Virus record (IMG/VR): IMGVR_UViG_3300009155_000115
Coordinates: 1-39,456 of that record
Reading direction: 5' to 3' (one strand)
DNA: 39,456 nucleotides
Origin: a virus
Shown: positions 1 to 39,456 of the stretch, piece after piece
How the letters are laid out: the number at the start of each line of letters is the position of its first letter
Numbering within the stretch: the first letter of the stretch is position 1
The notes under the pieces: generated by a model
The model's database searches: none
What the model saw: the letters and a program-made list of their open reading frames with translations, nothing else
What the model was told of the DNA's origin: nothing
Made by a program: the position numbers and the translations under genes

Positions 1-795
1 CAAGGGTGAACGAACAAAGTGCTTCATGCCGTTAGGAACGTCAGTGGTCAAGAACCATGCGTTAGTGTCGGTCAAGAAGTGGTTGATTGCATAACCTTCA
101 GAAATCGAACCATTGTTCTTCAATGCGTTAATGTCGTTATCAGTTGTAGAAACGCGGAGTTCGGTTTCCAACAAGCGAGTAGCAACGAATTGCAAAGAAG
201 AAGGAACGATCAACTTCTTGGGCTTAGCGGCGATCAACAAGCCACGCTCGTCTGTCCACAAGCTAATTTGAATAACGGCGGCTTCCAAAGAAGTCTCGTT
301 CAAGTCAGCGGGGGTAGAAGGAATGTTGCTGTTGGTGCCACCAGTAACCAAGGGGTGTGCAGAGCTAAAGAGAGAAACGCCGTCACCACCAGGGTAAGCA
401 GAGCTGAAGCCGTTGTTCAAAACAGCGGCGGCTTTAACTTGCTTGGTGTAAGCCATAGCGCGGGCCAAAGCCTTGGTATAACGTGCAGACAAAGAGTCAT
501 ACAAGTTATCTTCAATAGCTTCTTCAGTCAAGCTGAAGCCCAGAGCAATAGTCTCGTGGTTGTAACGTGCAGTCCATGCTTCTTGTGCATTGTCATAAGA
601 GATGGCAGAGCCCTCGTTTTTGACAGGTGCAGCTGAGAAACCAGACAGCTTTGTCTCTTCTTCAAAAGAACGCTCAGAAGTCTCTGTTTCGTAGATTTCT
701 TTGTGTTCTTGATCGTAAGTTGCATACTGCAAGCCGAACAAAGCGTTCAAGCCTGGGAGCAGCTCTTTCAATAATTGTGCGCGTGAAATAGCCAT
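1..795 (-). CDS. Major capsid protein (3' end cut by window edge)
   Basis: The first 265 residues are present and the C-terminus lies beyond the left edge. The protein begins MAISRAQLLKELLPGLNALF. It carries segments typical of HK97-fold capsid proteins of the Mu gpT-like group: an N-terminal region ending in a Glu-rich patch, a central segment with KKLIVPSSLQFVATRLLETE around residues 190-210, and a 'FLTDTNAWFLTTDVPNGM' strand near residue 245. The start at 795 is supported by an AAGGAG ribosome-binding site. It lies last in the head module after scaffold and two structural genes, the usual place for the capsid gene. Codon use is restricted (many TTG and TCT), as in highly expressed genes. 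The family call is by residue pattern only. Confidence 0.85.
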   Translation of the reverse strand, partial: MAISRAQLLKELLPGLNALFGLQYATYDQEHKEIYETETSERSFEEETKLSGFSAAPVKNEGSAISYDNAQEAWTARYNHETIALGFSLTEEAIEDNLYDSLSARYTKALARAMAYTKQVKAAAVLNNGFSSAYPGGDGVSLFSSAHPLVTGGTNSNIPSTPADLNETSLEAAVIQISLWTDERGLLIAAKPKKLIVPSSLQFVATRLLETELRVSTTDNDINALKNNGSISEGYAINHFLTDTNAWFLTTDVPNGMKHFVRSPL

Positions 796-807
796 GATTT
801 AAGCTCC

Positions 808-1632
808 TTATGCTACGTAATAGCGGTGTGCGCCGAAGTTGAACTTAACCAACACTTCGGGTGATTGAACCAATACAACAGTACCAGCCACTGCGGTTGT
901 AACCGAAGTAATTGTCAAAGTTGTACTACCAGTTGTGGTAACAGTAGAAGCAGAGCTCAAGGTAGAACCTGTGAACTGCAACTGACCATTAACCAAGTTG
1001 AACACATCAGTTCCAACGGGCAAGTATTGACCAACAGACAAACCAGACACAACAACAGAAGTTGCTGATGCGGCGCCGCCAGAAACATAAGTGCAAGAGG
1101 TGCTGATCTGAGTGTCAGGAACCAAGTTCAATACACGGAAACCACCACCAGAAGTAGTAGCAGAAGCAGCAACGACTGCACCAGCACCGTTACCGGTAGA
1201 GGCAGAGCCAGTCAAAGTGTTACCAGCCATGTTTACACCAACCAAGATGGAAGATGCAGAACCGATGGTTGTAGAAGAAGCGCCAGTAGTAACCGCGACC
1301 CGCATAACTTGGTCAGGATCATCACCAACGATGGCAGTAATGTCACCAGCAGTTACACTAGCTGGGTAGTACTGTGAGTATTGACGTTGCTTAGTCGTGG
1401 GGTTTGTGTAGTAGCAACCCAAGAACACGCCAACAGTAGTGTTGGTGGTGCTCACAGGATAAGTTGCGATCACAACATAGCCGGCAGACAAAGTAACCAG
1501 ATCGCCGTAATACAAAGCGGTGCCATAGTTGTACTGGATAGGCAAGTTTCTTGTCGATCCAGCAAATACTTGACCACCGATCAGGTTTACGGGCTTGTAG
1601 CCGTAAGGCGCTGAGACAGTTGGGTAAGCCAT
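808..1632 (-). CDS. Putative head decoration or capsid-associated structural protein
   Basis: A 274-residue protein starting MAYPTVSAPYGYKPVNLIGG, very rich in Ser, Thr, Val, Gly and Ala and almost without charged residues in its second half. This suits a beta-rich structural protein exposed on a capsid. Residues 1-130 are the more complex part; residues 130-260 are Ala/Ser/Thr/Val repeats. A TAGGAG site precedes the ATG, and the stop lies 12 bp before the capsid gene, so the two are almost certainly co-transcribed. Proteins with the same N-terminal style sit beside the capsid gene in other aquatic phages. Decoration or stabilisation of the head is inferred from position and composition; no catalytic motif is seen. 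Confidence 0.6.
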   Translation of the reverse strand: MAYPTVSAPYGYKPVNLIGGQVFAGSTRNLPIQYNYGTALYYGDLVTLSAGYVVIATYPVSTTNTTVGVFLGCYYTNPTTKQRQYSQYYPASVTAGDITAIVGDDPDQVMRVAVTTGASSTTIGSASSILVGVNMAGNTLTGSASTGNGAGAVVAASATTSGGGFRVLNLVPDTQISTSCTYVSGGAASATSVVVSGLSVGQYLPVGTDVFNLVNGQLQFTGSTLSSASTVTTTGSTTLTITSVTTAVAGTVVLVQSPEVLVKFNFGAHRYYVA

Positions 1633-1652
1633 TTAAGACTCCTATAAAAAAT

Positions 1653-2102
1653 TTAAGTACCTTTTCCAAAGCTAGACGAAGACTTAGTCTCTTTGTAGAG
1701 AGGCATCCGCGTATCGCTTTGTCGCATAAAACTGTTATCTACAGCTTCCGTCTGAGATTGAGTCAACTTTGAAAAGTGGGCATTTCGTTGATCAACAAAC
1801 TCTTTCGGAGTCTTACAGAGTAACAATCCGCCAATTTCAACATTGTCTTTGTATCGACTTGCTGGATCAGCTAACAGTCTAAATTTTGGTTGCTCTTCTA
1901 AAGTAACTGGCTCCCAACCTTCACGCAATTTTGCGGAAAGATTACGGGGGTCAGCTGTATTCAAATTAGCAACACGAATCCAACGATAATTGTAGTCCGG
2001 GTGCTTGTCGGGTTCAGGTAGAAGTTCGGCCTGCTGCCACTGTTTAGGACGTTCAGCCATCAATCTATCTTCAAGTTCACGCGGTTTTCTGTTTTCAGCC
2101 AT
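1653..2102 (-). CDS. Hypothetical head-module protein
   Basis: A 149-residue charged protein (MAENRKPRELEDRLM...) with a Pro/Trp-rich middle (YNYRWIRVANLN, REGWEPVTLEEQP) and a Lys/Ser-rich tail. It lies between the scaffold and the decoration-like gene, with 2 bp between it and the scaffold stop. A GGAGG ribosome-binding site is embedded in the end of the scaffold gene. I recognise no enzyme motif. Its constant neighbourhood suggests a minor capsid or assembly role, but that rests on position alone. Confidence 0.6.
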   Translation of the reverse strand: MAENRKPRELEDRLMAERPKQWQQAELLPEPDKHPDYNYRWIRVANLNTADPRNLSAKLREGWEPVTLEEQPKFRLLADPASRYKDNVEIGGLLLCKTPKEFVDQRNAHFSKLTQSQTEAVDNSFMRQSDTRMPLYKETKSSSSFGKGT

Positions 2103-2104
2103 TT

Positions 2105-3031
2105 TCAGGCCTCCATTTCTATTTTCGCCTTAGCATATTGCTCTGGCGTTAAATTAAGTTTCTTAGCCAAGCTCAGCTCTCGAGTAGATAATCTAACTCT
2201 CTGCGCTGAAGTTGATCTTGTAGCCGGTGCTACCACCGAGCTTCTACGGCTAGGCCGGGATTGTTCCGCTTCTTCCTCAAATTTCTCTGGGAAACGCTTG
2301 CGAATGGTTGCGTCAATCCTACGATAATACTCTTGTGATGAAACTGCAACACCTTCTCTCTTTAGCCTCTCATGAAGGCCAAGAGCCAGACTTGTCATCT
2401 CTTCATCTTCTCCAAACCAAGGGTTTTCCTGTTGCCAGGCTTGCGCGCTGGGGTCGGGCCGTACCTGTTGGACTGGCTGTGGTTGCATTTGTACAGGAGT
2501 TTCATACTCTTGTAAAGGCTGTGGCCTAAAGTTTTTAACTTTTTCCACTTTTAATGTTGCTTGAGTAAGACGCTCTTGGGCATCCATCACCTTATCAGTA
2601 TCGCCAGAGTCATATGCTTCTCGGTAAGCCTTCTTGGCCGCGTCCATCTCCATCTCAACAGCTTTCTTGACTGTATCCAGTACATTCTTCTCGCTGTTAT
2701 TGAGATTTGACTTCAGGCGCTTGTTCTCTTCCAACACCCTTTGAGCAAAGTTAATTGCATCTTGCTGTTCGCGCAATGCATTTTCTTTCTCGCGGCGTTC
2801 ATCATGAGCCAGCTTCTTCATCTGGATTAGTTTCTTCTTTACCTTAGAAGAGTAATCCTCGAGCTCATCGTTGTAGAGCTCTTCTTTGACTTTCTCAGGA
2901 AGGGGGGTTTTATTCCTATCCTCTTCAGGAGTGTCGTCTTCTACGTCAATGATTATCTGATCATCGGCGTCATCATCTGCTACAGTGACTTTTACGTCAT
3001 CTTTCTCATCTGGGAATTTAAATTCACTCAT
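2105..3031 (-). CDS. Capsid assembly scaffolding protein
   Basis: A 308-residue, strongly acidic N-terminus (about residues 1-45: many Asp/Glu, DDDADDQIIIDVEDD) is followed by a long charged coiled-coil region (about 60-180, rich in Lys, Glu, Gln), a Pro/Gln linker (QPQPVQQVRP) and a basic C-terminal end (residues 255-308, many Arg/Ser/Lys). This architecture, with an acidic start and a basic helical end able to touch the capsid protein, is usual for phage scaffolds. Its position between portal and capsid genes agrees. The ATG at 3031 has an AAGGA site. The call comes from composition and synteny; sequence identity within scaffold families is normally low. Confidence 0.7.
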   Translation of the reverse strand: MSEFKFPDEKDDVKVTVADDDADDQIIIDVEDDTPEEDRNKTPLPEKVKEELYNDELEDYSSKVKKKLIQMKKLAHDERREKENALREQQDAINFAQRVLEENKRLKSNLNNSEKNVLDTVKKAVEMEMDAAKKAYREAYDSGDTDKVMDAQERLTQATLKVEKVKNFRPQPLQEYETPVQMQPQPVQQVRPDPSAQAWQQENPWFGEDEEMTSLALGLHERLKREGVAVSSQEYYRRIDATIRKRFPEKFEEEAEQSRPSRRSSVVAPATRSTSAQRVRLSTRELSLAKKLNLTPEQYAKAKIEMEA

Positions 3032-3039
3032 GTCGTTCC

Positions 3040-3462
3040 TTATTTACGGCGAATACCGCGTGGATCGTCTACTACTCCCTCAACAGAATCGTCATTGATC
3101 ACACGGAATTCTTTTCCATGAATGACCAGGCGCGTTCCTGAATTGGGTCTAATCAAGATAAAGTCACCCTTCTTGCAGTACGGGCCTGATGGGAATCGGC
3201 TTTCGTCTTTGTAGCAATCTGGGCCCATGTCTACTACGAATAACACAGTAGTCAGGGTTTCCTCAATCATGAGAGTTTCTTCCGCTTTTACGAGTCCGGA
3301 ATCTCCGTATTCCTTTTCCATCTCAGGGATGGCACAAAGGATTCTGTAACCAGATGGGCGAGGAAGCTGTTTGGCTTTCTCTTCTGGTTTGGTGTTCAAG
3401 ATCTTGGATAAATCCACGGCCTTGGTAATGTCGAGATTTGAAATCTCACTCGTCATCGTCAT
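3040..3462 (-). CDS. GroES-like co-chaperonin
   Basis: A 140-residue protein in which residues about 33-130 follow the GroES (Cpn10) plan: a Pro-x-x-Tyr-Arg-Ile-Leu first strand (RPSGYRILCAIPEMEK), a Gly-containing mobile-loop region with DSGLVKAEETL, a central VVDMGPD strand matching the 'VvavGpG' element, KKGDFILIR matching 'vkvGDxVlf', then HGKEFRVINDDSVEGVV matching the final 'xeyxilreeDilavv' part. The known role of GroES-type proteins is to cap GroEL during folding; T4 gp31 does this for the T4 capsid protein. Location between portal and scaffold genes fits a capsid-folding role with host GroEL. The first of two nearby ATGs (3462) is chosen because AGGAAAGAG precedes it. It overlaps the upstream gene by 17 bp, suggesting coupled translation. 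Confidence 0.75.
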   Translation of the reverse strand: MTMTSEISNLDITKAVDLSKILNTKPEEKAKQLPRPSGYRILCAIPEMEKEYGDSGLVKAEETLMIEETLTTVLFVVDMGPDCYKDESRFPSGPYCKKGDFILIRPNSGTRLVIHGKEFRVINDDSVEGVVDDPRGIRRK

Positions 3463-3643
3463 TGGTAACTCTTTCCTGTAGGTCTGTGATAAATAAACGT
3501 GCAGTGAGTAGACCTTTCACCTCTCCACACATCTTCTTGTACTCCGCATAATCTTCAGCCTTGCCATCGGCCATAGATATTTGAAGTTGGGATACCTTGT
3601 CATCTACCTTTTGGATTAGATGTTTTAAATACTTTTCAACCAT
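3446..3643 (-). CDS. Small helical protein of the head module
   Basis: A 65-residue, predicted all-helical protein (MVEKYLKHLIQKVDDKVSQL...) with heptad-like hydrophobic spacing and an acidic end (TNDDDE). It has a GAGGAA site before its ATG. It overlaps the portal stop by 8 bp and the GroES-like start by 17 bp, so it is tightly embedded in the operon. No family with known function is recognised. A structural or assembly-cofactor role is possible from position only. Confidence 0.6.
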   Translation of the reverse strand: MVEKYLKHLIQKVDDKVSQLQISMADGKAEDYAEYKKMCGEVKGLLTARLFITDLQERVTNDDDE

Positions 3644-6074
3644 TTCTGTTCCTCATCATTTCAGCCATCAACTTATTTTTCTCCGACTGAGCTTCTTGCG
3701 CCAGCTCCATCTGGTCCTTCTGAATAGTTGCCTGAATGCGAGCCATATCAACTTCTTTTTGAGTCATGATCCGCTCGCGTTCAATCTGCTGTTGAGACTG
3801 CTTCATCTGCATATCTGCCGCATCTTTTTGAGCTTTCCTCTGAGCCTCTTGGCCCTTGATCTGCAGCTCTTGTTGTTGCATCTGGATAAGAGGATCCTGC
3901 GCCATCTGCTGGGCCTGCTCTTGTTGAGCCTGGGCTTGGTTGGCCTGCAGTAACTGGGCGCTGGCCTGAGCCACCAGCTGAGACAGCTGAACTTCAACAT
4001 CATCAGGAAGATGTTTATCAGGAGGTGGAAGCGGCACTCCCATCTGCTTCTCAATCATTGATCGGTAGTAGAAGCCAAGGTGCTCGGCAATGTGCGCCTG
4101 CAGTGAGGCCATGATCTGGTTGGCTTGTGGGTTCTGGCCAATCGTCTTCATCACTACAGGATCTTGCATGAACGTCTGGTGGACCGCTATGTGGGCCTGC
4201 TGATCTTGAGAGATAAACGCCTTCAATGGCTCGCCTCTGAGTGCAGACATATTCTCGCTGACTGGATCTTTTGGTGTCTCATCATCAGGCAATGGCACAA
4301 GCTTCTCTGCATTCTTAACACCCAGTACATCTAACATCTGTCTGTGCAACTGAGGCAAGTTATAGATCTGAGGCGCCTGCTGGGCAAGCTGGATCACCGC
4401 TTGATACTGAACAATCTTCTGAGCCATAGTGGCCGCGTTGGGATCGCTCACGGGAATCACATCAACTAAATCGTAATCTGACTGCTTTGCTTTTCGGCTT
4501 CCTTCTTCTGGCTCATAGGAATACTCGGGAGGTGTGTACTCTCTGATGATGTCGCGCAAAAGCGCCAGCTCCTGCTTGAACGAATAATGAATCCTTGCCT
4601 GTACGGCCGTCATCACTTTTAAAGACCTCTCAAGAATTGCCAGTGTCGTTCCAACGGGAGAGTTGGCAGACATATCAGCAACTTGAATGTCGGCTGCAGA
4701 TGCAAACTTACGTCCTTCTTCTACGATCTTATCGAGTAAAGAGGCAAGGACTTGTGAGGGCTCTTTATAGGGAAGAGCCATGATGTTATCGGCAATAGTT
4801 CCGCTGGGTACATCTACATCGCGCCATTCAGCTGGGCCGATTGGTGTATCGTCACCCTTAACACGCAATCCGCGAGTCTTAAATCCGCCAGGCAAGTTGG
4901 CCAGCGTACCAGCGTCTACTAATTGACGCAGGATTGACGTACCAGACTTGGCAAATGCGCCAACTAAGTGGATCAATCCAAAACAATAGAATCCAAAGCC
5001 AGGAACATAGCCGTAGTGAACGTAATGCTGGCGCTTTGTGTGTAATTTATCGCCTTGCTTCCAGTTTCTACGGATAGCCAGACACTTCATGCTTCCATAT
5101 TCAATCGTTACGATATAAGGAAGGGCAATTCCTGTAGGCTCGCCGTTTTTGTCTGTGTGCTCAAAGCCTTCTAGGTCCAGCTCCACGTTCATCTCGAGAA
5201 TCTTATAGCGGTCATCCGACAAAGCGCGGAATCCCATCTTCTCGGCAATCTTTTTCTCTACTTCATCAAGACTATTGTTGGGTTCACCCAAGTCAATATC
5301 AGCATAAAACCCAGCTACCTGAAGTTTTCTCAGTTCATTCTCTGTTTTACGCATAACGTGCGTAACACGGGGGAAAGTTTGGATGTCTGATGCGCCATAA
5401 GGGACTACTAAATCCTCGGCCGGCACAAAAATTGACGTCTGGCGGTCAAAACTTGGGTCAAAGTACACTTTCTTAAAAGCATTACCCGACAATCCCAGTC
5501 CCCAGACCATCCTCTCATGCTCAGGACGGAACTCAGTCATCACATCGGTCAGTTGATAGTTCATATCATCCTGAACACGGACTGCGGCGTCTTTCTTTTC
5601 GGGAGTTTCTTTCCCAATGATCTGCGTTTTCACGGGACCGGCGGCCGGGAAGGTGCTCATCATAATTTCAGCCTGGAATTTCACCAGTGCTTCAGATAAA
5701 AGTGGGTGGTAAACACCGCAAGCACCAATCCAAGGGTCAGCTCTCTCTTCAATCTTCATCCCCAAGAGCTCTAAACCATCTACATATGTCTGCATCCAGT
5801 CTTTTCTTGAGTTGATATCATCGTCATAGTCACCAATCAGGTCAGTAACAATCCCAGCAACGATAGATTCATCTAAAACTTCGACTAAATTCTCATCAAA
5901 ATCATCTTCTTCTTCGCCGCCAATCTTGATTTCTACATCACCAGTGTTAATCGTCACCTCTTCTGGGTCAACAATCTCAATCTCAATTCCTTGATCATCT
6001 ACTTGATCGCCTTCTTCAGGAATTAAAGACTCCAAACCCTCTGGTGCGGCATAAAGTGATTTTTCAATAGACAT
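3636..6074 (-). CDS. Portal protein
   Basis: An 812-residue portal (head-tail connector), forming the dodecameric ring through which DNA is packaged and ejected. The N-terminus is acidic. The core (about residues 90-600) contains a DWMQTYVDGLELLG helix, the PWIGACGVYHPLLSEALVKF segment, and PSFDRQTSIFVPAEDLVVPY, typical of the large podoviral portals. The C-terminus (about 660-812) is a long Gln/Ala/Met/Lys-rich coiled coil. Such extended helical 'barrel' ends are known in large portals such as P22's. It follows terL by 8 bp with an AAGGA site before ATG 6074. I am confident in the assignment; subfamily is not determined. Confidence 0.88.
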   Translation of the reverse strand: MSIEKSLYAAPEGLESLIPEEGDQVDDQGIEIEIVDPEEVTINTGDVEIKIGGEEEDDFDENLVEVLDESIVAGIVTDLIGDYDDDINSRKDWMQTYVDGLELLGMKIEERADPWIGACGVYHPLLSEALVKFQAEIMMSTFPAAGPVKTQIIGKETPEKKDAAVRVQDDMNYQLTDVMTEFRPEHERMVWGLGLSGNAFKKVYFDPSFDRQTSIFVPAEDLVVPYGASDIQTFPRVTHVMRKTENELRKLQVAGFYADIDLGEPNNSLDEVEKKIAEKMGFRALSDDRYKILEMNVELDLEGFEHTDKNGEPTGIALPYIVTIEYGSMKCLAIRRNWKQGDKLHTKRQHYVHYGYVPGFGFYCFGLIHLVGAFAKSGTSILRQLVDAGTLANLPGGFKTRGLRVKGDDTPIGPAEWRDVDVPSGTIADNIMALPYKEPSQVLASLLDKIVEEGRKFASAADIQVADMSANSPVGTTLAILERSLKVMTAVQARIHYSFKQELALLRDIIREYTPPEYSYEPEEGSRKAKQSDYDLVDVIPVSDPNAATMAQKIVQYQAVIQLAQQAPQIYNLPQLHRQMLDVLGVKNAEKLVPLPDDETPKDPVSENMSALRGEPLKAFISQDQQAHIAVHQTFMQDPVVMKTIGQNPQANQIMASLQAHIAEHLGFYYRSMIEKQMGVPLPPPDKHLPDDVEVQLSQLVAQASAQLLQANQAQAQQEQAQQMAQDPLIQMQQQELQIKGQEAQRKAQKDAADMQMKQSQQQIERERIMTQKEVDMARIQATIQKDQMELAQEAQSEKNKLMAEMMRNRNG

Positions 6075-6082
6075 ATTTATCC

Positions 6083-7666
6083 TTAATAATAAGAAACTTT
6101 GCGCCTGAATGATTGAGGTTCTTCCTCTTCATCAGTCTGCAATCGTATAAACCCACCTTTTCTAAACCTTATCAGAGCTTGTGTTGCTGAGTCAACCAAG
6201 TCATCGTGATCGGAATTTGGAAAAGCAGCCATCTCTTCCATTAACTCGTCTGCCCAGCGCGTTGCTGGCGCCCATACCTTACCGCTGGCAAACAAATCTG
6301 ATACAGAGTTAATCCTCACCATCTTATCATTACCCCTAGACGGAGTAAACTCTTGAACCGGTATCCCCATCGCCCGCAACTCAAAGATCAACGGCGCTCC
6401 TGAAGCCTTGGCCTCAACGATAAAAGCATCTGGCTCCCACTCCTTATAGTGGTTAAAAGCCTTTTCCTTTAGCTCAGGAAACTCCATCCTTCTCTTAAAC
6501 GCATCAAGCAAAATAATATTTGCATCATTTTGATTTTCGTTTAAATAAAACACACCCCAAGTCGTACACGCTGAATAGTCAGATCTCTCGTTCTTCGTAA
6601 ACGCCGTATCCCAAGACTGGATCAGAAACTCACATCTCGGCGGGGTATCTTCTTTCCACTCTTTCCACCACTCCCTTTTAACAATCGCGCCTTGCTCGCT
6701 CGTTGGGCTTTGCTGATACTGTGCGTTCCACTTAGACGCAGGCAGTTCAGACTGAAGCGCCATTAACTCTTCTAAGCTCCAGAACTCTGGCCACAGTGGT
6801 TTACCGCTTGGAAGAATCGCAGGGAAGTCAATTACCTCCCAGTCATCGTTTCCTTCTCTATCAATAGAAGACTGTAGGATCCTGCCGGTTAGATCTCTCT
6901 TGGCCCAGCGTGTCATCACGACAATAATCGCTCCTCCTGGCTGTAGACGCTGGCGCGGGCCAGATGTGTACCACTCGTAGACTTTATCAAAGACTGAAGG
7001 ATCTCCTGCGGCAAGGGCGGCTTCTTGTTCGGAATGGGGATCGTCAATAATCAAAAGGTCCGCACCCTTACCCGTCACCGTTCCTCCAACACCAATCGCA
7101 AAGTATTCTCCGTTTTTATTCGTAGACCAACGTCCAGCAGCCTTACTGTCTGACCTCAAATTCACATTAGGGAATATCTTAGAGAACGGCTCACTCGCAA
7201 CTAAGTTCCTAACCTTACGTCCAAAGCCCACAGCCAGCTCGGCCGTGTTCGAGCACTGGATAATCTTCTTACTAGGATCTCTTCCCAAAAACCACGCCGG
7301 CAACATATAAGACGCAAACTCTGACTTCGTATGCCGAGGCGGCATATTAATGATCAGCCTCTTAATCTTTCCAGTGGCAATCTCTTCAAACTTCTTTGCC
7401 ATAACCTTGTGATGTCTTCCATCAATAAAGCCAGGCCACATCGCATGGGCAAACTTAATAAAATCATCAAAAGCTTCCTCTCTCTGTTGGCTACTCTCAA
7501 GAGCATCCAGATCATCTAAAAACGCCGCCTGCTCATTTGCAGGAAACTTAAAAAACGCCTTAGCTTTATCTTCGGCATCTTTCTTGCTTAAATTTAAAGC
7601 ACCGACAATCCTTCTCACAAAGAGATCAAACTCTTCTTTTCTCTCTAACTCTTGTTTCTTATTCAA
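6083..7666 (-). CDS. terL: Terminase large subunit (ATPase/nuclease)
   Basis: A 527-residue packaging motor protein. The ATPase half has a Walker A-like motif NMPPRHTKSE (about 107-116), Walker B LLIIDDP with Asp208/Asp209 (about 204-210) and a later VVMTRW coupling motif. The RNase H-like nuclease half shows SWDTAFTKNERSDYSA (about 350, first catalytic Asp), FIVEAKASG (about 420) and DHDDLVDSATQAL near 500. The start codon is TTG at 7664-7666, preceded by GAGGAA; its TTGA overlaps the stop of the upstream LexA-like gene, so translation is probably coupled to that regulator. Length and motif order are normal for the family. Confidence 0.93.
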   Translation of the reverse strand: MNKKQELERKEEFDLFVRRIVGALNLSKKDAEDKAKAFFKFPANEQAAFLDDLDALESSQQREEAFDDFIKFAHAMWPGFIDGRHHKVMAKKFEEIATGKIKRLIINMPPRHTKSEFASYMLPAWFLGRDPSKKIIQCSNTAELAVGFGRKVRNLVASEPFSKIFPNVNLRSDSKAAGRWSTNKNGEYFAIGVGGTVTGKGADLLIIDDPHSEQEAALAAGDPSVFDKVYEWYTSGPRQRLQPGGAIIVVMTRWAKRDLTGRILQSSIDREGNDDWEVIDFPAILPSGKPLWPEFWSLEELMALQSELPASKWNAQYQQSPTSEQGAIVKREWWKEWKEDTPPRCEFLIQSWDTAFTKNERSDYSACTTWGVFYLNENQNDANIILLDAFKRRMEFPELKEKAFNHYKEWEPDAFIVEAKASGAPLIFELRAMGIPVQEFTPSRGNDKMVRINSVSDLFASGKVWAPATRWADELMEEMAAFPNSDHDDLVDSATQALIRFRKGGFIRLQTDEEEEPQSFRRKVSYY

Positions 7667-7938
7667 GGTAGATTCCTCAGCTTCAAATAACTGGGCCGAA
7701 CACTTCGCGCCGAATGAGCACTGCGCCGGCAGATCCCCAGCTCACAGAGCTTCTTAACAACCCTATGAACATTCCCCCGCCCCTTATCCCCAGTATGAAA
7801 CATGATGTCATCTATAGAAGGACCATACCCAAAGTTCCTCCAATACTCATCTATCACTAAGAACACAGTCCTTTGCTTCTCCGTCATACAAGCCTCCATA
7901 CACTTCTCATAAGTCTGCTTAATCGGTTCTTTATTCAT
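7663..7938 (-). CDS. LexA-like winged-helix DNA-binding protein without peptidase domain
   Basis: A 91-residue protein whose residues about 18-87 match the LexA N-terminal winged helix: MTEKQRTVFLVIDEYWRNFGYGP (helix 1 with the 'GxxPS' turn), SIDDIMFHTGDKGRGNVHRVVKKL (recognition helix-turn-helix), then LGICRRSAHSARSVRP (the wing). LexA's autocleavage/dimerisation domain is absent, so it is a DNA-binding module alone. It is inserted between terS and terL, and two palindromic operator-like sites (centres 8014 and 7969) lie directly upstream, one of them 31 bp before its ATG. Autoregulation and control of the late operon are therefore plausible (inference). The ribosome-binding site is weak, with no clear GGAG. 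Confidence 0.75.
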   Translation of the reverse strand: MNKEPIKQTYEKCMEACMTEKQRTVFLVIDEYWRNFGYGPSIDDIMFHTGDKGRGNVHRVVKKLCELGICRRSAHSARSVRPSYLKLRNLP

Positions 7939-7959
7939 TGTAAGTTTTCTTTAAGCTTC

Positions 7960-7978
7960 ACACTAACACTGTTAATGT
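7960..7978. promoter_or_regulatory. Operator-like palindrome, site 1
   Basis: ACACTAACA-C-TGTTAATGT is a 9+1+9 odd palindrome with one arm mismatch; flanking bases extend the symmetry to 7958-7980. It sits 22 bp before the ATG of the LexA-like gene on the minus strand. The same motif recurs at 8005, 11748, 18243 and 32413, arguing for a sequence-specific binding protein. Confidence 0.6.
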
Positions 7979-8004
7979 GAGATTGTAAGTTTACGTTCAG
8001 GTTC

Positions 8005-8023
8005 ACTCTAACACTGGTAGTGT
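8005..8023. promoter_or_regulatory. Operator-like palindrome, site 2
   Basis: ACTCTAACA-C-TGGTAGTGT is a second, less perfect copy in the duplicated 45-bp unit. If the TACAAT at 7982-7987 (minus strand) is a -10, the palindrome centre lies near position -39, overlapping the -35 region. That placement would fit either activation or repression. Confidence 0.55.
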
Positions 8024-8025
8024 GG

Positions 8026-8077
8026 GAAAAAAAAATATACCCCCCCACCACTTTTGTATAGAAAACATAAGGGGGGG
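8026..8077 (-). terminator. Possible terminator after terS
   Basis: On the minus strand, directly after the terS stop, seven C (8071-8077) can pair with seven G (8040-8046) around a 24-base A/T-rich loop, followed by TATATTTTTTTTT. A pure G:C stem plus a long T run resembles an intrinsic terminator, though the loop is unusually large and homopolymer lengths can be sequencing-sensitive. It would separate terS from the regulator/terL operon. Confidence 0.45.
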
Positions 8078-8803
8078 TCATTCCTTATCAAAGTTGCTAA
8101 CTACATCAACAATTTCGCTAGGGGGTACCCCATCTTTTTTTGATGATGATTGAATGAGTGAAACAGTATGTGTATGTGCGCCATGCGCCGGCGGGCCTTC
8201 TTGGGGGTCCCCGGGTGGCGTGGGGTCGGCGGCGGCGCCCAGCAAAGCCGGTGGGGTCTTAATTTCTGAGAGTAAATCAACAACATCGCTGGCCGCAGCT
8301 GCTGGCCGGTCCTTCAGGCGCTCGAGCAAGCGGGCCCGGATATCTGCGCTCTTATGCACAACTGTGGTTTCTTTTCTCTCCATGAAGGCGCCAACCTCGA
8401 AAAGGTTCCCGATGAGCTGCAATGCCTTCATGCGCTGGGCCGGGGGAAAATCTTCGTCGATGGAGTGCTGGACCAGCTGTTGCACCAGCAAGGCCTTTAA
8501 TTGAGCTGGGGTGCGATGTTTCTCCGCCTCTATTGCAAGCTTATAAGCTTCTACCTCGCGGGTTATCCGTGGGTCACGGGCAAGCTTATACGGCTCTGTA
8601 ACGATTGTGCTGGGTGCTGGGTTTGCCTTATGGCTCACTCTATACGCTTGAGCCTTACTCTGGCCCATAGCAAGAGCCCTCGCGAATTCTCTCTGCTTAT
8701 GTGTGAGCTGGGGTTTCTTACCCTCTCCACTACTTAAGAGCTGCTCTATCGGGACTTGATCTAGACCGGCCTTTATCTGCGCGCGCGTTAACTTTTGGGG
8801 CAT
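8078..8803 (-). CDS. terS: Terminase small subunit
   Basis: A 241-residue DNA-recognition subunit of the packaging machine. Residues about 30-75 contain LTHKQREFARALAMGQSKA, then a YRVSH helix and DPRITREVEAYK, the helix-turn-helix and following helix typical of small terminases. A helical oligomerisation region follows (about 80-150). The C-terminal third is Pro/Ala/Gly-rich, low complexity and of unknown role. I start at the ATG at 8801-8803 (MPQKLTRAQ), because an earlier in-frame ATG at 8866 would add a hydrophobic stretch not usual for the family. Neither start has a strong ribosome-binding site. Position next to terL supports the call. Confidence 0.75.
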   Translation of the reverse strand: MPQKLTRAQIKAGLDQVPIEQLLSSGEGKKPQLTHKQREFARALAMGQSKAQAYRVSHKANPAPSTIVTEPYKLARDPRITREVEAYKLAIEAEKHRTPAQLKALLVQQLVQHSIDEDFPPAQRMKALQLIGNLFEVGAFMERKETTVVHKSADIRARLLERLKDRPAAAASDVVDLLSEIKTPPALLGAAADPTPPGDPQEGPPAHGAHTHTVSLIQSSSKKDGVPPSEIVDVVSNFDKE

Positions 8804-8931
8804 GGTGTTTTCATAGGTATGAAATGAGAATAAGCCGAAGATAACAAACCGCGCGACACAATGCAAACGGCCGCCCTGGTGATGCTGGAACCAGCACTAA
8901 AAAATATTTTCTTTTTCTGTATAAAAACCCC

Positions 8932-8960
8932 TTGACAATGAACACATGAATTCAGAGAAT
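8932..8960 (+). promoter_or_regulatory. Putative sigma70-type promoter for the plus-strand early block
   Basis: A perfect TTGACA (8932-8937) is followed 17 bases later by GAGAAT (8955-8960, four of six matches to TATAAT). It lies in the divergent gap 8804-8996 between terS and the first plus-strand gene. An inverted repeat overlaps the -10. The rest of this gap holds an AT-rich stretch and a small hairpin TGCTGG/CCAGCA at 8883-8896. Confidence 0.55.
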
Positions 8961-8972
8961 ATCAATTCATGT
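8944..8972. promoter_or_regulatory. Inverted repeat overlapping the promoter (possible operator)
   Basis: ACATGAATT (8944-8952) and AATTCATGT (8964-8972) are perfect inverted 9-mers separated by 11 bases. The centre lies on the predicted -10 region, so a protein bound here would block the promoter. The sequence is unrelated to the ACACTAACA-type palindrome, which implies a different regulator, phage or host. Confidence 0.5.
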
Positions 8973-8996
8973 TTAACCACTACCCGAAAGGCATCC

Positions 8997-9389
8997 ATGA
9001 AACCACTTTATTTAATCGCTTGCAGTAATGCAAAGCTGGACCACGCCGCACCAGCTGGCCAACTCTACACCGGCCAAGCTTTTAAGCTGGCCATGGCCGC
9101 GGCCGAACGCGCCGGCGCCGATGTAATCATTCTCTCGGCCCTTCATGGCGCCATTGACCCAGCGCACCAGCTGCAGCCCTATAACCGCGCCCTTACTGAC
9201 ATGAGCCGACACCAACGCGCAGTTTGGGCCGCGATGACCGAACAACACCTAAGCCAACACAAGGGCCGCGCAATAACTGTGCTGGCCGGTAAGAATTACG
9301 CCGCCGCCGTTGACGGCTGGCCCAATGTATCCCGCCCACTTGCCGGGCTCGGAATCGGCCAACAGCTGGCCGCCCTTAAATCACTCTGA
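8997..9389 (+). CDS. DUF6884-like protein
   Basis: A 130-residue protein from ATG 8997 (GAAAGG site upstream); an in-frame ATG at 8946 is rejected because it has no ribosome-binding site and lies inside the inverted repeat. It shows YLIACSNAKLDHAAPAGQLY, the LYTGQAFKLAMAAAER helix, VIILSALHGAIDP and LQPYNRALTDMSRHQR. This is the order of conserved blocks I associate with DUF6884 (S/C-x-x-K near the start, LYTG..F, ILSA.HG..DP, PY...L.DM). Function is not established to my knowledge; a nucleotide- or base-modifying enzyme is possible but unproven. It is the first gene of a GC-rich, GGCC-rich operon that also holds a DUF7227-like gene. Confidence 0.7.
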   Translation: MKPLYLIACSNAKLDHAAPAGQLYTGQAFKLAMAAAERAGADVIILSALHGAIDPAHQLQPYNRALTDMSRHQRAVWAAMTEQHLSQHKGRAITVLAGKNYAAAVDGWPNVSRPLAGLGIGQQLAALKSL

Positions 9390-9399
9390 AAGGTAAACC

Positions 9400-9597
9400 A
9401 TGAAACAACTTAAACGCATTTTCTATATCTACAGCGAAGCCACGGCCGCCGCGCTCATGGCCGCCGGTGCATTGATCGAACTCATGTGCTGGGCCTTCCT
9501 TCCAGCCCCCATTAGCTGGCTGGCCGCGAGCGCCGCGCTTTTCTTTATGTTCGCATTCGCCGGTTTTGTCCTCCATATTTACAGAGCCGAAAAATGA
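9400..9597 (+). CDS. Small membrane protein, two helices
   Basis: A 65-residue protein (MKQLKRIFYIYSE...) with two hydrophobic segments, about 12-32 and 37-60, and short charged ends. An AAAGG site precedes ATG 9400. It most likely spans the inner membrane twice. No family is recognised. It overlaps the next small gene by an ATGA junction. A role in host membrane alteration or superinfection exclusion is conceivable but not shown. Confidence 0.6.
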   Translation: MKQLKRIFYIYSEATAAALMAAGALIELMCWAFLPAPISWLAASAALFFMFAFAGFVLHIYRAEK

Positions 9598-9764
9598 GCC
9601 ATCCATTCAAAGCCGAACAGCCCGGCCACGCGCTGCCCTATGGAATCGAGCACACCAGCGACCCAGAAGGTGAAACAGTTCTACATTGTGAATGGTTCGC
9701 GACCGAGGCCGAGCGCGATCAACAGCTGGCCTTCTGGCTGGCCTACAACGAAGGCGCCAAATGA
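9594..9764 (+). CDS. Small hypothetical protein (56 aa)
   Basis: This short gene runs ATG 9594 to TGA 9764 and encodes an acidic 56-residue protein beginning MSHPFKAEQPGHALPYGIEH, with several Trp and Glu in its second half (CEWFATEAERDQQLAFWLAY). It is joined to both neighbours by ATGA overlaps, which, with codon use like the rest of the block (GCC, CTG, GAG), supports it as real. No function is recognised. Confidence 0.55.
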   Translation: MSHPFKAEQPGHALPYGIEHTSDPEGETVLHCEWFATEAERDQQLAFWLAYNEGAK

Positions 9765-9919
9765 AACACCACGAACACCGCCAAACCTACAGCCCAGCCG
9801 CCGAACGCGCCGAAAAACGCGCCGCCGCTGGCCTTGATTTTCTCGCAGTTCTTATTGTGGCCGGCGCCCTTACTGTGGCCGCGCTGGCTTATTTTGACGT
9901 TCTTACAAAGGGGTTTTGA
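9761..9919 (+). CDS. Small single-pass membrane protein (52 aa)
   Basis: A 52-residue protein starting at ATG 9761 (MKHHEHRQTYSPAAERAEKR), with a charged, Arg/Lys/His-rich N-terminus and one hydrophobic helix (about residues 25-45: DFLAVLIVAGALTVAALAY). Its ATG overlaps the upstream stop. Positive charges before the helix suggest the N-terminus stays in the cytoplasm. Function unknown. Confidence 0.5.
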   Translation: MKHHEHRQTYSPAAERAEKRAAAGLDFLAVLIVAGALTVAALAYFDVLTKGF

Positions 9920-9921
9920 TC

Positions 9922-10320
9922 ATGGGAAACAGAGCAGTAATTACATTCGACACGGCCGACAACGCGCCAGCAATTTATCTTCATTGGAACGGCGGCCGCG
10001 CAAGCGTTCAAGGTTTTATAGACGCCGCCCGGGCGCTGGGCCTGCGCCACGCGTCCACAGATGCAGCACAAACCGAAACGCTGGACCAGCTGGCCGAACT
10101 ATTGGCCCGGCATTATTTCCGCTGTGATGTGGGGATGACAGTCTACCGCCAGCAATACGGCGCCAGCGACCGCGACAACGGCGACAATGGAACCTATTTG
10201 CTGGGCCGTGATTTGTCCATAATCGAGCGCTTTTATAAGCCACGGCCTGATGAAATAAACCCGGCCAAAACCGCCGCAATAGCCGAACGCATTACGGCCA
10301 GCGCGCCCGCATTTAACTAA
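9922..10320 (+). CDS. Conserved phage protein, MGNRAVITF family
   Basis: A 132-residue protein starting at ATG 9922, with AAAGGGG nine bases upstream; a TTG two codons earlier is less likely. The N-terminus MGNRAVITFDTADNAPAIYL followed by HWNGGRASVQGF is a pattern I have seen in short proteins of several phages and plasmids. Residues 70-110 are rich in Arg, Tyr and Gly. No catalytic motif is evident and the function is unknown. It lies between small membrane proteins and the DUF7227-like gene in the same operon. Confidence 0.6.
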   Translation: MGNRAVITFDTADNAPAIYLHWNGGRASVQGFIDAARALGLRHASTDAAQTETLDQLAELLARHYFRCDVGMTVYRQQYGASDRDNGDNGTYLLGRDLSIIERFYKPRPDEINPAKTAAIAERITASAPAFN

Positions 10321-10329
10321 GGAGCCCCC

Positions 10330-11022
10330 ATGCTTTATACATTCATTCGAAACAGCGGAAACCGCAAAACCGGCCCGCTTCCAGTTACTTACAACCTTCG
10401 CGAAACTTGCCCGCCCGGCTGTGCGCTCTATCGGGCCGGCTGTTATGGCGAGGACTTCCACACGCGCATGAGCTGGGATAAGGTCCCCCAGCGCGGCGTC
10501 CCCATCGACCAGCTGGCCGGCCACATTCAAAGCTTACCGCCCGGCCAAGCTTGGCGCTTTGCTGTAGTTGGAGACTTACCCGGCAAAGGGGAAAAGGTAG
10601 ACGCCTTCGAGCTGGGCCAAATAGTCAAAGCCAATAAGGGCCGCCGCGGTTTCACCTACACGCACAAACACGCGCCCCACGCCCTCCCATGGATTAAACA
10701 CGCCAACAGCTGGGGTTTTACTGTAAACCTAAGCGCCGACAATGCCGGCCACGCCGACCAGCTGGCCGAAACCCAAGCCGGGCCAGTAGTGGCCCTTGTG
10801 CCCATCGATACCCCAAAAGTAAGCCATACCCCAGCCGGCCGCCTAATCGTTATCTGCGAGGCTCAAACCCGCGATGAGATAACGTGCGAGTCATGCGGAA
10901 ACTTCGAACCATGGTGCAGCCGGGCCAATCGAGATTTTATTGTCGGCTTTCGGGCCCATGGATCAAAAGCCCATCAAACCGACAAGCTGGCCCGCAAAGT
11001 AATTCCAATTCTGAAAGGTTAA
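10330..11022 (+). CDS. DUF7227-like cysteine-rich protein
   Basis: A 230-residue protein with AAGGAG before ATG 10330. It has an N-terminal Cys cluster TCPPGCALYRAGCYGE (about 28-43), a WRFAVVGDLPG strand (about 75-85), GFTYTHKHA (about 105-113), VNLSADNAGHADQLAE, and a C-terminal Cys cluster CEAQTRDEITCESCGNFEPW ending in VGFRAHGSK. This order of two Cys clusters around a probable alpha/beta barrel matches what I know as DUF7227. The cysteines may hold a metal or an Fe-S cluster (inference). Function is not established. Its company, a DUF6884-like gene in a GGCC-rich block, makes a nucleic-acid or base-modification role worth testing. Confidence 0.65.
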   Translation: MLYTFIRNSGNRKTGPLPVTYNLRETCPPGCALYRAGCYGEDFHTRMSWDKVPQRGVPIDQLAGHIQSLPPGQAWRFAVVGDLPGKGEKVDAFELGQIVKANKGRRGFTYTHKHAPHALPWIKHANSWGFTVNLSADNAGHADQLAETQAGPVVALVPIDTPKVSHTPAGRLIVICEAQTRDEITCESCGNFEPWCSRANRDFIVGFRAHGSKAHQTDKLARKVIPILKG

Positions 11023-11024
11023 TC

Positions 11025-11276
11025 ATGATCAAAAAAATGCAAGCTAAATATCCCGGAAAATGCAGCCTATCAGGCGCCCGGATAAACCCCGGCGACTTTA
11101 TCCTATACGACACCGACACAAAACGCGCCCAGCTGGAACCGGACGCCGACACAATCCAATTCACAACGACCAGCCCGCGCGTGAGCGATGTTTTTAACTT
11201 TTCGGGCCGCGAGTTTTATCGCAACAAGGCCGGCCGCTGTGAAGATGCGCCATGCTGTGGCTGTTGCACCATTTAA
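11025..11276 (+). CDS. Small Cys-containing protein, possible zinc binder
   Basis: An 83-residue protein from ATG 11025 with an AAAGG site. It begins MIKKMQAKYPGKCSLSGARI and then NPGDFILYD, resembling the 'GkCxxCgxxIxxGdxi' fold of small zinc-ribbon domains, although the second Cys of that first pair is replaced by Ser. The C-terminus is Cys-rich (CEDAPCCGCC). Metal binding is likely; function unknown. A longer in-frame extension upstream overlaps the DUF7227-like gene and is rejected. Confidence 0.55.
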   Translation: MIKKMQAKYPGKCSLSGARINPGDFILYDTDTKRAQLEPDADTIQFTTTSPRVSDVFNFSGREFYRNKAGRCEDAPCCGCCTI

Positions 11277-11285
11277 AGGTAAATT

Positions 11286-11447
11286 ATGAAACCCGAACAC
11301 GCATACATTCAAACCTTAATTGATACGCTCGAAAACCTGATTTTTTACGCAGAGCAAGCCGCGCCCGATATGCCGGACACAACGCGCATCGAAGGGCTGG
11401 CCTTCGCATTAGACGAGGCCCGCGAAGTCTTGAAAGGTTACGAATGA
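11286..11447 (+). CDS. Small hypothetical protein (53 aa)
   Basis: ATG 11286 to TGA 11447 encodes a 53-residue, helical, acidic protein (MKPEHAYIQTLIDTLENLIF...). AAAGG lies upstream, and the stop overlaps the next ATG by ATGA. No family is recognised. Confidence 0.55.
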   Translation: MKPEHAYIQTLIDTLENLIFYAEQAAPDMPDTTRIEGLAFALDEAREVLKGYE

Positions 11448-11632
11448 AGCAAACCGAATACACATATGTTGAGGCCGGCTACAAAGTGGCCCGGGCCATT
11501 CAAAACGGAAACGCGGCGCGCGCTCGAGCTGCAATGCAAAATTTTAACTTTCTGCTGGCCCTTGAGGCCGAACACGACCGGCCCGAGGCCCGCCGACTCT
11601 ACGCGCAAGGCTACAGCGAAGCCCAGCGATGA
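11444..11632 (+). CDS. Small hypothetical helical protein (62 aa)
   Basis: A 62-residue, Ala/Arg/Glu-rich, probably two-helix protein (MKQTEYTYVEAGYKVARAIQ...) joined to the upstream gene by an ATGA overlap; AAAGG lies ten bases before. It is the last convincing gene before the double terminator-like repeat at 11688-11746. No function is recognised. Confidence 0.5.
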   Translation: MKQTEYTYVEAGYKVARAIQNGNAARARAAMQNFNFLLALEAEHDRPEARRLYAQGYSEAQR

Positions 11633-11687
11633 ACACCCAGCACGCACCGGCCCCCGGGCCGGACAGGCCGCCCATAAACAGGCTTTT

Positions 11688-11713
11688 AAGCCAGTAGCAT
11701 GAGGCTATTTTTT
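11688..11713 (+). terminator. Terminator-like repeat, copy 1
   Basis: AAGCC-AGTAGCATGA-GGCT followed by ATTTTTT: a short 4-5 bp stem with a T run, downstream of the GGCC-rich gene block. A nearly identical element follows at 11722 and a third lies at 13078, all in plus orientation and all just after plus-strand genes. Confidence 0.5.
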
Positions 11714-11721
11714 CAAACTAT

Positions 11722-11746
11722 AAAGCCAGTAGCATGAGGCTTTTTT
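11722..11746 (+). terminator. Terminator-like repeat, copy 2
   Basis: AAAGCC-AGTAGCATGA-GGC followed by TTTTTT; the T run lets the stem extend to six base pairs. Together with copy 1 it forms a tandem pair ending the first plus-strand block. It lies directly before operator-like site 3 and the YubB/Api92-like gene. Confidence 0.55.
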
Positions 11747-11747
11747 C

Positions 11748-11766
11748 ACATCAACAATGTTAGTGT
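11748..11766. promoter_or_regulatory. Operator-like palindrome, site 3
   Basis: ACATCAACA-A-TGTTAGTGT has one perfect half-site and one half-site with two mismatches to the consensus. It lies 19 bp upstream of ATG 11785, between the terminator pair and the gene, where a promoter for the second sub-block is expected. No clear -10/-35 pair is recognised there. Confidence 0.45.
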
Positions 11767-11784
11767 CACAACGGAGATTTCAAA

Positions 11785-12405
11785 ATGCCAAATTGGTGCT
11801 CAAATTCATTAAAGCTAATTGCAACAACTGCAGAATCAGAAAAGAAACTGACCGAGATTGTCAGCGCAATAGCCCGCGCGATTGTCTTAAAAGAAAACCC
11901 ACCGATCTTTCAAATGATCGTGCCAGTTCCTGAAGACTTGAAAATAATGGCTGGCTTCCATGGCCACGGCACACCCGAACAGGCCGCGCTCGAAGCCCGC
12001 GAAGAAGAAAACTTAAAACACCATGGCTATAAAAATTGGCATGGCTTTTGTATCGAAAAATGGGGGACCAAGTGGGACATGAGCATCGCAGACAGCCCCG
12101 AGGTTTACGAGATTAACGGCAACGCAGTCACGATTTACTTTGACACAGCTTGGAGCCCACCCGAGGGCATTTACCACGCACTCGAGGCCATGGGCTTCAA
12201 GGTCGAGGCAACCTACATTGAGCAGGGTATGGGCTATATTGGCTACTACAGAGACGGAATAGATGTTTGCGAAGAAATGGCCCAGCTTGTCCCTGTTACC
12301 GACATCGAAGAAGATGAAGACGAATTTTTCAACCTCTGCAAAAGTGTAGATAAGTTTTTTGAAGACGCCGGCTTTGATCACTCACCACCCAACTTTGGAG
12401 GTTAA
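11785..12405 (+). CDS. YubB/Api92-like ferredoxin-like-domain protein
   Basis: A 206-residue protein with GGAG before ATG 11785. The N-terminus MPNWCSNSLKLIATTAESEK is the hallmark of the Api92/YubB group, found in phages and conjugative plasmids. The central KWGTKWDMSIADSPEV and TIYFDTAWSPPEGIYHALEA segments match the 'K.....WGTKWD...FdTaWsPP' region of the ferredoxin-like domain. The C-terminus (about 165-206) is acidic. Molecular function is not established. It opens a sub-block of four genes after the double terminator-like repeat, directly behind operator-like site 3, so it may be regulated separately from the upstream genes. Confidence 0.75.
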   Translation: MPNWCSNSLKLIATTAESEKKLTEIVSAIARAIVLKENPPIFQMIVPVPEDLKIMAGFHGHGTPEQAALEAREEENLKHHGYKNWHGFCIEKWGTKWDMSIADSPEVYEINGNAVTIYFDTAWSPPEGIYHALEAMGFKVEATYIEQGMGYIGYYRDGIDVCEEMAQLVPVTDIEEDEDEFFNLCKSVDKFFEDAGFDHSPPNFGG

Positions 12406-12407
12406 TC

Positions 12408-12620
12408 ATGACTCAAACAATTATTCAAGCAGAGAATTGGGGCCTTTCTTTCAAGGGCAGCCCACAGGGCGCCAAATATGTCATTGAGCTATTTAGTGAG
12501 GCCTTTTATTCTGATGGCAAAGACGCCCCAAACTTTATCCGGGATTTTATTTTTAACCTTGAAGTGGCCCTACAAGACGCCGGCCACCTTGACGAACATT
12601 TTAACGAGGTGAAACCATGA
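12408..12620 (+). CDS. Small hypothetical protein (70 aa)
   Basis: A 70-residue acidic protein (MTQTIIQAENWGLSFKGSPQ...) with a GGAGG site in the end of the YubB-like gene. It has a probable alpha/beta fold with Phe/Asp-rich helix FIRDFIFNLEVALQ. ATGA overlap with the next gene. No function recognised. Confidence 0.55.
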   Translation: MTQTIIQAENWGLSFKGSPQGAKYVIELFSEAFYSDGKDAPNFIRDFIFNLEVALQDAGHLDEHFNEVKP

Positions 12621-12796
12621 AATATAACGTCACAATTCAGGCCGTAGTCACCAAGACCTATACAGTAGAGGCAGAAGACCAAGACCAGGCTTATCAGCTG
12701 GCCAACGAAAGGTTTGTGCTGGCCGAAGAGTTCGACATCAATGAGATATACCAACAAGAAACTTTAGAAATTGAAGAGGCGGGAGAAGCGGCATGA
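12617..12796 (+). CDS. Small hypothetical acidic protein (59 aa)
   Basis: ATG 12617 to TGA 12796 encodes 59 residues beginning MKYNVTIQAVVTKTYTVEAE and followed by an acidic helix (DQDQAYQLANERF). The beta-strand then 'veAeDxdxAxxlA' helix resembles short phage proteins of unknown function that share this pattern. It overlaps both neighbours by ATGA. Confidence 0.55.
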   Translation: MKYNVTIQAVVTKTYTVEAEDQDQAYQLANERFVLAEEFDINEIYQQETLEIEEAGEAA

Positions 12797-12999
12797 TCAC
12801 CAAAGAAGATGTAAAAGATTCAATCACCTACAAATTAACCGGCGCCCTGATGCTGGCCGCGAGTATCCTCTCAGATTCCCAAGAGCTTCTGCTAATGGGA
12901 GATCACACCCGGGCCAACGAACACATCAATGACGCAAAGCGCGTGATCTTCATGGTCATGGATGGCGAGCTGGACCCCGGCATTCGCAAAGAACTATAA
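12793..12999 (+). CDS. Small hypothetical helical protein (68 aa)
   Basis: A 68-residue protein (MITKEDVKDSITYKLTGALM...) predicted as two or three helices, last gene of the plus-strand block. It overlaps the upstream gene by ATGA and the convergent primase-like gene by 6 bp. A terminator-like repeat at 13078 lies 79 bp downstream. Function unknown. Confidence 0.55.
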   Translation: MITKEDVKDSITYKLTGALMLAASILSDSQELLLMGDHTRANEHINDAKRVIFMVMDGELDPGIRKEL

Positions 13000-13779
13000 A
13001 AACCCGCGCAGGGATTCGGCAGCCAACTGGGTGCCAATCCTCTGCTCGGTATCGTTGAAGTCCTCCCCAGCCTCACCAAGCCAGTAGCGTGAGGCTATTT
13101 TTTTGGCTGTTGCCACTCCCATAGAGTCATTGTCGGCAATCACCAGCGGCTCATTAAGACCCTTGGCTATCTCAAGCATATTCCCCGCAGAGAAACAAAC
13201 ATGAATCGTATATCGCTCGCGCAGATGCTTCATCGCCCTACGCACAGACATTCCCGTGGCAAACCCCTCGCAAAGAATGTCGCGGCCTTTGTTGTCAATG
13301 ATCAAACTGGCGCCTTTTGTACGCTGGCCTGATAAGAATCGTTTTGTCCCATCCTCAGATATGAGCTGGCATCCAACCAAATTACCCGAGATCCTCATTG
13401 GTAATACAAGTATTCCATTCCATACACAACCCTTGTCAGGGAAACCCTTTCGAAGTAGGTACGGGTGCTGCTGCTTGACAGAGCTGTTCATAATGAATGC
13501 GGCCTTGCTTGCCGCGTTCTTCTGCTTTAATTCGCGCTCGCGATCTGCCGCCGCCTTCTTTGCATATGCATTGAAATCAGGAACAAAAGGCTCTTCTGAT
13601 TTGTAAACAATATGCCTGTCGTGAACCGCAAAATTTATAACGGCACCAGAGTTACCATCATAAATGTATGCACCATTTTGTTTTCTCGGGTGATCTTCAG
13701 TCCCAACCCTCACCCATTTGTCCATGATCACATCATCAACCAGTAACCCATGCGATCTTGCGAAGTCTTGAAAGCTCAT
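12994..13779 (-). CDS. Toprim-domain primase-like protein
   Basis: A 261-residue protein with a Toprim domain in its C-terminal half: ILCEGFATGMS with the catalytic Glu171, VIADNDSMG with Asp216/Asp218, and GEAGEDFND with Asp240. The preceding HPYLLRKGFPDKG segment (about 105-116) is typical of phage/plasmid Toprim primases. The N-terminus lacks the CHC2 zinc finger, so it is shorter than DnaG or T7 gp4. It probably makes primers, or acts with the adjacent SF2 helicase, whose stop overlaps its start by 4 bp. The coding sequence contains on its antisense strand a copy of the terminator-like repeat (13078-13104), which encodes the KKIASRYWL stretch. Confidence 0.75.
   Translation of the reverse strand: MSFQDFARSHGLLVDDVIMDKWVRVGTEDHPRKQNGAYIYDGNSGAVINFAVHDRHIVYKSEEPFVPDFNAYAKKAAADRERELKQKNAASKAAFIMNSSVKQQHPYLLRKGFPDKGCVWNGILVLPMRISGNLVGCQLISEDGTKRFLSGQRTKGASLIIDNKGRDILCEGFATGMSVRRAMKHLRERYTIHVCFSAGNMLEIAKGLNEPLVIADNDSMGVATAKKIASRYWLGEAGEDFNDTEQRIGTQLAAESLRGFL
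13078..13104 (+). terminator. Terminator-like repeat, copy 3, inside the antisense of the primase gene
   Basis: AAGCC-AGTAGCGTGA-GGCTA followed by TTTTTTT is identical to copy 1 at 11688 apart from one base. In plus orientation it lies 79 bp after the last plus-strand gene (stop 12999), so it could end that transcript although it sits in protein-coding DNA of the opposite strand. Confidence 0.45.
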
Positions 13780-15248
13780 TGTTTTGCCTTTGCTTTAGCC
13801 CATGCAATGTTTTTAGATTTAATCCAGTTGGCAGTCTTACTCGATGTTGCCTGCGGTTTTGTATGTAAACCCTTTGGATATACGCCGTACTTTTCTTTGT
13901 ATTTGTGTGCTGCCCACCCCTCCTTGTATCCGCGCATCTTTGCGTAATAAAGTAATTCAGAATAGAAGTTTTGATTCTCACTCAGGGCTTCGCGCTTGGT
14001 TGTCTCTAACTCTGTTAGCTCACCTGGGACATTGAGAATTTGTTTGATGGGCTTTTCATACCCGCATTCCCCGCAAGTTCTATCAGGCCAAACCCACAAT
14101 GCACCGCAAGCAGGGCACTTGGCCTCCTTCTTTTCCTGATCTGTCGGTTCCTTCTTTGCAACCTCGGATCCGTTCTCGAGCTCAGTCACACCCTCATCAA
14201 ATAGTTTGTCCCATTCTTTCCTGAAGCGCAAATAATTTCCCGAATGATCCAGCCACAATCCAAATGCCTTACCCTCATATGGGCGCATGACCCTGCCCAT
14301 TTGCTGAACATGACTACTAAATGACTTGGAAAATGGCCGCGCAGACACGCCTATCATCACATCTGAGACGTCAAATCCTCTGGTTAGTATGTCGGTAGCC
14401 ACCAGCCCATTTATAAGCGTGTCAGGCCGCGAGAAATCCTCAATCATTGCGGCCTTGTATTCGTCTTCTTCTTTGTATGAGATCGAAACAAAGTTATAAC
14501 CCGCCGCATTGAACTGCCTGACCAGATCCCTGCCATGCTCGACACCCGAACAAAAGACTACTGTCTTCCTCGGCCCACCAAACACTTCATTCGTCTTGTT
14601 GATCCACTCTTGGACAATGTCCCCTGTAATCTGCATACCGCGCTTGGTTGTTTCATCCTGCGACCACTCGCCAGCAACCTTGTCCGCCCCTGTCATGTCA
14701 ATCTCTTTTGCGATAAAGATCTTGAGCGGGGTAAGCCACTTCTCCTCAATCAGATCACCAGTAGGTTTGGCGCCAACTACATTGGTATACACATCGCCAA
14801 GGCCATTCGTAAAGGGAGTGGCGGTCAGGCCAATCACCTTCATGTCCGGCCGGTCTTTGATAAACTGGATGATTTGTTTGCGCTGGACATGACACTCATC
14901 AATGATGAGCATAGAGACATCGGGGAAATTATCCCGACTCTCTAAAGTTTGTGCGCTGCAGACTTGGATCTTTTCATATGGCCTGTATCGCCAATGATCC
15001 GCCTGCATGACCCCGTGGTTTATCAGATATGCCCCAAGCCTCGTACTGGTTTGATTCACCAACACGATGCGGTCTAAGACCATCGCGACATTCTTGAGCT
15101 TCTTGGCCTCTTCGACCATGACTGCCATGGCCACTTCGGTTTTACCAAAGCCTGTTGGGGCATAAAGTAACTGGCATCTGTGGCCATCTTGAAACCCTTG
15201 GGCGAGCTTATCCACCACCTCCGCTTGATGCGGTCTTAATTTAAGCAT
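13776..15248 (-). CDS. SF2 DEAD/DEAH-type helicase
   Basis: A 490-residue superfamily 2 helicase. Motif Q-like LRPHQAEVVDKL is followed by Walker A YAPTGFGKTEVA (about 29-40), motif II MLIIDECH (about 113-120), motif III LTATPF (about 141-146), and the C-terminal helicase domain with GLVATDILTRGFDV and QQMGRVMRPYEGK (motif VI arginines). After it comes a CPACG...CGECGY zinc ribbon (about 370-390) and a basic tail. It probably unwinds duplex DNA at replication start or remodels recombination intermediates. GGAGAG precedes ATG 15248. With the Toprim gene it forms the replication core here; no DnaB-type helicase is present in the window. Confidence 0.85.
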   Translation of the reverse strand: MLKLRPHQAEVVDKLAQGFQDGHRCQLLYAPTGFGKTEVAMAVMVEEAKKLKNVAMVLDRIVLVNQTSTRLGAYLINHGVMQADHWRYRPYEKIQVCSAQTLESRDNFPDVSMLIIDECHVQRKQIIQFIKDRPDMKVIGLTATPFTNGLGDVYTNVVGAKPTGDLIEEKWLTPLKIFIAKEIDMTGADKVAGEWSQDETTKRGMQITGDIVQEWINKTNEVFGGPRKTVVFCSGVEHGRDLVRQFNAAGYNFVSISYKEEDEYKAAMIEDFSRPDTLINGLVATDILTRGFDVSDVMIGVSARPFSKSFSSHVQQMGRVMRPYEGKAFGLWLDHSGNYLRFRKEWDKLFDEGVTELENGSEVAKKEPTDQEKKEAKCPACGALWVWPDRTCGECGYEKPIKQILNVPGELTELETTKREALSENQNFYSELLYYAKMRGYKEGWAAHKYKEKYGVYPKGLHTKPQATSSKTANWIKSKNIAWAKAKAKQ

Positions 15249-15283
15249 TTCTCTCTCCTGCTGGGATACCGCCCAGCTTCGGT

Positions 15284-16081
15284 TTATTTAACTTCTGCCT
15301 TCTCAGCGCGCCTTTTCCAGTATGCAAGCTGCTTGATCATCTCAGCATTCTTACTCTGAAACTCATTGCGTGATTGAGTCATAGTCCTTAGTTTAAACTC
15401 TAAATCCTTGATTTCAGCTCGCAGCTGTTCAATAGTTTGCTCAATCTCTGTCTTGGCCTCTTCTGATACCGGCATAGACTTGACGGCCAAAGCCACCTTG
15501 AGCTTCTCGTTCTCTTCTACCAAGGCCGTGTGCTCGATAGCCATCTCTTGAAGCTTGTCATCCTCGGTGTATTTCTCGGCCACAGTACCAATGTTAGCCA
15601 CATTGATTGTGCGACCCTTCTTGTCCACCCTCATGGTCACTTCAAGACCCATGGCCTTGCGAACACGGCCGACTGTCATTGCTGACACATCACAGATGAT
15701 TGCAATCTCTACATCGGTTTTGTTACCCAGCTCAACATCATCCAAGGCCATGCGGATTACTCTGCGCCTTTCCTCTGCCGTGCGTGGTTTGCCGTGTTTG
15801 CCATTGGCCTTCAGGCAAGCCAAGAACGCATCGCGCTTGGTGCCTGTGCTGACATTGGACTCGATATCCAAAAAGCCGGCTCGCTTGTGTGCGTGGTAGC
15901 GGTGAAAGCCATCGCTAGGCCAGTAGGACTTGCCATCAAAGAATAAGTCTATTGGGGGAAACTTGTCTTTGCCTTCTAGCAAAATCTCGGTGTAGTGCTG
16001 CACTAATGCGTCATCGATCTCTTCTCTAGGCTGGGTGCCACCATCTAAACGGATCTTTTGCAGTTGGATTCTTTCAGTCAT
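15284..16081 (-). CDS. ParB/Srx-fold protein with helix-turn-helix and coiled coil
   Basis: A 265-residue protein. The N-terminus (about 8-100) is a ParB-like domain: LDGGTQPREEIDDALVQHY, FPPIDLFFDG, then the SDGFHRYHAHKRAG core (about 56-69). A helix-turn-helix follows (TDVEIAIICDVSAMTVGRVR, about 120-140). The C-terminus (about 185-265) is a long Glu/Lys-rich coiled coil. In phages such proteins occur in replication or regulatory modules. Plausible roles are replication-origin recognition or transcription control; ParB-like nuclease activity also occurs in the family. No parA gene is present, so classical partition is unlikely. An AAAGG site supports ATG 16081. Confidence 0.75.
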   Translation of the reverse strand: MTERIQLQKIRLDGGTQPREEIDDALVQHYTEILLEGKDKFPPIDLFFDGKSYWPSDGFHRYHAHKRAGFLDIESNVSTGTKRDAFLACLKANGKHGKPRTAEERRRVIRMALDDVELGNKTDVEIAIICDVSAMTVGRVRKAMGLEVTMRVDKKGRTINVANIGTVAEKYTEDDKLQEMAIEHTALVEENEKLKVALAVKSMPVSEEAKTEIEQTIEQLRAEIKDLEFKLRTMTQSRNEFQSKNAEMIKQLAYWKRRAEKAEVK

Positions 16082-16280
16082 TATTTACCTTTTTCATTGA
16101 TCTAACATATACAGCGAACGATGCAGGCGTATCGCCAACCATCTTATCAAACTCTTTTGCCACCTCTTCCAGGGCGTCATTCCTTATTTTATTGGAGATG
16201 GGATCGAGCTGGCGCTGAATCATCTGCCTCTTGCGCCAGCCTAAAGCCTTCTCCCAAATACTCAATTCTGGTTCACTCAT
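16074..16280 (-). CDS. Small basic hypothetical protein (68 aa)
   Basis: A 68-residue, Lys/Arg-rich helical protein (MSEPELSIWEKALGWRKRQM...). It overlaps the genes on both sides by 8 bp, so it is translated within the replication operon. No family recognised. Confidence 0.5.
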   Translation of the reverse strand: MSEPELSIWEKALGWRKRQMIQRQLDPISNKIRNDALEEVAKEFDKMVGDTPASFAVYVRSMKKVNND

Positions 16281-16911
16281 TTTTTTCCTTTATGTCATAA
16301 AACCAATCATCACCGGCTGACCACTTGCGTGTGCCGTCTACTGTCCAAAAAGACTTTGCTGCCTGAAAGTCGGGGAACTTTGTTTCGGCGGGGATAAGAC
16401 TCTGGTCATACCAAAGGCACCGGTTATTTGGCTGGCAAGCAAACTGGCCGTTGTCTAGCGCAATCCAATTAAAAGACTTGTGTTCCTCGGCCTGCTCAGT
16501 AAAGCCAGTATCCAATGACATCTCATCAGCACAGAAGTCCACAGTAAATAAGTAGCGGCCATAGTGCCAACTCTTATCTTTTCCAAGAAACTTTACGCCA
16601 AGATTACGCAGGCCAATCTTCTCAAGAATTGTGAACCGGTAGCCCATGCAGTCCCACAGCTGTAAAACATCAACAGGTAGATCATCCATACCTTCCTCTT
16701 CGTGCCAGACATAGGCATGAATTGGCAACTTGTCGTACAGCGCGCCGTAGTTGGGTAGCAATGATTCAATACGAAACACCTGGCCGCGCAGGGCTTTGAG
16801 GCTGACCCAGATGGCTGGCTCATATTCCCCATGACCTTTTTGAAAGTTGTAAAGAAACTCTTTACGAACAAAACATTTAATGGGCGGCAGTGACGCCACG
16901 ATGTAACTCAT
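16273..16911 (-). CDS. Conserved hypothetical phage protein (212 aa)
   Basis: A 212-residue protein beginning MSYIVASLPPIKCFVRKEFL, rich in aromatic residues and Trp (YVWHEEEG, KSWHYGRYLFTVDF, NNRCLWYDQSL). The acidic EEEGMDDLP and the Trp/Tyr-rich body resemble an uncharacterised protein present in the replication modules of other phages. There is no recognisable catalytic motif. It overlaps neighbours by 4 and 8 bp. Function unknown. Confidence 0.55.
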   Translation of the reverse strand: MSYIVASLPPIKCFVRKEFLYNFQKGHGEYEPAIWVSLKALRGQVFRIESLLPNYGALYDKLPIHAYVWHEEEGMDDLPVDVLQLWDCMGYRFTILEKIGLRNLGVKFLGKDKSWHYGRYLFTVDFCADEMSLDTGFTEQAEEHKSFNWIALDNGQFACQPNNRCLWYDQSLIPAETKFPDFQAAKSFWTVDGTRKWSAGDDWFYDIKEKNE

Positions 16912-17198
16912 CTGTTCTTCTCCTTGAGCTTGGCTTCAATGGCATCTGCAAACTTTACCCAAAATGATTTGCCGCCCACAATCTGCTTTACTTGGTCGTA
17001 CACAAAAGATTGCTCTTCATCCGTCAGCCCCACCCAAGGCCTAAGCGTCTGTTGCACTTTAGCCTGGGCTGCCATGCCATCTTCATATCCTTGCCCGTAG
17101 GTTTCGTTGTCAGCGTCAATCAATTGTTTAATAAGCGCCAGACTTTCTTCGCATACTCGCGTCAGGCTGTCGATTGCCATGTTGCGTTTGATAATCAT
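16908..17198 (-). CDS. Hypothetical protein (96 aa)
   Basis: I start at ATG 17198 (MIIKRNMAIDSLTRVCEESL) because AAGGGG lies just upstream and the ATG overlaps the previous stop as ATGA; a longer version from 17231 is less likely. The 96-residue protein is helical, with a Gly/Tyr-rich patch (DNETYGQGYEDGMAAQ) and a WVGLTDEEQ motif near residue 60. Such 'LTDEE' segments are common in short phage proteins of unknown role. Confidence 0.55.
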   Translation of the reverse strand: MIIKRNMAIDSLTRVCEESLALIKQLIDADNETYGQGYEDGMAAQAKVQQTLRPWVGLTDEEQSFVYDQVKQIVGGKSFWVKFADAIEAKLKEKNR

Positions 17199-17404
17199 GT
17201 GTTTCCCCTTGCTCGTATGGCGGCGGCACATTCTTCGCCATCATCCATGTACTTGTTCATTGCCTCACACACCCTTGCACACGCCTCACGCTCAATCAGC
17301 ACAGCGGCTTTGATGGCATCAGCTTCCCAATGGTAGGGCTGGCCTTTCATAGAATTCTCACGCAAGATGCGGTCAAACTCATCATCTTCATCTGTATGGA
17401 TCAT
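17195..17404 (-). CDS. Hypothetical protein with EREACARVCE motif (69 aa)
   Basis: A 69-residue protein with AAVLIEREACARVCEAMN followed by ECAAAIRARGN. This two-block signature is widespread in phages and prophages of proteobacteria, but its function is unknown. It overlaps the neighbours on both sides by ATGA. The two cysteine blocks could bind metal (inference). Confidence 0.6.
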   Translation of the reverse strand: MIHTDEDDEFDRILRENSMKGQPYHWEADAIKAAVLIEREACARVCEAMNKYMDDGEECAAAIRARGNT

Positions 17405-17640
17405 TTTCTTGCCCTCTCTTTGATCATCTCATCTGCCATTCTATAAGCGTCATAACTGAGTCCCTCCATCCAGCTGTCATCAGTTAGATGTAGATCCTTC
17501 GATAAAAAGCTTTCAATCAAAGGCGCCACAATCCTAATGGCAAAGTAATCTCTTAGATCCATGCCGTCAGCATCTACGCCAAACCCAGTAATCCGCGCGT
17601 TCTCGTCCACCTTGATGGACTGTCCAGGATATGCTTTCAT
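17401..17640 (-). CDS. Hypothetical protein, GMDLRDYFA family (79 aa)
   Basis: A 79-residue protein, first gene of the replication operon, with a strong AAGGAGG ribosome-binding site before ATG 17640. The block GMDLRDYFAIRIVAPLIESF followed by YDAYRMADEMIKER matches a short protein common in phages and prophages, of unknown function. A promoter with TTGACT/TATATT lies 20-49 bp upstream. Confidence 0.6.
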   Translation of the reverse strand: MKAYPGQSIKVDENARITGFGVDADGMDLRDYFAIRIVAPLIESFLSKDLHLTDDSWMEGLSYDAYRMADEMIKERARK

Positions 17641-17659
17641 ACTAACCTCCTTTGTTAAG

Positions 17660-17689
17660 AATATAACTCATGTATTCTACACAAGTCAA
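17660..17689 (-). promoter_or_regulatory. Sigma70-type promoter of the replication operon
   Basis: On the minus strand TTGACT (17684-17689) is followed after 18 bases by TATATT (17660-17665). A start near 17653 would give a short leader containing AAGGAGG and the ATG at 17640. Both hexamers match consensus at five of six positions. Confidence 0.65.
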
Positions 17690-18029
17690 CTGTTGTATCA
17701 CCAGCTCTGAGCCCTCTTACCCGTTGACCCTCCCTCCCTCACAGGGGACAGAGTAGGAAGGCCAACGACTCTTTATCAAGGTGCTTTGTCCAGTTTTTAT
17801 GTGAACTATCGGCCAGCCAAGCCGCCCTCCCCTGGAATCCCGATAAGGTCAGTTTTCACCATCCTTAACGATCATCTCCCAGCGTACTAGGGTATGTGTC
17901 TTTCGACTACCTTGTTTATTCCGTTCGATTACTCTACTTGGAGGCGCGGGTCACGCCGAGGTTCTGTGTTTCTTGAGTTCAGCCCATACAGGCCATCAGC
18001 TAACGCGCTCTGACGAGTGGCCGCAAAAA
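17690..18029. other. Gene-free region with several RNA-like hairpins
   Basis: No credible ORF lies here on either strand. Read on the minus strand, visible stems include GGTA-GTC-GAAA-GAC-ACA-TACC with a GNRA loop (17891-17911), GGCG/CGCC (17943-17957), GGCCA/TGGCC with an inner TCAG/CTGA stem (17991-18022), and TATCGG/CCGATA (17817-17855). The 9-mer CCAAGCCGC (17827-17835) recurs exactly at 18172-18180, inside the putative small RNA. The region could be a downstream part of a large structured RNA, a second RNA, or a replication/packaging site. Strand is not proven. Confidence 0.4.
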
Positions 18030-18183
18030 GCAAAAAACCCTTATTGAAAGATACGAGCTTTAGGCTTGGTTGCCGCATAAGAGCCTGCTGTAACAGGACA
18101 TCCTAGCTTTGACGAAGCCCGCTCCTTCAATAAGGGTTCGGGGTGTCGTTTTACAGAACTACAACGGGTTACCAAGCCGCTGA
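18030..18183 (-). ncRNA. Putative pseudoknotted small RNA with own promoter and terminator
   Basis: Minus-strand transcript of about 150 nt. A -10/-35 pair lies at 18190-18220. The transcript would contain AACCCTTATTGAA (18126-18138) pairing perfectly over 13 bp with TTCAATAAGGGTT (18036-18048), followed by TTTTTTGCTTTTT as an intrinsic-terminator tail. GGCTTGGT (complement of 18171-18178) can pair over 8 bp with ACCAAGCC (complement of 18063-18070). The two helices interleave (A-B-A'-B'), giving a pseudoknot or two mutually exclusive folds. Smaller hairpins (GCTT/AAGC, CCTG/CAGG) fill the 77-nt interval. Neither strand has a convincing ORF. I do not recognise a known RNA family. Confidence 0.5.
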
Positions 18184-18189
18184 TACAAG

Positions 18190-18220
18190 ATTATAAACAC
18201 GAACGAATACAGTTTGTCAA
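18190..18220 (-). promoter_or_regulatory. Sigma70-type promoter for the putative small RNA
   Basis: On the minus strand TTGACA (18215-18220) and TATAAT (18190-18195) are both perfect consensus hexamers, separated by 19 bases, two more than ideal. A spacer of this length often needs an activator, and an operator-like palindrome is centred about 69 bp upstream of the expected start. Confidence 0.6.
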
Positions 18221-18242
18221 TACCTTTTGCAAAAATATTTCC

Positions 18243-18261
18243 ACTCTAACAGTGTTAGTGT
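18243..18261. promoter_or_regulatory. Operator-like palindrome, site 4
   Basis: ACTCTAACA-G-TGTTAGTGT, with eight of nine arm positions paired. It lies between the terminator of the RuvC-like gene and the promoter of the putative small RNA, about 23 bp upstream of the -35 hexamer. Confidence 0.6.
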
Positions 18262-18262
18262 C

Positions 18263-18294
18263 AAAAAAAATCCCCAAGGGTGAGCTCGGGGATT
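18263..18294 (-). terminator. Rho-independent terminator of the RuvC-like gene
   Basis: On the minus strand AATCCCC and GGGGATT form a 7-bp stem around a 12-base loop, immediately followed by a run of eight T. It lies 34 bp after the stop of the RuvC-like gene and so insulates the small RNA from that transcript. Confidence 0.75.
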
Positions 18295-18327
18295 AACAAA
18301 GGAGAGTGGCAACTGCATTGCCGGTGT

Positions 18328-18789
18328 TTATTCTACACCATAAAACGCAATAAACGCAGCGTCTGCATAGGCTTGGCCGGCGCCCTTCTTATCGAGCTCC
18401 CTCCAAAACGGCCACATCTGTATGGCCAACGTCCTTGAAGCATCCTTGTCCTGACCCACGAGCCCCGCGCGCTTCTTCCATTGACTGGGTGTTACCATCG
18501 ATACAGGTATCTCAAACGCACCAAGCACACCCTGAACCACGCCGGCCGAATGACCGAACGAGAACATCGAGGCCACACCTTGACCAGGCATACTGCTGAC
18601 CAGCTCCACATACGCCTTGATCTCTTCACCATAGATTGATGGCCGAATAAAAGCAGCAAGCGCCGATGCATTCACACGATTGGCCGATCCAATCTTCATA
18701 GTGGGCATCCTGCACCAAGCAACTGGAGTGCTGTTATCCATGATGACAACTGCACCAGACAGGCCGGGGTCTATTCCAATTTTCAACAT
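18328..18789 (-). CDS. RuvC-like Holliday junction resolvase
   Basis: A 153-residue RNase H-fold endonuclease. It has the IGIDPGLSGA first strand with catalytic Asp7, YVELVSSMPGQG with Glu62, and a C-terminal AYADAAFIA block with Asp143. This is the acidic-residue layout of RuvC and phage RuvC-like resolvases, at nearly the normal length. Expected role: cutting four-way junctions during recombination or clearing branched DNA before packaging. It is transcribed alone, away from the ERF gene cluster, and ends at a strong terminator. Start ATG 18789 has only a weak ribosome-binding site. Confidence 0.85.
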   Translation of the reverse strand: MLKIGIDPGLSGAVVIMDNSTPVAWCRMPTMKIGSANRVNASALAAFIRPSIYGEEIKAYVELVSSMPGQGVASMFSFGHSAGVVQGVLGAFEIPVSMVTPSQWKKRAGLVGQDKDASRTLAIQMWPFWRELDKKGAGQAYADAAFIAFYGVE

Positions 18790-18806
18790 ATTTTTCTTTC
18801 AAGGTA

Positions 18807-18836
18807 TTGCAAGACATGAGTTTATGTGGGTACAAT
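18807..18836 (+). promoter_or_regulatory. Sigma70-type promoter of the recombination operon
   Basis: TTGCAA (18807-18812) and TACAAT (18831-18836) are separated by 18 bases, 31 bp before the ATG of the alpha-CTD-like gene. The divergent RuvC-like gene starts at 18789, so this short gap probably serves both directions. Confidence 0.6.
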
Positions 18837-18867
18837 GTGTTGCCGATTATAACCAAAGGAGAGTTAA

Positions 18868-19203
18868 ATGCAAAGAAGAGAGTTCTCGTTTAAGGTGGAA
18901 GACATCACAATTTGTTTTGTGCAGCTGTACAACGACTGTTGGATTTGTAGTCTGCCTAGCGATACGGCAGAAAGACTTGGTCACAAAATCTTGGGCCCGG
19001 ATCTTCCTGTTGACCGACTGGGTGTTCCAAGAAGAATGAGGAATGTTTTTATAGCCGAAAACATAACCACAGTACGTGAATTAATTCAAAGAACTGAAAG
19101 AGACATGATGAGAATTCCAAACTTCTCTCACGTTTCACTTAAACAACTGAAAGAGCAGCTGGCTATATTTGGATTTGAACTTAAAAGGCCGTTACCAAAA
19201 TGA
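18868..19203 (+). CDS. RNA polymerase alpha C-terminal-domain-like protein
   Basis: A 111-residue protein. Residues about 47-107 closely follow the bacterial RpoA C-terminal domain: after VDRLGVPRRMRNVFIAENI comes TTVRELIQRTERDMMRIPNF, then SHVSLKQLKEQLAIFGFEL. The E. coli equivalent has the same 'I..L.QRTE.el...PN.g..SL.eik..La..Gl.L' pattern with its two helix-hairpin-helix elements. Residues 1-46 are unlike RpoA and contain two Cys. It is thus a stand-alone alpha-CTD, without the assembly domain. The known alpha-CTD binds UP-element DNA and activators; a phage copy could redirect or block such contacts (inference). AAGGAG precedes ATG 18868, first gene of the operon. Confidence 0.75.
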   Translation: MQRREFSFKVEDITICFVQLYNDCWICSLPSDTAERLGHKILGPDLPVDRLGVPRRMRNVFIAENITTVRELIQRTERDMMRIPNFSHVSLKQLKEQLAIFGFELKRPLPK

Positions 19204-19727
19204 CCACCCAGCTCTACAGACATTTTGACAAGGATAATAACTTGCTCTATGTTGGTATTTCTTTGAGCACGTTCAATCGCCTGAGCCAGCACAGGGATCA
19301 CTCTAAATGGTTCTTTAACATTACAAATGTAGCGATTGAACACTTTGCTACACGCGAAGAGGCATTGGCGGCAGAGCGAAAAGCAATCAAGTCAGAGAAT
19401 CCTAAGTTCAACATCGCCATGCGTAAGACCATGGCTGAGATTGAAAGGGAGCAAAAGGAGCAGCACAGGCTTACCCAGCTTGCAGTGGCGGAGAAGTTTA
19501 AGTTAACTCAAAGATATGTCCAGCATCAAATAGCATACAAACTTGATGACGTTAGAAATATCTTGAACATAACAAGCAGTGAGCTCAATCGCCATGTTGC
19601 TGAAGGGCGGCTTTCTACCTTTGAAGTTGAAGGAAGAATGTCCTACAAAACCAACGAGATCAAAATGAAAACCATGGTCAGTGGCTGGGCATTGATTGAC
19701 TTCATTAGCTACTTGGAAAAAAAATGA
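19200..19727 (+). CDS. GIY-YIG-type nuclease-domain protein with C-terminal DNA-binding region
   Basis: A 175-residue protein. Residues about 4-75 are a GIY-YIG-like domain: LYRHFDKDNNLLYVGISLST (the Y..G pair), Arg27 in FNRLSQH, then the EEALAAERKAIKSENPKFNI helix with the metal-binding Glu59 and conserved Asn. Residues about 90-170 contain a helix-turn-helix-like stretch (VAEKFKLTQRYVQ) and an excisionase-like end (LNRHVAEGRLSTFEVEGRMS). It could be a small DNA endonuclease or a homing-type enzyme. The ATGA overlap with the alpha-CTD gene suggests coupled expression. The standard 'GIY' triplet is not intact, so activity is uncertain. Confidence 0.65.
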   Translation: MTTQLYRHFDKDNNLLYVGISLSTFNRLSQHRDHSKWFFNITNVAIEHFATREEALAAERKAIKSENPKFNIAMRKTMAEIEREQKEQHRLTQLAVAEKFKLTQRYVQHQIAYKLDDVRNILNITSSELNRHVAEGRLSTFEVEGRMSYKTNEIKMKTMVSGWALIDFISYLEKK

Positions 19728-20605
19728 TCATCACAAACAAACACAACTTACCGCAGACCTTCGTGAACATCATGAAGCGTCCGACTTACTCTAAGGGTAA
19801 GGCAAACATCTCAGCCACCGAGCTGCTGAACTCGCCGCGCATTGTCCAGCTACGCAAGCTTCACGAAGACAAGATCGAGACTGATGTAACAGAGATGGTT
19901 TGGTCTATCTTTGGCACGGCCATTCACGGCGTCCTCGAGCATGGCAAAGACGATAACCACCTGATCGAAGAGCGCTTACACGCTACTGTTGATGGCTGGT
20001 CTATCTCTGGTGCTATTGACTTACAGATCAAGAACGAAGATGGCACAGTCACGATCAACGACTACAAGACTACAGGCGCTTGGTCTGTGATGAATGAGAA
20101 GATCGACTGGGAGTATCAGCTTAACATCTATGCTTGGCTTGTAGAGAAGGTCAAGGGCGACAAGGTTTCCAAGCTGGAGATCGTGGCCATCATTCGAGAC
20201 TGGTCACGGCGTGATGCAGCTGTCAAGGCCGGCTACCCCGATGCACCGATTAAGGTTATCCCCATCCAGCTGTGGCCGATGGAGCAACGCGAAGAATTCA
20301 TTCGCGGCCGGATCAAAGAACACTCCAACGCGCTGTTTGACTTGGAGACTGGAGATGAATTACCGCTATGCACTCCCGATGAAATGTGGGAGAAGCCAAC
20401 AACATATGCGGTTAAAAAGATTGGCGGCGTCAAAGCTAGGAATGTTTGCGCCACCGATGAAGAAGCTCAGGCCAAGCTGGCTGAGTATGGAAAAGAGTAT
20501 GAGATAGAAGTCAGGCAAGGAGAGAGGACGCGATGCGCGAACTTCTGCTCTGTGAGTGGCTTTTGTTCTCAATACAAAGATTATCAACAAGGGAGTAAAT
20601 CATGA
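19724..20605 (+). CDS. PD-(D/E)XK exonuclease, RecB/Cas4-like
   Basis: A 293-residue nuclease. The core shows FGTAIHGVLEHG with His68, an acidic helix (Glu82/83), GAIDLQIKN with Asp99, TINDYKTTG with Asp113 and Lys115, and WEYQLNIYAWLVE with the Gln/Tyr pair. This is the RecB-type PD-(D/E)XK order. The C-terminus has RCANFCSVSGFCSQYK, a Cys trio resembling the remnant of the Cas4/AddB Fe-S cluster. It likely resects DNA ends to make single strands for the ERF annealing protein encoded downstream. ATGA overlaps connect it to both neighbours. Confidence 0.8.
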   Translation: MIITNKHNLPQTFVNIMKRPTYSKGKANISATELLNSPRIVQLRKLHEDKIETDVTEMVWSIFGTAIHGVLEHGKDDNHLIEERLHATVDGWSISGAIDLQIKNEDGTVTINDYKTTGAWSVMNEKIDWEYQLNIYAWLVEKVKGDKVSKLEIVAIIRDWSRRDAAVKAGYPDAPIKVIPIQLWPMEQREEFIRGRIKEHSNALFDLETGDELPLCTPDEMWEKPTTYAVKKIGGVKARNVCATDEEAQAKLAEYGKEYEIEVRQGERTRCANFCSVSGFCSQYKDYQQGSKS

Positions 20606-20838
20606 CACGCAATGCGTTTGAATCAACGCCCCGGGAAACCTACAAGGTTTTCTTTATGGGCAATATTATGTATGTACCTCACTACCGAAACAGCAGTGTT
20701 TATGTAGGACCAGGATACCCAAGACTTAACACAAACCGCTTCAGCGAGCGCGATCTTATCGAGCTTGGCGCCATGGCCGGCAAAGCCCACCTCTGGACAA
20801 GATCAGAGCACGGCATCGTCAACGACAGAACCCCATAA
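20602..20838 (+). CDS. Hypothetical protein (78 aa)
   Basis: A 78-residue basic protein (MTRNAFESTPRETYKVFFMG...), rich in Tyr, Arg and Asn, between the exonuclease and the ERF gene; its ATG overlaps the nuclease stop. No motif or family is recognised. Location suggests a recombination accessory role but nothing in the sequence proves it. Confidence 0.5.
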   Translation: MTRNAFESTPRETYKVFFMGNIMYVPHYRNSSVYVGPGYPRLNTNRFSERDLIELGAMAGKAHLWTRSEHGIVNDRTP

Positions 20839-20846
20839 GGAAAATC

Positions 20847-21554
20847 ATGTCAGTACATAAAAAACTTATGAGCGCTCGGGTAAAACTTCAGTCTGTGAAC
20901 ATGAAGAAATCCGGCAAGAATTCCTATCAAGGTTATTCTTACTTTGAACTGGGTGACTTTATTCCCCACATTCAAACCATCTTCAACGATCTCGGCCTGT
21001 GCGGAGTCGTGTCCTTTAACACCGAGTATGCCCAGCTGTGCATTACCGATGTTGATGATGGAACTGTGATTGTGATCACATCACCCATGGCAGAGGCCGC
21101 CCTCAAAGGCGCCCAGCCTATCCAGCTCATGGGCAGCATTCAGACCTACCAACGCCGCTACCTTTGGATGGCAGCCATGGAGCTGACCGAGCATGATTCA
21201 ATTGATTCAGCGCCCCCTGTAGAGGCCGTTAAAGAGCAAACCAAGCCAGCGCCTGTGGAGCAACCAAAACCCGCTCCAAAGCCCGTTAAACAGCGCCCAG
21301 ACCCCATCCCACCACAGTATGTTGAGACAAAGCCCGGATGGACAATCCTGATTGATGCCCCCGATGACAAGTCATGGACAGAGATGTTGGTAGAGGCCAC
21401 CAATCTAAAGGTGAAAATGGCCACCGATGCTGACCAGCTCAAAGAGATGTTCCAAGTGAACAAAGCTTTGTATGGAAAGCTCAAGGAAGTAAACCCAGCT
21501 GTTTATGCAGAAGTCATGGATGGCTTTGCAAACGCTAAACGATCATTTTTTTAA
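20847..21554 (+). CDS. erf: ERF-family single-strand annealing protein
   Basis: A 235-residue recombinase. Residues about 1-120 form the ERF core: KKLMSARVKLQSVNMKKSGK, NSYQGYSYFELGDFIPHIQT, TDVDDGTVIVITSPM, then the conserved GSIQTYQRRYLWMAAMEL segment near residues 96-113. A Pro/Lys/Glu-rich linker (about 125-155) leads to a helical C-terminal domain. ERF proteins anneal complementary single strands, and in P22 support genome circularisation and recombination. Partner genes here are the PD-(D/E)XK exonuclease upstream and an SSB-like protein downstream. AAGGAA precedes ATG 20847. Confidence 0.88.
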   Translation: MSVHKKLMSARVKLQSVNMKKSGKNSYQGYSYFELGDFIPHIQTIFNDLGLCGVVSFNTEYAQLCITDVDDGTVIVITSPMAEAALKGAQPIQLMGSIQTYQRRYLWMAAMELTEHDSIDSAPPVEAVKEQTKPAPVEQPKPAPKPVKQRPDPIPPQYVETKPGWTILIDAPDDKSWTEMLVEATNLKVKMATDADQLKEMFQVNKALYGKLKEVNPAVYAEVMDGFANAKRSFF

Positions 21555-21564
21555 GGAGTAACTA

Positions 21565-21828
21565 ATGGACTATCCAAATCGCGGTACTTTGTGGGCTAAC
21601 GGCTACAAGACAACAGATGCACAACCAGACATGAAGGGCGATATCAAGCTCGAGCTGGACTTGGTTAAAGATCTACTGGAAAACGCAGAGTCAGATCACA
21701 TTGTGATTAAGCTCAGCGCATGGCTGGGTAAGGACAAAGAAGGCAAGCGCAGGGTCAGCCTGCAGTACGACAGCTACAAGAAGGATGCTCCTGTGGCCTC
21801 TAGCGCGAAGGACCCATGGGATGACTAA
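21565..21828 (+). CDS. Possible single-stranded DNA-binding protein with acidic tail
   Basis: An 87-residue protein starting MDYPNRGTLWANGYKTTDAQ and continuing PDMKGDIKLELD. This 'N.G.LWaN..K.....PD..G.i.l' pattern occurs in short phage proteins encoded next to annealing proteins. The end, ASSAKDPWDD, is acidic with an aromatic residue, like the interaction tails of SSB and T7 gp2.5. I infer single-strand binding or a related helper role for ERF. AAGGAG precedes ATG 21565. The fold is not certain. Confidence 0.55.
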   Translation: MDYPNRGTLWANGYKTTDAQPDMKGDIKLELDLVKDLLENAESDHIVIKLSAWLGKDKEGKRRVSLQYDSYKKDAPVASSAKDPWDD

Positions 21829-22057
21829 GGACGAAAAAAGATCCCACGCAGAGTGGGCAAAGATCTATTCCCAGTTAAACGATGCCCTCAAGTCATCTAT
21901 AAAGGACGAAAACAATCTTCGCGTAGTTATAGACAACCTTGAGGAAAAAGTCGGTAAGTTGGAAGAGCAGTTGACAATGTCAATTGGTGTTATCAAATAC
22001 TTGGAGTTACAAATTGCCAGATCCAATACAGTTCGAAGCAATAAAGACCGGGCTTAA
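21821..22057 (+). CDS. Small coiled-coil protein (78 aa)
   Basis: From ATG 21821 (MTKDEKRSHAEWAKIYSQLN), overlapping the upstream stop by 8 bp. Residues about 20-70 have clear heptads (VVIDNLEEKVGKLEEQLTMS) and a basic end. Probably a dimeric coiled coil; function unknown. A longer ORF start at 21785 lies inside the SSB-like gene and is rejected. Confidence 0.55.
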   Translation: MTKDEKRSHAEWAKIYSQLNDALKSSIKDENNLRVVIDNLEEKVGKLEEQLTMSIGVIKYLELQIARSNTVRSNKDRA

Positions 22058-22436
22058 ACAATCCAAGGACGGCTATATGCTGTCTTTGGCGGTTCACCCA
22101 GATGAGCTGCACAACGATCTTATGCGCGACTTTGTAGGCTCGCGCTATGTTGTTGTGATGGTGCGTCTGGGTGATGACGAACAACCGATGAATCGCGAGA
22201 ATGAGTTTCCTGGCGATCACGCGGTGAAGATGGCTGGCATTCTGTGCCGTGACCCAGAGTTTTGGGAGTGGCTACACCAAAAAGAATGGTTGATGGAGAA
22301 GGGCGAGAAGCTTTGTGCTGAGTGGCTTTCATCCTACTTAGACATAGAGTCTCGCAAAGAACTAAAGACCAACGAAGAAGCCCGCCATTTATTCAATCAA
22401 TTACGATCCAGCTTTGAGGCTTGGAGAAAAGCATGA
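22014..22436 (+). CDS. Conserved hypothetical phage protein (140 aa), TTG start
   Basis: Likely begins at TTG 22014 (read as MPDPIQFEAIKTGLKQSKDG), because GGAG lies nine bases upstream and no ATG fits; it overlaps the coiled-coil gene by 44 bp. The segment GYMLSLAVHPDELHNDLM and VVMVRLGDDEQP is a pattern found in short proteins encoded downstream of recombination genes in other phages; no function is known to me. The C-terminal half is helical and charged (EEARHLFNQLRSSFEAW). Confidence 0.6.
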   Translation: MPDPIQFEAIKTGLKQSKDGYMLSLAVHPDELHNDLMRDFVGSRYVVVMVRLGDDEQPMNRENEFPGDHAVKMAGILCRDPEFWEWLHQKEWLMEKGEKLCAEWLSSYLDIESRKELKTNEEARHLFNQLRSSFEAWRKA

Positions 22437-22705
22437 AAAAACTAATCCCTTACAGCGTTTATTTACCTGTTGAGTATCACGACAAGATCAAGGAGCTGGC
22501 CAAACAGCGCAAAGCATCATCCATGGTGCGGGACGCTATTTGCATGATCGTTGATGGTGACGATACTTTCAAGTCTGGGTATAACAAGGCGCTGAAAGAT
22601 TGTGTAAAAGAGATTGATGCCTGCAAGGAGATCGAGCACATTGCCGTTCGCGGCAAGTACTTGGCCGACTTGCTGGCCGATCAGATAAAAGGACTTGAGA
22701 GATGA
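22433..22705 (+). CDS. Ribbon-helix-helix-like protein (90 aa)
   Basis: From ATG 22433 (ATGA overlap with the previous stop; GGAG upstream). The N-terminus LIPYSVYLPVEYHDKIKELA followed by KQRKASSMVRDAICMIVDG looks like a ribbon-helix-helix: one strand, a helix, a Ser-containing turn and a second helix. The C-terminal half is helical (KALKDCVKEIDACKEIEH). Phage RHH proteins are usually transcription regulators, so this is a possible repressor or anti-repressor. The match is by pattern only. Confidence 0.5.
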   Translation: MKKLIPYSVYLPVEYHDKIKELAKQRKASSMVRDAICMIVDGDDTFKSGYNKALKDCVKEIDACKEIEHIAVRGKYLADLLADQIKGLER

Positions 22706-22920
22706 TTAAAGACCTTGGAGATCAAGTAATGATCATGGACAAATCTTTGACCTCTGCCATGATGAATACCGAATGCGAACACCCCATTATTGCCGTTATC
22801 TCATTGAGCAAGATTCTGTGCGAGCTGTTGGTTGAGCTGGGTGACGATGACGAAAAGGCCGTAGAGGCTTTCAGAGACACCTTAAAGAGCGCGCGCAACG
22901 GAAGAGTTGAGGTTCACTAA
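22702..22920 (+). CDS. Small acidic helical protein (72 aa)
   Basis: A 72-residue protein (MIKDLGDQVMIMDKSLTSAM...) with a hydrophobic helix around HPIIAVISLSKILCELLVEL followed by acidic residues. ATGA overlap with the RHH-like gene and a one-base TAATG junction with the next gene. It may be amphipathic rather than membrane-bound. Function unknown. Confidence 0.5.
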   Translation: MIKDLGDQVMIMDKSLTSAMMNTECEHPIIAVISLSKILCELLVELGDDDEKAVEAFRDTLKSARNGRVEVH

Positions 22921-23132
22921 TGGACGAACATCAAGCCAACCTAAAAGATCTGGCGTCTATGTTTATCTTGGCCGCTCTCATTATCAGTGAAAGGGATGGT
23001 GAGAACTTGGCCGAGGAAGCTCATGAGATTGCCGATCAATGGTTAGAAGCCCGAAACAATGAGCCGGCGGAAGGTCTGGCTGCCATTAAAAAAAGGAAAC
23101 GCAATGGTAGAAAATCTGAGGAGCTGGGGTAG
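22920..23132 (+). CDS. Small hypothetical protein with basic tail (70 aa)
   Basis: A 70-residue protein (MDEHQANLKDLASMFILAAL...) with one helix-rich body and a strongly basic end (KKRKRNGRK). The tail overlaps the start of the next gene at 23104 and crosses an AAAAAAAGG stretch, so its exact end depends on that homopolymer. Function unknown. Confidence 0.5.
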   Translation: MDEHQANLKDLASMFILAALIISERDGENLAEEAHEIADQWLEARNNEPAEGLAAIKKRKRNGRKSEELG

Positions 23133-23304
23133 GAGGTTCTGCGCCACTTGTGAACACCCCAAGACACTGGAAGGCGGCAAGATGATAGATCCACGGCACA
23201 ATAGGTGGAAGTGTGCAGACTGTATAAACAACCCTAGGATTCGCGATGTATCGGAACAAGAAGATGTTGGAGATGGCGAGGACGATCCCTTGCCAGCATT
23301 GTGA
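23104..23304 (+). CDS. Small zinc-finger-like protein (66 aa)
   Basis: From ATG 23104 (AAGGAAAC upstream). It contains CATC and CADC pairs 24-27 residues apart (RRFCATCEHPK... RWKCADCINNP), a layout that fits one zinc site, and an acidic C-terminus (EDVGDGEDDPLPAL). It overlaps both neighbours. Role unknown, possibly nucleic-acid binding. Confidence 0.5.
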   Translation: MVENLRSWGRRFCATCEHPKTLEGGKMIDPRHNRWKCADCINNPRIRDVSEQEDVGDGEDDPLPAL

Positions 23305-23533
23305 TAAAGATGATGGCACTGTAGTGGCCGCTCACAGCAACCAGCTGCGGGACGGCAAAGGCCGCGGACTGAAGGCTCACGACTATCGTATTGCGGCCTT
23401 ATGCTACAGGTGCCACATGGAGCTTGACCAGGGGGTTAAACTGGATAAAGCCCAGAGAGTTCAGATGTGGGAGGATGCACATCGCAAGACTCTGGGCTTA
23501 TTCTTTGAGCGCGGCCTTATTGGGCCTGTCTGA
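23246..23533 (+). CDS. HNH-like nuclease, DUF1364-type
   Basis: A 95-residue protein with PCQHC (about 15-19), VVAAHSNQLRDGKGRGLKAH (AH...K.H), and ALCYRCHMELDQG (Cys pair plus His, about 52-64). This CxxC...AH...CxxCH layout is typical of the small HNH-type proteins of the DUF1364 group that sit in phage recombination or replication modules. Likely a metal-dependent DNA endonuclease. It is the last plus-strand gene and its end overlaps the convergent giant gene by 17 bp. Start at ATG 23246 is favoured by AGGA upstream; internal ATGs are possible. Confidence 0.7.
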   Translation: MYRNKKMLEMARTIPCQHCDKDDGTVVAAHSNQLRDGKGRGLKAHDYRIAALCYRCHMELDQGVKLDKAQRVQMWEDAHRKTLGLFFERGLIGPV

Positions 23534-26500
23534 CAAGATCATTAAATATGGTCATGATTTTGATCCTGGCTTCTTTCAATTGCTTAATCTGAGCTTTGCG
23601 CTCCGGAGTTTGCTCCATCTTCTGCAAGGCAGTAATGTCTTGATTGATTGAGCTGACATCCTTCTCAAAATCTTCAGATGCAAACGACAATTTGGAGATT
23701 GGGTTCTTATTCATGTAACCCTGCACATCACCCTTGTTTTCAATCCTGCCGTTGATGTTGTTTAGATGATCCGCAAGCATCGTTACGTTGTCGTAAAACC
23801 TAGCAGATGTTGCGGCATCTGTTTTGGTTTCTCCAAAGAATCGATTGGCCAAAGGTACGCGATAGGCCGGAGTCTCTTCTCCGGAAACCTTGTTGGCAAT
23901 TAACTCACCCGTGCGCTTAAGTTCCCTACCAATTCCGCCCGCCGCTTGACCAATCAAGTAATCCAGCTGATCGCCCGTTGGACTGAGGAACCCTTTTGAA
24001 AACTCTTCTCCGCCTGTGCTGATGTAGTTTATAAAGTAAGACAGCTCTTTGCTAAACTCAGAAGCTGTTTCGCGTGTGCGCTGCCAACCAGGCTTAGGCT
24101 TGAGCGACTGGTCTTCTTTAAAGATTGGGCGTCCAAACGAGTCTTTGTTCTCAGCAAGAGCAACTGCTGGATCAAGGAATGTTGGAGCAATTGTTTGTAG
24201 GAACGTACCACCACCAAATGGATTAACAGCATCAACGATAACACTGGAAGCATCGGAGATCTTTCCAGCCATGCCGTGGTTGCTTTTCATAAGACCAAGG
24301 GATATCAACATACCCTCAGTAAGCAGGCGGCCGGTGTTTGGAATGGCGCGCAGACCCGGGGGCAGATTCCAGATGAAGTAATCGCCATTAAAGGTTGGGA
24401 TAATGAAACCTTTGTTCTTTGTGAACTGAGGTGGATCATCATCATCAAAGCCAGCTAAGAACATCCACATAGCATTAAGCGCACCCATGGCAAGGCCAGT
24501 CTTGATGATTGTCTTTCCAGCTGGGCCTGCTAACGTAATTGCATAACGAGCAGTACCTTGCAAGCTTGCATTAAAGAAAGCATACAGGCCGCGAATGTGT
24601 TTAGTTCTAGCGCCGCGCTTGTTAAAGTTTACTGTAATGTTTTTGGCAATCTCGGCAGCCTCTTCGGCAGACAAATTATTGTCTAAGTAAGCAACCTTGA
24701 ATGTGGATAGACGAACTGTATTCTCAAGCGTGTCGTTAAAGTCAGAGAAGGCATTAGCCCACCACTCAACCTTTTGACGAATGGGGCCTTGCTCCAGCTT
24801 TTCCATCGCCACCAACATGGCGTGTTCATCTTCAAATGAGAATTTTGGAACAAAACCTTTCCACTCAACATTCATCCTTTGGCGAACCATTTGATCGCGG
24901 AAGCCAGTCTTACCGCCAGTCTGACGGAACAATCTCCACAGATCTGTCCAGTCATCTGGCTTTAAGTTATCAACATCGTATGAGGTTTTAATTGGCCTCT
25001 TGGTTGTTTCTTTGCGCTCTTTGCGAATGTCTCTTGCAATACCCCTGATAGCAGGGAAGACATCCTTCAAAACCTGCTTCTGCTGTCCGGCAAGCGGCGT
25101 TGTGCTCAGGTTAACAAGAGCGCCTTGTATATCGTTAAAGATGTTGACAAGACCGAACGCTATATTGTACTGAGTATTGACCGCAGCAAACCAACGGCTA
25201 AATGTGCTGGCCGCACCAAAGAACACGCTAAGTTTTTCGGCGTCAAGTTGTTTGAGCTCGACCGCCAAACGCATGGCTTCTGGTGAATTTGGCTTAAACA
25301 ATACAAAACGATTCTGGCCATTAACTCGAACGGGGAAAACATTACGCGCATTTTGGTAAGAACGATTCACACGATACTTAACATCGCGAATAGTTTCTCC
25401 CTCGGCGCCTGTTTTCTTGGAAACAAAAGCGGTCTTTGGTTGCTCAAGTAAGTTCTCAATTAACTCAGGATCAAGGCCAAAGCTTTCCATCTCAGCGATC
25501 AGGGCGTCATTGTCTTTGATTGCATCAGGATTGATGGCCATCCAGAAGTTTGGATTTGGGTATTTGATAACCATGCCATACAAGGCCTGTCCAATACGCA
25601 TACTCTCGGCCCTGCGAATAGCCCTGTCACGCTGGAGCATGACATTCTCAAGAATGTTAACCACAGTCTTGGTGGATCCCATGGCCTCTTTACCAAACTT
25701 ACCGGCAGTAGCATAGCCACCCAGATTGCCGCCGCCAGTCTGAATAACAAAGTCTAACTCAGATTCATCGCGGCTCAATGGGACGTAGTGCGGGCTCTCA
25801 CTACGCCATCCATCAATAGTCTCTTGAGTTTCTTGGCCGGAGGTTACAAGAATTTCTTGAGTGCCTCTAACAATTTTGTCAATTTGATTGGCAAGATTTT
25901 CTAAAACTTGTTTGCGGTCTGCTGGCAAATCACGCAAATACTCTCTGGCCTTTTCGGTGTTTATTCCTGAGCCCTGATCTTGAACGGCTGGGCTCTTGTT
26001 CTTGGCATTGATGATCTCGTTGCGTTCTTCGGCATAACGATTGTGTAAGTATGTAGCAAGCTCTTTATTGGAGACATTGTCCTTACGCATCTCCTTAACA
26101 AGAGGATCAACTTCATACTTCAAGAACTCTAGTGCCTGCTCCGCCTCGCGACCAGGATTAAGAGTTTCTTTGCGATAAGCATTAAGCCTATCATCAATCT
26201 TACCGATCTGGTCGTTGATGATCTTCTGGACGTTCTTAAGATCGCGGTAGTTGTCTTGCCATGTATAGAGCCAGTCATCAAAGTTATTACTCTCCTTCAT
26301 GGCCCATGTGGCTTCAGGCATTTCTCCACCACGGAAGTTTTTACTGATGTTTTGGTATTGGCCTGTACCCAGCATTTCCTTGGTCACAAACTTACCATCA
26401 GCTTTGCTCAAACTGTTTAATGCACGGAGAACGGAGGCGTCAGATTTAAGGCCAAAGACCGACTTAATCTTTTGTCCTAACTCGCTCAACCAGTTTTTAA

Positions 26501-29500
26501 GTTTAGACAGCACACCGCCTTGAATGGCATCATAACGGGCCTCAACAATTCGAGCGCCATTAACCGCCCAGAACTCTGATGCATCAAAGTATTGGTACAA
26601 ATCGATTGATACTTTTGAGTTTATCAACAACTCTTTGGCAAGCTCAATGCTCTTTGGATCAGCGCCACGGCCACCGCGCATTTCGTTGACAAACTTCATG
26701 TGCCTTACAGCATCTTCGTAAATTTTTTCTGATCCTTTTGGAATTTCCAAACGATCATGGTTGTTATTACCAATGTGAGCATCCAACAGCGCAGCAAAGT
26801 ACAATTTTTCAGCTGGGTCTGTGGCCGCTTTATTGGCTTTTAGTAACTGAGTAAGCCACGCTTTACGAATGGCATTTTGGATCTTGGCCGGCATCATGCG
26901 TTCAAGATGGTGCAAGATCTCATGGGTAGCAGTAACGTCTGTGCCCATGTCCTTCATTAAGTTAATGATGCGAGCCATGCTGTTGTAGAAGCCGCCAGCA
27001 CCCTCCGGGCCCTTGGCCTTAACACTGATACCAAGATCATCGACCAAAGCGGGGTTCTGCTGGATAAACCACTCAGCTAAATCAACACCCTTCTCTGAAA
27101 TAAAACCTTTACGCTTTGCTTCCAATAGCTTTTGACGGATGAAGTCGGCGCCGCGAACGCGCTCTGCTGGCTTTTGTTTAAGGCGGTTTTCCTCATCCAG
27201 CTCAATAGCGGCATTAACTCGATCAAGGTATTCTTCATCGGTGAGCTTGCCCTCGTTTCGCTGATTGGTGAGAGTCTTGATCTTGCGCTTCAAAGATGGC
27301 GAACGCTCTTTTTCGTTCTCATCAATGCTGTCAGCAATGTCATTAACAAGCTTGACCAAATCATCTTCAAGGCTCATGTTAATTGGTTCGCTTATGTAAC
27401 CAAACTTTTGAGCATTTTTAATAGATTCAGCATCCATTGATAGGGGAATGTTTTTAAGACCGGCATCACGCAGATATGCATAACGATGCCTACCATCGCC
27501 AAAAACAATTGCACCATCTTTATTAACAGAGACGTTTGGCGCCTCTATAGATTTTGCAGTTTTAATGAAATTAGCAAACGTTTTGTAACGATCACCTATT
27601 CCACCCTCCCCGCCTTCACCAATGTATTGCCACTTTGTATTTGCAAATGCATTGTCAAAAGCGTCTGTATTTACATTAACAATTTTGTTTTCTTTCTCAA
27701 GCCTGTGTTTTGTTACAGGAATTGAGCGTCCATCAATTTGAATAATGTTTGGACTTTCAAGGCTCATGAATTGGCCGGGCTCTTCTTCTTTGGCCACCAG
27801 TGTGCGCTCTTCAGTCTTGGGAGCTGCACGTTGCTTCTCTATCTTGGTAGTCTTGGTAACTGGCGTGACGCGCTGGCGAATGATGTCTTCGCTGTAAGTC
27901 GCTTTGCCATTCACAAAGTCCATTACGTTCGAGCCATTCTCAGGAACGATGAAGATCTTTGCACCATCCATTTGATCCAGATGGTTTGTGATCAGGTTGC
28001 GGAATGTTTCTTTATTAACATTGATACAACCAAATGAGTAGCGGGAATCCTCTGCTCCAGGCTTATCTAAGGCGGCCAAACGCTGTTTAGCATCCTTCTC
28101 ATTGGTCCAGACAGAGTGCATGACCAGCTGGGAGTATGGGCCGTTTCTGCCCATGTAGGACTTGTCGAGAACAAAGACTTTGCCAAAATCATAGTCCCCA
28201 TACATATATTCTTCTGAGGCACTACGCTTGGCATCCCTCATGCCAAGATCAAACAGGCCAGCGGGCGTGATCCTGTTGGCTACGATGTTGTTATCGCCCT
28301 TCATGAAGTCACCAATACCGGCACCAAAAAGAGTTTTACTCTGCAGTAACAACGATCCATCAGGCTGGAAGATGTAAGTGTTGGCGCTTTGCTTATCGGC
28401 AACGATGAAGAGTTTGTTCTTCTCTTTGAGCTCAGCCTCCAAAGTAGGATAGATCACGCCGTATGCGCGCTTGGCCGCATCAGACATTGACTGAGCTTCT
28501 TTGGGTAGATCCTTGACTACTTCGCTTGTACGGATGTCGTACTGAGGAACGGCAATTGTGTAGGGCTGACTGACAAACTGTGGGTTAAACACAATTGCTA
28601 CAGACAGCAAACCATTGGCCATCTGACGAATGATCGCGCGGATCTTGCCGCTAACAGCTTTGGCGCCTTGAGTTACATAGGCAATGACGTCCTTACGCAG
28701 GGCTTCAAAGAATTCATCAGAGCCGTTCTTGGCGCCGTACTCTTTCTCAAGGGTATTGATCTGTGCGTCAGAGAGCTTACTGCTTTGATCAGTGATCAGG
28801 GTGCGCTGCTCTTCATCACCAATCTCTGTGAACTGGCCTTCAAATGTATAAGGTTCGTTCTCAAGTTGGCCTGCAATCTGCGGCTCTTCGGCTGGCAACA
28901 CTTCATCCGCCACCTCTTGAGCTGGCCTGTTTTGCTCTTGTTTGAATGCTTTATCAAACTGAGCAATAGCTAGATCGTATTTTTTGCGAGCAATTAAAAA
29001 TTCATCATCATCAATTTCTTGCGCTCTATAGGCTTCTTGGGCTTTGCTAAATTCTTTTGTTGCCTCACGGGATTCATCTAAAGCTTTTGTGTACTCCAAA
29101 GACAAAGGAGCTTCTGCTTTTGGTGTAGTAACTTTTTTCTTTTGCGCTTTCTTTGGTTTCTCTGGTTCGGCCATTTCTTTGGTTTGGGCGCGTACAACTT
29201 TCTCAACCCAATTATCAAACGCTGGAGTGCCACGCTCACCTTTAAACTCTACACCCAAGGCCGACCGGTAACCAGTCTCGCTGGCTCCAGGGCCCTGCAT
29301 CTCAACACTCCACTCACCCTTCCTTTTTAACCAGCGATTAACGTTGACATTAATTTCGCCGTAGCCAAAGTCAAAGCTGAAGTCATAAGGAATTGGTTCT
29401 TTGCTAATGGAATCAATGTCTTTAGACCCATCTTGGGCGCCAGTCTTTGGATCAATGGTTGTGACGCTGTCTTCACTAACAGTAATTGCAATCGATGGAT

Positions 29501-32500
29501 TAGGGTCGCCCTTTTCATAGATCAAGTCACCAATCTTGATGCCCTTTGCATTTTCTTTTTCTTCAATTGGAAGATGCCCGTTAGGGTTGGCTATCTCATC
29601 ATCAACGTCAGCTTCTGGGTTGTTTTCCTTGATCTTTTTATAGATGGCAATAGCCTTCTTATCATCTTCATCAGGGGTGAACTTCACGCCCCTAAAGGCG
29701 TCTAGGCTTTTAGATCCTGTGGATTTTGGCTCTTCCTTGCCAATCTCGCGGATTGCTGGACCTACTTGTTTATTGTTGTACTCATGAATCGTGTAAGTAA
29801 TATCACCCTTGTTTGCGACGATGTTTACTTCTTCTTCATCTGGGTTCCCACTAATATCAACTTTTTCGTTTGACACTGAGTTGGGTGGAACCTTGGCTTC
29901 AATGACGTATGGGCGCGTATCTTCGCCGGCATCTTCTCCAAGGTTGCCAATGTACCTATCAATATTTGAAGAATGGATGGTCCAGTGATTACCAAGATTC
30001 TTTTCGTCAATGTCATTTTCAGACTTTGCAAAAATAACTCGATAGATTGATCCACCTTTTTTAATCAAGCCATCAACAGCATTTTTGTAGTAATTAAGTT
30101 CGGACAAGGCGCTCTCAGGATTGCCATAAGCATCTTCATAACCCTTTAAAGCTTTATCAAACTCAGCTGGGTCATCTAATTTGTTTTTGCTTTGCGGCTT
30201 GTTTTCTGCAGCAGCCTTCTTTTCCCTGGCCTCTGCTGTAGCCAGCTCGCCTTGAAGCTTATAGATGTTTGAGGCAAGTTGCTTTTTCTTGTCTTTGTTA
30301 AATTCTTCTGCGGCCTGATCTTCTAAATCCTGAAGTTCTTCTCGGATTTCTTTAACGCTACGTTGCTTTACCTCAGCCTTTTCGATTGGCTTAACTGGCG
30401 TCCTGCCTTCAAGCTCATCAATACGCTTATTGATCTCGGCCATGCGAGCTTCTTGCTCTGGCGTTTCTTGCAGGCCGGCCTTGATAATCTCCCGCAGCAA
30501 AGTTTTTTGTTCTTTGCGTAGTTCGGCAATCTCTTTCTTTTTGTCTACAGCAGGCTTTTCAACTACCGCCGTATTCTTTGGCATATTTTCAAGGACTTGC
30601 ATTGCCCCATCAATGTCGCCTTTTTTATAAAGGTCGCCGATGGCTTTGCGAACTTCATCGTTTGTTGTATTAAGATAGGTAAATGCTTCAGCTCCAATTT
30701 CTGGAAACTCTTCGCCCAGTTCAACAGGATTAAATGCAACCTTTTCAGGTTTTTGTTTTTTGGCAAACAATCCTTCTGTAAGCTCTGGCGCTTGCTTAGT
30801 CTGGGCTGGCTGGTTGGCCATGTCGGCGGCACCAAACATATCCATGGTTGGAACTTCACCCTTTTCCGCAACCTGGGGTTGCAGCTTGAACATATCAACT
30901 TCTCTATCGGCAATAGCCTTCTGCTCGGCCGCCGCTTTGTCTTTCTCTTGAGTGGCCTCACGCTGTCTGATTTCGGCCTCAGTCTCTCCTCGCAGTTGAA
31001 GCTCAGGTGCTGGGGCGCCTCTGGCAGTACGAATCTCGCTGATCAAATTGGGGTTAGTTGACCAGTTATCCCATGATGTTTTGAGCTGGCGCAGTTCATT
31101 GATGCGGCGCTTAACAGCCTCTGGATCACGAACGTCAATGCCCTCTGCCTTGGCTACTGCTGGGTTCTTTGCGGCACCAGTAATTGCAGACAATCTGGTT
31201 TGTACTTCGCGCTGCTTGGATGCGGCTATCTTAGCCATGTCTTCCGCTTCTTTCATGGCGGAATCATCGAAGCCAAACATATCTGTGGTGGTGTCTGCTT
31301 CGCTTGCAAGAGCTTTGACGGCCTGCATCAAATTAACAGCGTTAGAAGCCGCCTTACCATCTTGGATGGCCTTGATACCAACACCCTGCAAACGAGGGTC
31401 GTTAGGTGCGTTTAATGCGATTAGGTAGGCCGCTTCATCACCGACTTTGTCGGAACGGACACCGGCAATGAGTTCATCACTGCCTTGATTTGCGATGGTG
31501 AAAGCCCGCTTGCCCGGCGATCTCGCCAGTAATCCGCGTGACTCTGCCGTTTCTTGGTCGAGGCCTGTGCCTTTGAAGTAGTTGACATAATCTTTTACCT
31601 TTCCTTGTCCATCACGGATATTTAATTCAGCATCCAAAACAGCGGCCATGTCTTTTGTAAAGCCCGCCTTCTCATCATGGATTTGAGCTGGAATAGTTTC
31701 TTCACCACTGCGCTTGGCAAGATCAAAACGATGGCGGCCAGAGATGACCTCCATACGTCCATCTTCTCTACGCCAAACCTGAATGGGAGCAACACCTGTT
31801 CTCTCAAACTTACCGCCTAAAGGCTCAACGATGCCTTCTTTGTTTGCATCGGCCTTAAACTGAGGAACATCCTCTGACAACTGAAGCTGGCTTACTGGGA
31901 CCTCAACAGTCATTCGGCCAGGCAACTGTGTTTGCTCTGCCGCCCCAACATTTGCGGTGGATTTAATTGCCGATGTTGTTGTATGCGGTGTTTTTGATCC
32001 ATCTGGACGAATGCCTCCAGCATCAGAGAACTCTAGCTCAGCAATCTTATTGACTGGTACACCATCTTTGTATTGCTGACTGGCACGAGGACTCATTTTG
32101 ATGATCTGGCCGTTATCATCACGGAAGAAATACAAAGTGCCGTTTAAGTCATTGGCCTTAATGTGGCCGCTTATTGTTTCTCCTTCATCTCCAAATATTG
32201 AATTTGTTAATTCAATTGTTGGAGTAGTTGTTTCCGACTGAGTTACTTCGCCATTTCTCGTAAGGACACGTTGCTTGGTCCCGTCTTCGTTTTCTTTTGT
32301 ATATCGTTCAACGCCTTCTGGAATGTTTAATTCACCTGTTTTTTTATTAATTGTTTTTTCTGATTTTGTCCAGCCAGTTGAATCAAATTCAGATTTTTTT
32401 GCAGGCTTCTCCACACTAACAGTGTTAGTGTCGGGGCCAAGGATCTCTCTCAACATAGCCTCTGTATCTTGAGAAGCAGATGGTGGCGCGGTAATTTTTT

Positions 32501-33935
32501 CCGCTGGCACAGGCTCTTCAGGTGGCGGCGGCATAGCAACTTGCGGCCTTTGAATTAAGCTTGCAATACCTGGCTCAGAAGTAACTTGTTGTTGAGCTCT
32601 GTTTGGATTGAGCGCCTGCACAGCCGCTTGGCGTGTTGACTCTGGATTAAATGCAACAGCATCAACATCAGCTTGAATAGCCTTAGCCAGTGCAGAACCA
32701 GGACGCACCCTTGGCTCAACAACATTTTGATAAAACTTATCGCCAGCTTCTTTGGCCTTCATGCCGCCAGACATGACGCCGCCAATCAATAGAGTTTGAA
32801 GGAACTGCTGGCGGAATGCATCAGCCAAGTTCATTTCTTCATCGGTCAAGCCAGCCTTAAGTTCAGCCGCATTTTGGCCAAGGTTTGTTACTGTCTCAGT
32901 AGCTTGTTCTACACCTTGGGCGCCAAGCTTCTCCATAACATTGGAAATTTCTTTAACGCCTCTGCCAGAAGCCCTAACTGGAGCCGCAAATGCTTTAAGG
33001 AATACCGCATTACTCACGGCCTCTGGTATAGCTTCCCATGCTCCGTACTCTATAGCCGCCTGATCAAACTCTTTCTTTGCCTTATTCCAATCTTCTTGGC
33101 TAATATTTTTGCCATAAAGTTTTTGCGAGTCGTTATTTAACTTATCGCGAACACGGGATAAGAAATCATCTTTACTTGCTCTGTATGCCAATGCTCCTGA
33201 CGCGCCCATTCCTGCGGCTACAGCAGTTGCTGGGCCAGCAAGTTCACCGGCCGCCGCCGCTGTGGCTGATGTAACCATCGTAGCCAAACTAAATCCAAGC
33301 GACTCACCCAAGCCTTGGAAAGCTTCGTAGTTGGGATCGGGTTTACCTTTGGCATCGGTTGGCTTCATTGCCGCAATAGCTTTGTCAACCATGCCAGTAT
33401 CTGTTGGAGCCTCAATATCGCCAGCACGATAAGCTTTTAAGAATGTGCTGAGAGCCGCCTCCGGGACTTTTGGCAACTCGCCTGCAACTATTTCTGCCGA
33501 CTCTACGCCAGCGCGAATAGGAGCACGGCCTTCTGGATTAAAGACCGGGCGAGCGCCGCCAATGTCTTTGTAGACTTGGCCAACAGGAATGCCTTTTTCT
33601 TTGGCAATCTGTCGAGCCGCATATTCATTGGCCGCCTTGTATTTATTTCCAGGCAAAAGCTCCATCAACTGTTCAGAAAGAGACGGCTCATAGGGGCGCA
33701 TCTCAGATTGGTCGCCAGGCAGTCTAGGGATTTGTTCTTGTGGTGCTGGCGCGGCACCAATAGCCCCCATCATCTGCTCTTCAGGCGATAGGGTCGGCTC
33801 TGCTTTGGTTAAAGAGGCAAGGCCTTTATTGGCGCTAGATGAGCTGTATTTGCCGTATCTGGCAAGTAATTCAGATTGCGTAATTCCTTCAGGGACACCA
33901 GTAATTGTGGTGCCGTCTGGCATTAAAACATCCAT
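23517..33935 (-). CDS. Giant multidomain virion 'polyvalent' protein (3472 aa)
   Basis: The largest gene of the window. Its start has AAGGGG before ATG 33935. Visible segments in order: a short 'MPDGTTITGVPEGIT' N-terminus seen in ejected virion proteins; a hydrophobic Ala/Gly stretch near 215-250; a ParB-like core SGRHRFDLAKRSG (about 732-745); an ADP-ribosyltransferase-like segment with IYRV Arg1299, HWTIHSS and a Glu triplet 1367-1369 (EEEVNI); an L,D-transpeptidase-like domain with MHSVW His1940 and YSFGCINV Cys1970; a second ParB-like core GDGRHRYAYLRDAG (about 2147); a zinc-peptidase motif HEILH (2338-2342); long helical regions; and a C-terminal hydrophobic segment near 3130-3165 before DDDDPP. 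This matches the 'polyvalent protein' concept (Iyer, Aravind and colleagues): proteins injected with phage DNA. Cell-wall cutting and host-targeting roles are inferred. Confidence 0.8.
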   Translation of the reverse strand: MDVLMPDGTTITGVPEGITQSELLARYGKYSSSSANKGLASLTKAEPTLSPEEQMMGAIGAAPAPQEQIPRLPGDQSEMRPYEPSLSEQLMELLPGNKYKAANEYAARQIAKEKGIPVGQVYKDIGGARPVFNPEGRAPIRAGVESAEIVAGELPKVPEAALSTFLKAYRAGDIEAPTDTGMVDKAIAAMKPTDAKGKPDPNYEAFQGLGESLGFSLATMVTSATAAAAGELAGPATAVAAGMGASGALAYRASKDDFLSRVRDKLNNDSQKLYGKNISQEDWNKAKKEFDQAAIEYGAWEAIPEAVSNAVFLKAFAAPVRASGRGVKEISNVMEKLGAQGVEQATETVTNLGQNAAELKAGLTDEEMNLADAFRQQFLQTLLIGGVMSGGMKAKEAGDKFYQNVVEPRVRPGSALAKAIQADVDAVAFNPESTRQAAVQALNPNRAQQQVTSEPGIASLIQRPQVAMPPPPEEPVPAEKITAPPSASQDTEAMLREILGPDTNTVSVEKPAKKSEFDSTGWTKSEKTINKKTGELNIPEGVERYTKENEDGTKQRVLTRNGEVTQSETTTPTIELTNSIFGDEGETISGHIKANDLNGTLYFFRDDNGQIIKMSPRASQQYKDGVPVNKIAELEFSDAGGIRPDGSKTPHTTTSAIKSTANVGAAEQTQLPGRMTVEVPVSQLQLSEDVPQFKADANKEGIVEPLGGKFERTGVAPIQVWRREDGRMEVISGRHRFDLAKRSGEETIPAQIHDEKAGFTKDMAAVLDAELNIRDGQGKVKDYVNYFKGTGLDQETAESRGLLARSPGKRAFTIANQGSDELIAGVRSDKVGDEAAYLIALNAPNDPRLQGVGIKAIQDGKAASNAVNLMQAVKALASEADTTTDMFGFDDSAMKEAEDMAKIAASKQREVQTRLSAITGAAKNPAVAKAEGIDVRDPEAVKRRINELRQLKTSWDNWSTNPNLISEIRTARGAPAPELQLRGETEAEIRQREATQEKDKAAAEQKAIADREVDMFKLQPQVAEKGEVPTMDMFGAADMANQPAQTKQAPELTEGLFAKKQKPEKVAFNPVELGEEFPEIGAEAFTYLNTTNDEVRKAIGDLYKKGDIDGAMQVLENMPKNTAVVEKPAVDKKKEIAELRKEQKTLLREIIKAGLQETPEQEARMAEINKRIDELEGRTPVKPIEKAEVKQRSVKEIREELQDLEDQAAEEFNKDKKKQLASNIYKLQGELATAEAREKKAAAENKPQSKNKLDDPAEFDKALKGYEDAYGNPESALSELNYYKNAVDGLIKKGGSIYRVIFAKSENDIDEKNLGNHWTIHSSNIDRYIGNLGEDAGEDTRPYVIEAKVPPNSVSNEKVDISGNPDEEEVNIVANKGDITYTIHEYNNKQVGPAIREIGKEEPKSTGSKSLDAFRGVKFTPDEDDKKAIAIYKKIKENNPEADVDDEIANPNGHLPIEEKENAKGIKIGDLIYEKGDPNPSIAITVSEDSVTTIDPKTGAQDGSKDIDSISKEPIPYDFSFDFGYGEINVNVNRWLKRKGEWSVEMQGPGASETGYRSALGVEFKGERGTPAFDNWVEKVVRAQTKEMAEPEKPKKAQKKKVTTPKAEAPLSLEYTKALDESREATKEFSKAQEAYRAQEIDDDEFLIARKKYDLAIAQFDKAFKQEQNRPAQEVADEVLPAEEPQIAGQLENEPYTFEGQFTEIGDEEQRTLITDQSSKLSDAQINTLEKEYGAKNGSDEFFEALRKDVIAYVTQGAKAVSGKIRAIIRQMANGLLSVAIVFNPQFVSQPYTIAVPQYDIRTSEVVKDLPKEAQSMSDAAKRAYGVIYPTLEAELKEKNKLFIVADKQSANTYIFQPDGSLLLQSKTLFGAGIGDFMKGDNNIVANRITPAGLFDLGMRDAKRSASEEYMYGDYDFGKVFVLDKSYMGRNGPYSQLVMHSVWTNEKDAKQRLAALDKPGAEDSRYSFGCINVNKETFRNLITNHLDQMDGAKIFIVPENGSNVMDFVNGKATYSEDIIRQRVTPVTKTTKIEKQRAAPKTEERTLVAKEEEPGQFMSLESPNIIQIDGRSIPVTKHRLEKENKIVNVNTDAFDNAFANTKWQYIGEGGEGGIGDRYKTFANFIKTAKSIEAPNVSVNKDGAIVFGDGRHRYAYLRDAGLKNIPLSMDAESIKNAQKFGYISEPINMSLEDDLVKLVNDIADSIDENEKERSPSLKRKIKTLTNQRNEGKLTDEEYLDRVNAAIELDEENRLKQKPAERVRGADFIRQKLLEAKRKGFISEKGVDLAEWFIQQNPALVDDLGISVKAKGPEGAGGFYNSMARIINLMKDMGTDVTATHEILHHLERMMPAKIQNAIRKAWLTQLLKANKAATDPAEKLYFAALLDAHIGNNNHDRLEIPKGSEKIYEDAVRHMKFVNEMRGGRGADPKSIELAKELLINSKVSIDLYQYFDASEFWAVNGARIVEARYDAIQGGVLSKLKNWLSELGQKIKSVFGLKSDASVLRALNSLSKADGKFVTKEMLGTGQYQNISKNFRGGEMPEATWAMKESNNFDDWLYTWQDNYRDLKNVQKIINDQIGKIDDRLNAYRKETLNPGREAEQALEFLKYEVDPLVKEMRKDNVSNKELATYLHNRYAEERNEIINAKNKSPAVQDQGSGINTEKAREYLRDLPADRKQVLENLANQIDKIVRGTQEILVTSGQETQETIDGWRSESPHYVPLSRDESELDFVIQTGGGNLGGYATAGKFGKEAMGSTKTVVNILENVMLQRDRAIRRAESMRIGQALYGMVIKYPNPNFWMAINPDAIKDNDALIAEMESFGLDPELIENLLEQPKTAFVSKKTGAEGETIRDVKYRVNRSYQNARNVFPVRVNGQNRFVLFKPNSPEAMRLAVELKQLDAEKLSVFFGAASTFSRWFAAVNTQYNIAFGLVNIFNDIQGALVNLSTTPLAGQQKQVLKDVFPAIRGIARDIRKERKETTKRPIKTSYDVDNLKPDDWTDLWRLFRQTGGKTGFRDQMVRQRMNVEWKGFVPKFSFEDEHAMLVAMEKLEQGPIRQKVEWWANAFSDFNDTLENTVRLSTFKVAYLDNNLSAEEAAEIAKNITVNFNKRGARTKHIRGLYAFFNASLQGTARYAITLAGPAGKTIIKTGLAMGALNAMWMFLAGFDDDDPPQFTKNKGFIIPTFNGDYFIWNLPPGLRAIPNTGRLLTEGMLISLGLMKSNHGMAGKISDASSVIVDAVNPFGGGTFLQTIAPTFLDPAVALAENKDSFGRPIFKEDQSLKPKPGWQRTRETASEFSKELSYFINYISTGGEEFSKGFLSPTGDQLDYLIGQAAGGIGRELKRTGELIANKVSGEETPAYRVPLANRFFGETKTDAATSARFYDNVTMLADHLNNINGRIENKGDVQGYMNKNPISKLSFASEDFEKDVSSINQDITALQKMEQTPERKAQIKQLKEARIKIMTIFNDLVRQAQ
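32413..32431. promoter_or_regulatory. Operator-like palindrome, site 5 (perfect copy, within coding sequence)
   Basis: ACACTAACA-G-TGTTAGTGT is a perfect 9+1+9 palindrome inside the giant virion gene, about 500 codons from its start, where it encodes part of DTNTVSV. It is the best match of the five sites, so chance is unlikely, but no promoter is evident next to it. Confidence 0.5.
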
Positions 33936-33944
33936 GTCAACCCC

Positions 33945-35480
33945 TTATTTTGGAAGCTGGTTAAATGGTACAACAGATGGAGCTGGGGTTGCACTTCCGC
34001 CAAATAGTTTTTGCCATGGTGACCGATTGTCTACAACTGGAGGTGCTACCTGTGGTAGATCTTTTCCGGCCATAACAGTAGCAGATTGTCTTACTTTTTC
34101 ATTAGCCAATTCTGCTTTTTTATCTTCTGACAAATACTTTGTTGCGGCGTTTGAATTGATCTGCTTCATTGCCTCTTCAAAAGTCAATGTGCCAGCTTTA
34201 CTTTGACCCTGCATTGATCTAAACAAATCTGGATTTTCTTTTAACAGAGCCAACTCTTCTTGGAATCTTGATGGCTTATTAACCATGGCCAATTGATGTT
34301 GCTCCATACGCTTCTCATGTTCGCCCTGAGCTTTGTAGCGAGCCTCTTGAGCCGCACGTTGAGCCCTTTTATCGGCCTCAGTAAGAACCTCTTTGGCTGC
34401 TGGTCCTTTAAGGTCTTCAATCTTGGCCTGACGAGCATTGATTTGATCTTTAAGCCTCATTCCCTCATCTATGCGACCTTCAGCAAACGCACGTTGCATC
34501 TGCTCAATATCAGCCTGAAGCTTAATAGTCTCAATGGTCTGAGCACGTTCTGCCGCCTGCTGTTTTGCCGCACGATCTTCAGCGTCCAGAGTAGACTGGT
34601 TATAAGCTTTACCAAAGCCTCCAAATGCAGAGCCTAAGCCCATGCCCTTCTGGCCGCGTGTAGCCTCTCCTGCGGCGATTAAAGCATTAGACAAGGCGGC
34701 AAGACCGCGAGTGCCTTCACCTTGCTGGAAGCGCTCACGTTGAGCTTTATTCTGAGACTCAAGTTCACCGGCTAATTTAGTCAAAGCATCGCCTGGTAAT
34801 TTGTTAAGAATGTCGGCGTACTGTGGGTTTTTAGCTATGTATTCTGCCCTTGCATCTTCTCTGCTAACTGGTTGAGGAAGATTGGACACACCCATCAATT
34901 GGTTTCTCAATACTCTATTTGCTAAAGCAACAGGTATTTCTTGATCGTCAGGAGCCGCACCACCGGACGCCACAGCCTCATCTGCGGCAGGAACTACCTG
35001 ATCATTTGCAGGATTGGCAAATGCAACGATGCCGCCGGGTGCATAGTTAAACATATGCGGATGTACAGGAAGGCCAGCAAGTCCACCGCCAGCCATGCCA
35101 GGAGCTGGAATACCGCCGGGCTGAGCCATCTGTTGAGGAGGTGTTGGTCTAGCCATCGAAGGGTTCTGCATCTTAGGCATCTGAGGAGCCATCTGAGGCT
35201 GTGCGGCCGGCACTGGTTGAGGCATACCTTCAGGGTTGATCCTCATGTTCATGCCCTGACCAATACCTGGAAGTGCTATTTGCTGAGCCAGCTCGCTTTC
35301 AAGTTTGTCTTTAACTGAGCCACTTGGAGCTTGCGCCGCACGTTGCTCCATGTTCTTTCGTCTATTCATCTCACCCAGCGCCATGTACGGCGGTACCTCT
35401 GGGTTTTGCCCATTAGCATAAGCCATGATCGCCTGTGTAGGCAAATCCTTAAGATGTTCTTGAATTTGAATGAGATTCAT
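33945..35480 (-). CDS. Virion-associated protein with Gly/Pro/Met-rich and coiled-coil regions (511 aa)
   Basis: A 511-residue protein starting MNLIQIQEHLKDLPTQAIMA. Residues about 75-150 are Pro/Gln/Met/Gly-rich and end in GGGLAGLPVHPHMFNYAPGG and IVAFANPAND; the 'GG.a.lPv...faPGGIvaF' element recurs in minor virion proteins of many phages. Residues about 230-440 are a Gln/Glu/Lys/Arg coiled-coil region. It lies between the giant protein and the repeat protein, all co-directional with 5-11 bp gaps. A role in the internal head or tail complex is likely; biochemical function unknown. Confidence 0.6.
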   Translation of the reverse strand: MNLIQIQEHLKDLPTQAIMAYANGQNPEVPPYMALGEMNRRKNMEQRAAQAPSGSVKDKLESELAQQIALPGIGQGMNMRINPEGMPQPVPAAQPQMAPQMPKMQNPSMARPTPPQQMAQPGGIPAPGMAGGGLAGLPVHPHMFNYAPGGIVAFANPANDQVVPAADEAVASGGAAPDDQEIPVALANRVLRNQLMGVSNLPQPVSREDARAEYIAKNPQYADILNKLPGDALTKLAGELESQNKAQRERFQQGEGTRGLAALSNALIAAGEATRGQKGMGLGSAFGGFGKAYNQSTLDAEDRAAKQQAAERAQTIETIKLQADIEQMQRAFAEGRIDEGMRLKDQINARQAKIEDLKGPAAKEVLTEADKRAQRAAQEARYKAQGEHEKRMEQHQLAMVNKPSRFQEELALLKENPDLFRSMQGQSKAGTLTFEEAMKQINSNAATKYLSEDKKAELANEKVRQSATVMAGKDLPQVAPPVVDNRSPWQKLFGGSATPAPSVVPFNQLPK

Positions 35481-35485
35481 AGTAT

Positions 35486-37132
35486 TTACTCAGGAGGAGT
35501 TGTGCCAGCGCCCATTGGGATACCAAGAGCTTTAAGTAATTCACCAACGTTTTTGTATCCCAAAGCAGATGCGGCCGCAGTGCCGCCACCCAAGGCAGAC
35601 AGCAATGCGCCAACACCAGTGATATTTGCAGGCGTATTTGTAACCGAGCCAGTGGGAAGTCCACTCATCATGTCGCGCATAAACTGAACTTGCTGGAATG
35701 GGTACTGACGCTGTTGGTTAAACTCGGCCAGATCAGCCGCAATACCTTCAGAAGTGATGCCGCGCTGTTGAGCTCCACCGGCCAGCTGGGCATTGATGTT
35801 TGCAAGGTTAGTGGCGTTCTGCATATTACCCAAGTTACCTTGAGCTTGAGCGGCGCTAAGGGCGGTGTTAAGGCCAGCCAAACCTTGTGATGCACCAAAC
35901 TGCCTTGACTGCTCTGCGGCGGCCTGTGCGGCCTGTCCATATTGCGCGGCCTGTTGTGCGGCAGTCATGCCTTGATTGGCACCAAACTGACGAGAAGCTT
36001 CAGCCTGACGAGCCGCTTCTAAAGCAGCGTTGATGTTACCCTGACCAGCGGTAAGGCCAGCTTGTTGGTTTGCCAAAGATGCCCGCAAAGCTTGATCGGC
36101 CGATGTTGTTGCACCCTGCATGGCTTGGTTTGCACCAAACTGACGAGAGGCTTCTTCGGCTTGACGGCCAGCCAAACCATATTGGGCAGAAGACTGAGCG
36201 CCAGTCATGGCTTGCTGTTGGTTAAACTGGCGAGCAGCCTCTTGGGCTTGCTGGGCAGACATACCATACTGAGCCATCAACTGAGCCGCAGTCATAGACT
36301 GTCCAGCGCCGAATTGCTTAGACTGCTCTGAGGCCTGCTGAGCCTGCATATTACGAGCTTGGTCTTGGTTGTACTGATTCATGGCGTTTTGGAACGCTGT
36401 GTCGTAGCCTTTGCCTGTGATATTGGCAAGATTAGTTCCAAGGTTGCGTTGGTTCTCTGCGGCAAGGATGGCAGACCGGCCACCACCATAAGCACCAGCG
36501 CGCGTCATAGCGGCTTTGTTTGCTTGCTCGGTAATGTCAGATTGACGGCGAGCTTCAGCTAACTGGGGATTGAGTGATGCTTGCAAGTACGGATTCATGT
36601 ACTGCTGAGCTTGCTCTCCGCCAAATGTGCCAGATGTAAAGTTGGTGTTTTGGTACTGAGTTGGGGCTTGGAATGCATTCCCAAACTTAGTAGCTTCAGA
36701 CTGTGTGGGTGCTTGGAATTGATTGCCAAACGTGCCAGTTTGATAGGCCGCAGGGGCTTGGAATGTAGATGCCACATTACCAGCGTTTAACTGGTTGTAT
36801 TGAGTCTGACCGGCTGGAGTATATGCACCGGGCGCATTAAACTGGTTTGTAAACTGAGTGGGCGTATAACCCATGTTTTGAGCTTTGGACGCGATATCAC
36901 CAGCTGTATTAGCCGCCGCACCGATACTACCAGGAACAGTCAATGATCCAAGGCCTTGGAATGCATCTGTTTGAAGTTTGGATTCACCGGCGGTAAGCGG
37001 GCCTTTGTAAACCTCATAGTCTTTATCAGCAAGGCCGGCCGCCTTACCAAGATAGTTGGTAATGTACGGCGCCGCCCAATCGGCTAAGCCTTGGGTGTTT
37101 GTCGATCCTGTAGGTAGAGTTTCTCCGGCCAT
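35486..37132 (-). CDS. Gln/Ala-rich repeat virion protein (548 aa)
   Basis: A 548-residue protein beginning MAGETLPTGSTNTQGLADWA. The N-terminal part has repeated FGNxFQAPTQ units (about residues 110-165). The middle has YMNPYLQASLNPQLAEARRQ and AGAYGGGRSAILAAENQR, a conserved block of a class of phage structural proteins. Residues about 260-420 are imperfect repeats of the type SRQFGANQxMTxAQxxAQYG. Such repeats suggest an extended helical, tail or internal-core protein. Gene order in the late operon supports a virion location. Function otherwise unknown. Confidence 0.65.
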   Translation of the reverse strand: MAGETLPTGSTNTQGLADWAAPYITNYLGKAAGLADKDYEVYKGPLTAGESKLQTDAFQGLGSLTVPGSIGAAANTAGDIASKAQNMGYTPTQFTNQFNAPGAYTPAGQTQYNQLNAGNVASTFQAPAAYQTGTFGNQFQAPTQSEATKFGNAFQAPTQYQNTNFTSGTFGGEQAQQYMNPYLQASLNPQLAEARRQSDITEQANKAAMTRAGAYGGGRSAILAAENQRNLGTNLANITGKGYDTAFQNAMNQYNQDQARNMQAQQASEQSKQFGAGQSMTAAQLMAQYGMSAQQAQEAARQFNQQQAMTGAQSSAQYGLAGRQAEEASRQFGANQAMQGATTSADQALRASLANQQAGLTAGQGNINAALEAARQAEASRQFGANQGMTAAQQAAQYGQAAQAAAEQSRQFGASQGLAGLNTALSAAQAQGNLGNMQNATNLANINAQLAGGAQQRGITSEGIAADLAEFNQQRQYPFQQVQFMRDMMSGLPTGSVTNTPANITGVGALLSALGGGTAAASALGYKNVGELLKALGIPMGAGTTPPE

Positions 37133-37141
37133 AACAGTTCC

Positions 37142-39456
37142 TTAAGATGGTAAATATTTGTGCGCTTTAGTATCGGCCGCAACGTTTTTGGTTTGACGGC
37201 GAGCTTTTTGAACACGATCCATCATGTCGTAAAGCTTATTGGCGCCCGCATTTGTAGAGCCGTTACCCAGTTCGGAAACAATTCTTGCTGGTACAACAAA
37301 CTCACCTTCTGCTAGGCGGGCTGGTTGCCTACCACCGATTGTCGCAGGAATTGAATCAGACACGCCATCGCCAGGGCCACGAAGTAGACGGCCACCATCA
37401 GAATATCCACCGAGGCTAGACATACCACCGCCAGCCAATCCCATCAGACCGCCTTCAGCTGCTTTAGGTGTGTAGGTTGTTGGAGAAAAGTAGGTCTGCC
37501 CACCAGCTCCGGGACGTCCCACAGGAGCATATGGAAGCTGTGAGCGATTAGCCGATAGAGCTGGGATGGTTGAGGCCGCACCAGAGCCACCACCACCCCT
37601 GCTGTTCATCATGGCCATCATTGCCATCAGAGCCATAATCAAGCCATTGTTGCTTGTGCCGGGTGATGTTCCGGGTTTTGCGGTGGTTCCAGCCTTTGTG
37701 GCGGCAGATCCCGCTTTAGATCCAACGGCGCCAGATTTGGTTCCGCTTGAACCTTCGCCGGTTGCATCTTCTTTTGTTCTGAAAAGTGTGCCGTTTTTAT
37801 AGATGTTACCCAAACTGTCTGTTGTGTATTCATCTTCCATTTCTGGAGAGCGAATCAACTCACCATCTTTGTTATAAAGATTTCCATACTCATCATTGTT
37901 TTCAGCGGCCCTAAACAATTCACCATCTTTGTAAAGATTGCCCATTGCATCTGTGTAATACGGCATTTCTTTTAGACCAACTTGATCATCATAATCCTGA
38001 GCCGTCATATCGTCCGGAGAAAACAAGGACGAAAGATTGCCCAAGTAATCGCCGCCAATGTTAATTTCATCATCCATGGTTTTTTCCTTTACGGGCTCTT
38101 CCAAGCCTTTAGTTCCAAGTGTATCGGTGGTAGCATTGTTTATCAAGTCTTCACCACCCCTGTTGGGGCCAAACCCTCTTTCGTTTGGCATAACTCCGTC
38201 TAATTTTCCGTCTTCGTCATAAAGGTAGTAGTTACCATCTGACTTCAGAACAGAAGATGATCCATCTGGATTGGTTATCCTGTTAACTTCTTCAAGCTCT
38301 TTGTCTTCCCCGCCGATAGACTTCACTAAGTCATCAATTGTGGTTTCTTGTGGCAGATTAGGAAGAATAGTGGAAGTATCAAACGGCAAATCAGCGGGTT
38401 TGATCTCGTCATCTGTAATACTTGTATTCTCTTTTGGTAGAAATCTTGCAGTTTGTTCTTGCTGACTGGCCGTCTGGTTGTTTGTTGATGGGAAGAATTC
38501 GTTGAAATTAAACTTGCTTGGGGTGCTCTCTTCATTAGCTCTTGACTGAGCCACAGCATTACTAGCTGCAGAAGATGCTCTACCAATTACTGCGTTTTGT
38601 ATGGCCTGATCAATAGGAACACCGGTAGCGGCCGCCGCAAGAATGCTAGACGCCATGTTCTTGTCTGCTGGAGACAAGTCCTCCATGCCTGGAATATCAC
38701 CAATAGCAGTGTTAACACCAGTACCTACAGCACTACCTAATAGCGCTTTTTCAAGATCAGCTTGGCCGCCACTACCCACAAACTGCTGGGCTGTCCTAGC
38801 CGCAATATCTGTTCCAGTCTTACCCAATAGGTCTGTAATACCGCTAGACCCAGAGATCAGATTGCCGGCCTGACCACCAAGATAAGACAGAGCAGTGCCC
38901 TTTGCCACATCCTTTAGATTGCCACCGGCCAATAACTGGAAAGCAGCATTGGCCGCCAGCTGGGCAGGCAAAGACAAGCCACCCGTAGCGGCCGCAAGCG
39001 CAATCTGACCAACTGGACCCATGTCTGCCATGATGTTGGCAAGATCATTAGAAGACGATTTAGTTGTGTAAAAGTAAGGCGTACCATCAGCGCCAAACTG
39101 AACTCGATAGCCTGTATTGTCTTTTCCGGCAAACGTACCGCCCCAAGCATTGCCAGTCTGGCGCTCGCTATACGTCATTGGCACTTCTTGGCCAGTTAAC
39201 TTGTTTCCATAAGTCTTACCGGTCTCAACCAGCGCCATGCCGTTTTTTGTAACAACTTTAGATGGATCTACAGTTTTAAAGTTTCCTTCAGCATCTTCGT
39301 ATCCATAGGCTTTACCTATTTGAGATGGATCTAGATTTATCCTTGATGTGTTTCCATCTGCATCTGGAGGTGATACAACGAAGTAGCCATTCTCATCTTG
39401 CTGAGCTACTTGGCCGTTATATCCTTCGCGAATGATTGCCTGCTCGAGCTTTGGAA
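37142..39456 (-). CDS. Large virion protein, 5' end cut by window edge
   Basis: The reading frame stays open through the right edge, so the ATG at 39238 is probably internal: no ribosome-binding site precedes it, and the upstream codons read in frame as EQAIIREGYNGQVAQQDENG. About 771 residues are visible. The middle is acidic and Asp/Asn/Thr-rich, with three related 'tDamGNLYKdGelfR' repeats (about 410-490 from the internal ATG). The C-terminus carries GDGVSDSIPATIGGRQPARL, AEGEFVVPARIVSELGNGS and KLYDMMDRVQKAR, a highly recognisable ending of phage structural proteins in podovirus-like genomes. Exact role unknown. Confidence 0.7.
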   Translation of the reverse strand, partial: PKLEQAIIREGYNGQVAQQDENGYFVVSPPDADGNTSRINLDPSQIGKAYGYEDAEGNFKTVDPSKVVTKNGMALVETGKTYGNKLTGQEVPMTYSERQTGNAWGGTFAGKDNTGYRVQFGADGTPYFYTTKSSSNDLANIMADMGPVGQIALAAATGGLSLPAQLAANAAFQLLAGGNLKDVAKGTALSYLGGQAGNLISGSSGITDLLGKTGTDIAARTAQQFVGSGGQADLEKALLGSAVGTGVNTAIGDIPGMEDLSPADKNMASSILAAAATGVPIDQAIQNAVIGRASSAASNAVAQSRANEESTPSKFNFNEFFPSTNNQTASQQEQTARFLPKENTSITDDEIKPADLPFDTSTILPNLPQETTIDDLVKSIGGEDKELEEVNRITNPDGSSSVLKSDGNYYLYDEDGKLDGVMPNERGFGPNRGGEDLINNATTDTLGTKGLEEPVKEKTMDDEINIGGDYLGNLSSLFSPDDMTAQDYDDQVGLKEMPYYTDAMGNLYKDGELFRAAENNDEYGNLYNKDGELIRSPEMEDEYTTDSLGNIYKNGTLFRTKEDATGEGSSGTKSGAVGSKAGSAATKAGTTAKPGTSPGTSNNGLIMALMAMMAMMNSRGGGGSGAASTIPALSANRSQLPYAPVGRPGAGGQTYFSPTTYTPKAAEGGLMGLAGGGMSSLGGYSDGGRLLRGPGDGVSDSIPATIGGRQPARLAEGEFVVPARIVSELGNGSTNAGANKLYDMMDRVQKARRQTKNVAADTKAHKYLPS

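Follow-up and report, generated by a model that had tools for sequence, protein, structure and literature searches.

The minus strand at 18030-18183 of an uncultured phage contig fairly likely encodes the 5′ module of a structured non-coding RNA of ~490 nt, which would be transcribed from its own promoter leftward from ~18183 to ~17691, in the early replication/recombination region. The contig (IMG/VR record IMGVR_UViG_3300009155_000115) was analysed over 39,456 nt, and this whole stretch is called the window. Comparison of related loci shows a 5′ module with two pseudoknots, an interrupted U-rich linker and a 3′ domain with a pseudoknotted core, and also shows that this 5′ module precedes 3′ domains of several kinds in related phages. 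The RNA occurs, in mix-and-match versions, in more than 200 contigs of uncultured phages. The first-pass annotation had taken the region for a free-standing transcript of ~150 nt. That length had been deduced, and conservation extends beyond it, giving a unit of ~490 nt instead: all 59 distinct 5′ modules of the window type continue into further, mostly recognisably structured sequence, and the next ~330 nt are conserved across the 27 sequences of the window clade.

Promoter, fold and sequence features

Direct reading of the sequence placed all of the flagged features on the minus strand. The main elements on the 5′ side are as follows.

18269-18294, minus strand: terminator of the upstream RuvC gene, a 10-bp stem and a T-run, from the sequence
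18220-18190, minus strand: promoter of the RNA, TTGACA (18220-18215), a 19-nt spacer and TATAAT (18195-18190), both hexamers perfect
18032-18183, minus strand: 5′ module with the P1 hairpin, the long B hairpin, two predicted loop pseudoknots and a U-tract end, from a 53-sequence alignment, pair counts and a covariance model
18162-18182, minus strand: P1 hairpin, CAGCGG (18182-18177) with CCGUUG (18167-18162), 6/6 pairs changed on both sides and 98% of cells paired
18066-18175, minus strand: pseudoknot PKa, P1 loop UUGGU (18175-18171) with ACCAA (18070-18066), the core of the 8-bp helix annotated earlier
18088-18156, minus strand: pseudoknot PKb, CUGUAA (18156-18151) with the apical loop UUACAG (18093-18088), 6/6 pairs changed on both sides
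18036-18138, minus strand: helix B/B′, 18138-18126 with 18048-18036, 13 bp, from covariation
18025-18037, minus strand: U-rich tract UUUUUUGCUUUUU, its first two U's pairing within B′

The perfect-hexamer promoter claimed by the annotation was present on this strand, and transcription is predicted to start at ~18183. The consensus promoter scan tolerates spacers of 16-18 nt, and the 19-nt promoter was hence unlisted. A promoter matching at least 9 of 12 positions was found for 78% of the 59 distinct 5′ modules, compared to 4.5% of shuffled upstream sequences, and it lay close upstream of the first hairpin. Helix B and the 8-bp helix A (18171-18178 with 18063-18070) were both perfect, and their order along the RNA was A-B-A′-B′ as annotated. 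A T-rich tail did follow the 13-bp stem, but as an interrupted U4-GC-U5 tract. The non-coding character of the region was likewise borne out, as no ORF above 49 aa crossed it in the window, which held only ORFs of 44-49 aa there. Compared to dinucleotide shuffles, the flagged stretch had a fold z-score of -3.22 (3 of 200 shuffles as good), and the 541-nt stretch down to 17650 had a z-score of -3.97 (0 of 100).

The RuvC gene ends in a terminator, and thus the RNA looks like a unit of its own. Weak Rfam matches at 18263-18323 were set aside as this RuvC terminator. The operator-like palindrome of the annotation is an imperfect one at ~18243-18261, downstream of the RuvC terminator and upstream of the RNA promoter. 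A similar dyad was seen at the same position in relatives, with TTAACANTGTTAA flanked by outer arms that vary.

Covariation in the 5′ module

The alignment of the 5′ module contained 53 homologues of 18032-18183 from distinct sources, giving 52 distinct rows, and the pair counts leave out the inner part of helix B beyond 13 bp. Changes on both sides were found in 26 of 39 pairs, compared to a shuffled mean of 16.4 (sd 1.4) and at most 16 in slid controls. There were 300 doubly changed cells, with 89 in the shuffled and at most 64 in the slid versions, and the covariation score was 0.400 compared to 0.135 and at most 0.109, respectively. The inner stem covaried in 5/5 pairs across the 53 modules. 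The covariance model R1 gave the window 152 bits, with the window itself among the 53 source sequences. All samples came from exact-pattern scans of IMG/VR, in which columns inside a pattern are uninformative on conservation; many sequences are related, so that counts are inflated and events non-independent, and the shuffles and slides are only partial controls.

The two interleaved helices of the annotation were both found, but it had overlooked a better-supported pairing, PKb (18151-18156 with 18088-18093), which joins the segment between P1 and B to the apical loop of B. The sequence of PKb is hypervariable and its pairing conserved, with a mean of 5.98 bp between a module's own strands and 3.33 bp with swapped partners. 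As judged from these alignments, PKb is the best-supported predicted pseudoknot of the 5′ module.

Compensatory changes were present in the 13-bp helix and in the core of the 8-bp helix, whereas the outer 3 bp of the latter were unconserved. Helix B had a mean of 11.6 bp with its own partner compared to 5.9 bp with swapped partners (14 distinct pairs), and 6 of its 13 pairs had changed on both sides despite alignment misregister. The core of helix A was invariant in the first set of 53 modules, partly since the search pattern fixed one strand. A second scan, with a segment that lies in neither PKa strand, enlarged the sample to 77 sequences, of which 56 modules came from the first pattern. The innermost PKa pair was U-A in 72 of the 77 and C-G in 5, with no mismatch (Fisher 5e-8, uncorrected for kinship), and all five C-G cases fell in the unbiased part of the sample. 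With compensatory changes in both interleaved helices, the pseudoknot reading held, and on this comparative footing the predicted A-B-A′-B′ topology is a genuine pseudoknot.

The 3′ domain

The sequence beyond the U-tract contains the following elements.

17691-18017, minus strand: 3′ domain, class I, ~330 nt, 27 sequences with a mean column identity of 84%
17976-18015, minus strand: core motif CGUCAGAGCGCGUUAGCUGAUG, hairpin H2 and a pseudoknot of the H1 loop (18009-18008 with 17977-17976), from 56 distinct sequences
17719-17962, minus strand: putative long-range helix closing the 3′ domain (17962-17940 with 17737-17719), from RNAalifold on 27 sequences, mostly invariant
17660-17689, minus strand: separate promoter of the downstream gene, TTGACT-18-TATATT, from the promoter scan and kept in window-clade relatives

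RNAalifold predicted 52 pairs on the 27 sequences of the window clade, 12 of them changed on both sides. Among the 56 distinct cores, all three pairs of H2 covaried, and the pairing between the H1 loop and the segment after H2 was G-C in 42, A-U in 14 and broken in none; the H1 stem was nearly invariant, with no compensation seen. The window, itself one of the sources of the covariance model R2, scored 77.5 bits against it. Taken on its own, the predicted long-range helix is a weak candidate. We found no terminator at the 3′ end of the RNA, which may thus run into the next gene.

Occurrence and exchange of modules

A block of up to ~380 nt, from 18015 to ~17636 of the window and including the promoter of the next gene, was shared at mostly ~87% identity by 17 IMG/VR contigs that were found via the neighbouring RuvC-like gene. 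In nearly all of these contigs the flagged stretch was swapped for other hairpins. The 22-nt core motif occurred in at least 119 viral contig stretches of IMG/VR, and a conserved 22-mer and a second conserved segment of the flagged stretch in 75 and 97 stretches, respectively. Matches to the core motif in two bacterial MAGs were judged to be chance, as their surroundings were without the rest of the motif.

When the 59 distinct window-type 5′ modules were sorted by simple patterns, the class I domain followed the U-tract in 16, and the other 43 had the CUAUCGGG class (22), the CGUACUCC class (10), a fourth class (3) or an unclassified sequence (8). The fourth class (class IV) is the Rfam family Betaproteobacteria-1 (RF02932), matched at 100-101 bits. 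In one of the eight unclassified loci (L196), the class I core lay ~270 nt further on, behind an ORF. In L098, L117 and L196, a short ORF seems to have been inserted after the U-tract of the 5′ module, ahead of the 3′ core. Inserts between the U-tract and the core were optional; in several loci, as read from the sequences, long helices enclosed them.

Many members of the core family had a second type of 5′ module, with a GUUGU..ACAAC hairpin whose loop forms a helix with the far side of the B loop; the topology is the same and the sequences are unrelated to the window type. This pairing was usually at least 7 bp and variable in sequence, with a mean of 6.97 for own partners and 4.91 for swapped ones in a set of 31 that includes a few first-type modules. 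The class I 3′ domain occurred behind both types of 5′ module, and in the Manatee Spring phage MW202545 the RF02932 domain lay behind the second type, ending a tRNA array. With partners swapped across loci in this way, 5′ modules and 3′ domains are thus combined differently.

Genomic surroundings and tRNAs

The RNA is flanked by RuvC and the gene at 17401-17640, in a neighbourhood with Erf, exonuclease, helicase, ParB-like and primase genes. Mechanical ORFs served as the basis for grouping the gene neighbours. A single 3472-aa ORF at 23517-33935 on the minus strand of the window is very large for a 39-kb phage contig. Among named phages and plasmids, the Manatee Spring phage genomes were the only close relatives of the region.

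In six of eight tRNA-bearing loci a tRNA lay 190-530 nt from the RNA; the window itself had none. Class III 3′ domains contained an embedded tRNA-like domain in L154 (3327-3442) and in L165 (minus strand); the one in L154 scored 33.7 bits against the Rfam tRNA model, had extra sequence inside and was not called by ARAGORN. A sequence resembling a tRNA T-arm was observed in the linker insert of L063, L108, L110 and L142.

A second structured element lay between RuvC and the RNA in six loci (L005, L008, L010, L012, L014 and L016), consisting of CAACACGCAUGGGGAUUG ... CAGCCGUGUUGG ... GGGUUAGCGCC ... CACUGCUUUAUGUG and then a U-run. It was absent from the window and had no Rfam match in the loci scanned. 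Its GGGUUAGCGCC/CACUGCUUCAUGUG part recurs as an insert in the large RNA of the same phages.

Relation to known RNAs

At neither gathering nor low-stringency thresholds did Rfam covariance models give a usable match for the window, in agreement with the annotation, which had recognised no known family, and no description of the RNA family was found within open-licence papers. Large pseudoknot-rich RNAs of phages and prophages include GOLLD (Rfam RF02032) and ROOL, which often lie near tRNAs and sometimes hold a tRNA, and in GOLLD the 3′ region is conserved and the 5′ region variable (PMC12286853). The RNA of the window family is likewise phage-encoded and near tRNAs in other loci. However, neither the window nor its relatives matched the GOLLD or ROOL models at either threshold, its ~490 nt are shorter than their 650-800 or more, and here 5′ modules and 3′ domains are recombined.

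Betaproteobacteria-1 (120 nt) lies directly behind a similar promoter, 5′ module and U-tract in L151, L160, L161 and MW202545. The 3′ domain of the window is unmatched by this model, which finds only relatives with a different 3′ domain and leaves out both the 5′ module and the downstream part. Proteo-phage-1 (RF03044) gave a sub-threshold score of 34.7 bits (cut-off 42) in Stenotrophomonas phage SOVA965, ahead of tRNAs. This phage has a related RuvC, but the window is unmatched by the model and the SOVA965 stretch shares only short pieces with other loci. The stretch (L243, 4460-5380) is ~900 nt of unannotated sequence ahead of a tRNA cluster; similar DNA occurs in Stenotrophomonas, Xanthomonas and Acinetobacter phages, and the stretch has pieces of 25-30 nt in common with L067, L071, L075, L131 and L135.

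The phage lambda pR′-tR′ leader and the HK022 put RNA also combine a promoter, a short structured leader and a stop-like element. They are shorter and serve a downstream operon, whereas here several hundred nucleotides of conserved structured RNA follow and the downstream genes vary.

Alternative explanations

A rather unlikely reading is that of a free-standing sRNA of ~150 nt ending at its terminator, or of an attenuator in which the interleaved helices decide whether transcription stops at the U-tract or goes on into the 3′ part and the operon. The U-rich tract does follow the 13-bp stem directly, and the module and its promoter are conserved as a unit while the downstream part is swapped. 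Against this, the loop of the stem is ~75 nt, and the U-tract is short and interrupted, being U4-GC-Un in most relatives and degraded to only U2-G in several. Further, mostly structured RNA also comes next. The switch that had been proposed fared no better: helices A and B have no nucleotides in common and can thus coexist without competition, and no competing strand is conserved in general. An attenuator is less likely, because the two helices do not compete. One candidate, a conserved strand just before the 3′ core that would compete with PKa, was rejected (5.48 for own and 4.94 for swapped partners, with weak support in one clade only, permutation 0.02).

The RNA could also act in cis, as a riboswitch-like leader of the downstream gene at 17401-17640, which we regard as improbable. 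Its 3′ end is within tens of nucleotides of a start codon in many relatives, but window-clade loci have the downstream gene's own promoter between the RNA and the start codon, and the downstream genes differ between loci, including several replication genes and, in L058 and L063, predicted capsid-like genes with their own promoter.

The location among replication genes would fit a replication element, in which the transcript serves as a primer for DNA synthesis in the manner of RNA II of ColE1 plasmids (~550 nt) and its conserved G-rich end GGGAGGGAGGGUCAACGGG holds an RNA-DNA hybrid. A possible G-quadruplex was noted in this segment (~17719-17740, minus strand), and its G-tracts are conserved within the window clade, including L052 and L053, in which a spacer change disrupts a predicted pair. 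However, the G-rich end is missing in other class I members (e.g. L122-L143) and was not seen in the other 3′ domains examined, and this reading has very little probability.

That the region is protein-coding is next to negligible: many relatives have a mechanical ORF across the core, but the window has only the short ORFs given above, 1-nt indels separate close relatives inside the conserved 3′ block, and sequence changes preserve base pairs.

Proposed model and implications

The RNA is probably a new phage ncRNA of modular build that resembles GOLLD and ROOL in organisation and matches neither, and by this analogy it is probably a trans-acting structural RNA. The U-tract would be read through at least part of the time, given the conserved structured sequence after it and the imperfect, variable U-run. 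The whole RNA would then fold as one particle, with the 5′ module as a stable cap or assembly domain. It may act in trans as a structural RNA (a scaffold, particle or RNP) during infection, as suggested by the varied gene neighbours, the kind of organisation and the analogy to GOLLD and ROOL, and some members may perhaps carry a tRNA-like cargo. Trans action, assembly and cargo are what we infer from that analogy. Against the model as a whole, many transcripts could terminate at the U-tract after its strong stem.

More speculatively, and with less than even confidence, the loci may belong to an undescribed superfamily of modular RNAs, in which recombination shuffles interchangeable promoter-pseudoknot 5′ modules, several 3′ domains, hairpin inserts and tRNA-like domains, and which assemble into GOLLD/ROOL-like particles or RNPs. 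Betaproteobacteria-1 and other small orphan Rfam entries would then be pieces of such RNAs.

Large structured RNAs are rare in bacteria and phages, and most have an unknown function. The exchangeable parts of the putative RNA would be natural experiments on the role of each part, and the orphan family Betaproteobacteria-1 can now be placed in phages, behind a promoter and a 5′ domain. Members linked to tRNAs are relevant to the purpose of the ornate RNAs that phages encode.
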